Part shown: one piece after another, positions 1 through 64,000 of the stretch | Layout: every line of letters begins with the position of its first letter | How positions within the stretch are numbered: the first letter of the stretch is position 1 | From: an uncultured Bacillota bacterium | GTDB lineage: Bacteria > Bacillota > Clostridia > Christensenellales > Borkfalkiaceae | Direction: 5' to 3' | DNA length: 64,000 bases | Assembly: GCA_949297575.1 (NCBI GenBank) | Contig: CASFTB010000001.1 | Coordinates: 7,666 to 71,665 of the forward strand | The notes under the pieces: model-generated | What the model was told of the DNA's origin: nothing | Database searches by the model: none | What the model saw: only the letters and a program-made list of their open reading frames with translations | Translations under genes and position numbers: made by a program

Positions 1-23
1 GGGCGCGGGCCCCCGCTTCGTTT

Positions 24-203
24 TCAGCGGAACGAGTTGGTCGTTTCGTCGTATGTATAGCCGATGGCTGCGAGCGCCTCGCGGATCTTTGCCTCGTCCT
101 CGCCCAGGTCGTCGCACAGGGCGGCGAGGGAGGGGTAGGCGTCGCGCAGCTTCATGTTGACGACGCTCAGAAGCATCGCGGGGTCTTCGGGCAGGGTGCG
201 CAC
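24..203 (-). CDS. DUF4250 domain protein
   Basis: A 59-residue protein that matches the small DUF4250 family of Clostridia; its function is unknown. It has the family's typical run (LPEDPAMLLSVVNMKLRD near the N-terminus, then a CDDL segment and an IGYTYDE end). The start is a GTG at 201-203, preceded by a clear AAAGGAGG site six bases upstream. No in-frame ATG gives the full family length. It lies 14 bases downstream of the ABC permease gene on the same strand and probably shares its transcript. Whether it is functionally linked to the transporter is unknown. Confidence 0.8.
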   Translation of the reverse strand: MRTLPEDPAMLLSVVNMKLRDAYPSLAALCDDLGEDEAKIREALAAIGYTYDETTNSFR

Positions 204-217
204 GGGGGATACCTCCT

Positions 218-1030
218 TTATTGGTCTTTTCTGCGGTATGTTCTGCGCAGCTTCGCTGCGGTGAGCAGCACGAACAGCGCGGTCAGCGCGGCGAGCGCCA
301 GCAGGGAGAAGAGGGGAGAGAGATCGTACAGCGGGCGGGAGAAGAAGGGCGTCCATTCGTTCAGCCCGCAGACGGCGCCGAACACCGCCGTGCCCCACGC
401 CGCGGGGGTGACGTACTTGATCAGCCCCGCCGCGCCGTCCAGCTGGATGAGGCTGTCGCAGAACACCACCTGCATGATGATGAGCAGCAGCACGGGCAGG
501 ATGGCGCTCTCCTGCTTTTTGAGCAGGGCGGAGAGGAACAGCCCGATCGCCGTCATGGCGAGGTTGGTCAGAATCATCGCCGCGGGGCACAGGAAGTACC
601 CCGCCGCGTCCGGGAAGGCGAAGTCGACCAGCAGCAGGCTGCCGCAGAACAGCAGCGCGCTCTGCGCCGCCCCGCACGCCGCCAGAACGGTGAATTTGGA
701 GAGCACGTAGGCGGTCGTATCCAGCCCGCCGAACACCTCTCTGCCGAGCACTTCGCGCTCCTTGCAGATTTCGCGGTAGCTGTTGAGGATGCCCGAAAGC
801 GCCGCCATCACGACCAGCATGAACAGGACGACGTTCGCCTGCGTCAGGCTCTTGTTCACGAAGGCAGAGCCGTCCGCCGCGAGCAGCAGCACGACGAGCA
901 TCACGGGCGCCTGCAGCAGGATGGGCAGCAGCGTGCCGGGGCAGGTAAACACCTGCCTGAAATATCTGCGCGTCAGCACGCGGTAGTGCTGTGCGTTCAT
1001 GCGCGGCGTGCGCCGCTTAAACCGTTTCAT
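218..1030 (-). CDS. ABC-2 type transporter permease
   Basis: A 270-residue integral membrane protein with about six hydrophobic segments, typical of the ABC2_membrane permease domain. The first is around residues 30-55 and others lie from about 75 to the C-terminal end. The start is the ATG at 1028-1030 (MKRFKRRTP), behind an AGGAGG site and overlapping the end of the FHA-ABC ATPase gene by 14 bases, so the two are translationally coupled. In many Firmicutes the FHA, ATPase and ABC2 membrane domains form one polypeptide. Here the membrane half is a separate protein that presumably pairs with the upstream ATPase. The substrate is unknown. Confidence 0.82.
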   Translation of the reverse strand: MKRFKRRTPRMNAQHYRVLTRRYFRQVFTCPGTLLPILLQAPVMLVVLLLAADGSAFVNKSLTQANVVLFMLVVMAALSGILNSYREICKEREVLGREVFGGLDTTAYVLSKFTVLAACGAAQSALLFCGSLLLVDFAFPDAAGYFLCPAAMILTNLAMTAIGLFLSALLKKQESAILPVLLLIIMQVVFCDSLIQLDGAAGLIKYVTPAAWGTAVFGAVCGLNEWTPFFSRPLYDLSPLFSLLALAALTALFVLLTAAKLRRTYRRKDQ

Positions 1031-2579
1031 CGCCCGCCTCCTTCCGCTTCGTGCCCGCAGGCAGCGCCTTGGGCACCCTTTCCCAGGCGGCGGGCTTTTG
1101 TTCTTCCTCCTCGGGCGGCAGGATGCACCCCGCGCCGTATGCGGCGCAGAATGCCGCATACGTCTCGCGGTATTGCTCGCTGCGGCGGTACTTTTTTGCG
1201 AACGCCTCGCTCGCTTCCTCCTCCGCGAGCATGGCGAAGATGCGCGAATAGGCCCTGCGGTTGAACCAGCGGAAGGCGCCCGCAGCCTCCCCGTAATAGC
1301 ACAGCCGCCCGCCCCGCCCGAGGAAGGCGACGCGGTCGCATTTGTCCAGGTTTTCCATCGCGTGCGTCACGATGACGATGGTGCGCCCCTTTTTGGAGAG
1401 ATCCGCCAAAAGCTCCATCATCTCCAGGTCGAGGTCGGGCGAGAGCCCGCTCGTCGGCTCGTCTAAAAAGATGACCTTCGGGTCGGACATCAGCTCCATG
1501 GCGATGGAAACGCGCTTTCTCTGCCCGCCCGAGAGGGCGCTGATGCGCAGGTGTTCCTTGCCCTGTAATTTCACGTCCGCGACGGCCGCCGCCACGCGCG
1601 CCTTCGTCTCCTCTTTTGTCAGGTCTGCCCGCGTGCGCAGCAGCGCCGTGTATCCGAGCGCCCGCTCCACCGTCAGATCGTCGTGCAGGATGTCCTTTTG
1701 CGGCACGTAACCGATCACGCCGCGGTACGAGCCGATGTTTTCGTAATAGTCGTTGGTGTCGTAGTAGATCTTTCCCTCCGTCGCGGGGCGCATGCCGTTG
1801 ATGCAGTCGAGCAGGGTGCTCTTGCCCGCGCCGCTGCCGCCGACGATGGCGACGAACTCCCCCGCCTCGATGCGGAAGGAGACGTCCGTCACGAGAGAGA
1901 CCTTCCCCCGCGCGCTGCGGTCATAGACGCGCTTGCACACGCCCGCCGCGTCGATCTGTATGCCGCCCGCCGACGTCGAAAAGAGCAGGCGGTTGCGGTA
2001 GAACACGTATGCCGCCCCGGGGATGGAGATGCGGTCGTAGTCGCACAGCTTCGCCCGCTTTACCTTGCGGTTGTTCACGTACGTCCCGCGCAGGCTGCGC
2101 GCGTCCTCGATGAAGCAGTCTTTTCCGTCGAACACGATGAAAAAGTGCCGCGGCGAGACCTGCGGGCTGGCGGCGCGTATGTCGCACCCCTTGTCGCTGC
2201 CCACCGTCGTCACCGTCTTTTTGGAGAGGTCATAGGCAGAGCCTTCCTGCCGGCGGTCGATCTGTTTCACGGCCGAAACGCGCGCGACCTCCTCCCCGTC
2301 GCACTTCACGAGGAGGAGGGTGCCGTCCATCTTCACGCGCGGCTTTCTGAACGGTTTGCCGTTCAGGAGGGGGCGGCAGCGGCTGTCCGCGCCCGAAAGG
2401 TCGCACACGTACCACGCGCCGCCGCTCCGTTCGAAGCGCAGCTGCAGCGGCTGCAGGGCGGCGTTTTTCACGGCGATGTCCGCCGTGCGCTTCGCGCCCA
2501 GCGTGAACTGCTCCCGCCCGCCGCTGTCGAAAAAGCGGAACAGCTCGCCCTCCTGTATTTTCAGTACGATGTTTTTCAA
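1017..2579 (-). CDS. FHA domain ABC transporter ATP-binding protein
   Basis: A 520-residue protein with an FHA phosphopeptide-binding domain at about 123-196 (SPRHF, then a GTYVNN loop), preceded by a possible second degenerate FHA at 1-100. An ABC ATPase follows at about 210-440: Walker A GGSGAGKS at 247-254, signature LSGGQ at 349-353 and Walker B VIFLDEP at 369-375. A long charged tail follows. It should energise the overlapping downstream permease, and the FHA domain suggests control by Ser/Thr phosphorylation. Translation starts at a TTG (2577-2579) behind GGAGGG. The promoter at 2600-2629 gives a leader of only about 15 bases. The substrate cannot be told. Confidence 0.85.
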   Translation of the reverse strand: MKNIVLKIQEGELFRFFDSGGREQFTLGAKRTADIAVKNAALQPLQLRFERSGGAWYVCDLSGADSRCRPLLNGKPFRKPRVKMDGTLLLVKCDGEEVARVSAVKQIDRRQEGSAYDLSKKTVTTVGSDKGCDIRAASPQVSPRHFFIVFDGKDCFIEDARSLRGTYVNNRKVKRAKLCDYDRISIPGAAYVFYRNRLLFSTSAGGIQIDAAGVCKRVYDRSARGKVSLVTDVSFRIEAGEFVAIVGGSGAGKSTLLDCINGMRPATEGKIYYDTNDYYENIGSYRGVIGYVPQKDILHDDLTVERALGYTALLRTRADLTKEETKARVAAAVADVKLQGKEHLRISALSGGQRKRVSIAMELMSDPKVIFLDEPTSGLSPDLDLEMMELLADLSKKGRTIVIVTHAMENLDKCDRVAFLGRGGRLCYYGEAAGAFRWFNRRAYSRIFAMLAEEEASEAFAKKYRRSEQYRETYAAFCAAYGAGCILPPEEEEQKPAAWERVPKALPAGTKRKEAGDETV

Positions 2580-2599
2580 AAGAAGCCCTCCGTCCGTCT

Positions 2600-2629
2600 A
2601 TTATAGCACGGAAGGGCGGGCGCGGTCAA
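2600..2629 (-). promoter_or_regulatory. sigma-A promoter of FHA-ABC operon
   Basis: On the minus strand, TTGACC (plus 2624-2629) and TATAAT (plus 2600-2605) are separated by 18 bases. Transcription would start near 2593, directly in front of the GGAGGG ribosome site of the TTG-started ATPase gene. Confidence 0.7.
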
Positions 2630-2717
2630 ACGCCTGCCTTTTGCCGCGGGTGAAATTTTCCGCGCGGCGGCGCGCAAAAATTCCTGCGGAAAAGCGCGCT
2701 GCCGCCCCCGTTTTTGC

Positions 2718-2745
2718 TTGACGTGCGCGCGTGCGGGAGTATAAT
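2718..2745 (+). promoter_or_regulatory. sigma-A promoter of SLC13 carrier
   Basis: TTGACG at 2718-2723 and TATAAT at 2740-2745 with a 16-base spacer, 29 bases before the ATG at 2774. It is divergent from the promoter of the FHA-ABC operon. Confidence 0.8.
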
Positions 2746-2773
2746 AGAGGGGATCGCTTTACGGAGAGAGAGA

Positions 2774-3985
2774 ATGGAAGAGAGAGAAAACGCCTCCCCC
2801 TCGGCGGAAGGGGAAGGGGCGGGCGGGGCGCACCCCGCGGATATACATATTTCAAAGGGGAGGCGCGCCGCGCTCGCGGTGGGGCACTTTTTCAAGAGCA
2901 GCGTGGTGCTCATCGTCGCGCTCGTCGCGGCGGGCGTCACCTGCTTTTTCGTGCCGGTCGACGAGGAGTACCTCGGGTACTTCGATCTGCAGACGCTCAC
3001 CTGCCTGTTCTGCACCCTCGCCGTGGTCGCAGCCTTCAAGGATATCCGCTTTTTCGAATGGCTGGCAGACGTCATCGTGCGCCGCTTCCGCAACATGCGC
3101 AACATCGTGCTCGCCCTCGTGTTCGTCACCTATTTCGGGTCGATGATCATGGCCAACGACATGGCGCTCATCACCTTCCTGCCGCTCGGCTACTTTGCGC
3201 TCGAATCGTGCGGGAACAAAAAGCTGACGGCGTTCACCTTCATCATGCAAAACATCGCCGCCAACCTCGGCGGCATGCTCACCCCCTTCGGCAACCCGCA
3301 GAATCTGTACCTGTATTCCTATTATTCGATGGGCGCGGGGGAGTTTTTCGCCATCATGGCGCTGCCCTTTGCCGTCGCCTTCGTGCTCATCCTCGCCGTC
3401 TGCCTGTTCGTAAAGCCGGACGGCGCGCAGGTCATAACGCGCGCGCGCAAGGCGCCCTCCGCGTGGCGTTCGGCGGCGTACGGCGCGCTGTTCGTGCTTT
3501 CCGTGCTCATCGTGTTCGACGTCTTCCCTTATTATTGGGGGCTTCTGGCGGTCGCGGCGGCGCTCCTTCTGCTCGATTTCCGCTCGCTGCTGCGCGTCGA
3601 TTACGGCCTGCTGCTCACCTTCTGCGCCTTTTTCGTCTTTTCGGGGAACATGGCGCGCATCCCCGCCGTGCAGCAGTTCTTGGGCGGCCTGATCGCCCTC
3701 GACCCGCTCGCCTTCGGCGTGCTGGCCTGCCAGTTCATCTCCAACGTGCCCTCGGCGGTGCTCCTGTCACGCTTCACGGCAGACTACGCTTCTCTGCTCG
3801 TCGCCGTCAACATCGGCGGGCTGGGCACGCCCATCGCCTCGCTGGCCAGCCTCATCACCCTCAACACCTACCGCCGCGTCTGCCCGGGCGAGACGAAGAA
3901 GTACATCGGCAAATTCCTGCTCATCAATTTCGCCTTCCTCGCCGTGCTTTTGGGCACGGGTTATCTGAACGCGCTGCTCGTGTAG
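2774..3985 (+). CDS. SLC13/CitMHS-type anion permease
   Basis: A 403-residue polytopic membrane protein with about ten hydrophobic helices. The block near residue 175 (LGGMLTPFGNPQNLYLY) and the second half-repeat with SNVPSAVLL and GGLGTPIASL near 330-360 resemble the two re-entrant motifs of the SLC13/CitMHS/ArsB superfamily. It probably transports a dicarboxylate or another small anion across the cytoplasmic membrane. The N-terminal 35 residues are hydrophilic and acidic, which is unusual. The ATG at 2774 follows an A/G-rich site; a longer reading frame starts upstream but lies inside the promoter. The substrate is not deducible. Confidence 0.8.
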   Translation: MEERENASPSAEGEGAGGAHPADIHISKGRRAALAVGHFFKSSVVLIVALVAAGVTCFFVPVDEEYLGYFDLQTLTCLFCTLAVVAAFKDIRFFEWLADVIVRRFRNMRNIVLALVFVTYFGSMIMANDMALITFLPLGYFALESCGNKKLTAFTFIMQNIAANLGGMLTPFGNPQNLYLYSYYSMGAGEFFAIMALPFAVAFVLILAVCLFVKPDGAQVITRARKAPSAWRSAAYGALFVLSVLIVFDVFPYYWGLLAVAAALLLLDFRSLLRVDYGLLLTFCAFFVFSGNMARIPAVQQFLGGLIALDPLAFGVLACQFISNVPSAVLLSRFTADYASLLVAVNIGGLGTPIASLASLITLNTYRRVCPGETKKYIGKFLLINFAFLAVLLGTGYLNALLV

Positions 3986-4016
3986 GGCGGAGGGCGCCGC
4001 CCCTCCCTCACGGCAG

Positions 4017-4053
4017 AAAAAAAGCCATCCCGCAGCCTGCGGGATGGCTTTTT
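4017..4053. terminator. bidirectional intrinsic terminator
   Basis: A 13-bp stem (4023-4035 with 4037-4049) flanked by an A-run on the left and a T-run on the right, between the convergent SLC13 gene and rpsR. It can stop transcription in both directions. Confidence 0.85.
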
Positions 4054-4062
4054 GGTCGTCTG

Positions 4063-4311
4063 TTACTCGCCTTTGAAGGGGAGAAGGGCCACGATGCGCG
4101 CCTTTTTGATGGCGTTTGAAAGCTCGCGCTGGTGCATCGCGCAAGTGCCCGTCATGCGGCGGGGAAGGATCTTGCCGCCCTCGGTGATGTACTTTTTGAG
4201 GCGGTTGACGTCCTTATAATCGATGACTTCCACTTTTTCCTGGCAGAAGGCGCAAACCTTCCTGCGGGAAGTCCTCTTCATGGGTTTCCTTGCGGGTCTG
4301 TTCTCTTCCAT
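4063..4311 (-). CDS. rpsR: 30S ribosomal protein S18
   Basis: An 82-residue S18 with the conserved core ([13 protein letters not shown], then [15 protein letters not shown] and a [11 protein letters not shown] stretch). A CAFC pair plus later Cys and His suggest a zinc-binding (C+) form of S18. The start is ATG at 4309-4311 behind AAGGAG; a TTG two codons upstream is less likely. It is the last gene of the rpsF-ssb-rpsR unit but is separated from ssb by about 550 bases of structured repeats. It ends just before a bidirectional terminator. Confidence 0.96.
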
Positions 4312-4338
4312 GATCAATCTCCTTAATTTATTTCACGA

Positions 4339-4480
4339 AAACCTCGGCGAGCTGACGCCTGCGGTGTTCCGTGATGGGAAGGGAAAACCTGCCACTCCTG
4401 CGGAGATGGCGTTTTTCCCCTCTTTGCGGCATCTTTGGGGCACGCATTTTGATAAATGCCGCAAATCCACCCCTTTCCGA
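4339..4480 (+). repeat. AGCTGA-loop structured element, copy A
   Basis: Three consecutive hairpins. Hairpin I (4341-4365) has an AGCTGA loop at 4350-4355. Hairpin II is GGGAAAAC 4381-4388 with GTTTTTCCC 4411-4419. Hairpin III is a perfect 10-bp stem (4423-4432 with 4456-4465) with GGGGCACGC at 4437-4445. The tail is ACCCCTTTCC. The order, loop and tail match copies B and D, although the stems have different sequences. It faces copy B across 4481-4705. The AT-rich stretch between them carries smaller hairpins (for example CAAAAC/GTTTTG near 4503-4517) and no gene. Confidence 0.75.
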
Positions 4481-4705
4481 TGAGCCGAAAGCTTAAAACA
4501 AAACTACGTTTTGTTTGCTTTTTTCACAATTTATGCGATTGCAAGCACGCAGAAATTGTGAAAAGTACGGCAAATATGGGGTGCGCTTATTGAAAATTGC
4601 GATTTTCAAACGCGCAGTCATTTATAAAAAATATTATTTAAACTCTCGCGCAAGCAAAATCGCAATTTTGCGCTGGCGCACACGATTTGCTGTGAAGCTC
4701 TTGCA

Positions 4706-4863
4706 GGAAAGGTGAAGCCGCGCGATTATATAAAATGTGTGCCCTTAAACATCGCGCGGCGAGGAAAACCTCCGCTGTCCCGAGCAAAGCGAGGGCAGTG
4801 GGGTTGTCCTCAAAATCGTAGAAATTTGTTTTATCAGCTTAAAACAAATTTCACGAGTTGATT
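4706..4863 (-). repeat. AGCTGA-loop structured element, copy B
   Basis: Read on the minus strand it begins right after the ssb stop codon. Hairpin I has a perfect 12-bp stem (4822-4833 with 4840-4851) and an AGCTGA loop. Hairpin II is closed by GAGGACAACC/GGTTTTCCTC (4761-4770 with 4802-4811) with an inner CCGCTGTCCC stem. Hairpin III is a 10-bp stem (4717-4726 with 4751-4760) with GGGCACAC in the loop. The tail is TTCACCTTTCC. Hairpin II is nearly identical to that of copy D 43 kb away, while stems I and III differ but stay paired. It separates ssb from rpsR. Confidence 0.8.
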
Positions 4864-5283
4864 TTAGAACGGTATATCCGAATCGTCGTCGAACGCTTCG
4901 AGTGCGGGCTTCTTGCGCGGGGCTGCGGGTGCGGCGAAGTCGTCGTCCGCGCTGCCTGCGTTGCTGCCCTTGGGGGTCAGGAACTCCACGTCGTCGGCGA
5001 TGACGTCCACGAACGTGCGCCGCTGGCCGTTGTTGTCCTCATAGTTGCGGATCTGGATGGAGCCGACCACGGCGACCTTGTTGCCCTTCTTCGTGTAGCG
5101 CGCCACCGTCTCTGCGAGGTTGCGCCATGCCGTCACGTTGAAGAAGTCCGTCTGGCGTTCGCCGTCTCCCGAGGCAAACCTGCGGTTGACTGCGATGGCG
5201 AAGCGGCAGACGGGCACGCCGCTGTTGGTCTCCGAAAGCTCGGGGTCGCGGGTGAGGTTGCCGATCAAAAATACTTTGTTCAT
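4864..5283 (-). CDS. ssb: single-stranded DNA-binding protein
   Basis: A 139-residue SSB. It has an N-terminal OB fold (MNKVFLIGNLTRDPEL, FFNVTAWRNLAE, KGNKVAVVGSI), a low-complexity linker and the acidic tail ending DDDSDIPF that docks replication and repair partners. It coats single-stranded DNA as a tetramer in the cytoplasm. A very strong AAGGAGG site precedes the ATG. It sits 12 bases after rpsF in the conserved rpsF-ssb-rpsR order, driven by the promoter at 5652-5680. Confidence 0.97.
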   Translation of the reverse strand: MNKVFLIGNLTRDPELSETNSGVPVCRFAIAVNRRFASGDGERQTDFFNVTAWRNLAETVARYTKKGNKVAVVGSIQIRNYEDNNGQRRTFVDVIADDVEFLTPKGSNAGSADDDFAAPAAPRKKPALEAFDDDSDIPF

Positions 5284-5295
5284 GCTCTCCCTCCT

Positions 5296-5577
5296 TTACG
5301 CGGCCTTCGTGATCATTCTGCGCATGACGCCGTCGGTAATGCCGGCGATGCGGTCGAGTTCCTTGATGATGCTTCCGTCCGCTTCGAAGGTCATGAGAAC
5401 GTAAAAGGCGTCGTTCTTGTAGTTGATGGGATAAGCGAGCTTTTTAACGCCCCACTTGTCCGTGGAAACTACCGTGCCGCCCAGGTTCTTCACGGTCTCT
5501 TCGAACTTTGCGATGAGCGCTTCGCGCGCTTCTTCGGCGATGGAAGAGTCGATCAGGTACAGCATCTCGTATTTCAT
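5296..5577 (-). CDS. rpsF: 30S ribosomal protein S6
   Basis: A 93-residue S6 with the family start MKYEMLYLIDSS and the conserved KLAYPINYKNDAFYV segment. S6 binds 16S rRNA next to S18 in the 30S platform, in keeping with the shared operon. The ATG at 5575-5577 follows a GGGAGGTG site; the upstream in-frame Met would add an arginine-rich leader that S6 proteins lack. It is the first gene of the rpsF-ssb-(repeats)-rpsR unit. Confidence 0.96.
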   Translation of the reverse strand: MKYEMLYLIDSSIAEEAREALIAKFEETVKNLGGTVVSTDKWGVKKLAYPINYKNDAFYVLMTFEADGSIIKELDRIAGITDGVMRRMITKAA

Positions 5578-5651
5578 ACTTTCACCTCCCGGTCTTATTC
5601 GGCGCACCCTTCGGGCGCGCAAGGGTCTTGCGCAATTTTTGCGCATATGTT

Positions 5652-5680
5652 ATTTTACCTCATTTCGGGGCGCAAGTCAA
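5652..5680 (-). promoter_or_regulatory. sigma-A promoter of rpsF-ssb-rpsR
   Basis: Minus-strand TTGACT (plus 5675-5680), 17-base spacer, TAAAAT (plus 5652-5657). Transcription would start about 70 bases before the rpsF ATG. Confidence 0.75.
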
Positions 5681-5797
5681 CCGTTTTTCACCGCGTGAGG
5701 GGATACTCTTTTCGCAGAGAGGAAAAAAGGCGCGCGCTCGCGCGGAAGGGGCGGGCGGGGGCGCCCCGCCCGCCGTGCGGGCCCCTCCCGCGCCGGC

Positions 5798-5834
5798 ACA
5801 AAAAAAGAGGCCCCGCGGGGATCCCCGCGGGGCC
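5798..5834 (-). terminator. terminator of the leu operon
   Basis: A 26-base perfect palindrome (5809-5834) of 13-bp arms made almost wholly of G and C, followed on the minus strand by CTCTTTTTTT. It lies 20 bases after the leuB stop. Confidence 0.9.
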
Positions 5835-5855
5835 GGTCTTCTCTTGCAGAAACGG

Positions 5856-6938
5856 TCAGATGCGCTCGACGATGAGCTTTGTCATCTCGCTGCCCTTGAC
5901 GAGAGACTTGCCCTCGCTCATGATGTCCGCGGTGCGCCAGCCTTCGTCCAGCACCTTGTTCACCGCCTCTTCCACCGCCTTCGCCTCCTCGGTCAGGTCG
6001 AAGGAGTCGCGCAGCATCATCGCCGCGGAGAGGATGGTCGCGATGGGGTTGGCGATGTCCTTGCCCGCGATGTCGGGCGCGGAGCCGTGGATGGGCTCGT
6101 ACAGGCCGCGCTTGGTCGCGCCGAGGGAGGAGGAGGCGAGCATGCCGATGGAGCCGGTGATCTGCGCCGCCTCGTCGGAGAGGATGTCGCCGAAGATGTT
6201 GGAGGTGAGCACCACGTCGAACTGCGCGGGGTTTTTCACCAGCTGCATGGCGGTGTTGTCGACCAGCATGTCGGTCAGCTCCACGTCGGGGTAGTCTTTG
6301 GCGACCTCGTGCACGACTTCCCTCCACAGGCGGGAGGATTCGAGCACGTTCGCCTTGTCGATGGACGTGACGTGTTTTCTGCGCTTTCTCGCCAGCTCGA
6401 AGGCGATCTTCGCGATGCGGGTGACCTCCTCGACGCTGTACTTTTCGGTGTCATAGGCGAATTCGCCGCCCTCGCCGACGCCCCTGCCGCGCTCGCCGAA
6501 GTAGATGCCGCCGATCAGCTCGCGCACGACCACGAGGTCGATGCCCTTCTCGGCGATGTCCTTGCGCAGGGGGCAGGCTCCCGCGAGCGCGGGAAACAGC
6601 TTTGCGGGGCGCAGGTTGGAATACAGCCCCAGCGCCGAGCGGATCTTCAGAAGGCCCGCCTCGGGGCGCAGGTGCCCGGGCAGTTTTTCGATGCGCTTGT
6701 CGCCCACCGCGCCGCCCACCGCGCCCAGAAGGACGCTGTCGGAAGCCAGGCAGCGGTCGATGGTGTATTGGGGCAGGGGCTCGCCCGTCTCTTCGATGGC
6801 GCACACGCCCATCAGCAGGTGTTCGAATTCGAACTCGTGGCCGAACTTTTCGCCCACTTTTTTGAGGACGGCGATGGCGCCGTCCGTGATCTCGGGGCCG
6901 ATGCCGTCGCCCGCGAGCACTGCGATGTGTTTTTTCAT
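5856..6938 (-). CDS. leuB: 3-isopropylmalate dehydrogenase
   Basis: A 360-residue LeuB. It oxidises and decarboxylates 3-isopropylmalate to 2-ketoisocaproate with NAD. Visible hallmarks are the GDGIGPEI start, LLGAVGG and [23 protein letters not shown] (substrate arginines), [17 protein letters not shown], and the metal-binding stretch with DMLVDN and [12 protein letters not shown]. The ATG at 6936-6938 follows GAGGT. It is last in leuC-leuD-unknown-leuB and closed by a strong terminator. In an organism with citramalate synthase it may also act on 3-methylmalate for isoleucine. Confidence 0.96.
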
Positions 6939-6978
6939 TGTATTTACCTCTCTGTGTGGTTCGCACACGTCAAATTTT

Positions 6979-7557
6979 TTATTCGTCCGCAAAGAGCGGC
7001 GCATGTGCGGCGAAGATGCCGCAGCGGTCGAAAACGGCGCGGTATTCCGCATACGTCCCGCGCCAAAGCACGCATGTCTTGTTTTGCAGCGCCGCGAGGT
7101 CGGCAGGGCATACGGCGGGGAAGACGAACGTCTTTGCGCTGCCGAGCGTGCGCGCCCGTATGTCTTTGGCGGCGTCGCTCCGCGCCGACCGCTGCTCGCG
7201 GGTGTACCGCTCGGGCAGGGGAGGGAGCGCCGCGCTCTCGCGCAGGTATGCCGCCGCCTGTTCGGGAGATGCGGCGCAGAAGGTCACGCACAGCCCCCCG
7301 CCGACGATCGCCGCGGGGCAGTCGGGGGATGCCGCCAGCGCGTAAAAGCGCCGGGTGTATCTGATCCAGCCGCCCGCGAGCAGCCCGCAAAAGAGCAGCG
7401 CGAACGCCGCAACGCCCGTCAGCACCGCGCCGATAGGGAAGGGCGCCGCCAGCCAGCCGGCGAGCGCCGCGCCCGCGAACACAAGAAAAACGATCGCGCA
7501 CAGCGCGCAGACCATGTTCCGCTCCGCGCGCAGGGTGTACTTTTTGAACTTTTTCAT
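6979..7557 (-). CDS. unknown membrane protein in leu operon
   Basis: A 192-residue protein that I do not recognise. The first 25 residues are basic, then two hydrophobic helices (about 14-36 and 41-65) are followed by a soluble domain of about 125 residues with several cysteines. The topology suggests a membrane-anchored cytoplasmic or extracellular C-terminal domain. It sits between leuD and leuB, a place normally empty in leuCDB operons, with short gaps on both sides (40 and 82 bases) and a GGAGGG site before the ATG at 7555-7557. The location suggests co-transcription with leucine synthesis but proves no role. Confidence 0.65.
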
Positions 7558-7639
7558 TGCCGCACCCTCCTCGTTTGCTGCCGAAAGGGATGAGAGCCCC
7601 CGCCCGCCGTGCCGCGACGGACGGTGCATCCGCGGCGCT

Positions 7640-8128
7640 TTACTTGCCCGCCTTGATGGAGGCGATGAGGCCGCCCTTGTCGATGATGTTCTGGATAAAT
7701 TCGGGGAAAGGTTCGGCCTGGAATTTCTGCCCCGTCGTCTCGTTGACGATCTCGCCCTTCGAAAGGTCGCAGGACACGACGTCGCCCGCCTTGATGTTCT
7801 TCACCGCCTCGGGGCATTCGAGAATGGGCAGCCCGATGTTGATGGAGTTGCGGTAGAAGATGCGCGCGAACGAATTGGCGATGACCAGCGAAATGCCGCT
7901 CGCCTTGATGGCGATGGGCGCGTGCTCGCGCGAGGAGCCGCAGCCGAAGTTGTCTTCCGCCACGATGATGTCGCCCTTTTTCACCTTTTTGACGAACTCT
8001 TTGTCGATGTCCTCCATGCAGTGGGAGGCGAGCTCCGCCTCGGAGGTCGTGTTGAGGTAGCGCGCGGGGATGATGACGTCGGTATCCACGTCGCTCTTAT
8101 ATCTGAAAACAGTTCCACGTACTTGCAT
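7640..8128 (-). CDS. leuD: 3-isopropylmalate dehydratase small subunit
   Basis: A 162-residue LeuD of the short type found with ~420-residue LeuC. It has the swivelling-domain motifs [13 protein letters not shown] near the N-terminus and [11 protein letters not shown], which forms part of the substrate pocket. Together with LeuC it isomerises 2-isopropylmalate to 3-isopropylmalate, and in the citramalate route (R)-citramalate to 3-methylmalate. It lies 20 bases downstream of leuC; the ATG at 8126-8128 follows GAGGTGA. Confidence 0.95.
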
Positions 8129-8148
8129 TTTTAGTCACCTCTGTCGAA

Positions 8149-9411
8149 TTATTTGATCTGATCGGGGGTCGCGATCTTGCCGGCGACGGCGCTCGCCGCC
8201 GCGACGTAGGGAGAAGCGAGGTACACTTCGCTGTCCACGTGCCCCATGCGGCCGACGAAGTTGCGGTTGGTCGTGGCGACGGCGCGCTCGCCCGCGGCGA
8301 GGATGCCCATGTGCCCGCCCAGGCAGGGGCCGCAGGTCGGGGTGGAGACCACCGCGCCCGCGTCGATGAACACGTCGAACAGGCCCTCGTGCATCGCCTG
8401 CTTCCAGATGGTGTTGGTCGCGGGGATGATGATGCAGCGCACGCCTTTGGCGACCTTTTTGCCGCGCAGGATGTCCGCCGCGATGCGCAGGTCGGAGATG
8501 TGCCCGTTGGTGCACGAACCGATGACGACCTGGTCGATCTTCACCTCGCCCCACGCTTCGGGGGTGCGGGTGTTTTCGGGCAGGTGGGGGAAGGCGACGG
8601 TCGGCTCCAGCTTGGAGAGGTCGACCTCGATCGTGCGCTCGTATTCGGCGTCGGGGTCTGCCTCAAACACACGTACTTCGCGCTTGAAGCGGCCGTTGAG
8701 ATATTCGCGCGTCACGTCGTCGACGGGGAAGATGCCGTTCTTGGCGCCCGCCTCGATCGCCATGTTGCAGATGGTGAAGCGGTCGTCGATGGAAAGGTAC
8801 TGAATTCCGTCGCCCGTGAACTCCATCGACTTATACAGCGCGCCGTCCACGCCGATCAGCCCGATGATGTGGAGGATGACGTCCTTGCCGCAGATGTATT
8901 TGGCGGGCTTGTTTTTCAGCACGAATTTGATGGCGGAGGGGACTTTGAACCAGCATTGCCCGCTCATCATGCCGGCGGCCATGTCCGTCGAGCCCACGCC
9001 CGTCGAAAACGCGCCCAGCGCGCCGTAGGTGCAGGTGTGGCTGTCCGCGCCGATGACGAGGTCGCCCGCGCCGACCAGGCCCTGTTCGGGCAGCAGCGCG
9101 TGTTCGATGCCCATGCGGCCGACGTCGAAAAAGTTTTCCACGCCGTATTTGTTCGCGAAGGTGCGCACCGTCTTCACCTGTTCGGCGGCCTTGATGTCCT
9201 TGTTGGGGGTGAAGTGATCCATCACCATGCTCACCCGTTCGGGGCATTTGATGCAGCCAAAGCCGGCCTTTTCGAACTCCTTTACGGCGACGGGCGAGGT
9301 GATGTCGTTGCCCAGCACCATGTCCAGCTCGGCATTGATCAGCTGCCCCGCCTTTACGCTTTCGAGCCCCGCGTGGTAGGCGAGGATCTTCTGTGACATT
9401 GTCATTCCCAT
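8149..9411 (-). CDS. leuC: 3-isopropylmalate dehydratase large subunit
   Basis: A 420-residue aconitase-family subunit of the archaeal/clostridial LeuC/HacA type. Visible motifs: [37 protein letters not shown] and the [10 protein letters not shown] block. Their cysteines bind the [4Fe-4S] cluster that activates the substrate hydroxyl. Start: ATG at 9409-9411 (MGMTMSQ) with CAGGAG eleven bases upstream; the ATGs two and four codons later are alternatives. It is the first gene of the leu operon, divergent from a LysR gene. Confidence 0.95.
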
Positions 9412-9475
9412 GTTCGTTACAACTCCTGTGAAAAGGTTTTTTCTTCTCTTGCCGGGAGGAGGCTCCCGCTTTTTG

Positions 9476-9520
9476 TTGACTTCATTATAACACATATGCT
9501 ATAATTTGTAAACAATTTAT
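9476..9520. promoter_or_regulatory. face-to-face lysR/leuC promoters with LysR operator
   Basis: The plus strand carries TTGACT 9476-9481 and TATAAT 9500-9505 (18-base spacer) for the lysR gene. The minus strand carries TTTACA (plus 9507-9512) and TATAAT (plus 9484-9489, 17-base spacer) for leuC. A perfect interrupted palindrome, ATAAnTTGTnnACAAnTTAT, at 9501-9520 covers the leuC -35 box and the lysR -10 box. This suits a LysR-type activator that also represses its own gene. Confidence 0.75.
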
Positions 9521-9583
9521 AAAATAGATAATTTTAATTGCTTTCATCGGAAAAACGCATTAAACGTGCGGGGAGGCGAACGG

Positions 9584-10429
9584 ATGAACAGCGAGGGGAT
9601 CAAGACCTTTATCATGCTTTCGAAGCTGAAAAACTTCACGAGGACGGCGGAGCGGATGTACGTGGCGCAGTCCACCGTCACCAACCGCATCGCGGAGTTG
9701 GAGAGCGAAACGGGGCAGAAGCTGTTCGTGCGGCGGCAGGGCGGCGTGGAGCTGACGGAAGAGGGGCAGCTGTTCCTCTCGTATGCCCTGCGCATCAACG
9801 ATCTGGAGGAGAGCTTCATCCAGGAGGTCAACTCTGCCGCGCGCTACGAAAAGCAGCTGCGCGTGGGCGCCATCAACGCCGTGTACGAGAGCAGCCTGTT
9901 CCCCATTCTGAGCGGGTTTTTCGCCTCCCGTACAGACGTGTCTCTCAAAGTGGTGCTCGGGCACTCCGTCGACCTCTTGCAGATGCTGCAGGACAGCCTC
10001 ATCGACGTCGCCTTCTCCTACCTCCCCCTCAAAAAGACGGGGTTCGTCAGCAGGCGCTTCTCCTCCGACAAGCTCGTGCTGCTGTGCGCGCCCGAACGCA
10101 ACGCGTACAGGGGCGGCATCCGCAAGGAAGAGCTGGCCTCCTGCGAATACCTGATGTGCAACTTTGCCTTCGGCGAGGCGGGCGAGTTCGTGCGTTCGCT
10201 GTTCCCGCCGCGGCACGCCTTCCGCTTCGAGGTGGATAACAGCGGCAAGGTGGCGCAGTACCTTCTGGCGGGGCTGGGGTACAGCTTCCTGCCGCTGAAG
10301 ATGGCGGAAAAGGAGATCGCCGCGGGCAGGCTGGAGGTCATAAAGCCGCTGGATTTTTCGGTGCCGGAGCTCATCAGCTACTGTTCTTACCGACGCGGCA
10401 ACGAGTTGGCGGAGGCGCTGCTCGGATGA
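9584..10429 (+). CDS. LysR-family regulator of leucine synthesis
   Basis: A 281-residue LysR regulator. The winged HTH is at residues 4-62 (IKTFIMLSKLKNFTRTAERMYVAQ and STVTNRIAELE), followed by a periplasmic-binding-like effector domain. It is divergent from leuC and shares overlapping promoters and a palindrome with it, so it most likely controls leuC-leuD-leuB, perhaps in response to 2-isopropylmalate as in other LeuO/LeuR-type circuits (inference). The ATG at 9584 follows GGGAGG; an earlier ATG six codons upstream has no site. Confidence 0.88.
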   Translation: MNSEGIKTFIMLSKLKNFTRTAERMYVAQSTVTNRIAELESETGQKLFVRRQGGVELTEEGQLFLSYALRINDLEESFIQEVNSAARYEKQLRVGAINAVYESSLFPILSGFFASRTDVSLKVVLGHSVDLLQMLQDSLIDVAFSYLPLKKTGFVSRRFSSDKLVLLCAPERNAYRGGIRKEELASCEYLMCNFAFGEAGEFVRSLFPPRHAFRFEVDNSGKVAQYLLAGLGYSFLPLKMAEKEIAAGRLEVIKPLDFSVPELISYCSYRRGNELAEALLG

Positions 10430-10606
10430 AGGACAGGGGCGGCGGAGCGGCTGCGTTTTCCTCGGCAGATATGTGGAAAGTGTGGATAAAGTTGTAAAAG
10501 AGATGCAACAAATGTAAAATTTGCGTCAACTGCGGGCATACGGGAAGAAAATTGTGGATAATCGCCCGAATGAGGGAAGGGGCGGCCTGCGTTGCCATTC
10601 GTTTTG
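10430..10606. promoter_or_regulatory. intergenic stretch with DnaA-box-like sites
   Basis: An AT-rich stretch in the 326-base gap before the GT2 gene, without a gene. It holds two perfect TTATCCACA boxes read on the minus strand (plus 10481-10489 and 10553-10561) and a near match directly abutting the first (TGTGGAAAG, 10472-10480). The first pair is arranged head to tail. No dnaA, dnaN or parAB gene is close, so this is not clearly an origin. It may be a DnaA titration or regulatory cluster. Confidence 0.5.
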
Positions 10607-10635
10607 TTGACAATCCCATCGGCGTGAGATATAAT
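10607..10635 (+). promoter_or_regulatory. consensus promoter of GT2 gene
   Basis: TTGACA 10607-10612, 17-base spacer, TATAAT 10630-10635: a perfect sigma-A consensus. The leader to the ATG at 10756 is about 115 bases, in which I see no structured element. Confidence 0.85.
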
Positions 10636-10755
10636 GTATAAAGCAGAGGATAAAGTGTACGGAAAGCGGGATAAAAGGCGAAGGAGCCATCAAAAGGGCC
10701 TTCGCGGCGCCTGTTCGGAGGACGCGCGCGAAGGGGCAGAAGGAGTTATTGAGCC

Positions 10756-11751
10756 ATGTGTGAGATATCGGTGATCGTACCTGTATATAATGCAGACAGA
10801 TTCTTGCGCCAATGTCTGGACTCTGTAACGGCGCAGACGGGGCCGGATTATGAAGTGATCTGCATAAACGACGGGTCTACGGACACGAGCGAAGCGATCT
10901 TGCGGGAATATGCGGAAAAATATCCCTGTTTGCGGTATTATACACAGCCGAACAAGGGGCTGGGAGCGGCGCGCAATGCCGGTTGCCGGCAGGCAAAAGG
11001 GAAGTATCTCATCTTTGTAGACAGCGACGATTTTCTTGCTCCCGGCTATTTTGAAACGGCTGTCCGGCTGCTGGAAAGCACGGGGGCAGAGGTCGCCCTG
11101 TTCAACCCCATCATCTATGACATGCGCACCGCCGCTGCATACCCCTATCGCAGCATGCTCGATTATTACCGTTACAGCCGCAAGGGCGCCTTCCGCATAG
11201 AGGAAGAGCCGCTGCTCTTGTCCTACAACGGCTGCTGGGATAAGGTGTACCGCCGCGATCTTTTAGAAAAGAATCACATCGTCTTTCCTTCTCCGCGCAT
11301 CTATGAGGACGTGACATACGGTATTTTTTCGTTGGTCAGCGCTCAAAGGATATGTGTGGCAAAAGAGGGGTTTTATTATTACAGAAAGAACACGGGCGTT
11401 TCCATCACAGACCGCGAATTGAACAACAAAAAGTTTCGGGAGGACTTCCTGCAGAATTTGCGGGAGGTGCGCGGATTTCTGACGGAAAGAGGCTGCGGCG
11501 AGGCTGTCTGGTCCGGCGTCATGTTATACGCGCTGCGTGAGGGGCTGTTCCATCTCTGTTATACCCGCCCGTACCGCGCCTTTCGGGAATTTTTCGGTGC
11601 GCTGCGCTCGATCTTTACCGAAGAGGAGTGGAGGATGGCGCACGTCTGGAAACAAAAGAAGATCGATTGGTTTGCCGAAAGGCTCATCGCGAACGATGTC
11701 CGCAGGTGCAAGAGCAAGATCGTCGATTACCTGAATTATGAAGAAGAATGA
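10756..11751 (+). CDS. family 2 glycosyltransferase
   Basis: A 331-residue GT2 enzyme. The GT-A domain occupies residues 3-170 with SVIVPVYNADRFL, NDGSTD (38-43), NKGLGAARNAG and the metal-binding DSDD at 89-92. It should transfer a sugar from a nucleotide donor to a cell-surface glycan on the cytoplasmic side. Base composition is visibly lower in GC than the flanking amino acid genes. With the convergent GT8 gene it interrupts the leu/ilv region. The donor and acceptor are unknown. Confidence 0.85.
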   Translation: MCEISVIVPVYNADRFLRQCLDSVTAQTGPDYEVICINDGSTDTSEAILREYAEKYPCLRYYTQPNKGLGAARNAGCRQAKGKYLIFVDSDDFLAPGYFETAVRLLESTGAEVALFNPIIYDMRTAAAYPYRSMLDYYRYSRKGAFRIEEEPLLLSYNGCWDKVYRRDLLEKNHIVFPSPRIYEDVTYGIFSLVSAQRICVAKEGFYYYRKNTGVSITDRELNNKKFREDFLQNLREVRGFLTERGCGEAVWSGVMLYALREGLFHLCYTRPYRAFREFFGALRSIFTEEEWRMAHVWKQKKIDWFAERLIANDVRRCKSKIVDYLNYEEE

Positions 11752-11789
11752 GAGAGGGGCTCTTCCTTTGGGAAGAGCCCCTCTCTCAT
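11748..11789. terminator. hairpin between convergent glycosyltransferases
   Basis: A perfect 19-bp stem (11748-11766 with 11771-11789) with a TTTG loop that starts inside the GT2 stop region. It lies between the convergent GT2 and GT8 genes. There is no long T-run, so termination may depend on the hairpin alone. Confidence 0.6.
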
Positions 11790-11797
11790 AGGCGGCC

Positions 11798-13618
11798 TCA
11801 GCGACCGGAGCGCTTTATAAAGTGATATAATTTTCTTGCCCAGTAACGGCGCCGCGTCCCCTTCGGGCAGAGGCGCAGCACGAGGTTGCGCAGCGTTTTC
11901 CTCTGCGCGCGGGTCTGCCGGGAGGGCCGATCCAAAGGGCAGTGGCCGAAGAAATCCTGGTAATAGGGCGTCTCCCGGATATACATCCAAAAGTAGAAGG
12001 CATATTCGCTCTGCGGGTACAGCCAGGGTTTTTCATTCCCGGCATAGTGGAGGATGCGTATATCATCTTTGGCTTTCATATATTCGGCGAGGAGCGGCTG
12101 CGGTGCAAACGTCCGCACATAGCCGCGGTAGCTTTGCGCGGGGTCGCCGAAAAAGTTCCACTCGCTGCCGAAATAATACGTTTTTCCTTCGCACAGAAGA
12201 TTGAGCAGATCCTGGTCCTGGAAGCGGAATTTGCCGTGGCTTGCAAAATCGAGCAGATATTTTGCCGTGAAGTCTTTCCGCAGCTGCTTGCAGTTCATCA
12301 GCAGCACGCCCGCATTGATCAACGTATAGATGTTTTTGAGGGAAAATTTTTCATAATACTTTTGCAGGTCTTTATGGAAGCCGTTTACCGCGCCGGCATG
12401 GCATATGTCGATCGCCCCGCCGATATAATTGTCGCCGATGTCCGTATCATACAGTTTTGCCACATCGTCCAGGACGATCAGGTCGCTGTCCAGGTACAAA
12501 ACTTTGTCGTATGCGGGGAAGTATTCGGGGATGATGAGCCGGTAATACGTCTCTATCGTGATGGTCGCGCTCTCGTATAAAGAATAGTCTTCGAAGAGCG
12601 GCTGCGGATCGAAAAAGCGGACGGAGATGTTGTCTCTGTCTTTTACGATATACGAGAGCCGATCCATATCGTCTTTGCCGATGCCGTTGTGCAGGATGAT
12701 GATGTCATACCTGCGGGACGGGGAAGCGTGCTTCGCGAGGGAGAGAAGGGCGGCTGCCGTGAACTTGGCATAATACGCGTTCGTCGCCATGAAGATCGGC
12801 ACGGCCCCCTGCGGGAATGCGGGGGGAGGGATCTGCATCGGGTCTGTATTTTTGATCATCAGGATATTCAGGCCGCACGTTCTGTATTTTTTTTCACTCA
12901 GTATCTTCGTGTAAAAAATGCCGAAGAGCCGTTCTCCCAAATGCCCCGGGGTGCGCATGGCTTCCGTGTTGTAGTGAAGGGCAGCCATGTCGCGCTTTTT
13001 ATAAAAGCCTTTCAGCAGGCCGAACAGCCACTCGCTATACGCGCAAAACAGGTCTCTGCGCATGATGAACATGTTGCAGATGAACATCTTCTTTCCGCTG
13101 AGATATTGCTTCGCGAAGGGCAGGTATTCCGGCGTGTTTTCCCGGATGAGGTCTATGATGAGGTCGAGATCTTCGATGTGCAGGTGATCCGCTTCCTTGT
13201 ACTGCCGGTATACCGAAGAGATCTCATACGAATAGGGGATCGGGGCGATCACATCATAGTTTTCTATAAACGCTTTCATTTGCTCGGGAGAATCGAGCAG
13301 GTGTTGTTTGGCGGTCTTCGCGCTCAGATAATTTGCGTGGACGATATGAAAGTCGTCCGTCTGATTTTTGGTGCGGAAAGAAAAAAGTCTGCGATAATGG
13401 CCGAATCCGTAATAATCGGCCTTTTCGTATTTCCAGGCCCAGTATTGCGTCAACAGTTCGCAATACTCGTTGGCATGGTCCGCCATAAACCGATCTTCGT
13501 CTGAGCCGCGGCGCAGGGCCTCGATGACCGCGTTCTGCTGTACCGGCCGTATGACTTCGTTTTCGATCGTATCGCAGGGTTTGTGGCAGGAGAGATAGAA
13601 ACGGACTGTTTTATTCAT
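11798..13618 (-). CDS. DUF4422-GT8 fusion glycosyltransferase
   Basis: A 606-residue two-domain protein. Residues about 4-240 match DUF4422, a putative glycosyltransferase domain seen in capsule loci (YYGFGHYRRLF, then IAPIPYSY). Residues about 275-560 are a family 8 glycosyltransferase with ETYYRL, the DSD metal site at 377-379 and a C-terminal HYAGNEKPW block. It probably adds two sugars, or one after another, to a surface glycan. It begins 21 bases after cimA on the same strand with only a weak AGAGG site, so it may be read through from the ilv transcript. Its base composition is AT-richer than cimA. Confidence 0.85.
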   Translation of the reverse strand: MNKTVRFYLSCHKPCDTIENEVIRPVQQNAVIEALRRGSDEDRFMADHANEYCELLTQYWAWKYEKADYYGFGHYRRLFSFRTKNQTDDFHIVHANYLSAKTAKQHLLDSPEQMKAFIENYDVIAPIPYSYEISSVYRQYKEADHLHIEDLDLIIDLIRENTPEYLPFAKQYLSGKKMFICNMFIMRRDLFCAYSEWLFGLLKGFYKKRDMAALHYNTEAMRTPGHLGERLFGIFYTKILSEKKYRTCGLNILMIKNTDPMQIPPPAFPQGAVPIFMATNAYYAKFTAAALLSLAKHASPSRRYDIIILHNGIGKDDMDRLSYIVKDRDNISVRFFDPQPLFEDYSLYESATITIETYYRLIIPEYFPAYDKVLYLDSDLIVLDDVAKLYDTDIGDNYIGGAIDICHAGAVNGFHKDLQKYYEKFSLKNIYTLINAGVLLMNCKQLRKDFTAKYLLDFASHGKFRFQDQDLLNLLCEGKTYYFGSEWNFFGDPAQSYRGYVRTFAPQPLLAEYMKAKDDIRILHYAGNEKPWLYPQSEYAFYFWMYIRETPYYQDFFGHCPLDRPSRQTRAQRKTLRNLVLRLCPKGTRRRYWARKLYHFIKRSGR

Positions 13619-13639
13619 AGATAGGTCAGACCTCTGGTA

Positions 13640-15202
13640 TTAATTTCTCTTCATCAGCGCGTAGTCGATGGAGTCGGTCAGGGCGAGCCAGCTCGCCTCG
13701 ATGATGTCTTCGGAAACGCCCACCGTCGTCCAGCTGTCCGCGCTGTCCGCCGAGGTGATGAGCACGCGCACCTTTGCCGCCGTCGCCTTGTCGGAATCCA
13801 ACACGCGCACCTTGAAGTCGACGAGCGCCATGCGCGCGATCTCGGGGTAGAACTCGGAGAGCGCGGCGCGCAGCGCCAGGTCCATCGCGTGCACGGGGCC
13901 CTCGCCGTCGGAGGCGGCGATCTTCGTCACGCCGTTCACGCGGATCTTGATGATGGCGGAAGCCACCTTGCCCTCGATGGCGGGCTGTTCGTTGATGACC
14001 TTATAGCTGATGAGGTCAAACGAATTTTTGTACTTGCCGAGGATCTTTTCCACCAGCAGCACGAAGCTCGCTTCCGCCGCCTCGTACTGGTACCCCGCCA
14101 GTGCCCGCTCTTTGAGCTCGGAGACGATCTCGCCCATCTCTTTCCCGTTTTTGTCGAGGGAAGGGAAGTAGTTTTTCAGCTTGTCGTAGATGGCGCTCTT
14201 GCCGGATATTTCGGAGAGGAGGAACTTGCGCTTGTTGCCGATGGCCTCGGGGTCGATGTGCTCGAAGGAGGAGGAGTATTTGAGCACGCCGTCCGCGTGC
14301 ATGCCGGCCTTGTGCGCGAAGGCGTTCATGCCGATATACGGCTGGTTGGGCGGCACGGCGGTGTTCGCCGTCTCCGCGATGGCCGCGGCGCTCTCGTAGA
14401 CGTCCTTGAGTTTATCCGCGGGGATGCACTCGTAGCCGCGCTTTAATTGCAGGTTGCAGATGACGGTCGAAAGATTTGCGTTGCCGCACCGCTCGCCGAA
14501 TCCCAAAAAGGTGCCCTGCACCTGTTTTGCGCCCGCCTGCACCGCCGCGATGGAATCGGCGACGGCCAGGCCGCCGTCGTTGTGGCAGTGGATGGCGACG
14601 ATGGCGGCGGGGAATTTTTCCGTCACTTTTTTGGTGATCTCGTACGCCTCGTCGGGGAAGATGCCGCCGTTCGTGTCGCACAGGCACAGGCAGTACGCGC
14701 CCGCGGTGTAAGCGCTTTCGAGCGCTTTCATCGCATACGCTTCGTCCGTCTTGTACCCGTCGAAGAAGTGTTCGGCGTCAAAGACGACCTTTTTGCCGTG
14801 CTCCGTCAGGAACCTGACGCTGCTTTCGATCATCGCGAGGTTCTCTTCGGGCGTAGCCTTGAGCACGTCGGTGACGTGGCGGATGTGGCTCTTGCCGAAG
14901 ATGGCGACGTACTCCGTCCCCGCGGCGAGCAGAGATCTCAGGTTGCTGTCCTCCGCCGGGTCGATGTCCTTGCGGCGGGTGGAGCCGAAGGCGACGATGT
15001 TGGCGTGCTGCAGCTTCATGCCGCGGATGCGCTGGAAAAACTGCATCTCCGCGGGGTTGGAAAAGGGGTTGCCCGCCTCGATGAAGTCGATGCCCAGCTT
15101 GTCGAGCGTTTCGATGACCTTGATCTTGTCGTCTACGGAAAAGGAGATGTTTGCGCCCTGCGCCCCGTCGCGCAGGGTGGAATCGAAGATTTGTAATTTC
15201 AT
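13640..15202 (-). CDS. cimA: (R)-citramalate synthase
   Basis: A 520-residue enzyme of the CimA branch of the isopropylmalate-synthase family. It condenses pyruvate with acetyl-CoA to citramalate, the first step of threonine-independent isoleucine synthesis. The N-terminal TIM barrel shows FDSTLRDGAQG (6-16), GIDFIEAGNP and AIHCHNDGGLAVA (metal-binding HxH), then GFGERCGNAN. The C-terminal third (about 390-520) is the allosteric LeuA_dimer-type domain. The FDSTLRDGAQG and IEAGNP patterns favour CimA over LeuA. The ATG at 15200-15202 follows AGGAG. A 12-bp hairpin with AGCTGA loop lies 15 bases upstream. Confidence 0.9.
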   Translation of the reverse strand: MKLQIFDSTLRDGAQGANISFSVDDKIKVIETLDKLGIDFIEAGNPFSNPAEMQFFQRIRGMKLQHANIVAFGSTRRKDIDPAEDSNLRSLLAAGTEYVAIFGKSHIRHVTDVLKATPEENLAMIESSVRFLTEHGKKVVFDAEHFFDGYKTDEAYAMKALESAYTAGAYCLCLCDTNGGIFPDEAYEITKKVTEKFPAAIVAIHCHNDGGLAVADSIAAVQAGAKQVQGTFLGFGERCGNANLSTVICNLQLKRGYECIPADKLKDVYESAAAIAETANTAVPPNQPYIGMNAFAHKAGMHADGVLKYSSSFEHIDPEAIGNKRKFLLSEISGKSAIYDKLKNYFPSLDKNGKEMGEIVSELKERALAGYQYEAAEASFVLLVEKILGKYKNSFDLISYKVINEQPAIEGKVASAIIKIRVNGVTKIAASDGEGPVHAMDLALRAALSEFYPEIARMALVDFKVRVLDSDKATAAKVRVLITSADSADSWTTVGVSEDIIEASWLALTDSIDYALMKRN

Positions 15203-15216
15203 AAATACTCCTCGTT

Positions 15217-15465
15217 GCTTTTGTTTCGAGCTGACGAAACAAAAGCATCCGATTTTGAGGGCGACACCGCCGTTCAAACGCCTCTGGCTTTTTCTGCGGC
15301 GGTTTCTCCCTCTTTATCGTCGCAACAAGTGTACGAGGGCTTGGCGGCAAACAAAGCGCGCCGCTTGCCCCCAGTCGCCTGGTTGCGACGAGGACAGAGG
15401 GGAAAGCCGATCGGGGTTTCCCTCAAATCGCACAATTTCGCAGGCAACAGCTTGCCGAGAAATTG
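15217..15465. repeat. facing pair of AGCTGA-loop elements, copies C1 and C2
   Basis: Two copies face each other and fill the ilvD-cimA gap. C1 (plus) has a 12-bp stem 15217-15228/15235-15246 with AGCTGA at 15229-15234, then a long hairpin II (15257-15272 with 15297-15312). C2 (minus) starts right after the ilvD stop, with stem CAATTTC/GAAATTG (15433-15439 with 15459-15465) and loop AGCTGT, then hairpin II at 15397-15424. The middle is closed by a perfect 10-bp stem (15317-15326 with 15382-15391) that replaces the two separate hairpins III. As a whole it can fold into one branched RNA in the cimA leader. Confidence 0.75.
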
Positions 15466-15470
15466 GTGAG

Positions 15471-17135
<1,665 letters not shown>

Positions 17136-17265
17136 TGTATTTACCTTCTAAAAAATACTTGCAGCGTTTATTTTATCGCCCTCGCGTAGGGCGGGTGAGA
17201 GAAAACGCGCATCGTCTGTGCTCCGCCGTCCGTGCGCGGCTGCCTGCTTTGCAGGGTGCCGCGGG

Positions 17266-17784
17266 TCAGATCATCTCGTTGTAGTCGGTCAGGTCGTTGA
17301 GACATTTGTCCCCGCGGGCGAGGGCGGTCACGCCCGTGCGCGCCATCTCGAGGATGCCGTAGGGCTCCACCACTTTGACGAACCCGTCCAGCTTGTTGGG
17401 CTCGCCCGTGATCTCCATCACGAGGCTCTCGGGGGAGAGGTCGACGACCTTCGCCTTGTATACGTCCTTGATTTCTAAAAGCTCCGAGCGCTTCTGCGCG
17501 GGCGCGGCGAGCTTGATGAGCAGCAGTTCGCGGAAGATGGAGGCGTCTTCGTCCGCCACCGTGATCTTCTTCACGTCGATGAGCTTGTCCATCTGCTTGG
17601 TCATCTGGGCGAGGGTGTAGTCGTCGCCGTTGAGCACGATGGTCATGCGCGAGAGCTTTTCGTCCTCCGTCGCGCATACGCAGAGACTGTCGATGTTGAA
17701 ACCGCGGCGGGCAAACAGCCCAGAGACGCGGGTGAGCACGCCGCTCCTGTTGGAGACGAGCGCGGTGATCGTATATTTTTTCAT
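17266..17784 (-). CDS. ilvN: acetolactate synthase regulatory subunit
   Basis: A 172-residue small subunit. The N-terminal ACT domain (ITALVSNRSGVLTRVSGLF, RRGFNIDSL) binds valine for feedback inhibition. The C-terminal ALS_ss_C domain follows from about residue 85. It lies 13 bases after ilvB, consistent with equal production of the two subunits. Confidence 0.95.
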   Translation of the reverse strand: MKKYTITALVSNRSGVLTRVSGLFARRGFNIDSLCVCATEDEKLSRMTIVLNGDDYTLAQMTKQMDKLIDVKKITVADEDASIFRELLLIKLAAPAQKRSELLEIKDVYKAKVVDLSPESLVMEITGEPNKLDGFVKVVEPYGILEMARTGVTALARGDKCLNDLTDYNEMI

Positions 17785-17797
17785 GGCTGCGCCCTCC

Positions 17798-19447
17798 TCA
17801 GATTTTGGTGATGATGGAATCGAACGATTTGCCCGGCGGGATCATGGGCAGCACCTTGTCGTCGATGCCGATCTTGCAGTCTACGAGCACGGGGCCGTCG
17901 CAGGCGAAGGCCTCTCTGAGCGCGGGGGCGATGTCCGCCTCCTTTGCGATGACGAGCCCCTTCGCGCCGAACGCCTCCGCGAGCTTTACGTAGTCGGTCT
18001 TGCGATCGAGGGTGGTCTGCGAATACCGCTTGCCGTAAAAGAGGGTCTGCCACTGCCGCACCATGCCGAGGGTGTTGTTGTCCATCAGCAGGATGACGAG
18101 GGGGAGCTTCTGCGAGACGGCGGTGCACAGCTCGTTGAGGTCCATGTGGAAGCTGCCGTCCCCCGTCACGAGCACGGTGCGCTTTTTGCTGCCGACGCAC
18201 GCGCCGATCGCCGCGCCCATGCCGAAACCCATCGTGCCCAGCCCGCCGCTGGAGATGAAGGTGCGCGGCTTTTCGAATTTGCAGTACTGCGCTGCCCACA
18301 TCTGGTGCTGCCCCACGTCCGTGGCGACGCGCGTGTCCGCATCGACGTATTTGTGCAGAGCCGTGAGGATCCGGTAGGCGGGCAGCGATTTGTCGGTGTT
18401 TGCCTCCTCGTATTCCTTGTAGGCGGCGGCCTCTTTCAGCCACTCCTTGCGGTCCGCCTGCTCCAGCAAAGGCAAAAGTGTTTTGAGGATCTCGTTCACG
18501 TCCGCCATTACGGAGAGATCGGCGGGCACGTTCTTGTCGATCTCGGCGGCATCGATGTCGAATTGAAGGATGGTCTTCCCCTCATGGAATTTGACGCGGT
18601 CACCCGCCACGCGGTCGGAAAAGCGCATGCCGCAGGCGATCACCGCATCCGCGCGGCGGAATGTTTTGGCGGCGGCGTCGCTGCCGTGCATGCCGATCAT
18701 GCCCAAAAACTGCCCGTCCGAAGCGGGGTAGGCGCCGAGGCCCATCAGCGTCGAGCACACGGGCGCCTGTATCTTCTTCGCGAAGGCGAAGAGGTTTTGC
18801 GCCGCTTCCGAGCCGATGCACCCGCCCCCCGCGAGGATGACGGGGCGCTTCGCCTTGCGGATGGCCTCCGCTGCCGCGGCGAGCGCCTCTGCCGCCACGG
18901 GCCTGGGAGAATAGGGGGCGGGGTCCGCTCCTTCAAATTCGCACGTCTCCGTCTGGATGTTCTTGGGGATGTCGATGAGCACCGGCCCCTTTCTGCCCGC
19001 TCCCGCGATGTAAAAGGCTTCGCGGATGGTCGCGGCGAGGTTTTTGATGTCCTTGACGATGTAGTTGTGTTTGGTCACGGGCATGGTGATGCCGGCGATG
19101 TCCACTTCCTGGAAGCTGTCGCGCCCCAGGTTGGAGACGGTCACGTTGCCCGTGATGGCGACGAGGGGGACGGAATCCATGTACGCCGTGGCGATGCCCG
19201 TCACCAGGTTTGTCGCGCCCGGGCCGCTGGTCGCGATGACGACGCCCGTCCTGCCCGTCGCGCGCGCGTAGCCGTCGGCGGCGTGCGCCGCGCCCTGCTC
19301 GTGCGCGGTGAGGATGTGGCGGAGCGTTCCGTCGCGGTAGATGGCGTCGTAAATGTCCAGCACGCAGCCGCCGGGGTAGCCGAACACGGTGTCGATGCCC
19401 TGTTCCTTTAAACAGCGAATGAGTATTTCAGCGCCGCTGAGCTTCAT
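17798..19447 (-). CDS. ilvB: acetolactate synthase catalytic subunit
   Basis: A 549-residue TPP enzyme. It joins two pyruvates to acetolactate, or pyruvate plus 2-ketobutyrate to acetohydroxybutyrate. The N-terminal TPP_N domain shows the catalytic glutamate in TAHEQGAAHAADGYAR, and the SGPGATNL loop follows. The central FAD-binding domain precedes the TPP diphosphate motif GDGSFHMDLNEL ... MDNN near 440-475. It is the first gene of ilvB-ilvN-ilvD-cimA. No leader peptide or T-box is evident in its ~90-base leader. Confidence 0.95.
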   Translation of the reverse strand: MKLSGAEILIRCLKEQGIDTVFGYPGGCVLDIYDAIYRDGTLRHILTAHEQGAAHAADGYARATGRTGVVIATSGPGATNLVTGIATAYMDSVPLVAITGNVTVSNLGRDSFQEVDIAGITMPVTKHNYIVKDIKNLAATIREAFYIAGAGRKGPVLIDIPKNIQTETCEFEGADPAPYSPRPVAAEALAAAAEAIRKAKRPVILAGGGCIGSEAAQNLFAFAKKIQAPVCSTLMGLGAYPASDGQFLGMIGMHGSDAAAKTFRRADAVIACGMRFSDRVAGDRVKFHEGKTILQFDIDAAEIDKNVPADLSVMADVNEILKTLLPLLEQADRKEWLKEAAAYKEYEEANTDKSLPAYRILTALHKYVDADTRVATDVGQHQMWAAQYCKFEKPRTFISSGGLGTMGFGMGAAIGACVGSKKRTVLVTGDGSFHMDLNELCTAVSQKLPLVILLMDNNTLGMVRQWQTLFYGKRYSQTTLDRKTDYVKLAEAFGAKGLVIAKEADIAPALREAFACDGPVLVDCKIGIDDKVLPMIPPGKSFDSIITKI

Positions 19448-19536
19448 GTAAGTACTCCTTTTCCGCGGCAGCGCTTCGCCGCGGAGGGGCGGGGCTTTCC
19501 GCCCGCTCTTGACATTAATATAAAGATAGCCTTTTT

Positions 19537-19565
19537 ATTGTAAACGAAATCGGCGCAAGTGTCAA
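19537..19565 (-). promoter_or_regulatory. sigma-A promoter of ilv operon
   Basis: Minus-strand TTGACA (plus 19560-19565), 17-base spacer, TACAAT (plus 19537-19542). The leader of about 85 bases contains a GC-rich hairpin near 19463-19485 but no T-box or leader peptide that I can recognise. Between this promoter and the tRNA promoter (19566-19689) I see no gene. Confidence 0.75.
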
Positions 19566-19689
19566 GTATTGCGTTCTTTTGCGGCGGCGGAAGGCGCAAT
19601 TTTTTCGGAGTTTTGCCTGTTTTGCGGGGCAGGGTAGCGCCTTGCGCCGCGGCGGGAAGAAAAAAATTGCCCCGCCTTGCGAAAAACAG

Positions 19690-19718
19690 TTGACAAACAG
19701 GGCGCAATGCTATAAAAT
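19690..19718 (+). promoter_or_regulatory. promoter of tRNA cluster
   Basis: TTGACA 19690-19695, 17-base spacer, TAAAAT 19713-19718, about 32 bases before tRNA-fMet. Confidence 0.75.
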
Positions 19719-19750
19719 TATATAGCATCTTTGCGAAAGGGTGCCCATAT

Positions 19751-19827
<77 letters not shown>

Positions 19828-19944
19828 CGTCGGAACGCGACGTGTTTCGCAAGAGTTCACGCCTGCGGCGCAAACTCTTTGCATTGACGTCGGTTCCTCC
19901 TTTTCCCAAAAAATCTTTGCTTTGCAAATCTTTTTTGGGAGCCC
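19828..19944 (+). repeat. 117-base tRNA-spacer repeat, copy 1
   Basis: It follows the CCA of tRNA-fMet directly. Three hairpins: ACGTCG/CGACGT; an imperfect GCAAGAGTT/AAACTCTTTGC stem with a CGCC/GGCG top; and a 15-bp CCCAAAAAATCTTTG stem. It is about 93% identical to copy 2. On the minus strand it contains AAGGAGG nine bases before an ATG that opens a 20-codon frame shared by both copies. Confidence 0.75.
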
Positions 19945-20004
19945 TGAAAAAGGGCACAAAACTGAGTTGCCCCCTGCACGTTTTGTGCATGCGGCAATTT
20001 TTAT

Positions 20005-20081
20005 GGCGGCGTAGCTTAGTTGGTTATAGCGATCGGTTCATACCCGATAGGTCGTAGGTTCGAATCCCACCGCCGCTACCA
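20005..20081 (+). tRNA. elongator tRNA-Met (CAT)
   Basis: A 77-base tRNA with encoded CCA, anticodon CAT in loop TTCATAC and stem ATCGG/CCGAT. The acceptor stem GGCGGCG and T arm match clostridial elongator tRNA-Met rather than the lysidine-modified tRNA-Ile2, though sequence alone leaves a small doubt. Confidence 0.9.
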
Positions 20082-20197
20082 CGTCGGAACACGACGTGTT
20101 TCGCAAGAGTTCACGCCTGCGGCGTAAACTCTTTGCATTGACGTCGGTTCCTCCTTTCCCCAAAAAATCTTTGCGTGCAAATTTTTTTTGGGAGCCC
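20082..20197 (+). repeat. 117-base tRNA-spacer repeat, copy 2
   Basis: Second copy of the spacer repeat, again starting immediately after the tRNA CCA. Substitutions relative to copy 1 fall mostly in loops. The last hairpin (CCCCAAAAAATCTTTGC with GCAAATTTTTTTTGGG) is kept. The minus-strand AAGGAGG plus ATG is also kept, but here its frame stops before entering the tRNA. Confidence 0.75.
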
Positions 20198-20280
20198 CGA
20201 TAGGATGTGTCTGTTTTTGCAGCAAACGCAGGGGCGAAAAAGGGACAACAATCGCCTCCGTGCGGTTTACATATCATTTC

Positions 20281-20355
20281 GGCCCCGTGGTCAAGCGGTC
20301 AAGACATCGCCCTTTCACGGCGGTAACACGAGTTCGATTCTCGTCGGGGTCACCA
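20281..20355 (+). tRNA. tRNA-Glu (TTC)
   Basis: A 75-base tRNA with encoded CCA, anticodon TTC in loop CTTTCAC, acceptor GGCCCCG/CGGGGTC and T arm ACGAGTTCGATTCTCGT. The body matches bacterial tRNA-Glu closely. Confidence 0.96.
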
Positions 20356-20390
20356 CGAAAAGGGAGAGGCAAAAAGCCTCTCCCTTTTCG
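20356..20390 (+). terminator. hairpin after tRNA-Glu
   Basis: A perfect 15-bp stem (20356-20370 with 20376-20390) with an AAAAA loop immediately after the CCA. The 3' arm ends in CCTTTTCG, so a short T-tract is inside the stem. Likely terminator or processing signal. Confidence 0.7.
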
Positions 20391-20481
20391 CGGTAACCCC
20401 GTTTCGCATGAAGCGGGCGGGCCGCAACGCGGGCTGTTCGCGCGAGTGAAACGAAGCCCGGCCGAGGGGGCCCCTTCAGGG

Positions 20482-20510
20482 GGTTCGGCCGATCCTCGCC
20501 GGGGTCACCA
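20482..20510 (+). other. tRNA-Glu 3'-end remnant
   Basis: This stretch repeats the T-arm and acceptor end of tRNA-Glu 155 bases upstream: a GGTTCG segment, then CGATCCTCGCCGGGGTCACCA against CGATTCTCGTCGGGGTCACCA. It retains the CCA but has no tRNA body. Such 3' duplicates are often scars of integration or recombination at a tRNA. The rest of 20391-20641 holds no gene; a hairpin-like stretch with a T-run lies near 20545-20566. Confidence 0.6.
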
Positions 20511-20641
20511 AACCGGAACTATCCGGACACCACTGTTGCGCAGCAGCGGGTTCGGGTCGTTTTTTTATTGCCGCAGAGGGCGGGGGGGGGATCGCCGGAA
20601 ACCAAAGGGGGAATTTTGCGGTACAGTTGTGCGATCGGCTA

Positions 20642-20670
20642 TTGATTTACAGGGAAGAGTGTGTTATAAT
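20642..20670 (+). promoter_or_regulatory. promoter of LytTR/GHKL operon
   Basis: TTGATT 20642-20647, 17-base spacer, TATAAT 20665-20670, about 33 bases before the response-regulator ATG. Confidence 0.75.
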
Positions 20671-20703
20671 GATCTATATCGAAAAGAGGGGATATGAGAC
20701 GCT

Positions 20704-21414
20704 ATGGTGCACGCAGTGATCGTGGAGGACGAGCAGAGCGCGGCAGAAGACCTGGAGCGCTACATCGGAAAATTTTTTGCGGAGAGGGGCGGGGAATACC
20801 GCGTTACGGTCTTTCGGAATGCCGTAGACTTTTTGACGAACTATCGGGCGGATTATGACGTCGTCTTTCTCGATATCGAGATGCCGATGATGGACGGGAT
20901 GACGGCGGCCGAAAAGCTGCGGCAGGTCGATCCGTACGTCGTGCTCGTATTCGTGACGAACATGCAGCAATATGCGATCAAGGGGTATGCCGTCAATGCG
21001 CTGGATTTCGTCGTGAAGCCGGTGACATACTTTTCTTTTTCTTCTCTGATGCGCAAGATCATGCGCGTGCTGCAGGCGAAGGTGGAGAAAGAGCTCGTGA
21101 TCGGCGCGCAGGGCAATATCCGCCGCGTCCCCGTGTCGCGCATCCTCTACATAGAAGTGGCCCGCCACCGCCTCACCTATCACACGGAAGACGGGGATAT
21201 TTCCGGCTGGGGAAGCCTGAACGAGTTGGAAAAGGAGCTCTCTTCCGACCTGTTTTCGCGCTGCAATGCGTGTTACCTCGTCTCGCTGCGCCATGTCCGC
21301 GCCATAGAGGGGGACGACGCCGTGATGGACAGCGGAGAAGCCCTGCGCATCAGCCATCTGCGCAAAAAGGGCTTTATGGCAGATCTCGCCAAATATCTCG
21401 GCAGGAGGCAGTAA
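20704..21414 (+). CDS. LytTR-family response regulator
   Basis: A 236-residue AgrA/LytR-type regulator. The receiver domain is residues 1-120, with acidic pair VEDE at 7-10, phosphoacceptor aspartate in DVVFLDIEMPMMDG and lysine in FVVKPV. The LytTR DNA-binding domain follows from about 135 (IPVSRILYIEVARHRLTYHT ... FSRCNACYLVSLRHVRAIEG). The final TAA overlaps the kinase ATG by one base (TAATG). It likely acts on direct repeats upstream of target promoters. The neighbouring GH3 gene is a candidate target. Confidence 0.92.
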   Translation: MVHAVIVEDEQSAAEDLERYIGKFFAERGGEYRVTVFRNAVDFLTNYRADYDVVFLDIEMPMMDGMTAAEKLRQVDPYVVLVFVTNMQQYAIKGYAVNALDFVVKPVTYFSFSSLMRKIMRVLQAKVEKELVIGAQGNIRRVPVSRILYIEVARHRLTYHTEDGDISGWGSLNELEKELSSDLFSRCNACYLVSLRHVRAIEGDDAVMDSGEALRISHLRKKGFMADLAKYLGRRQ

Positions 21415-22757
21415 TGTTTGCTTTTTCCGCACCGCTCTTCTGGTATCGGCTCGTCTTTCTGGCCGAACTGATCGTCGCCGAGGGGATCGCCACCTATACG
21501 CTCGCCAAGAGGAAGCATTTTGCCCGTCGGGTCATCCTTTCCGTGGCGGCCGTCTATGCGCTCACCTTTCTGCTGCCGACGTTTCCCGGCAACGCCGCCT
21601 ACACCTCCGCCATGTTCCTCATCCAGTTTGCGTTTACCCTCGGCGCATTGAAGTTCTGTTACGCGGAGCCGCTGCTCAACCTGATCTTCTGCGGCATCAT
21701 CGCCTACACGACGCAGCACATCGCCTTTGAGGTCTACAGTCAGATCGTGTCTCTGACGGGGGTGGGGAACGTCATGTTCGTCTATGGCAGCGAGGCGGGC
21801 TTCGGAGGGGACTTCAACGCCTTTACCGCCATTCTGTATGTCGTCGTCTATTTCTTCGTCTATTGGTTCATATGGGCTTTTGTCGGGCACCGCATCCGCC
21901 TGCAGGAAGATCTGCGGCTGGATCACGTCCCGCTTTTTATTTTCGTCGCGGTGATCGTCACGGTGGACATCGTCCTCAGCGTGGTCGTCACCTATCTGCG
22001 CGCCGATGACGGAAACGGCGCGCTCTACCTGATCGTGGGCATCTACAACATCCTCTCCTGCGCGCTGGCCATGGGCATGCAGTTCTCCATGCTCGGCAAA
22101 CACCTCGCGGAAAAGGAATTGGAGACGGTGCAGGGCCTGTGGGAGCAGGACAAAAAGACATACGAACTTTCCCGCGAGAACGTCGAGCTGATCAACATAA
22201 AATGTCATGACCTGCGCAAGCAGCTGCGGGCGCTGCGCACGGCAGGGGGAGAAGTGGACAAGGCCGCCCTCGCCGAAGTCGAACATGCCGTCAACATCTA
22301 TGACGGCGCCGTCAAGACGGGCTGCGACGTGCTGGACGTCATCCTCGCCGAAAAGAGCCTGTATTGCGAGCGGTACAACATCCGCCTCACCTGCATTGCA
22401 GACGGCGCGCGCCTCTCGTTCATGTCCTCTTCCGACCAGTATTCCCTGTTCATGAACGCCGTCGACAACGCCGTCGAAGCCGTGCGCGACGTGCCGGACG
22501 TCACGCGGCGGGTGATCCGCCTGCGCATCACCGCGGTGGGCGGGCTGCTCTCCGTTCACATGGAAAACTACTGCGGCAGCCCCGAAGCGCTGAAATTCGT
22601 GGACGGGCTGCCGCAGACGACGAAGGGGGACGCGCGCTGGCACGGGTACGGCATGCGCAGCATGCGCCTGATCGCCGAAAAGTACGGCGGCGCGCTGACG
22701 GCGAGCGTGGAGGACGGCATGTTCCATACCGATATCGTCTTCCCGCTGCCGGACTGA
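21414..22757 (+). CDS. GHKL sensor histidine kinase
   Basis: A 447-residue kinase of the AgrC-like class. Residues 1-235 hold six or seven transmembrane helices, then a dimerisation helix with the likely phospho-histidine H264 in KCHDLRKQLRAL. The C-terminal GHKL ATPase follows (N-box MNAVDNAVEAV, G-box GYGMRSMRLIAEKYGG). The ATG at 21414 overlaps the regulator's stop and follows GGAGG. It probably senses a peptide or another extracellular signal; no pheromone precursor is seen nearby. Confidence 0.92.
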   Translation: MFAFSAPLFWYRLVFLAELIVAEGIATYTLAKRKHFARRVILSVAAVYALTFLLPTFPGNAAYTSAMFLIQFAFTLGALKFCYAEPLLNLIFCGIIAYTTQHIAFEVYSQIVSLTGVGNVMFVYGSEAGFGGDFNAFTAILYVVVYFFVYWFIWAFVGHRIRLQEDLRLDHVPLFIFVAVIVTVDIVLSVVVTYLRADDGNGALYLIVGIYNILSCALAMGMQFSMLGKHLAEKELETVQGLWEQDKKTYELSRENVELINIKCHDLRKQLRALRTAGGEVDKAALAEVEHAVNIYDGAVKTGCDVLDVILAEKSLYCERYNIRLTCIADGARLSFMSSSDQYSLFMNAVDNAVEAVRDVPDVTRRVIRLRITAVGGLLSVHMENYCGSPEALKFVDGLPQTTKGDARWHGYGMRSMRLIAEKYGGALTASVEDGMFHTDIVFPLPD

Positions 22758-22792
22758 TGGGGGAATGGAGAGGTCGATTGGGGAAAAAGCCG

Positions 22793-22821
22793 TTTACCTT
22801 TTGCCGGCGCGGTGCTATACT
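22793..22821 (+). promoter_or_regulatory. promoter of GH3 gene
   Basis: TTTACC 22793-22798, 17-base spacer, TATACT 22816-22821, about 55 bases before the AAGGAG site of the GH3 gene. Confidence 0.65.
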
Positions 22822-22882
22822 GCGCTTGCCCGAACGGAAAGAGCCATAACCGCCCGGGAAAATCAAAAAAGGAGAGATAAAA

Positions 22883-25800
22883 ATGGCAAAAGGGAAATTG
22901 AAGATGAGCAACAAGCGGTTCCTGATCATCATGGTACCCGTGCTCGTCGTGCTGCTCGCCGCGATCATCGCCGCGACGGCGGTCATGACGTACTATGCAC
23001 CCCTGATGGACGGCACGTTCGGCAAGGGCGCGCGCCACGTATTGGAGGCGGAGGGCACCGAAGATTGGGACACCGAGTACTACGACATCAAGTATGACAG
23101 CTACGAGGAATCGATCAAGGCGGCGACGGCCGTCGCCAAGGAGATCGCCGACGAGGGCATCGTGCTGATGAAGAACGACGCGCCCGCAGGCAAGAGCGAG
23201 CCCGTCCTTCCGTTGCAGGAAAAGGCGAAGGTCACGCCCATGGGGTTCCGCTACTACGAACCGGTCTATGGTATCTATGGTTCGGGCGCCGTGCAGGACG
23301 GCATGGCGATGGGGCTGATGGGCGGCTCGCTGTGGGACGATAATTATAAGTCCACCAACCCCGAGTCCATCGAGCTGTATCAGGCGATCGAGAGCGCATT
23401 TACCGTCAACGAGACCGTGACGGGCAGGATGCAGGACGCGGGATATAACCGCATCGACGCGGCGGAAGGCACGATCGCCTGCCAGGAGATCACCGCCATC
23501 AACGGCTGCGCGGGCAGCAATACATACCTGTATGAACACGACCTGTCCGTATATGCGGGCACGGAGGCCTCCTGCGCGGATACCACCGGGCTCGTGTTCA
23601 TCGGCAGGGATTCCAGCGAGGGCGGCGACCTCAAGCTGGACGGCTATACCGACGGCACGCCCCACCAGCTCGCCCTCTCCTCCGACGAAAAGGCGCTCAT
23701 CAAATTTGCGAAGACGAATTGCTCGAACGGCGTGGTCGCCGTCATCAACGCCTGCAACGTCATGCAGCTGGGCGAGCTCATGAGTGGCGAATACGCGGTG
23801 GACGCCATCGTGTGGATGGGCTACCCCGGCAGCAACGGGAGCCAGTCTCTGGCGGATATCCTCTGCGGCAAGGTCAACCCCTCCGGGCACACGGTCGATA
23901 TCTGGGTCTCCGACCTCCTCAAAGATCCGACGTACGCCAATATGGGCACCTTCATTTATAATGCCGCCGAAGTGAAAGATTCGCTCGCGGTCGGCAACTC
24001 CTTCGTGGAATACGAGGAGGGCATCTATGTCGGGTACAAATACTACGAGACCGCCGACGTCATGGACCCGAACTTCGACTATGACGAAGCCGTCGTCTTC
24101 CCCTTCGGGCACGGCCTTTCCTATACCTCCTTCGAGCAGACGCTGGACAGCTGCCGCATCGTGGGGGACGAAGTGGTCGTCACCGTCACCGTCACCAACA
24201 CCGGCGACGTCGACGGCAAAGAGGTCGTGCAGCTCTACTACGAGGCCCCGTACACCGAGTTTGACGAGGAGTACAGCATCGAAAAGGCGGTCAAAAACCT
24301 CGTCGCGTTCGACAAGGTCGAGGTCGCGGCGCACGCGTCGGTGCCCGTCACCCTCTCCTTCCCGGTCGAGGACATGGCTTCTTACTGCTACACCCGCGAC
24401 AACGGCGACGGCACGAAGGGCGCATACGTGCTCGAAGAGGGCGAGTACAACATCTACCTCGGCAAAAACAGCCACGATTCGTACGGCGAAGAGACGGTGA
24501 CGCTCGGCTCCACCGTGTGGTTCGATAACTCCAACCCCCGCCAGTCAGAAAAGGACGGGCAGTCGCTGCTGGACGACAGGGGCGAGCCCCTCGGCATCGC
24601 CGCCAACGGCGAGCTCGGCTTCGTGGCGGCCACCAACCAGTTCCAGGACAGCAGCGACTACATGACCACGCACGCCACTATCCTTTCCCGTAAGGATTGG
24701 GCGGGCACGCAGCCCAAGGCGCCCGAGGGCAGTTCGTTTACCGCGCCCAAAGCGGTGTGCGACGCCATCGACCATTACAGCGCGACGACCTTCGACTATC
24801 AGAGCGACCCTCTGCTGGGCAACGTCGAGGGCAGCGCCGTGTATCAGGCGGCGGCGCCCGTCGAAAAGGCGGACAACGGCATGGTCCTTGCCGATATGCG
24901 CGGCCTCGACTACTACGACGATTCGTGGGATCTTCTCCTCGATCAGATAGACTATTCCGCGACGGAGGAGATCGTTGCGCTCCTGTACGGCGGCGCATAT
25001 AACCTCGGCGGCCTTACCTCCATCGGCATGGCGCAGTCCAGGAGCGCCGAAGGCCCCTCCGGCATCGGCCTGTTCGCGCACCTGATGTACGGCGATTACA
25101 CGGTGAACAAACTCAACCGCATGTGTTCTTACCCCGCGGGCACCGTGCTGGCGTCCACGTGGGAGCCCGAGCTGGCATACAAGAAGGGTGCGTCCGTCGG
25201 GCAGGAAGCGTACTGGTTCGAGATCAGCGAAGGCACCTACCTCAACGGCTGGACGGGCCCTTCGATGAACCTGCACCGCAACGCGTTCAACGGCCGCAAC
25301 GCGGAGTATTACAGCGAGGATCCCGTGCTCGCCGGAGAGATGGGTGCGCGCGAGATCAGCGGCGCGGGAGACAGCGGCCTGTACACCATCTTCAAGCACT
25401 TCGCGATGAACAACATCGAAACGGCAAAGACGGTGGGCGGCGGCATCTGCACCTGGGCGACCGAGCAGGCGATGCGCGAATCTTACTTCAAGGTATTTGA
25501 AACGGTGTTCAAGGACGCCCGCCGCGAAGTCAAGTACATCGCGGACGACGACGGCACCGTCGCCACGAAAGGCATGCGCGGCGCCACCGCGGTCATGACC
25601 TCCTTCAACCGCATCGGCGCCATCCCTTCGGGCTCCAGCTACGCGCTCATCACCAAGCTGCTCAAGCAGGAATGGGGCTTCCAGGGCTTCGTGCAGACGG
25701 ATATGCCCAGTCAGTCCAATAAAGATCAGATGCTGCGCGCCGGCGGCTCCGTCGAGATGAATTCGGCCACCGCGGCCCCCGCAGACCTTACGAGCGCGAC

Positions 25801-25927
25801 GGCAAAGCATCAGATCCGCAGGGCCGTGCACGACATCGCCTTCGCGGTCGTCAACTCCCGCGCCATGCAGGGCGCTGCCCCCGGCTCGATCATCTATTAC
25901 GACATGTCGCCCTGGCAGGTCGGCTGA
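22883..25927 (+). CDS. membrane-anchored GH3 glycosidase, permuted domains
   Basis: A 1014-residue glycoside hydrolase family 3 protein in the swapped order known from some rumen Clostridia. A signal-anchor helix (13-37) comes first. The GH3 C-terminal domain follows (EGIVLMKND near 91, FPFGHGLSYTSFE near 406), then a fibronectin-like domain to about 540, and the GH3 N-terminal TIM barrel at about 640-1000. In the barrel, KHFAMNNIET (near 838) and GFQGFVQTDM (near 940) place the nucleophile aspartate in TDM rather than the usual SDW. It should hydrolyse beta-glycosides outside the cell. The frame ends at MSPWQVG just where a C-terminal membrane helix continues in another frame. Confidence 0.88.
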   Translation: MAKGKLKMSNKRFLIIMVPVLVVLLAAIIAATAVMTYYAPLMDGTFGKGARHVLEAEGTEDWDTEYYDIKYDSYEESIKAATAVAKEIADEGIVLMKNDAPAGKSEPVLPLQEKAKVTPMGFRYYEPVYGIYGSGAVQDGMAMGLMGGSLWDDNYKSTNPESIELYQAIESAFTVNETVTGRMQDAGYNRIDAAEGTIACQEITAINGCAGSNTYLYEHDLSVYAGTEASCADTTGLVFIGRDSSEGGDLKLDGYTDGTPHQLALSSDEKALIKFAKTNCSNGVVAVINACNVMQLGELMSGEYAVDAIVWMGYPGSNGSQSLADILCGKVNPSGHTVDIWVSDLLKDPTYANMGTFIYNAAEVKDSLAVGNSFVEYEEGIYVGYKYYETADVMDPNFDYDEAVVFPFGHGLSYTSFEQTLDSCRIVGDEVVVTVTVTNTGDVDGKEVVQLYYEAPYTEFDEEYSIEKAVKNLVAFDKVEVAAHASVPVTLSFPVEDMASYCYTRDNGDGTKGAYVLEEGEYNIYLGKNSHDSYGEETVTLGSTVWFDNSNPRQSEKDGQSLLDDRGEPLGIAANGELGFVAATNQFQDSSDYMTTHATILSRKDWAGTQPKAPEGSSFTAPKAVCDAIDHYSATTFDYQSDPLLGNVEGSAVYQAAAPVEKADNGMVLADMRGLDYYDDSWDLLLDQIDYSATEEIVALLYGGAYNLGGLTSIGMAQSRSAEGPSGIGLFAHLMYGDYTVNKLNRMCSYPAGTVLASTWEPELAYKKGASVGQEAYWFEISEGTYLNGWTGPSMNLHRNAFNGRNAEYYSEDPVLAGEMGAREISGAGDSGLYTIFKHFAMNNIETAKTVGGGICTWATEQAMRESYFKVFETVFKDARREVKYIADDDGTVATKGMRGATAVMTSFNRIGAIPSGSSYALITKLLKQEWGFQGFVQTDMPSQSNKDQMLRAGGSVEMNSATAAPADLTSATAKHQIRRAVHDIAFAVVNSRAMQGAAPGSIIYYDMSPWQVG

Positions 25928-26046
25928 TCGTCGCCAACGTCGTCGTGTATGCCGTCATCGCGGCGGGCGCCGTATGGATCGCCTTCCGCCTGTTCGACGC
26001 GCACAAGCACCCCGAAAAGTATAAGGGCAAGGGCGAAAAAGTATAA
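25924..26046 (+). pseudogene. out-of-frame C-terminal membrane tail of GH3
   Basis: The bases after the GH3 stop encode, in another frame, LIVANVVVYAVIAAGAV followed by a basic end (FDAHKHPEKYKGKGEKV) and TAA at 26044-26046. This is a typical C-terminal transmembrane anchor. Inserting one C between 25923 and 25924 would fuse it directly after WQVG. The most likely reading is a single-base deletion in the strain or a sequencing error. Programmed frameshifting is possible, but no slippery site is visible. Confidence 0.7.
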
Positions 26047-26081
26047 CGAAAAGACGCGCCGCGGAATCGGCAAAACGGCAG

Positions 26082-26115
26082 CAGCCCGCAGGGGATCCCC
26101 TGCGGGCTGTATTTT
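26082..26115 (+). terminator. terminator after GH3
   Basis: A perfect 28-base palindrome (14-bp arms 26082-26095 and 26096-26109) followed by TATTTTG. It lies after the out-of-frame tail and before the convergent dehydrogenase gene. Confidence 0.8.
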
Positions 26116-26153
26116 GTCGAAAGAGGAGTTCTGTCGGGTGCCGTGCGGCGGGA

Positions 26154-27104
26154 TCAATACCCGCGCGCGCAGTCTACGGCGTTTCCGACGGGCTTGCCTG
26201 CGAGGTAGCGGAGCACCTGGCTGCACACGTCCGCGACGTAGCGCGCGTGCCCGTCGCACAGCTGCATCGCCTTGTGCGAGGAGAGCAGGATGTTGTCCAG
26301 CGTCTGAAAGGGGTGATCGAAGGGGATGAGCGGCGCGGTCGCCGTCTTGGGCTTTTCCCGCCAGGTGTCGATGGCGGCGCCAGCCATGCCCCCCTCGGTG
26401 AGCGCCGCGTACAGCGCGCCCTCGTCGATGCAGTTGCTGCGCCCGACGTTCACGAGGTATTTGCCCCGCAGCAGGCGGAAGATCTGTGCATCGAACAGCT
26501 TGTCCGTCTTCCCCGTTTTCGGGAGGGAGAGGAAGAGGATGTCTGCCGTCTCGCACAGCTCTTCCAGCGAGCGCACCGCCGCGATGCCCTCGTACCTCTT
26601 GCCGCGGTCGATGGTGTAAGCGGCGATCCCGTTGGCGCGCAGCAGGCGGTGGATCTCTCTGCCGATGTGCCCGTAGCCGACCAGCCCCGCCTTCATGTCG
26701 AAGAGGCTCTTCCAGTAGGGGTTGTCGTTGTCCCAGTCTCCCTGCCGCATCTTGCGGTCGAACTCCGCGATGCGGCTGACCAGCGCCATCGCCAGCCCGA
26801 AGGCGTACTGCGCGATGGCGCGCGAATTGGCGTGCGAGTTGAAGGCGAGGATGCCGCGCTCCGCGAAGTCGCGCACGGGGAAGTCGTCCATGCCCGTCTT
26901 ATAGGCGAACACCGCCTGCAATCTGTCTGCTTCCCGCAGTTTTTCGGCGGGCATTTTTTTGCCGATAAAGATGTCTGTGCCCGCGAGAGAATAGTGCTCG
27001 AGGTCGCACGTCTCCACGTCGGCGTACCGCCGCAGGGAGGCGCACAGCGCCTCGAACGCCTCGTCCATCGCCGAAACGCTCAGCAGGATGCGCGGTCTGT
27101 TCAT
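26154..27104 (-). CDS. D-2-hydroxyacid dehydrogenase family protein
   Basis: A 316-residue NAD(P)-dependent D-isomer-specific 2-hydroxyacid dehydrogenase. The nucleotide-binding motif is GYGHIGREI near 144-152. A substrate arginine is seen in VNVGRSNCIDEGAL and a histidine in LLSSHKAM, the usual catalytic positions. It would reduce or oxidise a 2-keto/2-hydroxy acid. Its ATG overlaps the sugar-kinase stop by four bases (ATGA), so the two are coupled. The substrate is unknown; a sugar acid would fit the neighbour. Confidence 0.85.
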   Translation of the reverse strand: MNRPRILLSVSAMDEAFEALCASLRRYADVETCDLEHYSLAGTDIFIGKKMPAEKLREADRLQAVFAYKTGMDDFPVRDFAERGILAFNSHANSRAIAQYAFGLAMALVSRIAEFDRKMRQGDWDNDNPYWKSLFDMKAGLVGYGHIGREIHRLLRANGIAAYTIDRGKRYEGIAAVRSLEELCETADILFLSLPKTGKTDKLFDAQIFRLLRGKYLVNVGRSNCIDEGALYAALTEGGMAGAAIDTWREKPKTATAPLIPFDHPFQTLDNILLSSHKAMQLCDGHARYVADVCSQVLRYLAGKPVGNAVDCARGY

Positions 27105-28069
27105 AGCCCCTCTTCCTCCATTTTTTTCAGATAGCGCAGCACGTCTCCCTCCGTAAGGGTGAAGGTATCCCCCCTGACGGTATGCTTGAGCGCGAAGGCC
27201 GCAACAGAAAATTTCGCCGCGTCGGCCGGCGCGTCTTTGCGCAGCAGCGCATGCAGCAGCGCCCCGTTGAAGGCGTCGCCCCCGCCGATCCTCTCGAGGA
27301 CGGGGAAGGAGACCTCCGGCATGTCGTACCGCCCCTCCCGCCGCAGCAGCAGGGAGAGCTGCACGGCGTGCCGCGCGGGGGAGAGGACGGTGCGGTCGCG
27401 CAGGGCGAGGCAGCGGCAGCGGGGGAGCCGCTCAAAGACTTCCTCCTCCCGCATTTGCAGGAAGACGTCGAGGTCTTTTCTGCTCGCCAGCAGGATGTCT
27501 GCCCCGGCGGCGGCTTCGCGCAGCACTTCGCGCGCGCGCCCGACCGGCCACAGGCCGGCGCGGTAGTTGAAGTCGAAACTCACGGGGATCCCCCGCGCCT
27601 GCGCTTCGCGCACGAGGCGGAAGGCGAGGCGGCGCGAACTTTCGGACAGCGCGAAGGAGATGCCGCTGACGTGGAAGAGCGCCGCCTCCGCGAACACCTT
27701 GTCGGGGAGGAAGGACTGCTCGTCCAGGCGGGTAAATTCGGAGTGCTTGCGGCAGTAAATGACGTTGGTGCCCCTGCTAGCGCCCCCGTTTTCGGAGAAG
27801 TACAGCCCCAGCGTGTCCCCGCGCACGAGCACGTCGGAAGTGTCTATGCCGAAGCGCGCGAGGTGGGCGAGCACCGCCTCGCCCAGCGGCCCTTCGGGCA
27901 GCGCCGTCAGGTACTTGGTCTCATGCCCGAAGGCGGAGAGGCAGGCGAGCACGTTCGCCTCCGTGCCGCCGTACACGGCGTCGAAGCGGTCGCTGTCTCG
28001 TATGCTCTTTCCGTCGGGGGCGGCGAGCCGCAGCATGATCTCCCCAAAGGCGACGATCTTTTTCTTCAT
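27101..28069 (-). CDS. PfkB-family sugar kinase, KDG kinase-like
   Basis: A 322-residue ribokinase-family enzyme. The N-terminal block VAFGEIMLRLAAPDGKSI and YGGTEANVLACLS and the central DFNYRAGLW resemble 2-dehydro-3-deoxygluconate kinases. The catalytic stretch RIGGGDAFNGALL near 260 carries the base aspartate. It should phosphorylate a keto-deoxy sugar acid. The ATG at 28067-28069 follows GGAGGA and overlaps the upstream gene's stop (ATGA). The exact substrate is uncertain. Confidence 0.85.
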   Translation of the reverse strand: MKKKIVAFGEIMLRLAAPDGKSIRDSDRFDAVYGGTEANVLACLSAFGHETKYLTALPEGPLGEAVLAHLARFGIDTSDVLVRGDTLGLYFSENGGASRGTNVIYCRKHSEFTRLDEQSFLPDKVFAEAALFHVSGISFALSESSRRLAFRLVREAQARGIPVSFDFNYRAGLWPVGRAREVLREAAAGADILLASRKDLDVFLQMREEEVFERLPRCRCLALRDRTVLSPARHAVQLSLLLRREGRYDMPEVSFPVLERIGGGDAFNGALLHALLRKDAPADAAKFSVAAFALKHTVRGDTFTLTEGDVLRYLKKMEEEGL

Positions 28070-29604
28070 GTCCTGTCCTCCCCGTATGTATGCGCTTCGC
28101 GCTGCAGCCGTTCCCCGCACAGGTCGGCAAAGTACAGGCTCGCGAGCAGCGCCTCGCCGCATTCCTTGCGCACGGAGAGCCCGCAGGCGCGCCGCAGGGC
28201 GTGCGCCGCGCCGTCGAACAACTCGCGCAGCCTGTTGACGCGCGGGGCGTATTCGCGCTTGATGCGCAGCATGTCCGCCGCCTTCAGCTTCAGCCGGTAG
28301 CCGAAATCTATGGCGATCTTGCGGTGGTCGACGAGGTAAAATTCGCTGTCCAGCTTTTCCTTTGTGATGGAGGGCAGGTCCTTCCCCCGCCTCTTTGCCG
28401 CCTGTTTTGCCTTCTTTTCCAGATATTCGCGCAGCTCTTCGGCGTCCATGTCCGCGATCACGTAAAAATAGAGGTTGGGCTTGCCGCCCTCCAAGAGGTC
28501 TCGGGCGACGCCGAGAAAATTGTTGGAGAGGGAAAAGGGCAGGATATCCTGCTCGGTCAGCCCGTAATTTTTGCGGATGGTCTTTAAGATGATCTTTCGG
28601 AACGCCGTATCCGCGTCCTCCGGCTCTGCGCCCAGCGTACCCTCCTGCAGCCCGAGGTCGCTCGCCTTCATGGCGAGGGAGATGGGCTGCGCAAACTTAT
28701 CCTTCCAAGTCGCCTTGCGCTTGCCGCGCTTTTCCACGAGCAGGTAGCCGTCTTTGGTGAGGACGAGCCCGTTGATGCCGATCTGGTTGCCCAGCTTCGA
28801 GCCGGGGAGGGGAGAGACCTTCGCGTCGTATTCGTACACTTCGCGCACGGTCAGCCCGCTGCCCAGCTTATAGTCCATGCAGCGGTTGGTGACGAGCATG
28901 TAAAAGTACTGCGAGCGCTCCGTGTGCAGCGTCAGCGTCCCGTCTTTATAGTCGAGGCCGCGCAGCCGCACGGTCAGCGAGTTGTGCACGCTGGACGTGC
29001 CGTGCGCTTCCAGCAGCGAGAGCGCGTTCTCGCGGATAAAGGTTGGCAGTTCCGCCGTCGTCTCCCTGTCGTCGAAGCGCACCCGCGTGCCTCCCGCCAC
29101 GTTCGCGTAGAGGCAGATGCCGGAGAGATACAGCCGCCCGCCGTCCATATACTCTTCGATCTCCTCTTCCCTGCGGCGGAATGCGTCAGAGTAGCTGTCC
29201 GCGATCATGTTTTTGGGCCTGCGCCGCTTTGCGGGCACGCGGTCGAGGTACATGAACTCTCCCTCGCCGAGGAAGACGTTGCCCGCATAGTCCGCCGTTT
29301 TCCGCGCATGTCCGCTGTATTTGGAGATGATCTTGTGGTGATCGTCCTCGATCTTGAGCGACTCTTCGAGGGCGCGGTCTGCGCGGATGACGACCTTCGC
29401 GACGATGAGGGAGACCGCTGCGACGAGGAAGATGGAGAGCACGTCCGTGCTGGTCACCGTCTCCACGAAGATCTCCCACGCGCTCTTTTCGGAGGCGAAG
29501 GCGCCGCCGAGCGCGAAGATCCCGACCGTGCAGCCCAGCAGAAAGAGCAGCTGCACCCAAAAGTTCCTGAAAAATTTTTTACAGAATTTCAAAAATTTTT
29601 TCAT
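28066..29604 (-). CDS. membrane protein with Nudix-like domain
   Basis: A 512-residue protein. Two N-terminal transmembrane helices (about 14-36 and 48-68) are followed by a large cytoplasmic part. Residues about 268-350 (NQIGINGLVLTKDGYLLVEKRGK, then a long helix with KIILKTIRKNYGL) resemble a Nudix fold. The canonical Nudix box (GX5EX7REXXEEXGX) is not recognisable, so catalysis is doubtful. It heads a three-gene coupled operon with the sugar kinase and dehydrogenase, each overlapping by ATGA. I cannot assign a function. Start: ATG 29602-29604 behind GGAAG. Confidence 0.7.
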   Translation of the reverse strand: MKKFLKFCKKFFRNFWVQLLFLLGCTVGIFALGGAFASEKSAWEIFVETVTSTDVLSIFLVAAVSLIVAKVVIRADRALEESLKIEDDHHKIISKYSGHARKTADYAGNVFLGEGEFMYLDRVPAKRRRPKNMIADSYSDAFRRREEEIEEYMDGGRLYLSGICLYANVAGGTRVRFDDRETTAELPTFIRENALSLLEAHGTSSVHNSLTVRLRGLDYKDGTLTLHTERSQYFYMLVTNRCMDYKLGSGLTVREVYEYDAKVSPLPGSKLGNQIGINGLVLTKDGYLLVEKRGKRKATWKDKFAQPISLAMKASDLGLQEGTLGAEPEDADTAFRKIILKTIRKNYGLTEQDILPFSLSNNFLGVARDLLEGGKPNLYFYVIADMDAEELREYLEKKAKQAAKRRGKDLPSITKEKLDSEFYLVDHRKIAIDFGYRLKLKAADMLRIKREYAPRVNRLRELFDGAAHALRRACGLSVRKECGEALLASLYFADLCGERLQREAHTYGEDRT

Positions 29605-29713
29605 AGACAGACTTCCGCCGATTTGATAAACAAAGTATAACATAAAAGGCGGAGAATCGTCAAGGGATACATTCTCGCGCCGTACATTTTATGGGGCCGT
29701 CCTCGCAGACGGC

Positions 29714-29749
29714 GGCGGGGCGGGGAGGCAAAAGCCTCCCCGCCCCGCC
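29714..29749. terminator. GC-rich hairpin after hydrolase gene
   Basis: A perfect 16-bp stem (29714-29729 with 29734-29749), loop AAAA on the plus strand. It lies between the hydrolase stop and the start of the Nudix-like operon. It lacks a strong T-run, so it may be a weak or factor-dependent terminator. Confidence 0.55.
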
Positions 29750-29778
29750 TTTGCGGAATAAATCTGCGGAACGGGCCG

Positions 29779-30684
29779 TCAGGTCTCTTTGAGGAACGCC
29801 GCGATCTCCCGCCAGGCGGCGCGGCTCTCGGGCAGCGAGGGGAACAGGTACAAAAAGTCGTGCCACATGCCCGCATAGCGGGTGCGGCGCACGGGGACGC
29901 CCGCCCGTTGCATGCGCTCGGCGAGCATGTCCGCGTCGCTCGCCGACGTCTCCAGGCTCCCGCACTGGATGAGCGCGGGCGGGAAGCCCGCAAAGTCCGC
30001 AAAGGCGGGGGAGAGCAGCGGCTCGCGCGCGTCCGTTTCCCCGCAGTAGGGGGTCTTTCTGCGGATGCAGCGCTCGTACTTCTCGAAGGACTGCCCCCGC
30101 GGCAGCGCGTAGAGGGGATCTCTGCGGCAGTTCTCGCGGTAGGAATCTCCCGAGGCGGAAAGGTCGGCAAAGGGGGAGACGAGAACGAGCGCGCGCGGCA
30201 GCGCCCTCCCCTCGCTCCGCGCCCGCAGGCAGCAGTGCAGCAGCAGGTTCGCCCCGAAGCTGTCTCCCGCGGCGGCCGCGCGGGAGAGGTCGGTCTGCGC
30301 CGCGAGGGCGCGGTAGGCGGCGAAGCAGTCGCCGTGTACGGAGGGGTACACCTTCCCTGTGCCCGCCTCGTAGTCGATGCTGTACACGTCTCCGCCCGTA
30401 AGGCGGGCATACCGCTCGGCGATGCGGCGGTACATGTCGTTCATGGGCTGCGTGTGCCCGCCCCCGTGGAAGTGCAGCAGGGGAGCGCCCTCCCGCGCGG
30501 GCGGGGACAGCACCTCGACGCGCACCCCGCCGCAGCGCTCTTCCCGCAGGGAAAACCCCGCGGGCGGGCGGTAGCGCCCGCTCTTCGGCCGTACCGAGCG
30601 GGAGAGGGAGCGGTGCGCCCTGCGGGCGGGGTAGGTGTATGCCCGCAGCAGCAGGCGCAAGAGACGTGCGCGCAGCGAAATCAC
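29779..30684 (-). CDS. alpha/beta hydrolase (HSL family)
   Basis: A 301-residue esterase-like protein of the hormone-sensitive-lipase group. HGGGH near 95 forms the oxyanion hole and GDSFGANLLLH near 160 carries the nucleophile serine. The acid and histidine lie near the C-terminus (MWHDFLYLF). It would hydrolyse small esters or acylated compounds in the cytoplasm. The start is GTG at 30682-30684, overlapping the upstream kinase stop (GTGA) behind GGAG. It is translationally coupled to the phosphotransferase. Confidence 0.82.
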   Translation of the reverse strand: MISLRARLLRLLLRAYTYPARRAHRSLSRSVRPKSGRYRPPAGFSLREERCGGVRVEVLSPPAREGAPLLHFHGGGHTQPMNDMYRRIAERYARLTGGDVYSIDYEAGTGKVYPSVHGDCFAAYRALAAQTDLSRAAAAGDSFGANLLLHCCLRARSEGRALPRALVLVSPFADLSASGDSYRENCRRDPLYALPRGQSFEKYERCIRRKTPYCGETDAREPLLSPAFADFAGFPPALIQCGSLETSASDADMLAERMQRAGVPVRRTRYAGMWHDFLYLFPSLPESRAAWREIAAFLKET

Positions 30685-31634
30685 AGCTCCGCCAGCCTCC
30701 GGTGCATGTTTCTGACGAGCGGGTTCATGATCAGCCCCACCAGCACCCCCGACCTGATGTAGCAGAACACCTCGTTCCACAGCCCGTAGAAGGCGAGCTT
30801 CTGCGCGCACAGCGAGCTCGCGCCGTAGTTTTTGATGTATACGTCGCAGAGGGAAAAGCGCCCTCCCGTCAGGTTGTTGAACTGGAACAGGTCGTACTCC
30901 CTGTCCGCGTACATGGAGTTGAGCGGGTCGATGAACCCCGTCAGCTTTCCGCCCCTGCCCACCATGATGTTGGCGACGTTGAGGTCGCCGTGGATGAGGC
31001 ACGCCTCCTTGACGGGCTCCGAAAAGATGACGTCGAACTTGCTCCACGCCGCGCGCATGGCGGCGATGACTTTTTCGGAGAGTTTCTCCGCCGCGTACAT
31101 GTCTTCCGCCTTTTCCAGCACCCGTTCGGCGAAGGGCCTGTAATATTGTAGCCAGGTGCCGCAGTCGGGGTGCATCGTGTCCCCGAATTTTTCGCTCGTG
31201 CAGGCGTGCACGGCGTGCAGGGCGGCGGTCACCTCCTCCGCAAACGCGAGGCGCTTCTTTTCGCCCCAAAGCAGCATGCCGAGCGCGAACAGCGCGCTCT
31301 TGCCCTCGATGTGCTCCATGCCGTAGCAGTCGGCGGGGATATCTCCGCCCGCCCTCCGCTCGAACAGCACGGCGGGCATCTTCACGGGGCAGTGCGCGCG
31401 CAGCAGGCGCAGGTCGTGCGCCTCCTTCTCCATCATGTCCTTCGCGCGCAGCAGCTTGACGACGATCTTCCTGCCGCCGGGAAGCGTCAGCCCCACGGCG
31501 CGGCCGAAGGAGCCGCCGCCGAGGTATTTCGCGCCCTCCGCGCGCACGTTCAGCTGTTCCTCCGCCGCGCGCACCGCGCAGGCGAGCGCCTGCGCCTTGG
31601 TCAGCGGCAGGGGAAGGATGCGTTCCACTTTCAT
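30681..31634 (-). CDS. APH-fold phosphotransferase
   Basis: A 317-residue aminoglycoside phosphotransferase/choline kinase-like protein. It has a glycine-rich loop GGGSFGRAVGL near 40, an ATP lysine in KIVVKLLRA, the catalytic loop LIHGDLNVANIMV near 218 and metal site GFIDPLNS. Such proteins phosphorylate small metabolites, sugars or antibiotics, and the substrate cannot be told. Coupling to the hydrolase suggests a two-step modification (inference). Confidence 0.8.
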   Translation of the reverse strand: MKVERILPLPLTKAQALACAVRAAEEQLNVRAEGAKYLGGGSFGRAVGLTLPGGRKIVVKLLRAKDMMEKEAHDLRLLRAHCPVKMPAVLFERRAGGDIPADCYGMEHIEGKSALFALGMLLWGEKKRLAFAEEVTAALHAVHACTSEKFGDTMHPDCGTWLQYYRPFAERVLEKAEDMYAAEKLSEKVIAAMRAAWSKFDVIFSEPVKEACLIHGDLNVANIMVGRGGKLTGFIDPLNSMYADREYDLFQFNNLTGGRFSLCDVYIKNYGASSLCAQKLAFYGLWNEVFCYIRSGVLVGLIMNPLVRNMHRRLAEL

Positions 31635-31727
31635 AGCACTTTCCGCCTTTTTCGGGTATTTTTCCCCATTATACCCCCGTTTTGCGCCGCGGTCAATGTC
31701 CGCAGGGTGCGCTTTTCTATCCGCAGG

Positions 31728-32717
31728 TTACCCCTTTCTGAACAGTTTGCGGTATTCGCCCGGCGTCATGCCGTAGGCGGCACAGAAGCGCTTGTAAAAG
31801 CCGGAGGCGTTCGCATAGCCGGCCTCCGCCGCCACTTTTTCGACGGGCAGGTCGGTCTGCGCCAGAAGCTTTGCCCCCGCGCGCAGGCGGAAGAGGGCCG
31901 CGTGCTCCGAAAAACTTTTGCCCGTGCGGGCGCGGAGCATCCTGCCCGCATAGTTGGCGGAGTAGTGCAGCCGCCGCGCGAACCCCTCGAGGGAGGCGTC
32001 GCGGGCGTCCTCCTCGAAGTATGCCCGCAGCAGTTCCTCCGCCTCCGCGCCATCGCATTCCTCGCCGCGCGCGAGCTCTGCGAACAGCAAAGTGAGGCAG
32101 GCGGGCACGCACAGCGCCGCAAGCGCGTCTGCGCGGTGCCCCTCTTCCAGCAGGCGGAAGAGCAGGTACTGCGCGCCCGCGGTCATCTTTTTGAACAGGC
32201 GTACGCCGCATTTTGTATCCGAAGCGCCCGCCGCCGCGTGCGCGAACACCGCGCCGCCCGTCCGCTCGAAGAGCGCGGGCGGGATGATGAGTTTGAGGAC
32301 GACGTCTCCCTTGCCGCTGCGGCCGATGCGGTGCACCGCCCCCGGGGGGAGCAGGCAGCTCTGCCCCTCGGAGAGGCGCAGGGCGCTCCCGTCCCCGAAC
32401 ACCTGGGCGCAGCTGCCCCCGTGCACGCAGATCAGCTCGTAAAAGTCCTGCCCGTGCAGATAGGGGCGCTGGCTCGTCGTGTGCTTCTTGATGGAGAAGG
32501 CGCCCGCCGTCCGCACGGGCAGCAGGGGGAAGTTTTCCAGCCCCTCCGAGGCAAAGAACGCCCGCCCCGTCAGGTGCAGTTCGCGTGCCCCGGCGAGCAG
32601 CTCTTCGCCGTTGGCGAATTCTCTGCGCACCGCCGCGGCGAATTCCTCTTCGGAGACCGCCGTACTGCGATCCTCCCGCTCCTGCCCGTCGAGGATGGCC
32701 GTAAACAGTCCGTCCAT
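31728..32717 (-). CDS. AraC-family transcription regulator
   Basis: A 329-residue regulator. An N-terminal cupin-like sensor domain is at about 85-190 (HGQDFYELICVHGG, LSEGQSCLLPPGAVHRI). Two helix-turn-helix motifs lie in the last 100 residues (LEGFARRLHYSANYAGRMLRA; VEKVAAEAGYANASGFYKRF with YGMTPGEYRK). The ATG at 32715-32717 follows GGAGGG, and a TATACT box lies near 32751-32756 on the minus strand. The cupin type suggests a sugar ligand. Targets may be the nearby kinase/hydrolase genes (inference). Confidence 0.88.
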   Translation of the reverse strand: MDGLFTAILDGQEREDRSTAVSEEEFAAAVRREFANGEELLAGARELHLTGRAFFASEGLENFPLLPVRTAGAFSIKKHTTSQRPYLHGQDFYELICVHGGSCAQVFGDGSALRLSEGQSCLLPPGAVHRIGRSGKGDVVLKLIIPPALFERTGGAVFAHAAAGASDTKCGVRLFKKMTAGAQYLLFRLLEEGHRADALAALCVPACLTLLFAELARGEECDGAEAEELLRAYFEEDARDASLEGFARRLHYSANYAGRMLRARTGKSFSEHAALFRLRAGAKLLAQTDLPVEKVAAEAGYANASGFYKRFCAAYGMTPGEYRKLFRKG

Positions 32718-32881
32718 TTTCTTGTTCCCTCCGCACAAAGTTCCGATGTGTACAGTATAGCACAAAAAAAGCGGCGCGTCGCGCTTCTCCCGCGAATTTT
32801 TACACCGGGAAGACAATTTTTATACAACCATGGGGTATAATGGAAAAAAAGTCCGCTTGTGTGCGGGCAGGGGAGCAAAGT

Positions 32882-33421
32882 ATGATCGTGATCTATGGCA
32901 GCCGTTACGGCAGCGCGGGGAGGTACGCGCAGGAGTTCGCCCGCCGCGTCGGGGCGGAAGCCGTCCCCGCGGAAGCGGTGAAGCGCATCCCCGCGGGCGA
33001 GGAGGTCGTCTTCTTCGGCGGGGTGTATGCGGGCGGCGTGCGCGGCCTGCGCAGGGCGGCAAAAAAGATCGCCGCGGGGCGGGGCCGCCTGCTCGCGGTG
33101 GCGACGGTGGGCCTTGCGGACCCCGCCGACGGAAAGAATGCCGAAAACCTGCGCCGCGGCGTGCTCGCGCTGCTGCCCGAGCCGCTGCGGGGCGCGCACA
33201 TCTTTCATCTGCGCGGGAGCATCGATTATGCAAAACTCTCCCGCGGGCACCGCTTTCTGATGGGGCTGCTGTACGCCTTTGAAAAGTGCATACCCCCCGA
33301 ACGCCGCTCCGCCGAGTCGCGCGCCGTCGTGGAGACGTACGGCGGCGCCGCAGACTTCGTCGACCTCGCCGCCCTCGCGCCCGTTTTGGCTGCCGTCGGG
33401 GCGGGGGAGGGGCAAAATTAG
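32882..33421 (+). CDS. flavodoxin domain protein
   Basis: A 179-residue protein with a flavodoxin-like start (IVIYGSRYGSAGRYAQEFARRVGAE), where the GSRYGSAGR loop would hold the FMN phosphate. The rest follows the flavodoxin_5 pattern (VVFFGGVYAGGVRGLRR, then ATVGLADP). It probably carries electrons in the cytoplasm. The ATG at 32882 follows GGGGAG, and TATAAT lies at 32836-32841. Confidence 0.75.
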   Translation: MIVIYGSRYGSAGRYAQEFARRVGAEAVPAEAVKRIPAGEEVVFFGGVYAGGVRGLRRAAKKIAAGRGRLLAVATVGLADPADGKNAENLRRGVLALLPEPLRGAHIFHLRGSIDYAKLSRGHRFLMGLLYAFEKCIPPERRSAESRAVVETYGGAADFVDLAALAPVLAAVGAGEGQN

Positions 33422-33451
33422 GCGGGGGTGCAAATAAGGAGCCCTTCCCGA

Positions 33452-33480
33452 TTGTATTTTCCGCGCGTATCTGCTATAAT
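33452..33480 (+). promoter_or_regulatory. promoter of M16 peptidase gene
   Basis: TTGTAT 33452-33457, 17-base spacer, TATAAT 33475-33480, 29 bases before the ATG. Confidence 0.7.
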
Positions 33481-33509
33481 AGAGGAGATAAAGCAGAGAG
33501 AGGTGCGGT

Positions 33510-34709
33510 ATGGACTTCGAACTCAAAAACGAGCGCAGCGGAAAATTGCCCAACGGCGCGTCGCTCGTCACCTTTTCGGCGCCGCAGCTGCATTCCGTCG
33601 CCTTCTCCGTCGTCCTGCCCTTTCTGCCGGACGGCACGCCGGGCATCTACCACCTCATCGAGCACATGTTTTTCGAGCGGGCGGGGGAGCGCCGCGCCGA
33701 ACAGATCAATGCGGAAATGACCTCCCGCGGCAGCGAGATCGACGGCTATACCTCCATCAACTACATGTGCTTCAACTTCTGCTGCCGCAAAGAGGTGTTC
33801 ATCCCCCAGCTCGAACTGCTGCGCGACATGCTCACCCAAAAGGAATACGGGCAGGAAGAACTTGACAAAGTACTCCCCGTCATCCGCAACGAGATCTTCG
33901 AGTACGCCTTTTACGACGGCAGGGCGGGGGACATCCTGCGCGAGCTCTGGTTCGATTCCCGCTACATCAACCCCGTGCTGGGCGCCGCCTCCGTGCTCGA
34001 GCGGCTCACGCCGGAGGAGATCGCCGAGGAGCGCGAAAAGCTGTTTTCGAAGGACATGTGCCTCTTCCTCGCGGGCGCCTTTACGGAGGAGGACGTGCGC
34101 GCCGTCATCGGCGCCTTCGGCTCCATCCCCCTGCGGCAGGCGAAGCTTCCGCCCCCGCGCGACGAGGAAAAGGTGACGCAGGAATTCAACCGCGTCGGCC
34201 GCGGCAGGGAGATACAGGCGCTGGTCACCTACCACGTCGAAAGGGCGTCCTTCGGCCTGAAAATGGCGGCGCACTGGCTCAGGAGCGGGCTCTTCGACGG
34301 GCTGGACGCGACCTTCTTCCGCTACTTCGGAGACAACGGCTTCACCTTCTATTCGGTGGACGGCAACTACAACATCCGCGGAGACGAGCTCATCTTCTCT
34401 TACCTCGTACACATCGAAAAGAAGGACAGGAAGGCGTTCGAGGCGCTCATCGACGGGTTCGAGGACGCCGCCGCGCATACAGACTATCTCTCCCTCGTGC
34501 GCCCGTATCTGTACGACAACCTCTCCATGCTCTTCGACAGCCCCGAGCGCCTCTGCGCCCACTACGTCGATATGTGGGCGGATTTCGGGCGCATCGTCCC
34601 CCTCAAAGAGGAGGCGGGGCAGTGCGCGCAGTTCACCAACGCTGCCCTCGCCGCCCACTGGGGCACGATCGCGGGGTCGCTGCGCCGCATTTTTTACATC
34701 GCAAAATAA
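33510..34709 (+). CDS. M16 family zinc metallopeptidase
   Basis: A 399-residue insulinase-family protein. The inverted zinc motif HLIEH (H48, E51, H52) is intact, and the downstream acidic helix RNEIFEYA near 128 supplies the third ligand. A second, inactive M16_C half follows from about 165. Family members cleave peptides, including RiPP leader peptides and processed pheromones. No peptide precursor is seen next to it. No signal peptide is visible, so it acts in the cytoplasm. Confidence 0.85.
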   Translation: MDFELKNERSGKLPNGASLVTFSAPQLHSVAFSVVLPFLPDGTPGIYHLIEHMFFERAGERRAEQINAEMTSRGSEIDGYTSINYMCFNFCCRKEVFIPQLELLRDMLTQKEYGQEELDKVLPVIRNEIFEYAFYDGRAGDILRELWFDSRYINPVLGAASVLERLTPEEIAEEREKLFSKDMCLFLAGAFTEEDVRAVIGAFGSIPLRQAKLPPPRDEEKVTQEFNRVGRGREIQALVTYHVERASFGLKMAAHWLRSGLFDGLDATFFRYFGDNGFTFYSVDGNYNIRGDELIFSYLVHIEKKDRKAFEALIDGFEDAAAHTDYLSLVRPYLYDNLSMLFDSPERLCAHYVDMWADFGRIVPLKEEAGQCAQFTNAALAAHWGTIAGSLRRIFYIAK

Positions 34710-34751
34710 AAGGGCGCGCCCGTGCGGGCGCGCGATACAGGAGGTATCTCT

Positions 34752-35273
34752 ATGCTGAACGAAAAGATCGCAGCTCTGCTCGTCGAGCAGGTGAACAAGG
34801 AGTTCTACTCCGCGTACCTGTACCTCGACTTTGCGAATTACTATGAGGACGCGGGGCTTTCCGGCTTCGCGAACTGGTACGCCGTGCAGGCGCAGGAGGA
34901 GCGCGACCACGCCATGATGATGCGCCGCTACCTGCTCGACAGCGGCGTGCGCGTCACCTTCGCCGCCATCGACGCCCCCGGCAAGGCGTTCAAGGACAAC
35001 GCCGCGCCCCTCGCCGCGGGGCTGGAGCACGAGCGCTACGTCACCTCCCTCATCGCCAAGATCTATGCAGCCGCCTTCGAGGACAAGGACTTCAAGACCA
35101 TGCAGTTCCTCGACTGGTTCGTGAAGGAGCAGGGCGAGGAGGAAAAGAACGCCGAGGACCTCATCAAAAAGATGAAGCTGTTCGGTTCGGACGCGAAGGG
35201 GCTGTACCTGCTCGACCAGGAGCTCGCCGCGCGCGTCTACGCCGCGCCCTCCGCCAACGCGCCCGCCATGTAA
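34752..35273 (+). CDS. ftn: ferritin (FtnA type)
   Basis: A 173-residue non-haem ferritin that stores iron as a 24-mer cage. The four-helix bundle shows ferroxidase ligands in NKEFYSAYLYL (glutamate), QAQEERDHAMMMRRYLLD (E, E, H) and later EQGEEEKNAEDL. The ATG at 34752 follows AGGAGG. It is 42 bases after the peptidase gene and may share its transcript. It ends at a very strong terminator. Confidence 0.95.
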   Translation: MLNEKIAALLVEQVNKEFYSAYLYLDFANYYEDAGLSGFANWYAVQAQEERDHAMMMRRYLLDSGVRVTFAAIDAPGKAFKDNAAPLAAGLEHERYVTSLIAKIYAAAFEDKDFKTMQFLDWFVKEQGEEEKNAEDLIKKMKLFGSDAKGLYLLDQELAARVYAAPSANAPAM

Positions 35274-35296
35274 AGAACATTCTGCAAAAAAACAGG

Positions 35297-35336
35297 GGAG
35301 CGCCCGCCGCGTCCGTTCGGACGCGGCGGGCGCTCC
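35297..35336 (+). terminator. terminator after ferritin
   Basis: A 19-bp GC-rich stem (35297-35315 with 35318-35336) followed by TTCG only. Preceded by an A-run, it may also work for the convergent gene at 35375. Confidence 0.75.
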
Positions 35337-35374
35337 TTCGCATGCGGCGGGTATGTCCGCAAAGGGCGCCGAGG

Positions 35375-35821
35375 TCAGCGCAGGTAGCCCTTCAGCCGCT
35401 CTTCATACCCCTGCTCCAGCGCCAGCAGCTCGTGCGCGAGGGCGAGCACGGCGGCGTCCGCACCCGCCTCCTCCGCCTCGCCGATGGAGCGCGCCAGCGC
35501 GGTGATGCCCGTCACCGTGCCCTGCGTCATCATCTCCGCGATGTGCTCGCCCGAGCCGTCCTTCATCGCGTTCATCTTGATGGAGCCCCACATCATCGCC
35601 TTTTTGAGGGGATGGGGCTCTTTGAGCTCCACGCCCTTTTCACGCGCGCACAGCGCCGCCCTGCCCGAGATCTTCTCGTAGCCGTCGTGCATTTTTTTCA
35701 GCTCTTCGCGCAGCTCTCCCTCCTCTGTCTCCGGCAAAATGTCCGAAATGGATTGCAGCGCATAGTGCGTGTTGCGGTACACCTCTGCGAGCAGTTCCTT
35801 CCCGCTCTTTTTCTCTTCCAT
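35375..35821 (-). CDS. uncharacterised helical-bundle protein
   Basis: A 148-residue, almost wholly helical soluble protein rich in Glu and Lys (KELLAEVYRNTHYALQSISDIL near the start, HIAEMMTQGTVTGI near 95). Similar proteins of unknown function are common in Clostridia (from memory). The arrangement of helices resembles a four-helix bundle, but I see no metal-binding ExxH pattern. It stands alone between ferritin and glf, with a clean ATG at 35819-35821. Confidence 0.65.
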   Translation of the reverse strand: MEEKKSGKELLAEVYRNTHYALQSISDILPETEEGELREELKKMHDGYEKISGRAALCAREKGVELKEPHPLKKAMMWGSIKMNAMKDGSGEHIAEMMTQGTVTGITALARSIGEAEEAGADAAVLALAHELLALEQGYEERLKGYLR

Positions 35822-35906
35822 GTTCTGTTCCTCCCCGCGGCAGTTCCGCTTTTTCAGTATGCGCGGGGGAGGCCCGCTCTATGCGCGCCGCGTAGGCGGC
35901 GCGCAT

Positions 35907-35936
35907 AAAAAAAAGGGCTGCCCGCGGGCAGCCCTT
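35907..35936 (-). terminator. terminator of polysaccharide operon
   Basis: On the minus strand a 12-bp stem (35925-35936 with 35913-35924) is followed by eight T residues. A second hairpin (35882-35905) follows. It lies 12 bases after the glf stop. Confidence 0.88.
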
Positions 35937-35947
35937 CTGTCTTCCGT

Positions 35948-37051
35948 TCAGCGCAGGCCTTCCTTTTTGCACAGTTCGAAGGCGCTCGCGATGACTTTGT
36001 CCATGTCGTAGTACTTGTATTCGCCCAGCCTGCCGCCGAAAATGACGTCCGGCCGCTCTCCTTTGAGCGCCTCGTACTTCGCCATCAGCGCGCTGTTCTT
36101 TTCGTCGTTGACGGGGTAGTACGCCTCCATCCCCTCGGCGTATTCCGCGGGGTATTCGCGGGAGATGATGGTCTTGGGCTGTTTGCCGAAGTTGAAGTGC
36201 TTGTGCTCGATGATGCGCGTATAGGGCACCTCGTATTCGGTGTAGTTGACGACGGCGTTGCCCTGGTAATCGGGCGTGTCCAGCACCTCCGTCTCGAAGC
36301 GCACGGTGCGGTACTCGAGCCTGCCGTAGCGATAGCCGAAAAATTCGTCGGGCATGCCCGTGAACACCGTCTTGCCGAAGGTGTCGCCCGTCGCCTTGAT
36401 GAAGTCGAAGTAGTCGGTATTCAGAAGCACCTCCGCGCCCGCGAACATCTTTTCCGCCATGGCGGTGTAGCCCTCTTCGGGGATGCCCTGGTGGGGGTCG
36501 TTGAAGTAGTTGTCGTCATATGTAAAGCGCAGGGGGAGCCGCTTGATGATGAAGGCGGGCAGATCCTTGCACTGCCGCCCCCACTGCTTTTCGGTGTACC
36601 CCTTTACGAGCGTCTTGTACACGTCGGTGCCGACCAGGCTGATCGCCTGTTCTTCGAGGTTGCAAGGCTCCTTTCCGCCCAGGCTCGCGCGCTGTTCGTC
36701 GATGATCGCCTTCGCCTCCTCCGCCGTCTTTACCCCCCAGAGCTGCTCGAAGGTGTACATGTTGAAGGGCATGCTGTACAGTTTGCCCTTATAGTTCGCC
36801 CTGACGCGGTTGACGAAGCCGTTGAAGCGCGCGAACTTGTTCACATACGCCCAGACCTCTTCGTCGGAGGTGTGGAAGATGTGCGCGCCGTACACGTGTA
36901 CGTCGATGCCCTCGCGCTTTTCGGTATAGATGTTGCCGGCGATGTGGCCTCTGCGCTCGACGACGAGGCAGCGCTTGCCCGCGCGCACCGCGTGTTCGCA
37001 GAACACCGCGTTGTACAGCCCCGCTCCCACGAGCAGATAGTCGTAATGCAT
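35948..37051 (-). CDS. glf: UDP-galactopyranose mutase
   Basis: A 367-residue flavoenzyme that converts UDP-galactopyranose to UDP-galactofuranose for surface glycans. The N-terminal FAD motif is YDYLLVGAGLYNAVFCEHA. Also visible are EKREGIDVHVYGAHIFHT, the substrate stretch FNMYTFEQLWG, a conserved TEKQWGRQC and the C-terminal GRLGEYKYYDMD. It is the last gene of the export operon, so the exported polymer probably contains galactofuranose. Confidence 0.96.
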   Translation of the reverse strand: MHYDYLLVGAGLYNAVFCEHAVRAGKRCLVVERRGHIAGNIYTEKREGIDVHVYGAHIFHTSDEEVWAYVNKFARFNGFVNRVRANYKGKLYSMPFNMYTFEQLWGVKTAEEAKAIIDEQRASLGGKEPCNLEEQAISLVGTDVYKTLVKGYTEKQWGRQCKDLPAFIIKRLPLRFTYDDNYFNDPHQGIPEEGYTAMAEKMFAGAEVLLNTDYFDFIKATGDTFGKTVFTGMPDEFFGYRYGRLEYRTVRFETEVLDTPDYQGNAVVNYTEYEVPYTRIIEHKHFNFGKQPKTIISREYPAEYAEGMEAYYPVNDEKNSALMAKYEALKGERPDVIFGGRLGEYKYYDMDKVIASAFELCKKEGLR

Positions 37052-37080
37052 CTCTTTTCTCCTTATTCAAAAACGGCCGG

Positions 37081-37860
37081 TCAGCCGTTTGCCTTTTCGG
37101 GGTGGATCATCGCGTCCGTATAGCGGTCGAAGATGGATTTCGCGTCTCCGTCGGCGACCACCCTGCCGCGCTCGATCCAGATGGCGCGGTCGCAGAGGTC
37201 TTTGACGGCGGACCCGTGCGAGACGATGAGGAAGGTCAGCCCCTTCTGGCGCAGTTCGGTCAGCTTCGCGTAGCACTTTTTCGAGAAGGCGACGTCGCCC
37301 ACCGCGAGGATCTCGTCGATGAGCATAATCTCCGCGTCCATATTGATGGCGATGGAAAAGCCCAGCCGCGCCATCATACCGGAGGAGTACGTCTTCACGG
37401 GGGAGTAGATGAAGTCTCCCAGCTCCGCGAATTCGAGGATCTCGGGGATCTTGGCGTCGATCTCCTTTTTGGTGTAGCCCATGATGGCGGCGTTGAGGTA
37501 GATGTTTTCTATGCCCGTCGCGTTGCCGTCGAAGCCCGCACCCAACTGCAGAAGGGGGGAGATGCGCCCGTAGCACTTCGCCCAGCCGGAGGTGGGGCGG
37601 AGGATGCCGGAGACGATCTTCAGGAGGGTGCTCTTGCCGACGCCGTTCCTGCCGATGACGGCGACGGCCTCGCCCTTGTGCACCTTGAAGCTGACGTTTT
37701 TGAGGCACACGAACTTTTCGCGGCGAAGGTCGCCGCGAAACGCGCGCACGACCAGCTCTTTGAGGGAATCGACGCCCACGTCGTACTTTGTGAACTTCAT
37801 CGTCACGTCATGTACTTCGAGCAGGCAGTTTTCGTCGTGTTCGATCTTTTGCTTTGCCAT
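37081..37860 (-). CDS. polysaccharide ABC exporter ATPase (Wzt/TagH type)
   Basis: A 259-residue ATP-binding subunit. Walker A GRNGVGKST is near 70, the YSSGM signature near 165 and Walker B AEIMLIDEILAVGD near 185. The family-specific SLKELVVRAFRGDLRREKFVCLKNVSF stretch before Walker A identifies the O-antigen/teichoic-acid class. It lacks the C-terminal carbohydrate-binding domain of some Wzt proteins, so export is probably coupled to synthesis without end-cap recognition. It partners the permease 13 bases upstream. Confidence 0.92.
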   Translation of the reverse strand: MAKQKIEHDENCLLEVHDVTMKFTKYDVGVDSLKELVVRAFRGDLRREKFVCLKNVSFKVHKGEAVAVIGRNGVGKSTLLKIVSGILRPTSGWAKCYGRISPLLQLGAGFDGNATGIENIYLNAAIMGYTKKEIDAKIPEILEFAELGDFIYSPVKTYSSGMMARLGFSIAINMDAEIMLIDEILAVGDVAFSKKCYAKLTELRQKGLTFLIVSHGSAVKDLCDRAIWIERGRVVADGDAKSIFDRYTDAMIHPEKANG

Positions 37861-37873
37861 CTTTTCGCCCTCC

Positions 37874-38671
37874 TTACAGGTTTGCTGCGATGTGGTTGCG
37901 CACCGCGCGCATGAAGGCATATCCTACCGCAAAGGAGCCGAGCGCGAAACCGTAACAGATGAGCAGCTCTGTTCCGCCGGGAATGGTGCCCAGCAGAAGG
38001 TCGCGAAAGAACTCTACATAATGGAACATGGGGTTGAACTTCATCACTTTGGTCACGAGGTCGCTGTTCAGCCTGTCGATGGTGTAAAAGAGCGGGGTCA
38101 GGTACGTCCACAGCGTGAGGACGACCGAGTAGATGTGTTCGATGTCGCGGAAAAATACGTACAGCGCGCTCAGAAAATAAGAGATGCCCAGCGAAAACAG
38201 CGTCACCGCCGGGATGAGCAGGACAACGAGCAGGATCGTCCATTGAAAGACGTAATGACCCGAGAAAAAGCGCACGAGCGCCACAACGAGCAGCGCTATG
38301 AAGGAAAAGCTGAAGGTGACAAGGGAAGAGAGTACGTTCGAGGTCGGGAAGAGCGCGATGGAGACGCGCGTCTTCTGCAGCATGTTGCGCTGGTGGACCA
38401 GGCAGGGCAGCGAACCGCTGGTGGAGGTGCGCATGATGTTGAAGATGATATTTCCCGAAAGGATATAGATCGGGTAGTCGAGATCGGTGTCGCCGCCGAA
38501 CAGCTTGGAGAATACGAACGCCATGACCAGCATGTTCAGCAGGGGATTGAGAACCGTCCACAGTACGCCGATGAAGGAGCGGTAGTATTGGTTTTTGATG
38601 TTTCTCCGCACGAGCAGCGTCAGCAGATAGCCCTGCTGCCCGATCTTTCTCAGTTTGCTCTCTCTCTTCAT
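37874..38671 (-). CDS. polysaccharide ABC exporter permease (Wzm/TagG type)
   Basis: A 265-residue permease with six transmembrane helices. It has the family start LLVRRNIKNQYYRSFIGVLWTVLNPLL and the later conserved VFFRDIEHIYSVVLTLWTYLTPLFY. It moves undecaprenyl-linked polymer across the membrane. The ATG at 38669-38671 follows a GGAGAAAAGGA site. The gene lies 80 bases after a glycosyltransferase gene; a 30-base tandem duplication fills that gap. Confidence 0.92.
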   Translation of the reverse strand: MKRESKLRKIGQQGYLLTLLVRRNIKNQYYRSFIGVLWTVLNPLLNMLVMAFVFSKLFGGDTDLDYPIYILSGNIIFNIMRTSTSGSLPCLVHQRNMLQKTRVSIALFPTSNVLSSLVTFSFSFIALLVVALVRFFSGHYVFQWTILLVVLLIPAVTLFSLGISYFLSALYVFFRDIEHIYSVVLTLWTYLTPLFYTIDRLNSDLVTKVMKFNPMFHYVEFFRDLLLGTIPGGTELLICYGFALGSFAVGYAFMRAVRNHIAANL

Positions 38672-38701
38672 ATTCCTTTTCTCCGGAAAGGTGTGTTCCG
38701 T

Positions 38702-38761
38702 CCGCGCGCTCGCTGCGCGGCTCAGAGGATGCCGCGCGCTCGCTGCGCGGCTCAGAGGATG
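38702..38761. repeat. 30-base tandem duplication
   Basis: Two perfect 30-base copies (38702-38731 and 38732-38761). The second covers the last codons and stop of the glycosyltransferase gene, and the first lies in the spacer before the permease gene. Each contains an internal GC hairpin (CGCGC/GCGCG). It looks like a recent slippage duplication of a gene end. Confidence 0.85.
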
Positions 38762-39852
38762 CCGCGCAGCGCCTGCCCGTAAAAGGCGGGCAGCCTGCCT
38801 GCCTCTGCGCGGATGTCGAAGTGTCTCTCTCTCAATTTTGTGCAGTTGTCCGCGCTTTTTGCGCGGGGGGCGAGCATTGCCCGCGCCCAGGCGCCCTCGT
38901 CGAGGGGCAGAAATTCGTTCCCGCCGCACACGTCCGCGTCCCGGTCCACATTGTCGGCAAACAGGCAGGGCAGCCCCGCCGCCTGCGCTTCCAGCCCGAC
39001 CACGGGCAGCCCCTCGTAGCGCGAGGGCAGGCAGAAGAGGTCTGCTTCCCCGTAATAGGGCAGGGGGTCGCAGGGGGGCACGAACCGAACGCTCGCCTCG
39101 ATGCCCAGCGCCCCGCTCAGCGCCCGCAGCGACTTTTCCTCCCCGCCGCCTCCCACCAGGGTGAGGCGCATCTCGCGCTCTTTTCGCGCGCGCGCGAAGG
39201 CGCGCAGGAGGAATTGCAGGTTCTTCTGATAGGCGAACCTGCCCACGAACAGCACTTCCCGCACGGGCGCAGGGCCGTGCGCGGCCCCGGGCGGGGGCGA
39301 AAAGCGCGACGCGTCGATGGCGTTGGGCAGGATATATGCCTCTTCCGCCCGCCCGCGGTAGAGGTTTTCCGCGGCCTTCCTTCCGCACGCCATCAGGTGG
39401 GTGGCGTCTCTCGCGGCGAAGGGGCGCAGCAGCGCCTTGACGCGGTAATGGTCGGAATTTTTATCGAAGGTGCTGTGCGCGTGGCAGATGCGCACGGGCA
39501 CGCCCGCTCCCTTCGCGGCGGCGAGGGCGAACGCGGAGAGGGTGGTCATGTGCGAGTGCGCCGCGGCGTACCCGCCTTCCCGCAGCAGCTTTTTCAGCAC
39601 CGGCACCGCCTTCCAGAAGGCGACGTCGAGCTTCGGGATATAAAAGACGCGCGCCTCGGGGTCGAGAGCGCGCACTGTCTCCTCCAGCGGGGAGGGGCCG
39701 TAGGTAAAGAAATCGAAGCAGAAGCGGCTCCTGTCCATGTGCCTGTAATAGTTGAGCACGCAGGAGACCACCCCGCCCAGCTTTGCGTTCCCCACGATCT
39801 GCGCGATCCGTATCCTCCCGCTCGGGGCGGCCTTTATCGTAAAGACGGCCAT
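38752..39852 (-). CDS. family 4 glycosyltransferase
   Basis: A 366-residue GT-B enzyme. The N-terminal domain shows IVGNAKLGGVVSCVLNYYRHM and AHSHMTTLSAFALA. The C-terminal Glycos_transf_1 domain shows VGRFAYQKNLQFLLRAFA and the donor-binding motif FCLPSRYEGLPVVGLEAQAAGLP. It extends the lipid-linked glycan started by the adjacent sugar transferase. The ATG at 39850-39852 overlaps that gene's stop (TGATG). Donor sugar unknown. Confidence 0.9.
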   Translation of the reverse strand: MAVFTIKAAPSGRIRIAQIVGNAKLGGVVSCVLNYYRHMDRSRFCFDFFTYGPSPLEETVRALDPEARVFYIPKLDVAFWKAVPVLKKLLREGGYAAAHSHMTTLSAFALAAAKGAGVPVRICHAHSTFDKNSDHYRVKALLRPFAARDATHLMACGRKAAENLYRGRAEEAYILPNAIDASRFSPPPGAAHGPAPVREVLFVGRFAYQKNLQFLLRAFARARKEREMRLTLVGGGGEEKSLRALSGALGIEASVRFVPPCDPLPYYGEADLFCLPSRYEGLPVVGLEAQAAGLPCLFADNVDRDADVCGGNEFLPLDEGAWARAMLAPRAKSADNCTKLRERHFDIRAEAGRLPAFYGQALRGIL

Positions 39853-40541
39853 CAGCGGAGGACGGAGGGGCGCAGCTGCGCCACGGTATCCGGCTGAACG
39901 GTGTAGTTGCGCTTCACTTCCCGCCGCAGTTTGCGCTCTTCCTGTTCGGTCACGGGGCGCAGGAAGCGCTTTTCGCCGAAGAGGATGACCAGGATCGTCT
40001 TGCAGACGATCTTGAAATCCAGCCAGAGGGAGGCGTGCATCACGTAATACACGTCGTAGTACTTGCGGTCCTTGATGTGCAGGTAGCCGTTGCCGCATAC
40101 CTGCCCGAGCCCGGTGAGGCCGGGGCGCATCTCGAACTTCACCAGCTCCCAATCCTCATAGTCGCTGTCGAATACGGGCAGCAGGGGGCGGGGCGCGATC
40201 AGGCACATGTCTCCCATCAGCACGTTGAACAGCTGGGGCAGTTCGTCGATCTTGAACTTGCGGATGAACTTGCCCACGCGGGTCAGGTTGGGATTGTTGT
40301 CGCGGATGACGCGCTTGTGCTTGTCGTACGAGATGTCCGTGCTCTTCATCGAGCGGAACTTGTAGCAGTTGAATTTTTTGCCGCCGGCGCCCGTCCGCCT
40401 CTGCTTGAACATGACGGGGCCGCCGTCCTCGGCCTTGATCGCGATCGCGACCGCCGCAAACAGCGGCGCCAAAACGACCACGCCGACCAGGGCGATCACG
40501 AAGTCGATCGCGTATTTGATCCTGATATACGTTCTGTTCAT
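39852..40541 (-). CDS. initiating sugar-phosphate transferase
   Basis: A 229-residue bacterial sugar transferase (WbaP/WcaJ core type). It has an N-terminal re-entrant membrane helix (about 10-35), then VMFKQRRTGAGGKKFNCYKFRSM, FIRKFKIDELPQLFNVLMGDM and APRPLLP with the catalytic acid-arginine set. It transfers a sugar phosphate to undecaprenyl phosphate, starting the polymer exported by the downstream ABC pair. It has its own promoter at 40637-40665. Confidence 0.93.
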   Translation of the reverse strand: MNRTYIRIKYAIDFVIALVGVVVLAPLFAAVAIAIKAEDGGPVMFKQRRTGAGGKKFNCYKFRSMKSTDISYDKHKRVIRDNNPNLTRVGKFIRKFKIDELPQLFNVLMGDMCLIAPRPLLPVFDSDYEDWELVKFEMRPGLTGLGQVCGNGYLHIKDRKYYDVYYVMHASLWLDFKIVCKTILVILFGEKRFLRPVTEQEERKLRREVKRNYTVQPDTVAQLRPSVLR

Positions 40542-40636
40542 TTGCTTCCTCTTTTTCTTACCCTCGGGCCCGGCCCGAACTTCTTAAGGCACAGCTATCG
40601 GTCCTCTTCCCGATACTTAATCTCTTTGCAAGGTGC

Positions 40637-40665
40637 ATTATAACATATAAAAGCGTTTGAGGCAA
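40637..40665 (-). promoter_or_regulatory. promoter of polysaccharide operon
   Basis: Minus-strand TTGCCT (plus 40660-40665), 17-base spacer, TATAAT (plus 40637-40642). The leader is about 90 bases. Confidence 0.7.
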
Positions 40666-40995
40666 ATAAAATCGCGATCAAAAATAAATTTGGGAAAAAA
40701 TATAAGGGCGTTTTCCGCCCGCGAAAAGCCCCTCCGGCGGCCCTCTTTCCGCGCGCGGAGAGGGGGTTTTCGGTACAAACGGGCGGTTTTCGGGCATGGA
40801 TGACCGCCCTTTGCCCGCGCGGTTCAAAAAGATTGCATTTTTTGTTATTTTGCGTCAATTTTGCCGCATTTTCCGACATCGCCCGCCTGCGGAAAAAATT
40901 GCAAAAAAATTTTTCCGGGAGGGGCCTGCGGGCGAGGAGATCTCAAGCGAGCGGGGAGAGGGGCGGGGCGAGCCCCTCTCCCCGGCGCGTTCGTC
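40666..40995. other. intergenic region with terminator hairpin
   Basis: No gene is visible. A GC-rich 12-bp stem (40953-40964 with 40972-40983) just after the rsmA stop may end rsmA transcription, although no T-run follows it. The remainder is AT/GC mosaic spacer without any repeat that I recognise. Confidence 0.5.
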
Positions 40996-41829
40996 TCATC
41001 CGCGCAGCTCCGTCAATACGTCGGCAAGGCGCGCGAGCCGGAGAGGGGAGAGGGTCTCCCCGCGCGCCTTTTCTTCCACGCCCGCGCGGGCGAGCGCCTC
41101 CTTCGCCTGTTCGCGCGTCATCGAAAAGGCGTTGACGAGGTTGTTTTCCAGCGTCTTGCGGCGGGAGAGGAAGGCGGCGCGCACGGTGTCGCGGTACATC
41201 TTCGCATCCCTGACGGGGATGCGCCCCTCCTCGAAGGTCAGCTTCACCACGGCGCTGTCCACGTTGGGCACGGGGTAGAACATCCTGCGCGGCACGTATT
41301 TCACGATCTGCGCGCCCGCCCTGCGGGCGATCGCCGCGGTGATCGCCCCGTATTCGGGGGTGCCCGCCTCCGCGCAGAACCGCTTTGCGACGTCGTCCTG
41401 CACCATAATGACGAGCGCGTTCACCGCCTTTGCGTCTTCCACGAACTTCATCACGATGGCGGACGTGATGTAATAGGGCAGGTTGGCGACCACGGTGTAG
41501 CGGCCCAACTCCGCCTCGAGCGCGGGCAGATCCTCTTTGAGGAAATCGCGGAACACGACCTCCGCATTTTCCGCCCCCGCCAGCGTTTCGGCGAGCACGG
41601 GCTGCAATTTTTTGTCGATCTCGTAGGCGACGACGCGCTTTGCCGCCGCGGCGAGCGCGCGCGTGAGCGTGCCCGCGCCGCAGCCGATCTCCAGCACGGT
41701 GTCCTCCCCGCCGATGCCGGCGGCGGAGACGATGGAGGAGAGCAGGTTCGCGTCCGAAATGAAATTCTGGCCGAACTGCTTTTTGAAGGAGAAGCCGTTC
41801 CGCTGCAATATTTCCCGCAGATTTTCCAT
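40996..41829 (-). CDS. rsmA: 16S rRNA dimethyladenosine transferase
   Basis: A 277-residue RsmA/KsgA. It dimethylates A1518 and A1519 of 16S rRNA. SAM-binding motif EIGCGAGTLTRALA is near 58-71, EIDKKL follows, the catalytic NLPYYITS is near 128-135, and the C-terminal helical domain follows. Start: ATG 41827-41829 (MENLREIL) behind AGGA. It lies in the common tatD-rsmA neighbourhood, here with a radical SAM gene between them and a 283-base spacer. Confidence 0.95.
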   Translation of the reverse strand: MENLREILQRNGFSFKKQFGQNFISDANLLSSIVSAAGIGGEDTVLEIGCGAGTLTRALAAAAKRVVAYEIDKKLQPVLAETLAGAENAEVVFRDFLKEDLPALEAELGRYTVVANLPYYITSAIVMKFVEDAKAVNALVIMVQDDVAKRFCAEAGTPEYGAITAAIARRAGAQIVKYVPRRMFYPVPNVDSAVVKLTFEEGRIPVRDAKMYRDTVRAAFLSRRKTLENNLVNAFSMTREQAKEALARAGVEEKARGETLSPLRLARLADVLTELRG

Positions 41830-41967
41830 AATGTTCCTGCCTTGTTCGGGTATAGAGCCGCCCGCGCGGGGCAAACTGGGGGTGTAGGCCTTTCGCCCGG
41901 GCGGGCGCGGCGCACGTCGCGGCGCGCCCGCCGCGAAGGGCGGGGCCTGTGGCACAAATGAGAAGGG

Positions 41968-42007
41968 GAGCCGGCGCGGTCAGAAATGTTCCGCGGCCGG
42001 CTCTCTC
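41968..42007 (-). terminator. hairpin after radical SAM gene
   Basis: An imperfect 12- to 13-bp GC-rich inverted repeat around GAGCCGGC ... GCCGGCTC with a loop of 11-12 bases, in the 283-base gap between the radical SAM gene and rsmA. There is no T-run, so its function is uncertain. Nothing else is seen in the gap. Confidence 0.45.
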
Positions 42008-42112
42008 TTGCGTTTTTCCCGCGGTTTTTCGCGCTTCCTCCGCCCGTTTCCGTGTGCTTTGCGCACGACGGGCGGGTTTTCCGCTTTTGCCGCAAAAAAG
42101 GGGCGCCCGCGC

Positions 42113-42718
42113 TCAGCCGATGTACGGCCGCACGCGCAGCGTCACGCCGCACTTTCCGGCGATGGCGCGGCACCGTTCGATCTTTTCCGGGCCGATGACG
42201 TCGACGACGGAGAACCACGTGTCGATGCCGCGCTCCGCGCACTTTTTCGCGAAGTCCTGCAAGCCCGCAAAGGCCGCTTCGCCGAAGGCGGGTCGGCAGA
42301 GCTTTACATAGTCTTCCGCCGTCGCCTCGTTGAGGCTGACGTTGATCTTGTCCACGCACTCCGCCAGCTCGCCCGTCACGTCGCGCCCGTGGATCATGTT
42401 TGCCTGGCCGTTGGTGTTGATGCGCACCGTCGCGCCCCGCGCTTTGAGGGCGCGCGCCACTTCGAGCAGTACGGGCAGCTTTATGGTGGGCTCGCCGAAG
42501 CCGCAGAACACGTATTCGTCATAGCGCGCGATGTCCGCGGGGATGCGCGCGAGCACGTCCTGCGCGGAGGGCTCGCGGGAGAGCCACAGCTTGTGCCCGA
42601 AGTAATCCGCCTTCTCGTTGCGCACGCAGAAGGTGCATTCGTTCGTGCACTTGCTGGTCAGGTTGATGTACAGGTTATGATCGATCTCATAGGTGAAATT
42701 TTCGTATCTCTCGTTCAT
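42113..42718 (-). CDS. TatD-linked radical SAM protein
   Basis: A 201-residue short radical SAM protein matching the group found beside tatD in Clostridia. The [4Fe-4S] motif is CTNECTFC near 25-32, followed by FCGFGEPTIK (the GxIxGxxE-like strand) and INTNGQANM. There is no SPASM or auxiliary cluster domain, and the barrel is short. The substrate and reaction are unknown. The ATG overlaps the tatD stop (ATGA), which argues for a joint function with the nuclease. Confidence 0.85.
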   Translation of the reverse strand: MNERYENFTYEIDHNLYINLTSKCTNECTFCVRNEKADYFGHKLWLSREPSAQDVLARIPADIARYDEYVFCGFGEPTIKLPVLLEVARALKARGATVRINTNGQANMIHGRDVTGELAECVDKINVSLNEATAEDYVKLCRPAFGEAAFAGLQDFAKKCAERGIDTWFSVVDVIGPEKIERCRAIAGKCGVTLRVRPYIG

Positions 42719-43503
42719 GCTTTTGCCTCAAAGTTCAGTTTTGCAAACAGCGTATGCGCGTTTTTGTGCACCTGCGCCGCAAATTCTTCTATGTTTTCCC
42801 CGCGCAGGGCGGCGAGTTTTTCGTACACCTTTGCGACGTTCGCGGGCGTATTGAGGGTGCCGCGGAAGGGTTCGGGCGCGAGGTAGGGGGAGTCTGTCTC
42901 CGCGAGGATGCGGTCTGCGGGCACCATCTTTGCGACCTCGTCCAGCCGCCGCGCGTTTTTGAAGGTGACCGGCCCCGCAAAGGAGATGTACAGCCCCAGC
43001 TTCAGGTACTCTTTCGCCGTCTCGGGGCTGCCCGAAAAGCAGTGCATCACCCCGCCGTGCGAGAGCTTCGCGCGGTTGTCTTTGAGGAGGCGCAGGGTGT
43101 CCGCCGCGGCGTCTCTGCTGTGGATGCAGAAGGGCAGGCCGAGCGAATGCGCCAGCTCGAGCTGCGCGCAGAAGGCGCGCTTCTGCGCCGCCTCGTCCGT
43201 GCCGTCGTAGTGGTAATCGAGGCCGATCTCGCCGACGGCGACCCCCTTGGGTGAGGAGAGCAGCTCTCCGATGCGGCAGAGCGCCGCGTCGCCGAACCCC
43301 TCGAGGTTTGAGGGGTGGAACCCCGCCGCGAAGTACAGCTGCGGGTTGGCCTCCGCCTGCTGTTTGGCGAGGGCGGAGGAGGGCACATCCCACCCCACGT
43401 CGATCACCTTTTCCACGCCCGCGGCGGCGATGTGCGCGAGCAGCGCGGAAAAGTCTCCGTATTTGTCCTCGTAATTGAGGTGCGCGTGCGTGTCGACGAA
43501 CAT
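42715..43503 (-). CDS. tatD: TatD family metal-dependent hydrolase
   Basis: A 262-residue TIM-barrel DNase/deoxyribonuclease-like hydrolase. Metal ligands appear in FVDTHAHLNYE near the start, EIGLDYHYDG near 92, CIHSRDAA near 127, MHCFSG near 152 and ETDSPYLAPEP near 202. It trims DNA 3' ends in repair or decay. It is one base after the unknown gene and overlaps the radical SAM gene by four bases. Confidence 0.93.
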   Translation of the reverse strand: MFVDTHAHLNYEDKYGDFSALLAHIAAAGVEKVIDVGWDVPSSALAKQQAEANPQLYFAAGFHPSNLEGFGDAALCRIGELLSSPKGVAVGEIGLDYHYDGTDEAAQKRAFCAQLELAHSLGLPFCIHSRDAAADTLRLLKDNRAKLSHGGVMHCFSGSPETAKEYLKLGLYISFAGPVTFKNARRLDEVAKMVPADRILAETDSPYLAPEPFRGTLNTPANVAKVYEKLAALRGENIEEFAAQVHKNAHTLFAKLNFEAKA

Positions 43504-43504
43504 G

Positions 43505-44455
43505 TCACCTCTCCCGCGCCATGGCGCACAGCGCGCGCACGAACAGAGCCTTCTGCGCCGCCTGCCGCCTGAAAGCGCCGCGGTAGCGCAGCGAAGTTTC
43601 GTGTGCGGCGCGGTCGAGCATGTGTTTTTTCGCCATCGCGGCGCCGCTGCCGCTCGGCCTGAACCTGCCCGCGGTGTACCTGACCGCGAGGGCGGAGAGG
43701 GCGGCGGCATCCTGTTTGCCGAAGGCGTCCTTTGCCGCGGCGTAGTCCGCCGCGAGCGCGGGCGCGTGTTTTTTGAGGACGGGCGCAAGGTCGAAGCTCT
43801 CTTTCTCGAAACAGGCGGCAAATCCGCCCACGGAGATGCGGAATCCGTCTTTTTCGTCCGGTTCGGAGATCTCGTCAAAGAGGGCGAGATACAGCTGCCA
43901 CAGCGCGAAGAAGGGCGCATCCGCCTCGGAGAGGATGCCCAGCTCTTCCTTTTCCGCAAGGCAGGGCAGGCACAGCTCTTCCATGGAGGGGAAGTATTCG
44001 CCCGGGTCTTTGGGCAGGCGCAGCTTTTTGCGCTTCAGCTCCGTCTCGGGGAGGGAATAGGCCTGCGCGCGCGCCTCCGCGAGCTTGTCGGCGATACAGT
44101 CCTTTGCGGGCAGGATGCCGCACGGCTCGGTGCGCGCGTCGCGGAAGAGAAAGCGTGCCTTACCCGCATCCGTCGTCAGCTCGTATTCGTACAGGCCGCC
44201 CTTCTTGCGCAGGGCATAGCCCGTAAAACGCGCGGTGTCCTCGCCCATATCGCAGGAAAAGTCCTGCACGCCCTCGAACACGGCGTTGAGCACGCAGGAA
44301 GAGAGCAGCAGGGGCAGCAGCACCGCCTTGCCCGCCTTGAAGGGCGGGCGCAGTTCGCAGCCGCGCAGGTCGCAGAACGCAAATTTGTTCTGTTCGGTGA
44401 TGACGGGGAAATCTTCCGCCTTGATGCCCTCGGGCAGGGCAAACAGTTTGTCCAT
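43505..44455 (-). CDS. unknown soluble protein before tatD
   Basis: A 316-residue protein I do not recognise. It is soluble, with no signal or membrane helices and several isolated cysteines (CDLRGCEL near 30, LCLPCLAEKEELG near 165). The C-terminal 60 residues are basic and helical. It heads the coupled unit with tatD and the radical SAM gene and has a good promoter at 44532-44560. The ATG at 44453-44455 has only a weak G-rich site; other starts are possible. Confidence 0.65.
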   Translation of the reverse strand: MDKLFALPEGIKAEDFPVITEQNKFAFCDLRGCELRPPFKAGKAVLLPLLLSSCVLNAVFEGVQDFSCDMGEDTARFTGYALRKKGGLYEYELTTDAGKARFLFRDARTEPCGILPAKDCIADKLAEARAQAYSLPETELKRKKLRLPKDPGEYFPSMEELCLPCLAEKEELGILSEADAPFFALWQLYLALFDEISEPDEKDGFRISVGGFAACFEKESFDLAPVLKKHAPALAADYAAAKDAFGKQDAAALSALAVRYTAGRFRPSGSGAAMAKKHMLDRAAHETSLRYRGAFRRQAAQKALFVRALCAMARER

Positions 44456-44531
44456 GGCTTGCAGCGCGCCCCCGCCGCGTGCGGGGAGGGCGCTTCCTCC
44501 GTAAAAGATGCGGGCGGATGCCCGTACCTTT

Positions 44532-44560
44532 ATTGTACCCTTTTTTGCGCCGCCCGTCAA
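44532..44560 (-). promoter_or_regulatory. promoter of unknown-tatD-rSAM unit
   Basis: Minus-strand TTGACG (plus 44555-44560), 17-base spacer, TACAAT (plus 44532-44537). Confidence 0.75.
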
Positions 44561-44666
44561 CAAAAATGCGCGAGGGCTCGCCGTTGTTCCCTTTTTGTCT
44601 CCCGCGGATGCGGAAAGCCCCGCCTTGCGGCTTGCGCCGCGCGGCAGGGCGGGAGGTGGGCTTCGG

Positions 44667-46577
44667 TCAGGCGCCCTGCCAGGGCAGGGTTTCCGTGTAG
44701 ATCCCCACAGGGGTCACGACGTACAGGCAGCCGTCGATGATCGTCGCGCGCGTCTCGTCGCAGCTGTAATATTCTTCGAGGGGAAGGGCGAGCAGCTCGT
44801 TCAGCCCGTAACCGTCATAGTGCAGCAGCACGTAGCAATCCCGCCGTGCGGAGGCGCCGCCCTCGTAGTCGTCGATGTGCAGGCCGATCAGCCCGTTTTC
44901 GCGGTCGATGTAATAGGCCTTGTACTCTTCGGAAAAGTCTGCGTTCCTCTCGTAGGAAGCGACGGGCAGAACGGCGTCTGGCGCGCGTTCGTACACCTCT
45001 ATTTTCAGGTCGAAGTCGTCGTTGCGGCCGATGCCGAGCAGGGTGCCGCCCGTAAAGTCGACGAGGGAGAGCGAATACCCGGGGATGGTTCCCGTGTCCG
45101 TATAGGTGATGTTCGCAAGGTCTGTCAGGTCGATGTGGAACACGGGATCTTCAACGAAGACCGATTCGTACTCGATCGCCGTGCACACCCAGGCGGCGCC
45201 CTCCTCGAACCGCACCGAGATGGCGCTCTCGCCCGCGGGCGCGAACCGCTCGAGGGAGGCGGCCGTCTCGAAGGTTTCAAGGTCGATGACGAACAGCGAG
45301 GCGCTCTTCATATACTCCTCGTGGGGCAGCGCGGCGGCGTCGCCCGCGTATTCGAGGAGGCCGGCGTCCGTCGAAGTCACGACGCGCAGCATCCCGTCCT
45401 GTTCGTCCATAAAGTACTGGTTGCGCACCTCGCCGGGCACGTCTGCACTGCCCGCCTCGCGCAGCCCGCCGCCCGCGTAGGAGATGCAGGAGATCTCCGT
45501 GCGCGCCTCGCGGTAGGTGTAGCTCACCGTCTCTCCGTCGGCAGACGTGTCCGCCGTATAGCCGCGCGTGACGAAGATGTTGCCCTGCGAGACGTATACC
45601 TCTTCGGAGAAGGAGAGGAGGGCGACGTGCCCTTTGACGGCGAGGTCGGAGCCTAAGCGGCAGAGCACGGTGTAGCGCGCGGCGTCCGCGTTTTCGGGGG
45701 CGACGATGTCCGCCATGGGCAGGCTCTCGAGGGCGCCGTACGCCCCCGCCTGCGGCAGGAACTGCGCCTCGTCCGAAAAGTCCGGGTTGCTCCGCACCGC
45801 GAAGTTGGAGATGAGCAGAAAGTCTTCCCCCGCCTTGCGCGAGGTCACGTAGTCGCCCGAAAGGTAGGTGCGGCGCACCTCCTTCATGTGCGCGGGGTCG
45901 GAGACGTCCACCGAGATGGCGGCTGTGTACCGCTGCTGCTGCTCGTATGCCCACTGCACGGTAAAGACGGTCGCCGTCTTCCCGTCCTCGCTCAGGTACA
46001 GCTCGAGCTCGCTGTTCGCGGGGAAGTACGCTTTGCCCTCGGGGGCGATCTCCAGCCGCGAACACAGCGCGCTCTGCGTTCCGCCGATGGTGTAGGCGAG
46101 GAGGGAGAGGCGGTTGCTGTCGTCCTGCCGCACGTAAAAGATGTGGCTTTGCGTGCGCTTGAACAGGTCGCCTTCGATGACGCCCGCCTCCTGGTTGTCC
46201 GTCACCTCCGCGTAGGCGCTCCCGCCGTTTCCTTCGTCGGGGGCGACGGCCTCGCCGCCCATGCCGTCGGAGTTGTTGGATCCGGAGAACAGGTCGCCGA
46301 ACCACGCCTCGAAGTTGTTCTTATACTGCGGCGCGCGGTAGGTGAGCGCGTTGAGTTGCTGCATCAGCCCGTAATATTCGCTGCCCGCGTAGCGCGAGAG
46401 GTCGGGCAGACCCGAAGGGTAGGGGAGAAAGAGCAGCAGATTGAGGGCGAGCACGAGGATGAGGAACCCCGCGGTGACGGAGAGGAGCCACGCCCTCTTC
46501 GACCTGCGGGCGGCGCTCTCGCGCTGCGCCTCCGCCCGCCGTAAAATTTCTTCCGTGCGCTGTTCAGATGTCTTCAT
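44667..46577 (-). CDS. membrane-anchored beta-propeller protein, sigma-factor partner
   Basis: A 636-residue protein. A cytoplasmic basic N-terminus (1-28), one transmembrane helix (about 29-52), a linker, and an extracellular beta-propeller from about 120 carrying the family signature TDNQEAGVIEGDLFKRT. Propeller proteins of this family (PF09826) occur as surface sensors. Its ATG overlaps the ECF sigma gene by 14 bases, so it is the probable membrane regulator of that sigma factor. The cytoplasmic part is only about 28 residues, short for a classical anti-sigma domain. Confidence 0.8.
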   Translation of the reverse strand: MKTSEQRTEEILRRAEAQRESAARRSKRAWLLSVTAGFLILVLALNLLLFLPYPSGLPDLSRYAGSEYYGLMQQLNALTYRAPQYKNNFEAWFGDLFSGSNNSDGMGGEAVAPDEGNGGSAYAEVTDNQEAGVIEGDLFKRTQSHIFYVRQDDSNRLSLLAYTIGGTQSALCSRLEIAPEGKAYFPANSELELYLSEDGKTATVFTVQWAYEQQQRYTAAISVDVSDPAHMKEVRRTYLSGDYVTSRKAGEDFLLISNFAVRSNPDFSDEAQFLPQAGAYGALESLPMADIVAPENADAARYTVLCRLGSDLAVKGHVALLSFSEEVYVSQGNIFVTRGYTADTSADGETVSYTYREARTEISCISYAGGGLREAGSADVPGEVRNQYFMDEQDGMLRVVTSTDAGLLEYAGDAAALPHEEYMKSASLFVIDLETFETAASLERFAPAGESAISVRFEEGAAWVCTAIEYESVFVEDPVFHIDLTDLANITYTDTGTIPGYSLSLVDFTGGTLLGIGRNDDFDLKIEVYERAPDAVLPVASYERNADFSEEYKAYYIDRENGLIGLHIDDYEGGASARRDCYVLLHYDGYGLNELLALPLEEYYSCDETRATIIDGCLYVVTPVGIYTETLPWQGA

Positions 46578-47124
46578 GAGAAAAACCTCCCTTTAAAAGG
46601 ATGCGCCGAAGTGCGGAGCGCGCGCGGGCGAGCAGGTTGTATACCTGTTTGACGCTCTTTTTGAGGATGCGGCAGATCTGCTTCACCGAAAACCCGTCGA
46701 AGTAGCACAGGTACAGCACCTCTTTGTAGGGTGCGGGGAGCCTCTGCAAGCTCGCGTACAGCGCTTCGTTGCGTTCCCTGGCGAACACGCCCACGTCTCC
46801 CTCTGCGCCGGCAAGCACGTTTTCCAGCCCCGTCAGGGAGCGCGAATTCCCGTGTTTGCGCAGGTAGTCTATGCTCCTGTTGCGCGCGATGGCGTAGAGG
46901 TAGGTGCGGAACTTGGCGTCCTCGCGGAACTTTTTGCGCTTGACGATGAGCGCGGCAAAGGTATCTGCCGTCACGTCCTCCGCGGCGGCGTCGTCCTTTA
47001 CGATGCAGTAGGCAAAGCGCGTCAGCGCGTCGCCGTGCAGCTTTACCAGCTCTTCGAGCGCCCCGCCGTCGCCTTCGAGGAAGGCGCGGTACAGCGCCGC
47101 GCTGCGGTCCGTACACTCGGTCAT
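46564..47124 (-). CDS. ECF-type RNA polymerase sigma factor
   Basis: A 186-residue sigma-70 family protein of the ECF class. Region 2 is at about 15-90 (LTRFAYCIVKDDAAAEDVTADTFAAL, KFRTYLYAIARNRSIDYLRK). Region 4 is at about 120-178 (LPAPYKEVLYLCYFDGFSVKQICRILKKSVKQVYNLLARARSAL, HTH). The ATG at 47122-47124 follows GAGAGGTG. It is translationally coupled to the membrane propeller protein. I could not find a convincing ECF-type autoregulatory promoter upstream. Confidence 0.92.
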   Translation of the reverse strand: MTECTDRSAALYRAFLEGDGGALEELVKLHGDALTRFAYCIVKDDAAAEDVTADTFAALIVKRKKFREDAKFRTYLYAIARNRSIDYLRKHGNSRSLTGLENVLAGAEGDVGVFARERNEALYASLQRLPAPYKEVLYLCYFDGFSVKQICRILKKSVKQVYNLLARARSALRRILLKGGFSHEDI

Positions 47125-47495
47125 TTTTCCACCTCTCACTTATGAAACGGACGAACCCGCGTTTTTACTCACGAATTAACGAAAAGAATTTCTGAAAAAT
47201 GCTGTAAATGTATGAAAAAAATTGCGGCGGTCGCGGGCTTCTGCCCGCGGCCGCCGCAAGCGGGGCGCTCGGCGCGACCCCTGCAAGCAAGTTGCTTAGC
47301 GCACTCCTTCGAGATGACAAAGGGGACACTGCGCCTTCATTCACGAAAATCTCGCTGCGCTGCGACTTTCCGTGAGTCTGCAGTTTTATATTTATTATGA
47401 TTACCCGCGCAAGCAAAAACCGCTATTTTAATTTCCTGCAAAAGCAAAAACCGCGCTTTTTGCTTTTGCGCACTGCGCCGCGCGGGCGGCGTTTT
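47125..47495. other. intergenic region between sigma gene and repeat D
   Basis: No gene. It holds several imperfect inverted repeats: a GC-rich hairpin near 47224-47252, a CACGGAAAG/CTTTTCGTG-like pair around 47342-47374, and AGCAAAAA/TTTTTGCT at 47448-47470. The last resembles the hairpin next to copy B, so the element D may extend into it. Confidence 0.5.
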
Positions 47496-47650
47496 GGAGA
47501 AAGGTGAATGCGGCGCGCATCTTTTAAGGTGTGCCCCTAAAAAGCGCGCCGCAGAGGAAAACCTCCGCTGTCCCGAGCATAGCGAGGGCGGTGGGGTTGT
47601 CCTCAATTCGCAGAATTTCGCAGGCGTCAGCTCGCCGAGAAATTCGCGAG
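47496..47650 (-). repeat. AGCTGA-loop structured element, copy D
   Basis: On the minus strand it starts within a few bases of the metG stop. Hairpin I has stem GAATTTC/GAAATTC with inner GGCG/CGCC (47613-47645) and loop AGCTGA. Hairpin II is GAGGACAACC/GGTTTTCCTC (47554-47563 with 47595-47604). Hairpin III is a perfect 10-bp stem (47509-47518 with 47544-47553) with GGGGCACAC in the loop. The tail is TTCACCTTTCTCC. It is the closest relative of copy B. Confidence 0.8.
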
Positions 47651-47653
47651 AAG

Positions 47654-49618
47654 TCAATAGATCCCGCTTCCGTCCGCGATGTCGCTTTCGGGAGAAACGA
47701 GGCAGAGGTTGCCGTCCGCGTCCTCCGCGCACAGGATCATGCCCTCGCTGAGGATGCCGCGCAGCTTGGCGGGCTTGAGGTTTGTCACCACGATGACGCG
47801 CTTGCCCACCATCTGTTCGGGGGTGTAGAACTTGGCGATGCCGCTCACTACCGTGCGCGTTTCGTTGCCCAGCCGGACGGTGTTTTTCAAAAGTTTGTCG
47901 CTCTTTTCCACCTTTTCGGAGGCGATCACCACGCCCACCTGCATGCGCACCTTGCCGAAATCGTCGATGGAGATCTCGGCGGGGTATGCGGGCGCGTGGC
48001 TCGCTTTTTTGGGGGCGCTTTCGGTTTTTTGCGCCTTTGCCGCCTCGGCATGCAGCGCCTCGTAGGCGGCTTCCACGTCCTTGTAGTTCCTGCGCTCGAA
48101 CAGGTGCGTTTCGGCGGGGGAGACCTTCGTGCCGTTTTTCAGCAGCCCGAATTTGCCCAGCTTCGCATACTCGCGCTGCTTTGCGCCGAACTGCGCGAAC
48201 ACCTTTTCCGCCGTCGCGGGCAGGAAGGGCTGCAGCAGCGAAGTCGCGATGAGGATGCTTTCCGAAAGGTTGTACAGCACGGTGGAGAGCCTGTCCTTTT
48301 TCGCCTCGTCTTTGGCGAGCGCCCAGGGCGCCGTCTCGTCGATGTACTTGTTGCAGCGGCGCAGGAAGGAGAAGATCTCGCCCAGCGCGTCGGAAATTTT
48401 AAATTCATCCATTTTGGCGGTGACCTTGCCGCACAGCGCCTCCGCCATTTCTTTGAGTTCCCCGTCTACGGGTTCGGCGGCGCCCGCATCGCGCAGTTCC
48501 CCTCCGAAATATCTGAGCGCCATCGCCGCCGTGCGGGAAACGAGGTTGCCGTAGGTGTTGGCGAGGTCGGAATTGATGCGGTCGTTGATCAGCTCCCAGG
48601 TGATGTTCCCGTCGCCGTCGAAGGGCATGTCGTTCAAAACAAAGTAGCGCACCGCGTCCACGCCGAAAATGTTGACCAGCTCGTCCGCGTAGATGACGTT
48701 GCCGCGAGACTTGCTCATCTTGTCGCCGCCCATCAGCAGCCACGGGTGCCCGAACACCTGCTTGGGCAGGGGCAGCCCCAGCGCCATGAGGAAGATGGGC
48801 CAGTAGATGGTGTGGAAGCGGATGATGTCCTTGCCGATGACGTGCACGTCGGCGGGCCAGTATTTTTTAAACAGTTCGCCCGAATTTCCGTCCGCGTCGT
48901 AGCCGAGCCCCGTGATATAGTTGGTCAGCGCGTCCAGCCACACGTACACGACGTGTTTGGGGTCGAAATCGACGGGGATGCCCCATTTGAAGGAGGTGCG
49001 CGAGACGCACAGATCCTGCAATCCCGGTTTCAGGAAATTGTTGACCATCTCGTTTTTGCGCGAGAGGGGGGTGATGAATGCGGGGTGCTCGTCGTAATAT
49101 TGCAGCAGGCGGTCGGCGTATTTGCTCATGCGGAAGAAGTACGCCTCTTCTTTGGCGGGCTTGACCTCCCTGCCGCAGTCGGGGCACTTGCCGTCCTTGA
49201 GCTGCGAAGGGGTCCAGAAGGATTCGCAGGGCGTGCAGTACATCCCTTCGTAGGAGCCCTTGTAGATGTCTCCCTGTTCGTACAATTTTTTGAAGATCTT
49301 CTGCACCTGCTTTTCGTGGTCTTCGTCGGTGGTGCGGATGAATTTGTCGTAAGAGACGTTCATCAGGTCCCAGATGCGCCTGATCTCCCGAGCGACGCCG
49401 TCCACGAACTGTTTGGGCGTGACGCCCGCGGCCGCTGCCTTCTCCTCGATCTTCTGCCCGTGCTCGTCCGTGCCCGTCTGAAAACGCACGTCAAAGCCCT
49501 GGTAGCGCTTGAAGCGCGCGATGGCGTCCGTGAGCACGATCTCGTAGGTGTTGCCGATGTGCGGCTTGCCCGAGGTGTAGGCGATCGCCGTCGTGATGTA
49601 ATAGGGGGTCTTAGCCAT
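47654..49618 (-). CDS. metG: methionyl-tRNA synthetase
   Basis: A 654-residue MetRS. The Rossmann core has the HIGH-like PHIGN near 19, zinc cysteines CTPC and CPDC near 125-145 and KMSKSRGNV near 298. The C-terminal OB-fold tRNA-binding domain (about 550-654) has the FGKVRMQVGVVIASEKVEKSDKLL pattern. It charges both tRNA-Met species. It has its own promoter at 49654-49682, and the start follows GGGAGG. The leader is too short for a T-box. Confidence 0.96.
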   Translation of the reverse strand: MAKTPYYITTAIAYTSGKPHIGNTYEIVLTDAIARFKRYQGFDVRFQTGTDEHGQKIEEKAAAAGVTPKQFVDGVAREIRRIWDLMNVSYDKFIRTTDEDHEKQVQKIFKKLYEQGDIYKGSYEGMYCTPCESFWTPSQLKDGKCPDCGREVKPAKEEAYFFRMSKYADRLLQYYDEHPAFITPLSRKNEMVNNFLKPGLQDLCVSRTSFKWGIPVDFDPKHVVYVWLDALTNYITGLGYDADGNSGELFKKYWPADVHVIGKDIIRFHTIYWPIFLMALGLPLPKQVFGHPWLLMGGDKMSKSRGNVIYADELVNIFGVDAVRYFVLNDMPFDGDGNITWELINDRINSDLANTYGNLVSRTAAMALRYFGGELRDAGAAEPVDGELKEMAEALCGKVTAKMDEFKISDALGEIFSFLRRCNKYIDETAPWALAKDEAKKDRLSTVLYNLSESILIATSLLQPFLPATAEKVFAQFGAKQREYAKLGKFGLLKNGTKVSPAETHLFERRNYKDVEAAYEALHAEAAKAQKTESAPKKASHAPAYPAEISIDDFGKVRMQVGVVIASEKVEKSDKLLKNTVRLGNETRTVVSGIAKFYTPEQMVGKRVIVVTNLKPAKLRGILSEGMILCAEDADGNLCLVSPESDIADGSGIY

Positions 49619-49653
49619 TTTTCTGCCTCCCTTGCAGTCGTTGTCTGTCCCTT

Positions 49654-49682
49654 ATTATAGCGCATTTTGCCGCCGATGTAAA
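49654..49682 (-). promoter_or_regulatory. promoter of metG
   Basis: Minus-strand TTTACA (plus 49677-49682), 17-base spacer, TATAAT (plus 49654-49659). Confidence 0.75.
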
Positions 49683-49714
49683 ACTTTTTTGGGGCGGGCG
49701 GGGAGAAAAGAGCG

Positions 49715-49743
49715 CATATCTTGTCCGCCCGCGGCATAGGGAT
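49715..49743 (+). promoter_or_regulatory. possible sigma-E-type promoter of spmAB
   Basis: CATAT at 49715-49719 and CATAGGGAT at 49735-49743, spaced by 15 bases, resemble the sporulation sigma-E boxes (-35 near CATATT, -10 CATACAnT). The -10 match is imperfect. spmAB is sigma-E controlled in Bacillus, so the match is plausible but not proven. Confidence 0.4.
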
Positions 49744-49771
49744 AGGGGGAGAGGGAGGAGGTGCTCTTGCC

Positions 49772-50326
49772 GTGAATACCGTGTATCTTGTCGTCTTTGC
49801 CGCGTGCGCCGTCCTGCTCGCCGTGCGCGACCCCGCCGCCTTTCTTCCCGCGCTGCTTTCGGGCGCACAGAACGCGCTGGCGCTCGTCGCCACCCTCGCC
49901 TGTTCGTACGCGGTGTGGATGGGCTTTCTGAAGGTCGCGGAGGATGCGGGCGTGCTGCGCGGCGCGTCCCGCCTCATGAAGCCCTTTCTCGGCAGGCTGC
50001 TGCGCACCAAAGACGAGGAGGCGCTCGCGCCCGTCGCCGTCAACCTCACGGCGAATTTCCTCGGCATGGGCGGCGCGGCGACGGGCACGGGCATCTCGGC
50101 GATGCGCCTTCTGGGCAGGCAGAAAGAGGCGGAATACGCGCGGGCGATGTTCTTCGTGCTCAACTGTTCGGGGCTGCAGCTCTTTTCCACGACGGTGCTC
50201 TCCCTGCGCGCCGCCTGCGGCGCGCAGGCCCCCGCCGATACCGTCCTGCCCATCTTCCTCTCCTCTCTCCTCGCCGCCGCCGTCGGGGCGGCGCTCGTGC
50301 GGCTCGCGTACGGGAGGCGCAGGTGA
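49772..50326 (+). CDS. spmA: spore maturation protein A
   Basis: A 184-residue membrane protein of the SpmA/nucleoside-recognition (Gate) family. It has four or five helices and the conserved GFLKVAEDAGV and LTANFLGMGGAATGTGISAM. With SpmB it is needed for spore core dehydration in Bacillus and Clostridium. The GTG at 49772 is chosen because AGGAGG lies ten bases upstream; the ATG at 49721 would add an unlikely Gly-rich leader that contains the ribosome site. It overlaps spmB. Confidence 0.88.
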   Translation: MNTVYLVVFAACAVLLAVRDPAAFLPALLSGAQNALALVATLACSYAVWMGFLKVAEDAGVLRGASRLMKPFLGRLLRTKDEEALAPVAVNLTANFLGMGGAATGTGISAMRLLGRQKEAEYARAMFFVLNCSGLQLFSTTVLSLRAACGAQAPADTVLPIFLSSLLAAAVGAALVRLAYGRRR

Positions 50327-50829
50327 TCTACGCGCTGCTCGTGCCCGTGCTCTTCATCGCGGTGACGGTGTTCGCCGCCCTCCGCAGGGTGAAGGTGTAC
50401 GACAGCTTTGCCGAGGGCGTCAAGGGGGTGGTGCCCCTGCTCAGATCTCTCTTCCCGTACCTCGCCGCCATCCTCATCCTGGCGGAACTGTTCGAGGCGA
50501 GCGGCCTCTCCGCCGCGCTGGAGCGGGCGCTGGCGCCCGCCTTCTCCTTCCTCGGCATCCCGCAGGAGGTCGCGCCGCTCGTGCTGGTCAAGCCCTTTTC
50601 GGGCAGCGGCGCCGTCGCCCTGCTCTCCGAGATCTTCAAAAAATACGGCGCCGATTCGTACATCGCGCGCTGTGCGAGCGTCGTGTACGCCTCGGGCGAA
50701 ACGGTCTTTTACCTCTCCGCCGTCTACTTCGCGGGATGCAGGAAAAAGCCCGTCCTGCCCATCCTCATCGCGCTGGCGGTCAACTTCCTCGCCGCCGTCT
50801 TCGGGTGCTTTCTCTGCCGCCTCCTGTGA
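50323..50829 (+). CDS. spmB: spore maturation protein B
   Basis: A 168-residue SpmB with several membrane helices and the Gate-domain pattern FAEGVKGVVPLLRSLFPYL, LVKPFSGSGAVALLSEIF and CASVVYASGETVFYL. It partners SpmA. The start is GTG at 50323-50325, overlapping the spmA stop as GTGA behind GGGAGG, which explains why the protein lacks an ATG. Confidence 0.88.
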   Translation: MIYALLVPVLFIAVTVFAALRRVKVYDSFAEGVKGVVPLLRSLFPYLAAILILAELFEASGLSAALERALAPAFSFLGIPQEVAPLVLVKPFSGSGAVALLSEIFKKYGADSYIARCASVVYASGETVFYLSAVYFAGCRKKPVLPILIALAVNFLAAVFGCFLCRLL

Positions 50830-51012
50830 GTGCGGAGGGCGGTGTCAGCAATTCACATTTCACATTTTTTGCGCGGGTGACGGGGAACCTGATGAACGGC
50901 GTTCACGCGGAAAAGCCATTTTTCGGCATTTATCCCGCAAAATTGTGAAAATGATACAAAAAATGAAAAGAAAATTTATCTCAAAAAATTTTTAAAAAAA
51001 GTTTATTTTCGC
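50830..51012. other. AT-rich spacer before small RNA genes
   Basis: No gene is visible. The last 40 bases are A- and T-tracts directly upstream of the first small RNA promoter and may act as an UP element. A similar A/T tract precedes the second promoter at 51380-51440. Confidence 0.5.
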
Positions 51013-51041
51013 TTTACAATTTTTTTTCGGCTTGCTATAAT
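51013..51041 (+). promoter_or_regulatory. promoter of small RNA 1
   Basis: TTTACA 51013-51018, 17-base spacer, TATAAT 51036-51041. The spacer ends in GGCTTGC, exactly as in the second copy. Confidence 0.85.
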
Positions 51042-51047
51042 AAGCGT

Positions 51048-51165
51048 GTAATCAAACGGAACGCGCGATGCTTTCGTTTGGTTACCTGAATTGCTCATCA
51101 TTTTCCCCCTTATCATATATGGATCGGGCGCGAGGCCGCAAGGCTTCGCGCCCGGTTCATCTTTT
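51048..51165 (+). ncRNA. small RNA 1, C-rich sibling pair
   Basis: A predicted ~118-base RNA. A 5' hairpin has GTAA/TTAC and CAAACG/CGTTTG pairs (51049-51084). A small TGA/TCA hairpin follows, then an unpaired stretch containing TTTTCCCCCTTATCA (CCCCC at 51105-51109). The 3' hairpin is 13 bp (51125-51137 with 51142-51154). Shared with copy 2 are the promoter spacing, the opening GTAATCAAACG, a 27-base identical block (51092-51118) and the start of the 3' hairpin. No open frame with a ribosome site is present. Confidence 0.75.
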
Positions 51166-51440
51166 GCCGCGCACTCTTGCCGGCGGGCGGCGCTTCGGCC
51201 GGCGGGAGGAGGGCGGCTCCCGCGCAGCTCCCCGGCGTGCGGCGGGGAGGATGCGTGCCTTTCCGTGCAAAATTTTTTTGTGCACGGTGCGCAATTTTGC
51301 CCGTTTTTGAAAGATTTGCGGTGTAAATAGTTAACATTATTTCCATTCTTTTTCCGCAAAAGGGCAAAAAGTGACAGAAACTTACAAAAATTGCAAAAAA
51401 AATTTTTCCGAAAAAATTTTAAAAAAATTCGTTTTTTTGC
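51166..51440. other. spacer between the two small RNA genes
   Basis: No gene is visible. It contains a GC-rich inverted stretch around 51177-51250 and then A/T tracts leading to the second promoter. Confidence 0.5.
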
Positions 51441-51469
51441 TTTACAAATCGTTTCGGGCTTGCTATAAT
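51441..51469 (+). promoter_or_regulatory. promoter of small RNA 2
   Basis: TTTACA 51441-51446, 17-base spacer ending GGGCTTGC, TATAAT 51464-51469. Confidence 0.85.
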
Positions 51470-51475
51470 ATGCCC

Positions 51476-51591
51476 GTAATCAAACGAAGCGCACCGCTTC
51501 TGCAGTTACGATGAAAGTGCTCATCATTTTCCCCCTTATCATATTGGATCGGGCGCGGAGCTTTGCTCCGCGCCCGATTCCGTTTTTTTTT
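51476..51591 (+). ncRNA. small RNA 2, C-rich sibling pair
   Basis: A predicted ~116-base RNA paralogous to copy 1. The 5' hairpin keeps GTAA/TTAC but pairs GAAGCG with CGCTTC instead of CAAACG with CGTTTG. Next come GATGA/TCATC, the same unpaired C-rich block (CCCCC at 51531-51535) and a terminator hairpin with a 16-base arm (51546-51561 with 51565-51580) and nine T residues. Stem changes with an invariant loop stretch indicate selection on RNA structure. The C-rich stretch could pair with G-rich Shine-Dalgarno sites. Confidence 0.8.
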
Positions 51592-51650
51592 GATCCGCCC
51601 GCGTCTGCCCCGGGGGGGGCGCAGGGCGGACGGGTTTTACGGCATGGGGG

Positions 51651-52157
51651 TCAGTCCAGCCGCTTTTGCATGGCGATGTGCGGGCAGCCCTCCTCGTCGA
51701 AGGGCCCGCCGAATGCGGAAAAGCCAGCGCGCTCGTAAAAGCCGCGCGCCCGCACCTGCGCGTCGAGCACGGCGCGCGCCGCCCCGCGCGCTTTCAGTTC
51801 GCGCAGCACCTCTTCGAGCAGCGCCAGCCCCAGCCCGCGCCCGCGGAAGGGCGGAAGCAGTGCGAACCGCCCGATGCGCGCCGTCCCGCCCGCGATCTGC
51901 CCGCCGCCGTCGGCGAAAAAACGGCACGTTCCCGCCGCTCTCCCGCCGACGAAGAGCACGGCGTGCACGGCCTCGCCGTCCGCGCCGTCAAATTCCGCGC
52001 AAAAGCCCTGCTCCCGCACGAATACTTCCTCGCGGATGCGCCGCGCCTCTTCGGGCAGGCTGCCGTAAAAGGCGGCGCGCACCTCTCCCGCAAGAGGGCT
52101 CTCCCCGGGTACGGCGCCCGGGTCGCATCGCGTAAACTTCTCTGTGTTCTCCTTCAT
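51651..52157 (-). CDS. GNAT family acetyltransferase
   Basis: A 168-residue N-acetyltransferase. The acetyl-CoA loop is FRGRGLGLALLEEVLREL near 105-120, preceded by the beta-bulge strand IGRFALLP; the C-terminal strand is ARGFYERAGFSAFGGPFDEEGCPH. The pattern is close to ElaA/PhnO-like proteins; acceptor unknown. The ATG at 52155-52157 has no upstream ribosome site, and the promoter start point falls at or beside it, so the mRNA may be leaderless. Confidence 0.85.
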   Translation of the reverse strand: MKENTEKFTRCDPGAVPGESPLAGEVRAAFYGSLPEEARRIREEVFVREQGFCAEFDGADGEAVHAVLFVGGRAAGTCRFFADGGGQIAGGTARIGRFALLPPFRGRGLGLALLEEVLRELKARGAARAVLDAQVRARGFYERAGFSAFGGPFDEEGCPHIAMQKRLD

Positions 52158-52164
52158 GGCAAAC

Positions 52165-52194
52165 AGTATAGCACGCCCGCCCCCTTCCGCGCAA
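52165..52194 (-). promoter_or_regulatory. promoter of GNAT gene, leaderless start
   Basis: Minus-strand TTGCGC (plus 52189-52194), 18-base spacer, TATACT (plus 52165-52170). The expected start point (about 52158) coincides with the ATG at 52157. Confidence 0.55.
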
Positions 52195-52291
52195 CCTTTC
52201 CCGCGCGGCGGGGGCTTTTTTTTGTTTCGCCGTACCTTTTTTTGCTCTCCCGCATACGATGGTACTGATTTTCTTTTGCGGGAGGGCAGGG

Positions 52292-52918
52292 GTGGAATAT
52301 ACGGTCATTTCCCCCGCGCAGGTCACGCTGGCGGAGGGCGTACGGGTGGGGAGGGGTGCGCTGCTGTACCCGAACAACGCCGTGCTGGGCGAAAGCGAGG
52401 TGGGCGCGGGCACGGTGCTCTACCCCGGAAATATCGTCAGGGACAGCCGCGTGGGCGAAAACTGCGAGCTGACGGCGAGCGTGCTCGAGGGCGCGCAGGT
52501 GGGAGCCGGGTGCACGGTGGGGCCCTTCGCGCACCTGCGGCCGGGCGCGGAGGTCGGGGAGGGCTGCCGCATCGGCAACTTCGTCGAGGTCAAAAACGCC
52601 CGCATCGGCGCGGGCACGCGCGTGGCGCACCTCACGTACATAGGGGATGCGGAGGTGGGCGAAAACTGCAACATCGGCTGCGGCGTCGTCTTCTGCAACT
52701 ACGACGGGCGTAAAAAAAGCCGCACCGTCGTGGGGAAAAACTGCTTTATCGGCAGCAACGTCAACCTCGTCGCGCCCGTCGAGATCGGCGAGGGCAGCTA
52801 CATCGCGGCGGGCACCACCGTCACCGAGAGCGTGCCGCCCCGCTCCTTCGTCATCGGCAGGAGCAGGCAGGGCAGCAGCGAAACGCTCGCGCGGCGGTTT
52901 TTCGGAGGGGGGAAATGA
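52292..52918 (+). CDS. GlmU-type acetyltransferase, lone C-terminal half
   Basis: A 208-residue left-handed beta-helix protein that matches only the C-terminal half of GlmU. Key stretches are present: FAHLRPGAEVGEG, IGNFVEVKNARIG, VAHLTYIGDAEVGEN with the catalytic histidine, CNYDGRKKSRTVVG, and GSNVNLVAPVEIG. It should acetylate glucosamine-1-phosphate to GlcNAc-1-phosphate. The usual N-terminal uridylyltransferase half (GxGTRM) is absent from this window. The start is GTG at 52292 behind GGAGGG; the ATG at 52259 has no site. It overlaps glmM by four bases. Confidence 0.88.
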   Translation: MEYTVISPAQVTLAEGVRVGRGALLYPNNAVLGESEVGAGTVLYPGNIVRDSRVGENCELTASVLEGAQVGAGCTVGPFAHLRPGAEVGEGCRIGNFVEVKNARIGAGTRVAHLTYIGDAEVGENCNIGCGVVFCNYDGRKKSRTVVGKNCFIGSNVNLVAPVEIGEGSYIAAGTTVTESVPPRSFVIGRSRQGSSETLARRFFGGGK

Positions 52919-54210
52919 GTAAATATTTCGGCACAGACGGCATCCGCGGCATCGCGGGGGAGGAGCTGACCGCGCGCACTGCTTTCGCGCTGGGCAACGC
53001 GCTGTGCCGTCTCAGAAAGCGCCCCCTCGTCGTCGCGGGGCAGGATACGCGCACCTCCTCCGACATGCTCTCCCTCGCCCTCGCCGCGGGGGTCACGGCG
53101 GGGGGCGGGAGGGTGCTGCGCGGCGGCGTCCTGCCCACGGCGGCGGTCGCCTATTTCGTGCGCCGCTGCGGGGCGGATTTCGGCGTCGTGGTCAGCGCTT
53201 CGCACAACCCCGCGCCCTACAACGGGCTGAAGGTGTTCGACGGCGACGGCTTCAAGCTGAGCGAAAGGCTGGAGGAGCGCGCGGAGAAGTACTTTGACGA
53301 GTACGCCTTTGCCCCCGCCCTCGCCTGCGGGCGGTGCGCGCAGCTGCCGCTGCGGGGCGGGTATGTCGACTTTCTCGCCTCCTGCTGCCCCGCACCCCTC
53401 GCGGGCAAGACCTTCGTGCTGGACTGCGCGAACGGCGCGGCGGGGGAGTTCGCGCCCCGCGCCTTTCAGAAGCTGGGTGCGCGGGTCGTCGTCCTCTCCC
53501 GCGGCAGGAACGGCGCGAAGATCAACCTGCGCTGCGGGGCTCTCCACCCCGCCCGCATGGCGCGCGCGGTGAAGGAGTGCGGCGCGGACGCGGGCTTTGC
53601 CTATGACGGCGACGCCGACCGCGTCATCGCGGCGGACGAGAAGGGGAACATCGTGGACGGAGACCGCATCCTCTGCGTCCTGGCGGCAGACCTGGCGGCG
53701 CGGGGCGGGCTGCCCGGCATGCTCGCGGTGGGCACGGCGCACACGAACACGGGCGCGGAGCGCTGGCTGGCGGCGCGCGGGATAAGACTGCTGCGCACGG
53801 ACGTGGGCGACCGCTACGTATCCGAACACATGCGCCGCACGGGCGCGGCGATCGGGGGCGAGCAGTCGGGGCACGTCATCCTCTCCGCCTTTTCCACGAC
53901 GGGAGACGGCATCCTCACCTCCCTGCGGCTGGCGGGGCTCGCCGCGCGGGAGAAGCTCTCTTCGCTCGCCGCGGTGCCGCTGCTGCCCCAGTGCACGCTC
54001 GGCGTGCGCGTCAGAGACAAGGTGCGCGTGCTGGGCAGCGAGGGGGTGCGCGCCGCCGCAGAGCGGGCGGGCGCGGAGGCGGAGAGGCTGGTCGTGCGCG
54101 CCTCGGGCACGGAGCCCGTCATCCGCGTCTTTGCGGAGGCGGAGAGCATGCGCGCGGCATCCGCCGCGGCCGAGGCGGTGCGCGCGGCCATTTTAAAGGA
54201 GGAGGGGTAG
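52915..54210 (+). CDS. glmM: phosphoglucosamine mutase
   Basis: A 431-residue GlmM. It converts glucosamine-6-phosphate to glucosamine-1-phosphate. Motifs: KYFGTDGIRGIAG at the start, phosphoserine loop VSASHNP with S96, metal loop DGDADRV near 224-230, substrate loop GGEQSGH, and C-terminal phosphate site RASGTEPVIRVFAE. Its ATG overlaps the acetyltransferase stop (ATGA). It is the middle enzyme of the glm operon. Confidence 0.96.
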   Translation: MSKYFGTDGIRGIAGEELTARTAFALGNALCRLRKRPLVVAGQDTRTSSDMLSLALAAGVTAGGGRVLRGGVLPTAAVAYFVRRCGADFGVVVSASHNPAPYNGLKVFDGDGFKLSERLEERAEKYFDEYAFAPALACGRCAQLPLRGGYVDFLASCCPAPLAGKTFVLDCANGAAGEFAPRAFQKLGARVVVLSRGRNGAKINLRCGALHPARMARAVKECGADAGFAYDGDADRVIAADEKGNIVDGDRILCVLAADLAARGGLPGMLAVGTAHTNTGAERWLAARGIRLLRTDVGDRYVSEHMRRTGAAIGGEQSGHVILSAFSTTGDGILTSLRLAGLAAREKLSSLAAVPLLPQCTLGVRVRDKVRVLGSEGVRAAAERAGAEAERLVVRASGTEPVIRVFAEAESMRAASAAAEAVRAAILKEEG

Positions 54211-54213
54211 GGT

Positions 54214-55983
54214 ATGTGCGGCATCGTCGCCTGTTTTTCGCGGGAAGATTGTTACGGAAAATTGCTCGCCGCCCTCAGGCGGCTGGAATACCGCGGCTAC
54301 GATTCGGCGGGCATCGCCCTGCTGTCGGCGGCAGGCCTTTCCGTCCGCAAGCGGGCGGGCGGGGTCGGAAACCTCGCGGGGCCGCCCCTCCCGGGCGAGA
54401 CGGGCATCGGCCACACCCGCTGGGCGACGCACGGCGCCCCGACGGACGTCAACGCGCACCCCCACGTGTGCGGCAAATTCGCCGTCGTGCACAACGGCAT
54501 CGTCGAAAATTTCGCGCAGCTGAAGGCGGAGCTCATCGCCAAAGGGGAGACCTTCCGCTCGGAGACGGACAGCGAAGTCATCGCGCACCTCGTCGCGCGG
54601 GCGTACGAAGGGGACTTTTTTGCCGCCGTCGCCGCGGCGTGCGGGCAGCTTCGCGGCAGCTACGCCGTCGCCGTGCTCTGCACCGACCGCCCCGGAGAGA
54701 TCGTCTGCGCCCGCAGCGGCAGCCCCCTCGTCGCCGGGTGCGCGGGCGGGGCGCTGTACGTGTGCAGCGACGTGCCCGCCCTCGGGGAGGACGCCTGCTT
54801 CTGCGCCGCGCAGGACGGCGAGTTCATCCGCATCGAAGGGGGCGTCATCCGCTTCTGCGGCCGCGACGGGCGCGAGATCCCCAAAACATTCACGCGGGCC
54901 TCGGGCGGGGGATGCGCGGAGGCGTCTGCCGCGGGCAGCTTTATGGAGCGGGAGATCGGCGAGATCCCCGCCGCGCTCTCCCGCACGCTGGAGGGGCTGC
55001 GCGATTTCGACTTTGCCCCCTGCGCCCGCGCCATGCGCGGGGCAAAAAATATCTTCGCCGTCGCCTGCGGCTCGGCGCTGCATGCCGCCCTCGCCTTCAA
55101 GGATGCCGCCGAGGAGGAGGCGGGCGCGCCCGTGCTCTGCTTTTCTGCCTCCGAATTCCGCAGCCGGGCGCCGCTCGCGGGCAGGGGAGACCTCGTCGTC
55201 GCCGTCAGCCAGAGCGGGGAAACGGCGGATACCCTCGGCGCGGTGCGCCTCGCGCGCAGCCGCGGCGCGTACGTGCTCGCCGTCACAAACGTCGCGCATT
55301 CCTCCCTCGCGGGGGAGGCGGACCTCGCCGTGTTCATGCGCGCGGGGCCGGAGGTCGCCGTCGCCGCCACAAAGAGCTACAACTGCCAGCTCCTGTGCCT
55401 GTACTACATCGCGGCGCAGCTGTGCTATTACCGGAAGGACCGCTTTCCCTCCTATTTCGGCGAGCTGTTCCGCCTGCCGGAGGCGGCGCGCGCGGCGTTT
55501 TCCGCCTTTTCCGCCGCGGAAGAGATCGCCCGTGCCTTCCGCGACGCCCCCGCCATGTACTTTATCGGCAGGGGCAAAGAGGCGCGCACGGCGGCGGAGG
55601 GAGCCCTCAAAGTGAAGGAGATCGCCTATCTCTTTGCAGAGGGGCTGCCCGCGGGCGAATTGAAGCACGGCCCCCTCGCGCTGGTGGAGGAGGGGTTCCC
55701 CGTCGTCGCCCTGTCCACCTCCCGCGCGCTCCTGGCGAAAATGGCGGGCGCGCTCGCCGAAGTGAAGGCGCGCGGTGCGCGCGTCGCCCTCCTCTCGCAG
55801 TACGAGGAGGCGCTCGCCGACCCCGCCGTCGACTTCCCCGTGCGCCTGCCCGCCCTCTGCGAGCGGCTGATGCCCGTCCTCTCCGTCATCCCGCTGCAAC
55901 ACCTCGCCTGCCGCCTCTGCCTGCTGCGCGGCTTCGACCCCGACCGCCCCCGCAACCTCGCCAAGAGCGTGACGGTGGAATAG
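54214..55983 (+). CDS. glmS: glutamine-fructose-6-phosphate aminotransferase
   Basis: A 589-residue GlmS, the first step of UDP-GlcNAc synthesis. The N-terminal Ntn glutaminase starts MCGIVACF with Cys2 as nucleophile and has RRLEYRGYDSAGIA and HTRWATHGAPTDVNAHPH. Two SIS domains follow (about 275-410 and 440-580), with SQSGETADTL and the C-terminal LAKSVTVE. It lies three bases after glmM behind GGAGGG. No glmS ribozyme is present because the gene is internal to the operon. Confidence 0.96.
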   Translation: MCGIVACFSREDCYGKLLAALRRLEYRGYDSAGIALLSAAGLSVRKRAGGVGNLAGPPLPGETGIGHTRWATHGAPTDVNAHPHVCGKFAVVHNGIVENFAQLKAELIAKGETFRSETDSEVIAHLVARAYEGDFFAAVAAACGQLRGSYAVAVLCTDRPGEIVCARSGSPLVAGCAGGALYVCSDVPALGEDACFCAAQDGEFIRIEGGVIRFCGRDGREIPKTFTRASGGGCAEASAAGSFMEREIGEIPAALSRTLEGLRDFDFAPCARAMRGAKNIFAVACGSALHAALAFKDAAEEEAGAPVLCFSASEFRSRAPLAGRGDLVVAVSQSGETADTLGAVRLARSRGAYVLAVTNVAHSSLAGEADLAVFMRAGPEVAVAATKSYNCQLLCLYYIAAQLCYYRKDRFPSYFGELFRLPEAARAAFSAFSAAEEIARAFRDAPAMYFIGRGKEARTAAEGALKVKEIAYLFAEGLPAGELKHGPLALVEEGFPVVALSTSRALLAKMAGALAEVKARGARVALLSQYEEALADPAVDFPVRLPALCERLMPVLSVIPLQHLACRLCLLRGFDPDRPRNLAKSVTVE

Positions 55984-56082
55984 GGGGAGGGATTTGGCCC
56001 CCTCGGTCGCCTGCGGCGACAGCTTCCCCCCGGGGGCCTTGTATGGAGGGCTTGCGGCACCCGTTTGCGCAAAATCTTTTCC

Positions 56083-56122
56083 AAAAAAAGGAGGGGCGGC
56101 GCATCCTGCGATGCGCCGCCCC
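56083..56122 (-). terminator. terminator of met operon
   Basis: On the minus strand a 12-bp stem (56111-56122 with 56093-56104) is followed by CTCC and seven T residues. It lies 18 bases after the metH stop. Confidence 0.88.
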
Positions 56123-56140
56123 GTTATCGTGTTTTTCGGA

Positions 56141-58522
56141 TCAGAGGGTGGGGACTTCTTCGCCGCCGTCGAAGAGGTACTGCGCGATCTTCACGTCCGC
56201 ATTGGCGTCCTTGCAGTACCAGTCGGCGCCGATCTTCTTCGCATAGTCGGCGTTGAGCACGGCGCCCCCGACCATGATGCGGCAGGCGGGGCAGCGGGCG
56301 CGCAGCAGGCGCACCGTCTCCTCCATGGCGGGCACGGTGGTCGTCATCAGCGCGGACAGGCCGCACAGCCGGATGTCCTCCGCCTCGCAGCGGGAGACGA
56401 TCTCTTCGGGCGGCACATTCTTCCCAAGGTCGATGACCGTATACCCGTAATTTTCCAGCACCGTCTTTGCGATGTTCTTGCCGATGTCGTGCACGTCTCC
56501 CCTGACCGTCGCCATGACGATCTTTCCGCGCTCCGCCGCGCCCGCGGGGAGGCGCTTTTTCACCTCGTCGAAGCACAGCTTCGCGCTCTCCGCCGCGGCG
56601 ATGAGCTGGGGCAGGAACAGCGTGCCCTTCTCGTAGGCGTCGCCCACCTCGTTGAGGGCGGGGATGAGGTACCCGTCGATCAGCTCGAGGGGCGGGATGC
56701 TTTCCAGCATCTTCGCGGCGATGCCGCCCGCCGCGTGCAGCCCCTTGCGGATGGCGCGGAAGATGTCCTCCTCGCGCCCCTCCTCCTTCGCCTGCGGGGC
56801 GGAGGAGGAGAGGGTGGTCACAGTCTTTGCGTTTGCATACGCCTCCGTGTACGCCGCGCAGGCGGGGTCCTGCCCCGAAAGCACCCTGTACGCCGCCACC
56901 GCCGCCATGTTTTCGGGCAGATTGGGGTTGAGGATGGGGCAGTCCAGCCCCGCGAACAGCGCCGCGGTCAGAAAGGCGGTGTTGACGGCGGAGCGGTTGG
57001 GCAGCCCGAAGGAGATGTTGCTGACGCCGAGCACCGTCTTGCAGCTCGAATAGCGCTTGATGTGGGAGAGGGCTTCCAGCGTCTCCTCTGCCTGCCGCTG
57101 CTCTGCGCTCACGGTGAGGGTGAGGCAGTCGATGTAGATGTCCTGCTGCGGGATGCCGTACTCCTTGCAGGCGCGGATGATCTTGCCCGCGATCTCGATG
57201 CGGTCCTCCGCCGTCTTCGGCACGCCGCGTTCGTCCACCGTCAGGCCGACCACCGCGGCGCCGTACTTTTTGACGATGGGCAGCACGGCGTCCAGCACCT
57301 TTTGCTCGCCGTTGACGGAGTTGACGATCGCCTTGCCGCAGCAGGCGCGCAGCGCCGCTTCGATCGCCTCGGGCTTGCCGCAGTCGATCTGCAGGGGCAG
57401 GTCGCACACCGCCTGCACCTCCTTCACGAGGCGGGGCAGCACGTCTGCCTCGTCCAGCTCGGGCAGGCCGGCGTTGACGTCGAGGATGTCTGCGCCCGCC
57501 TCCGCCTGCTCGATCGCCTGCGCCTGCACGAAGGCGTAGTCTTTGGAGAGCAGCGCCTGTTTCATCGCCTTTTTGCCGGTGGGATTGATGCGCTCGCCGA
57601 TGACGCGCACGCCGTCCACGAATACCGCCCTTGTCGCCGAGCACACGCAGGCGCGGGGCGGGCAGGCGCGCGGCACGGGGGGCGCGGCGTCCGCGAGGGC
57701 GCGCAATTTTTCAATGTAGGCCGGGGTGGTGCCGCAGCAGCCGCCGACGATGCGCACCCCCTCTCTGAGGAAGGTCTCATACGACTTCGCGAAGGCCTCC
57801 GCGCTCACGTCGTAGTGCATGTCCGCGTCGGGCAGCCCCGCGTTCGCCTGTACGATGACGGGTTTGGGCGTGTTTTCGAGGATGGTGCGCACGATGGGCA
57901 GCAGCTTGTCCGGCCCCAGCGAGCAGTTCACGCCCACCGCGTCCGCGAGGGGGGTGGCGGTGACGGCATAGCAGACGGGATCGACGCCCGCGAAGGTGCG
58001 GCCGTTCTCTTCGAATGTCATCGAGCAGATGACGGGCAGGTCGCTGTGCTCGCGGGCGGCAAGGCAGGCGGCGCGCAGCTCCTGCAGGTCCGCCATGGTC
58101 TCGAAGAGGATGACGTCCGCGCCCTCCTTTCCCGCCTCGATCTGGCGGGCAAAGGCGGCGTACGCCTCCTCGAAGGTGAGGGTGCCCATCGGTTCGAGCA
58201 GCCTGCCGAGCGGGCCGATGTCGAGGGCGACGAATTTATCCTTCCCCGCCTCCCGCCGCGCCAGGTCCACGCCCGCGCGGATGAGCCGCGCCGAAAGCTC
58301 GCGCGAGCCCGCCTTCAGTTCGTTCGCGCCGAAGGTGTTCGCCGAGATGACGTCTGCGCCCGCTCTGAGATAGTCGCGGTGGACGGAGGCGACGATGTCG
58401 GGCGCGTCGATGTTCAGCCGTTCGGGCAGGGTGCCGACGTTTTTGGCGCGCTGCTGGAGCAGCGTGCCCGCCGCGCCGTCGAACACGACCGTGTTTTTTT
58501 GCAGGAATGTTCTGAAATCCAT
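56141..58522 (-). CDS. metH: cobalamin-dependent methionine synthase
   Basis: A 793-residue MetH without the C-terminal activation domain. Domains: homocysteine-binding barrel 1-290 (VFDGAAGTLL, NCSLGP, GGCCGTTP zinc cysteines), methyltetrahydrofolate (pterin) barrel about 315-570 (IGERINPTGKK, DILDVNAG), B12 cap about 585-665, and B12-binding domain about 665-793 with DVHDIGKN and histidine ligand near 685. It methylates homocysteine. Reactivation is done by the separate protein 7 bases upstream. Confidence 0.95.
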   Translation of the reverse strand: MDFRTFLQKNTVVFDGAAGTLLQQRAKNVGTLPERLNIDAPDIVASVHRDYLRAGADVISANTFGANELKAGSRELSARLIRAGVDLARREAGKDKFVALDIGPLGRLLEPMGTLTFEEAYAAFARQIEAGKEGADVILFETMADLQELRAACLAAREHSDLPVICSMTFEENGRTFAGVDPVCYAVTATPLADAVGVNCSLGPDKLLPIVRTILENTPKPVIVQANAGLPDADMHYDVSAEAFAKSYETFLREGVRIVGGCCGTTPAYIEKLRALADAAPPVPRACPPRACVCSATRAVFVDGVRVIGERINPTGKKAMKQALLSKDYAFVQAQAIEQAEAGADILDVNAGLPELDEADVLPRLVKEVQAVCDLPLQIDCGKPEAIEAALRACCGKAIVNSVNGEQKVLDAVLPIVKKYGAAVVGLTVDERGVPKTAEDRIEIAGKIIRACKEYGIPQQDIYIDCLTLTVSAEQRQAEETLEALSHIKRYSSCKTVLGVSNISFGLPNRSAVNTAFLTAALFAGLDCPILNPNLPENMAAVAAYRVLSGQDPACAAYTEAYANAKTVTTLSSSAPQAKEEGREEDIFRAIRKGLHAAGGIAAKMLESIPPLELIDGYLIPALNEVGDAYEKGTLFLPQLIAAAESAKLCFDEVKKRLPAGAAERGKIVMATVRGDVHDIGKNIAKTVLENYGYTVIDLGKNVPPEEIVSRCEAEDIRLCGLSALMTTTVPAMEETVRLLRARCPACRIMVGGAVLNADYAKKIGADWYCKDANADVKIAQYLFDGGEEVPTL

Positions 58523-58529
58523 GGTGCGT

Positions 58530-59180
58530 TTACTCCGTTTTGCGGAATGCGCAGCCCGCGTTCTTGCAGGCGGCGCACTTATGCGCGCAGCGCTCCGGCG
58601 CGCGTTCGGGTGCGTAGGGGATGGAGGAGATGCCGATGACCGCCGTCACCGATTTGCGCGGCGTGAGCAGGAAGCTCTCGTCGCAGCACAGCCCCAGCCG
58701 CGCGTCCGTGCGCAGCAGCGCGCAGATCTCCCGCTGCGCCTCGAGGGGGAAGTCTCCGTACCCGCAGGAAAAGCGGGCGGTGAGCAGGGTGGGGCAGCTT
58801 TTTTGCAGGTCGCCGCACACGTCGTCGCAGTAACTCTCCACGGCGCAGCTGCACGCGGTGTCGAAGAGCAGGGCGGCGTGCGCGCTCGTGCGCGAGAGCT
58901 TTGCCAGCTCCCGCTCGGGCGCGGCGCCGATGGTCGCCGCCATCAGATAGACTTCGCCGCAGCCCGCAAGGTGGGCGCGGATGTCCTCCCCTTCGAGGAC
59001 GAATCCCGTGCCCTCCAGCTCGAAACGGGGGGTCAGGGCGAACCTGCGCACCGCCGAGCGGGCGTCGCTCAGCGCGAGGGCGCGCTTTGCCGCCTCGTCC
59101 AGCTTCTGCGCGAACGCCTCGTCCGTCTCCTGCCCCTTCCAGCCGAGATAGCGCAGAAATTCGTCACGGTCTACCCGCAT
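58530..59180 (-). CDS. separate MetH activation-domain protein
   Basis: A 216-residue protein resembling the SAM-binding activation domain of MetH: FSCGYGDFPLEAQREICALL and LCCDESFLLTPRKSVTAVIGISS. Stand-alone forms occur in Clostridia and Thermotoga with short MetH. The last 25 residues contain a cysteine cluster (CAHKCAACKNAGC) not found in ordinary MetH, which could bind an iron-sulfur cluster for electron delivery (inference). It overlaps metF by 17 bases and is followed by metH. Confidence 0.88.
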   Translation of the reverse strand: MRVDRDEFLRYLGWKGQETDEAFAQKLDEAAKRALALSDARSAVRRFALTPRFELEGTGFVLEGEDIRAHLAGCGEVYLMAATIGAAPERELAKLSRTSAHAALLFDTACSCAVESYCDDVCGDLQKSCPTLLTARFSCGYGDFPLEAQREICALLRTDARLGLCCDESFLLTPRKSVTAVIGISSIPYAPERAPERCAHKCAACKNAGCAFRKTE

Positions 59181-60054
59181 CGTTCCCTCCGTTGACCTCC
59201 GCGAGCACGGGCGCGAGCGCGGAGGCGATGCGCCTTGCGACCTGTGCGTTGTTCATCACGTACAGGTGGATGCCGCGCACGCCCGCCGAAAGCAGGTCGA
59301 TCGCCTGTTCGGTGGCGTAGGCGATGCCCGCCTCCATCAGCGCGTCCGGCTTGTCGTAAAAGCGCGAGATCATGCGCGAGAGCCGTGCGGGGATCTTTGC
59401 GCCCGAGAGGGCGATGATGCGGTCGACGTGGCTCTTTTTGACGAGGGGCATGAGCCCCGCCTGCACGGGCACGGCGACGTTCGCCGCGGAGAGCAGCTCT
59501 TCGAAGCGGTAAAAGTCTTCGTTTTCGAAAAACAGCTGCGTGTTGAGGTGGGAGACGCCCGCGTCTACTTTCTCTTTCAGGTGGCGGATGTCCGTGGGCA
59601 GGTCGGGGCTTTCGGGGTGCCCCTCGGGGTAGCACGCCCCCGCGATGTCGAAGCCGCCCTCGGCGCGGATGAAGCGCACGAGGTCTGCCGCGTAGCGGAA
59701 GCGCCCGCTCTCCTTCGCGCCCTCGATGCGGTCGCCGCGCAGGGCGAGCACGTTTTCGATGCCCGCACCGCGCAGCCCGGCGAGCGTCGCCTGCACGTCG
59801 GCGCCCTCGGCGTGGATGCAGGTGACGTGCGCGAGGGGTTCGACGCCGCAGCGCCTGACCAGCTCGGCGATCTCGCAGGTGCGCGCATTGCCCGAGCCGC
59901 CCGCGCTGCACGTCACCGAAATGTAGTCGGGGCGGAGCGCGGAGAGCTCCTCGATGGTGCCGCGCACCGCCTCGGTGCCGGCGTCTTTTTTGGGGGGGAA
60001 GATCTCGAAGGAGAGCAGCGCCCTCTTCTTTTCAAACATCTGAGAAATTTTCAT
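59164..60054 (-). CDS. metF: methylenetetrahydrofolate reductase
   Basis: A 296-residue MetF. It makes 5-methyltetrahydrofolate, the methyl donor for MetH. The FAD barrel shows LSFEIFPPK near the start, DYISVTCSAGGSGN, LALRGD near 103 and HLNTQLFFENEDFYRF. It is the first gene of metF-activator-metH. The ATG at 60052-60054 has only a G-rich weak site. The leader is about 57 bases, with no SAM riboswitch. Confidence 0.95.
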   Translation of the reverse strand: MKISQMFEKKRALLSFEIFPPKKDAGTEAVRGTIEELSALRPDYISVTCSAGGSGNARTCEIAELVRRCGVEPLAHVTCIHAEGADVQATLAGLRGAGIENVLALRGDRIEGAKESGRFRYAADLVRFIRAEGGFDIAGACYPEGHPESPDLPTDIRHLKEKVDAGVSHLNTQLFFENEDFYRFEELLSAANVAVPVQAGLMPLVKKSHVDRIIALSGAKIPARLSRMISRFYDKPDALMEAGIAYATEQAIDLLSAGVRGIHLYVMNNAQVARRIASALAPVLAEVNGGNDAGRP

Positions 60055-60117
60055 GGAATGCCCCGCCCGCGCTCCTTCGCGCAGCTTTTTCTGCGCCCGC
60101 GCGGTCTCTTTTTTATT

Positions 60118-60146
60118 ATTATACCGTAATTTGAAAAAAGGTGCAA
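60118..60146 (-). promoter_or_regulatory. promoter of metF operon
   Basis: Minus-strand TTGCAC (plus 60141-60146), 17-base spacer, TATAAT (plus 60118-60123). Confidence 0.7.
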
Positions 60147-60173
60147 GAAAAATGTCTTTTTTTCGGGGGCGCG

Positions 60174-60202
60174 TTCTGAATTAATTTTGCGGCGCATACA
60201 AT
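60174..60202 (+). promoter_or_regulatory. sigma-E-like promoter of spoIVFAB
   Basis: CATACAAT at 60195-60202 is an exact match to the sporulation sigma-E -10 box. A weaker -35 candidate (TTCTGAAT, 60174-60181) lies 13 bases upstream. The spoIVF operon is sigma-E controlled in Bacillus, which supports the reading. Confidence 0.55.
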
Positions 60203-60237
60203 GGAAGCACAAACAACCAAGAGCGGAGGAAATCGCC

Positions 60238-61014
60238 ATGAGTGAAACCATCGACTATGCGGAGATGCTCGAGATCCCCGTGAGCACTCTCAACGTCACG
60301 AAAAAGAAGGGGAAAAGGCGCCGCGCCGCCGAGGACCTGAAAGAGCAGGTCGTCGAGAGCGTCAACGAGCGGCTGGAAGCGCCCGCGGGCGGGGAGGAGG
60401 CGCAGCCCTTCGGCGAGGCGCGCATCGCGGAGGGGGAAAACGTCGTCGACTACGGCGCGCCCGAACCCGCGCCCGAAAAGCCGCGCGCGCGATTTTTCGA
60501 AGGCAAGGTGCTCATCGCGGAGTTTATCGCCGTATGCGCCCTGTGCGCGACCATTTTGCTGACCAACCTCTTTTGGGAAAACAGCGCCATCAACACCTTT
60601 TTCCGCGGGCTGGTCGCGGAAGAGACGCCCGCCGCCGCGGAGGATGACCGCGCGTATTCCGAGCTCACCCTCGGCTCCGTTGTCTCAGACGGCGTCACCT
60701 GCGCCGTTTCGGATACGGGCGAGCTGACCTTCACCGCCGCGTGCAGCGTGTACGTGCCCTACGGCGGCACGGTGCAGCGCGTCGCCGAAGAGAACGGGCT
60801 GTACACCGTCGAAGTGGAGCACACCTCCTCCTTCACCTCCGTCATCACGGGGCTGACGTATGCGTACGTCGCCGCGGGAGACGAGGCGTTTTCCACTATC
60901 CCCGTCGGTTATTCGGACGGCTCTTCCGCCGTCTCCGTCTCCATGTACGACGCGGGTTCTCTCATCAGCGCCTATTCGCTGGACGAGAACAACGACATCG
61001 TCTGGAATGTGTAA
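60238..61014 (+). CDS. SpoIVFA-like membrane protein, degenerate M23 domain
   Basis: A 258-residue protein. The cytoplasmic, charged N-terminus (1-95) is followed by one transmembrane helix (about 100-120) and an external domain (about 145-258). That domain follows the M23/LytM peptidase fold (YGGTVQRVAEENGLYTVEVEHTSSF, GLTYAYVAAGDEAF) but has no HxxxD or HxH metal ligands, so it should be inactive. Position directly before a SpoIVFB-type protease, and the layout of SpoIVFA, suggest it holds or inhibits that protease. It is likely the SpoIVFA equivalent. Start: ATG behind GCGGAGGA. Confidence 0.78.
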   Translation: MSETIDYAEMLEIPVSTLNVTKKKGKRRRAAEDLKEQVVESVNERLEAPAGGEEAQPFGEARIAEGENVVDYGAPEPAPEKPRARFFEGKVLIAEFIAVCALCATILLTNLFWENSAINTFFRGLVAEETPAAAEDDRAYSELTLGSVVSDGVTCAVSDTGELTFTAACSVYVPYGGTVQRVAEENGLYTVEVEHTSSFTSVITGLTYAYVAAGDEAFSTIPVGYSDGSSAVSVSMYDAGSLISAYSLDENNDIVWNV

Positions 61015-61951
61015 AGCGCCTGAGCGCCGGCGCGGAGCGGCCCGCGCGCCGCGGGCGCGAAGGCAGCGGAAAGAGGGGCGGGTCACGGTCTCCGTGCACC
61101 CGCTCTTTTTCGCGCTCGGGGCCTATTGCCTGTTCGCGGGGAGCTTTTTCGCCTTCCTCGCCGTCACCGTCGCTGCGGTCATACACGAGTGCGGCCACGC
61201 CTTTTACGCCGCGCGCATCGGCTGCCGCCTCGCGCGGCTGCGGCTTTTGCCCTGCGGCGCCGTCGCAGAGGGGAACATCGACGGCATTTCCCTCGCCGAC
61301 GAGATCCGCCTCGCCCTCGCCGGCCCCGCCGTCAACGCCGCCTGCGCCGCCGCCTTCGTCGCCCTGTGGTGGCTGTTCCCGGAGGCCTACCCCTATACCG
61401 AAACGGCGTGCTATGCCTCCGCGACCCTCGCTGCGGTGAACCTTTTGCCCGCCTACCCCCTCGACGGCGGCCGCGTCCTGTTCTGCATCGCCGCCAAGAG
61501 GAAGGGGGAGCGCTTTGCGCGCGCCTTGTGCTCGGTCACGGGCAAGCTGTTCGGGCTCGCCTTTTTCGGCCTGTTCGTCGCGGGGCTGTTCATCGCGCCC
61601 AATCCGTCGCTGCTGTTTTTCTCCCTCTTCCTCCTCCTGGGCGGCGTCGGCGCGCGCGACTGCCGCTACGAGCGCATCCGTTTCGATTTTTCACGCGAGC
61701 TCTCGCGCGGCGCGCCCGTCCGCCGCATCGCCCTCTCCGAGCGCGCCACCTTCAAGCGCGCGCTCTCCTTTCTCGAGCGGGGCACGCTCGCCGAGTTCGA
61801 GATCTTTTCGGAAGGGGGAGACTATCTCTGCACGCTCACGCAGGCGGAGCTGTGCGAGCTGCTCTCTTCGGCGGGCATCTACGAGCCGCTCTCCTCGCGC
61901 CTGCGCGGAAAGGAGGGGGCGGCGGAAGATTTTTCGGGGCGCGTCCCTTAA
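61007..61951 (+). CDS. spoIVFB: SpoIVFB-type M50 site-2 protease
   Basis: A 314-residue intramembrane metalloprotease. HECGH near 60-64 is the zinc motif and NLLPAYPLDGGR near 145-157 gives the third ligand. Around six helices are followed by a C-terminal cytoplasmic CBS-like part. In Bacillus it cleaves pro-sigma-K in the mother cell. The ATG at 61007 overlaps the previous gene by eight bases without its own site (coupled). A GTG at 61094 would remove an odd arginine-rich leader and is a real alternative. Confidence 0.85.
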   Translation: MCKAPERRRGAARAPRARRQRKEGRVTVSVHPLFFALGAYCLFAGSFFAFLAVTVAAVIHECGHAFYAARIGCRLARLRLLPCGAVAEGNIDGISLADEIRLALAGPAVNAACAAAFVALWWLFPEAYPYTETACYASATLAAVNLLPAYPLDGGRVLFCIAAKRKGERFARALCSVTGKLFGLAFFGLFVAGLFIAPNPSLLFFSLFLLLGGVGARDCRYERIRFDFSRELSRGAPVRRIALSERATFKRALSFLERGTLAEFEIFSEGGDYLCTLTQAELCELLSSAGIYEPLSSRLRGKEGAAEDFSGRVP

Positions 61952-61989
61952 AAATTGCGAAAAAAGCGAAAAAAATTTGCGGTCCCCCC

Positions 61990-62018
61990 TTGCAAAGAGA
62001 GCCGTTTTGTGGTAAAAT
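61990..62018 (+). promoter_or_regulatory. promoter of RNase E/G gene
   Basis: TTGCAA 61990-61995, 17-base spacer, TAAAAT 62013-62018. A leader of about 125 bases follows, GC-rich with some inverted repeats but no motif that I recognise. Confidence 0.7.
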
Positions 62019-62148
62019 AAGACAAATATGCGCAAGCGGTGCCCTTCCCCGAACGAAGCGCTCCCTCTGCGGGCAGCCGGCGCTCTTTCCTACGTACTAT
62101 TTTATCGGAGCCGCCCCGCCCGGCGGGTGCGGCGCGTCGAGTTTTTTT

Positions 62149-63630
62149 ATGCACAAGGATATGTTTTTCGACTACTTCGGGGAGGACTGCTTTGCGGCCG
62201 TCACCGAAGACGGCAAGCTGGCCGAATTCCATCTCGATTCGAACAGCTCTACCGAGATCGCGGGCAACATCTACAAGGGCCGCGTCGTCAACGTGCTGGA
62301 CGGCATGCAGGCGGCGTTCGTCGCCTTCGGACAGGAAAAGAACGGCTACCTCTACGCGGGGGATATCCCCGTCGAGGGGGAGCTGCCGCCCCCGACGGAG
62401 CGCCGCCTCAACGTGCGCGCGGGCGACGAGGTGATGGTGCAGGTAGCGAAGTCTCCCATCGGCACAAAGGGGGCGCGGCTCTCCATGTGCCTCTCCTTTG
62501 TGGGCAAAAACCTCATTTTTCTGCCCACGTCCGACTTCTGCGCCGTCTCGCGCAAGATCACCGACCCCGCCGTGCACGACAGCCTGCTGCAATTTGCGCA
62601 GAAGCTGAGCGCGGAGGGGGGCGGCTTCGTCGTGCGCACGAACGCTGTCAACGTCCGCTTCCCCGAACTGCGCGTGGAGGCAAAGTACCTGCGCGGGCTG
62701 TATGCCGCGACGCGCGCGGCGTACGAGGACGCCTCGGTGGGGGATATGGTCTACCGCGACGCAGACGTGCACGTGCGCCTGCTGCGCGACTTCGACCTGG
62801 CGTCCATCGACAATATCTATATCGGTGACGAGGTCGCCTACCGCCACGTGGAGACGGTGCTGCGCCGCACCCGCTGGAAGGGCAAGCTCGTGCCGTACCG
62901 CGGCGCGCGCGAAATGTTCGAATACTACGGGCTGGAAGAGCAGGTGTACCGCATCATCAGCCCCCGCGTCCCGCTGGCGAGCGGCGCCTACCTCGTGTTC
63001 GACCGCACCGAGGCGCTCACCGCCATCGACGTGAACACGGGCAGGTTTACGGGTGAAACGGGGCTGGAAGAGACGGTGTTCTCCACCAACCTTCTCGCCG
63101 CGCGCGAGATCGCGCGGCAGGTGCGCCTGCGCAACATCGGCGGCATCGTCGTCGTGGATTTCATCGACATGACGAGCGAAGAGCACCGCGCCGCCGTCGT
63201 GCAGGAGCTGGAAAAGTGCCTGCGGGAAGATCGCGCCAAGTGCAGCGTCTCGCCCATGACCGAGCTCGGGCTCGTGCAGTTCACGCGCAAAAAGGTCAAA
63301 AAGGACAACGTCGCCGTGCTCACCAAAAAGTGCCCCTATTGCAGGGGCGCCGGCAGGATCCTCTCCGATTCTTACCTCGCCTTCCGCATCCAGATCGCCA
63401 TCAAGAAGTGCCTCGCCGCGGGGTACGAGAGCGTCATCGTCGAGCTCAACGCGGGGCTCGCCGCCTATATCGCGGGCGAGCGGAAATTCGGGCGCACGGT
63501 CAAACGCGAGTGGGGGGGCAAGCGCATCTACCTCGTCCCGCACAAGACCTTCCACGAGGAATATTTTACCGTAAAGGGGGACAACGCCCCCGTGCTCACC
63601 CTGCCGGAAACGGCGGTGCTGCTGTACTGA
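62149..63630 (+). CDS. rng: ribonuclease E/G family endoribonuclease
   Basis: A 493-residue RNase G-type enzyme, the short form without the RNase E scaffold. The N-terminal S1/RNase-H-like part is at about 35-110 (IYKGRVVNVLDGMQAAFVAFG). The catalytic metal site has AIDVNTGRF near 294 and VVVDFIDM near 336. The zinc-link CPYCRGAG lies near 394. It matures rRNA and decays mRNA. The ATG at 62149 has no ribosome site; ATG at 62161 is the other option. The downstream rplU neighbour usual in Firmicutes is not present in this window. Confidence 0.92.
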   Translation: MHKDMFFDYFGEDCFAAVTEDGKLAEFHLDSNSSTEIAGNIYKGRVVNVLDGMQAAFVAFGQEKNGYLYAGDIPVEGELPPPTERRLNVRAGDEVMVQVAKSPIGTKGARLSMCLSFVGKNLIFLPTSDFCAVSRKITDPAVHDSLLQFAQKLSAEGGGFVVRTNAVNVRFPELRVEAKYLRGLYAATRAAYEDASVGDMVYRDADVHVRLLRDFDLASIDNIYIGDEVAYRHVETVLRRTRWKGKLVPYRGAREMFEYYGLEEQVYRIISPRVPLASGAYLVFDRTEALTAIDVNTGRFTGETGLEETVFSTNLLAAREIARQVRLRNIGGIVVVDFIDMTSEEHRAAVVQELEKCLREDRAKCSVSPMTELGLVQFTRKKVKKDNVAVLTKKCPYCRGAGRILSDSYLAFRIQIAIKKCLAAGYESVIVELNAGLAAYIAGERKFGRTVKREWGGKRIYLVPHKTFHEEYFTVKGDNAPVLTLPETAVLLY

Positions 63631-63668
63631 AAGGGAACTTTGCCCCGCAAAGCGGGCGCAGGACGCAT

Positions 63669-63738
63669 CCCCCGCCGCCTCACAGAGGCGACGGGGGAAC
63701 TTTTTGTAAAAATACGGCCGTAACGCGGCCGTTTTTTT
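63669..63738 (+). terminator. double terminator after rng
   Basis: Two hairpins in series. The first is an interrupted GC stem (63669-63681 with 63685-63697) followed by TTTTT at 63701-63705. The second is ACGGCCG/CGGCCGT (63714-63720 with 63726-63732) followed by seven T residues. Confidence 0.88.
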
Positions 63739-63747
63739 GTTTACATC

Positions 63748-63776
63748 TTGAAAAGCCGCCTTTGCTCTGCTATACT
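63748..63776 (+). promoter_or_regulatory. promoter of the last gene
   Basis: TTGAAA 63748-63753, 17-base spacer, TATACT 63771-63776. The leader is about 90 bases. Confidence 0.7.
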
Positions 63777-63870
63777 GTAAGGGAAAAAAGGCGCGGCATG
63801 CCGTGCGGAAGAAAGTTTTTTGTGCGTTGAGATCGCCCGTTTGTGCGATGGCGCCGTCAGGGAGGAGAAG

Positions 63871-64000
63871 ATGATTTATAATGGCAGAGAGACAGGAATC
63901 TTATACAGTGAGGGAAGGATGAATTACAGGATCGCCGTCGTGGACAACGAAGTGAAGTATTCGCAGGAGCTGTGCGCCCTTTTGGAGAAGTATGCGGCCG
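63871..64000 (+). CDS. response regulator receiver domain, cut by window end
   Basis: The first 43 codons of a protein. Residues 17-43 (MNYRIAVVDNEVKYSQELCALLEKYAA) match the start of a receiver domain, with DNE as the acidic metal-binding triad. The regulator is probably of the LytTR class by analogy with the operon at 20.7 kb (inference). The ATG at 63871 follows GGGAGGAG; an in-frame ATG at 63919 lies right after AGGGAAGG with no spacing. The gene continues past the window. Confidence 0.7.
   Translation, partial: MIYNGRETGILYSEGRMNYRIAVVDNEVKYSQELCALLEKYAA

Follow-up and report, generated by a model that had tools for sequence, protein, structure and literature searches.

The window analysed here, a 64,000-nucleotide stretch of the genome of an uncultured member of the Borkfalkiaceae (order Christensenellales), carries two tandem copies of a small RNA (sRNA) that, judging by sequence comparison, belongs to a vertically inherited family of standalone sRNAs, with promoter, core and terminator common to ~240 copies and with spacers, 5' hairpins and terminator stems rewritten. 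That this is a real sRNA family we regard as nearly certain. It is previously undescribed, being new to Rfam and to the searched literature, and is probably of a known kind, the C-rich Shine-Dalgarno (SD)-blocking sRNAs of Gram-positive bacteria. The best overall explanation, which we hold to be likely, is that of a csRNA/RsaE-like trans-acting antisense sRNA that blocks ribosome binding.

The initial annotation had placed two tandem units 428 bases apart within positions 51013-51591, each with its own TTTACA-17-TATAAT promoter, a 3' hairpin and an identical 27-base block; the spacing was verified, both promoters were located exactly, and the hairpins and the block were found as described. Copy 1, on the forward strand like copy 2, begins with a promoter at 51013-51041 (TTTACA at 51013-51018, a 17-nt spacer with a TG extended -10, TATAAT at 51036-51041), upstream of which lies an A/T-tract, UP-like region. 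Its predicted transcript of about 118 nt (51048-51165) comprises a 5' hairpin (51048-51085, MFE fold), the unpaired invariant core GCTCATCATTTTCCCCCTTATCATAT (51093-51118), containing the anti-AUG triplet CAT and the anti-SD stretch CCCCCTTAT, and a terminator hairpin with a short T run (51119-51165). In copy 2 the promoter lies at 51441-51469 (TTTACA at 51441-51446, 17 nt, TATAAT at 51464-51469), the predicted transcript of about 113-116 nt at 51476-51591, the unpaired invariant core at 51519-51544 and the intrinsic terminator, with a 16-pair stem and T9, at 51546-51591. Both promoters are 11/12 consensus matches with a TG extended -10, and shuffles of the region average 0.5 such promoters. 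The common block, TGCTCATCATTTTCCCCCTTATCATAT, measures exactly 27 bases (51092-51118 and 51518-51544) and is unpaired in both folds, except for its first bases in copy 2.

The predicted transcripts fold at -55.8 (copy 1) and -47.7 kcal/mol (copy 2), with z scores of -7.2 and -6.1 against dinucleotide shuffles, and end in GC-rich hairpins; as annotated, copy 2 has a full T-run (T9, 51583-51591) after its terminator stem, and copy 1 only TCTTTT. It is confirmed that this two-unit arrangement of promoter, 5' hairpin, 27-mer and 3' hairpin lies far beyond chance. The further statement, that different base pairs maintain the 5' hairpin, held as a description, not as a case of compensatory change: the hairpins have a common GTAA/TTAC base, inside which copy 2 forms a new inner stem (GAAGCG/CGCTTC) and leaves its CAAACG arm present but unpaired, so that two different stems, not the same columns, are being compared. 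The units are probably transcribed, each as a stand-alone, intrinsically terminated sRNA that would measure about 115 nt and start from a sigma-A-type promoter.

The architecture of an RNA gene recurs in the homologues. A promoter matching at least 9 of 12 consensus positions precedes the core in 195 of 200 distinct copies, with a 17-nt spacer in 158; some 40-70 nt upstream of the -10 end, three 10-nt bins have an A+T content of 0.84-0.88, resembling an UP element. The predicted transcripts, 121 nt long in the median, have a hairpin downstream of the core (median dG -27 kcal/mol, 200 copies) and a 5' part that folds below -4 kcal/mol in 94% of copies, the core itself being unpaired with a mean probability of about 0.8. 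Conservation has sharp limits, GCTCA to the left of the core and CATA(T) to its right; the flanks beyond are unconserved, and the 5' hairpins and terminators of different genera have little sequence in common. The invariance of the middle 18 bases of the core stems partly from selection, these having been the search bait, and the flanking GCTCA was not bait; when one mismatch was allowed in the core search, the changes found were almost only C to A at one place. RNAalifold returned no common pair for 43 diverse copies because the stems are rewritten between genera, and the resulting covariance model is sequence-only. Among the 17 copies of the Borkfalkia genus, 8 pairs of the terminator were changed on both sides, a number reached in 0 of 500 shuffles, and the 5' hairpin was paired in 97.6% of cells, without compensatory change.

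The family is conserved across the order. Allowing one mismatch at most, we found the 18-mer TCATTTTCCCCCTTATCA in 116 of the 151 genomes of the window's family, representing 15 of 18 genera, and the reversed 18-mer gave two stray matches in these genomes; the 15-mer TTCCCCCTTATCATA was present exactly in 95 of 297 Christensenellales genomes (reversed control 0) and, within this order sample, in 22 of the 23 genomes of the window's family. Outside the order, a class-wide sample yielded only one-mismatch matches at chance level, none of which, inspected one by one, had a convincing promoter plus terminator. Most genomes carry a single copy; ten of the retrieved loci again show tandem pairs, sibling copies being a habit of this family. 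In 58 of 150 scorable copies the genes upstream resemble spmA, spmB or metG; the genes downstream differ from copy to copy, with their strands split almost evenly (90 vs 82), and the sRNA is therefore no cis leader. One outcome named beforehand as fatal to the proposal, a C-rich block and stems that are not conserved in homologues, was looked for in relatives and did not occur, and the proposal itself, that these are duplicated C-rich regulatory RNAs directed at G-rich ribosome sites, is supported by the recurrence of promoter, unpaired core and hairpins in ~240 copies. Among the more unusual loci, one (L383, G798:C2:31942) holds a divergent copy with CACCATCATTTTCCCCCTTATCATTAT and a terminator and no recognised promoter, and another (L282/L473, G112:C17) holds what by its appearance is a degenerate copy.

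That the sequence matches no known RNA, as had been annotated, was borne out: in an Rfam scan of the window only three tRNAs reached the gathering threshold and no sRNA family did, and nothing convincing appeared at a relaxed threshold (E up to 5) in an 801-base stretch. A minus-strand match to tpke11 fell below that family's own threshold and was taken for a resemblance between GC hairpins. A literature search found neither the core sequence in a bacterial context nor an sRNA report for Christensenellales or Borkfalkia.

The reverse complement of the core, AUAUGAUAAGGGGGAAAAUGAUGAGC, reads as a GGGGG Shine-Dalgarno sequence followed by six bases and AUG, i.e. AUAAGGGGG-N6-AUG. In about 95% of 242 copies, T3/T4/T5 and C-to-A variants included, CAT stands 5-7 nt from the C-run, the spacer between them varying in length and letters. 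We think it quite likely that the sRNA acts by pairing to ribosome sites. The 5' and terminator hairpins would protect the ends and leave the 26-nt core single-stranded between them, to act as a trans-acting antisense of translation-initiation regions, in which CCCCCUUAU would pair with a GGGGG-type Shine-Dalgarno sequence and CAU with the start codon AUG that follows 5-7 nt later; binding would block the SD and AUG to 30S loading and so lower translation, which makes repression the expected effect. No Hfq turned up in the window's own genome (92% complete), and such pairing would therefore be Hfq-independent.

Among known systems, the closest in layout are the CiaR-dependent csRNAs of Streptococcus, in which an unpaired middle between two hairpins complements the SD and start codon, with CAU in 53 of 61 (PMC3091779). 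Like these, the sRNA described here has two stem-loops, a middle complementary to SD and start codon that is unpaired by fold and by unpaired probability, strong promoters and several similar copies per genome; unlike them, it occurs in another order, its anti-SD part is CCCCCUUAU, and its core hardly changes over all 26 nt. The CiaR direct repeat TTTAAG-N5-TTTAAG was found exactly in 0 of 194 promoters, and with one mismatch in 1. The sRNA is thus the most csRNA-like in layout, yet, having no CiaR boxes, it is no csRNA.

The initial annotation had likened the units to RsaE/RoxS of Staphylococcus and Bacillus, which pairs with G-rich ribosome sites such as AGGGGA in lrgA (PMC6435200). This likeness holds for the type, a C-rich unpaired stretch between two stem-loops, and less well for the architecture, in which the csRNAs are the closer match because the core is complementary to the SD and AUG together (PMC3091779). 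Three motifs are present in RsaE/RoxS vs one C-run here, and the present sRNA was found only in Christensenellales; RsaE/RoxS regulates central carbon metabolism, and carbohydrate targets for the present sRNA are tentative. The RsaE/RoxS covariance model gave no match in the window scan, nor, with E values up to 5 allowed, in the 801-base stretch, and with no Rfam match the sRNA is not RsaE/RoxS. RoxS is under the control of Rex (PMC5419742); Rex-like matches with up to 4 mismatches numbered 135 in the sRNA promoters vs 73 expected from shuffles, an excess that A/T-tract structure alone can cause. The Listeria sRNAs LhrC1-5, in which a CU-rich motif blocks an SD (PMC4132741), are likewise multicopy siblings, and differ in having three redundant UCCC sites per molecule vs the single C-run here; they too gave no Rfam match.

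The search for mRNA partners by long complementarity gave no enrichment. Exact 10-mer complements of the core in the window's own genome were about as frequent as in the control (14 outside the sRNAs vs 12), and 11-mer complements in 19 genomes of the genus were rarer than in the reversed control (about 15 vs 33). The best match in the own genome, 13 bp at the SD of hydA ([FeFe]-hydrogenase-like), was rejected as a conserved target, since the close relatives with a directly readable start did not keep it. A difference emerged when perfect sites were counted per genome: TAAGGGGGAA-N5-7-ATG occurred 1.56 times in 25 genomes without a detected sRNA, a class made up in part of incomplete assemblies and shaped by the limits of the search patterns, vs 0.55 times in 126 genomes with one. 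This 2.8-fold lower count (Mann-Whitney p 2e-4; within-genus permutation p 4e-4) is a post hoc result in which two genomes weigh heavily; the reversed control did not differ between sRNA-bearing and sRNA-less genomes. Such rarity of perfect anti-core sites is what avoidance of accidental targets would give.

The largest homologous gene group behind such sites was glgD (6 genomes, 3 genera), with glgA in one more. At unselected glg starts of the same operons, which come from four genomes, three of them of one genus, and are not independent, GGGGG was present in 5/7 and GGGG in 7/7, vs 9% and 23% of 635 other starts taken from unselected loci. The glgC-glgD-glgA operon had GGGG-type ribosome sites in the genera seen, an association drawn from a post hoc pattern search and from related genomes other than the window's own. 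Together with the lower site counts, these glg sites are indirect signs that the C-run may pair with target ribosome sites. The sites found by the search also preceded five sugar ABC permease genes, identified by their sequence, and genes for a MIF-like tautomerase (in three genomes, all of the same genus) and for HPF (in two genomes of a single genus). The targets may tentatively centre on carbohydrate storage and use, with glgC-glgD-glgA as the first candidate; that this operon is a direct target in at least some genera we rate slightly below even. Near the sRNA in several genomes (L132, L193, L087, L051) an elongation-factor-G-like gene has the start site ACAAGGGGGAUUUU...AUG, with an 8-nt match to the core complement, and may be another target.

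An invariant core might instead be a platform for a protein, either a single-strand RNA-binding protein or RNA polymerase or the ribosome, with the RNA as decoy or scaffold. Its 26 invariant nucleotides are more than most sRNA seeds have, and the genus offered no conserved mRNA partner with long complementarity, both of which would suit a platform; a platform would not, however, explain a core precisely complementary to SD-spacer-AUG, a spacer that tolerates changes of length and letters while CAU and the C-run stay, or the lower number of perfect anti-core SD sites where the sRNA exists, and we find it unlikely. We know of no binding protein for the core motif. Less probable by some way is a single, strongly conserved RNA partner (rRNA or some other stable RNA) in place of mRNAs: near-complete invariance over the order would fit one constant partner, yet the longest complement in E. 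coli 16S and 23S rRNA, the molecules searched, was 7 nt, the level of shuffled cores.

It is more improbable still that the units are cis-acting leaders or attenuators, or small coding RNAs, for a neighbouring gene. The core does contain an open Leu/Ile-rich frame (LIIFPLII), and the terminator-like hairpin behind it recalls the layout of leader peptides; but depending on the frame, no more than 27-38% of copies have an in-frame start codon upstream, a single inserted base (T4 to T5) puts some copies out of frame, invariance extends to third codon positions as fully as to the first two, and the gene downstream may lie on either strand. The peptide frame was rejected on the scarcity of start codons and the frame-shifting insertions. 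Chance repeats or a mobile repeated element, which the closeness of the two copies and the tandem pairs of other loci might bring to mind, can be dismissed in view of the order-wide conservation with promoter and terminator, the recurrent upstream genes, the single copy of most genomes and the near-zero control counts, the homologues having already refuted this reading.

Returning to the antisense reading, its boldest extension, which we regard as doubtful, is that an Hfq-free sRNA with a core unchanged across the order would regulate carbohydrate storage and use globally at the post-transcriptional level, glgCDA first, and that selection against accidental matches to it would have moulded ribosome sites throughout the genome. 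If true, it would play a role like that of the carbon-storage (Csr) system through RNA alone, and a link to glycogen synthesis would give Firmicutes an equivalent of Csr control via a different molecule. The site depletion, if it holds up, would be a natural experiment, and a clean one, on the constraints that an abundant sRNA places on the sequences of an entire genome. The order comprises many uncultured animal-gut bacteria, for which a near-universal sRNA, predicted to be strongly expressed, would offer a first handle on post-transcriptional control.

Some copies bear signs of regulation of their own. A Spo0A-like box, TGTCGAA, was found in 41 of 194 sRNA promoter regions vs 1.5 expected (e.g. 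L062, L063, L118, L189, L200, L217); among one group of related copies it keeps constant positions, -18 and +5 relative to the -10 end, and it is absent from the window's own two copies. Spo0A_C was present in 92 of 101 genomes of the order. The box suggests sporulation or stationary-phase control of the sRNA in the lineage that carries it. Elsewhere in the window, three tandem tRNA genes with repeated spacers (24-mers 254 bases apart) lie at 19751-20352, and a direct repeat of at least 24 bases with a period of 30 lies at 38702-38768.
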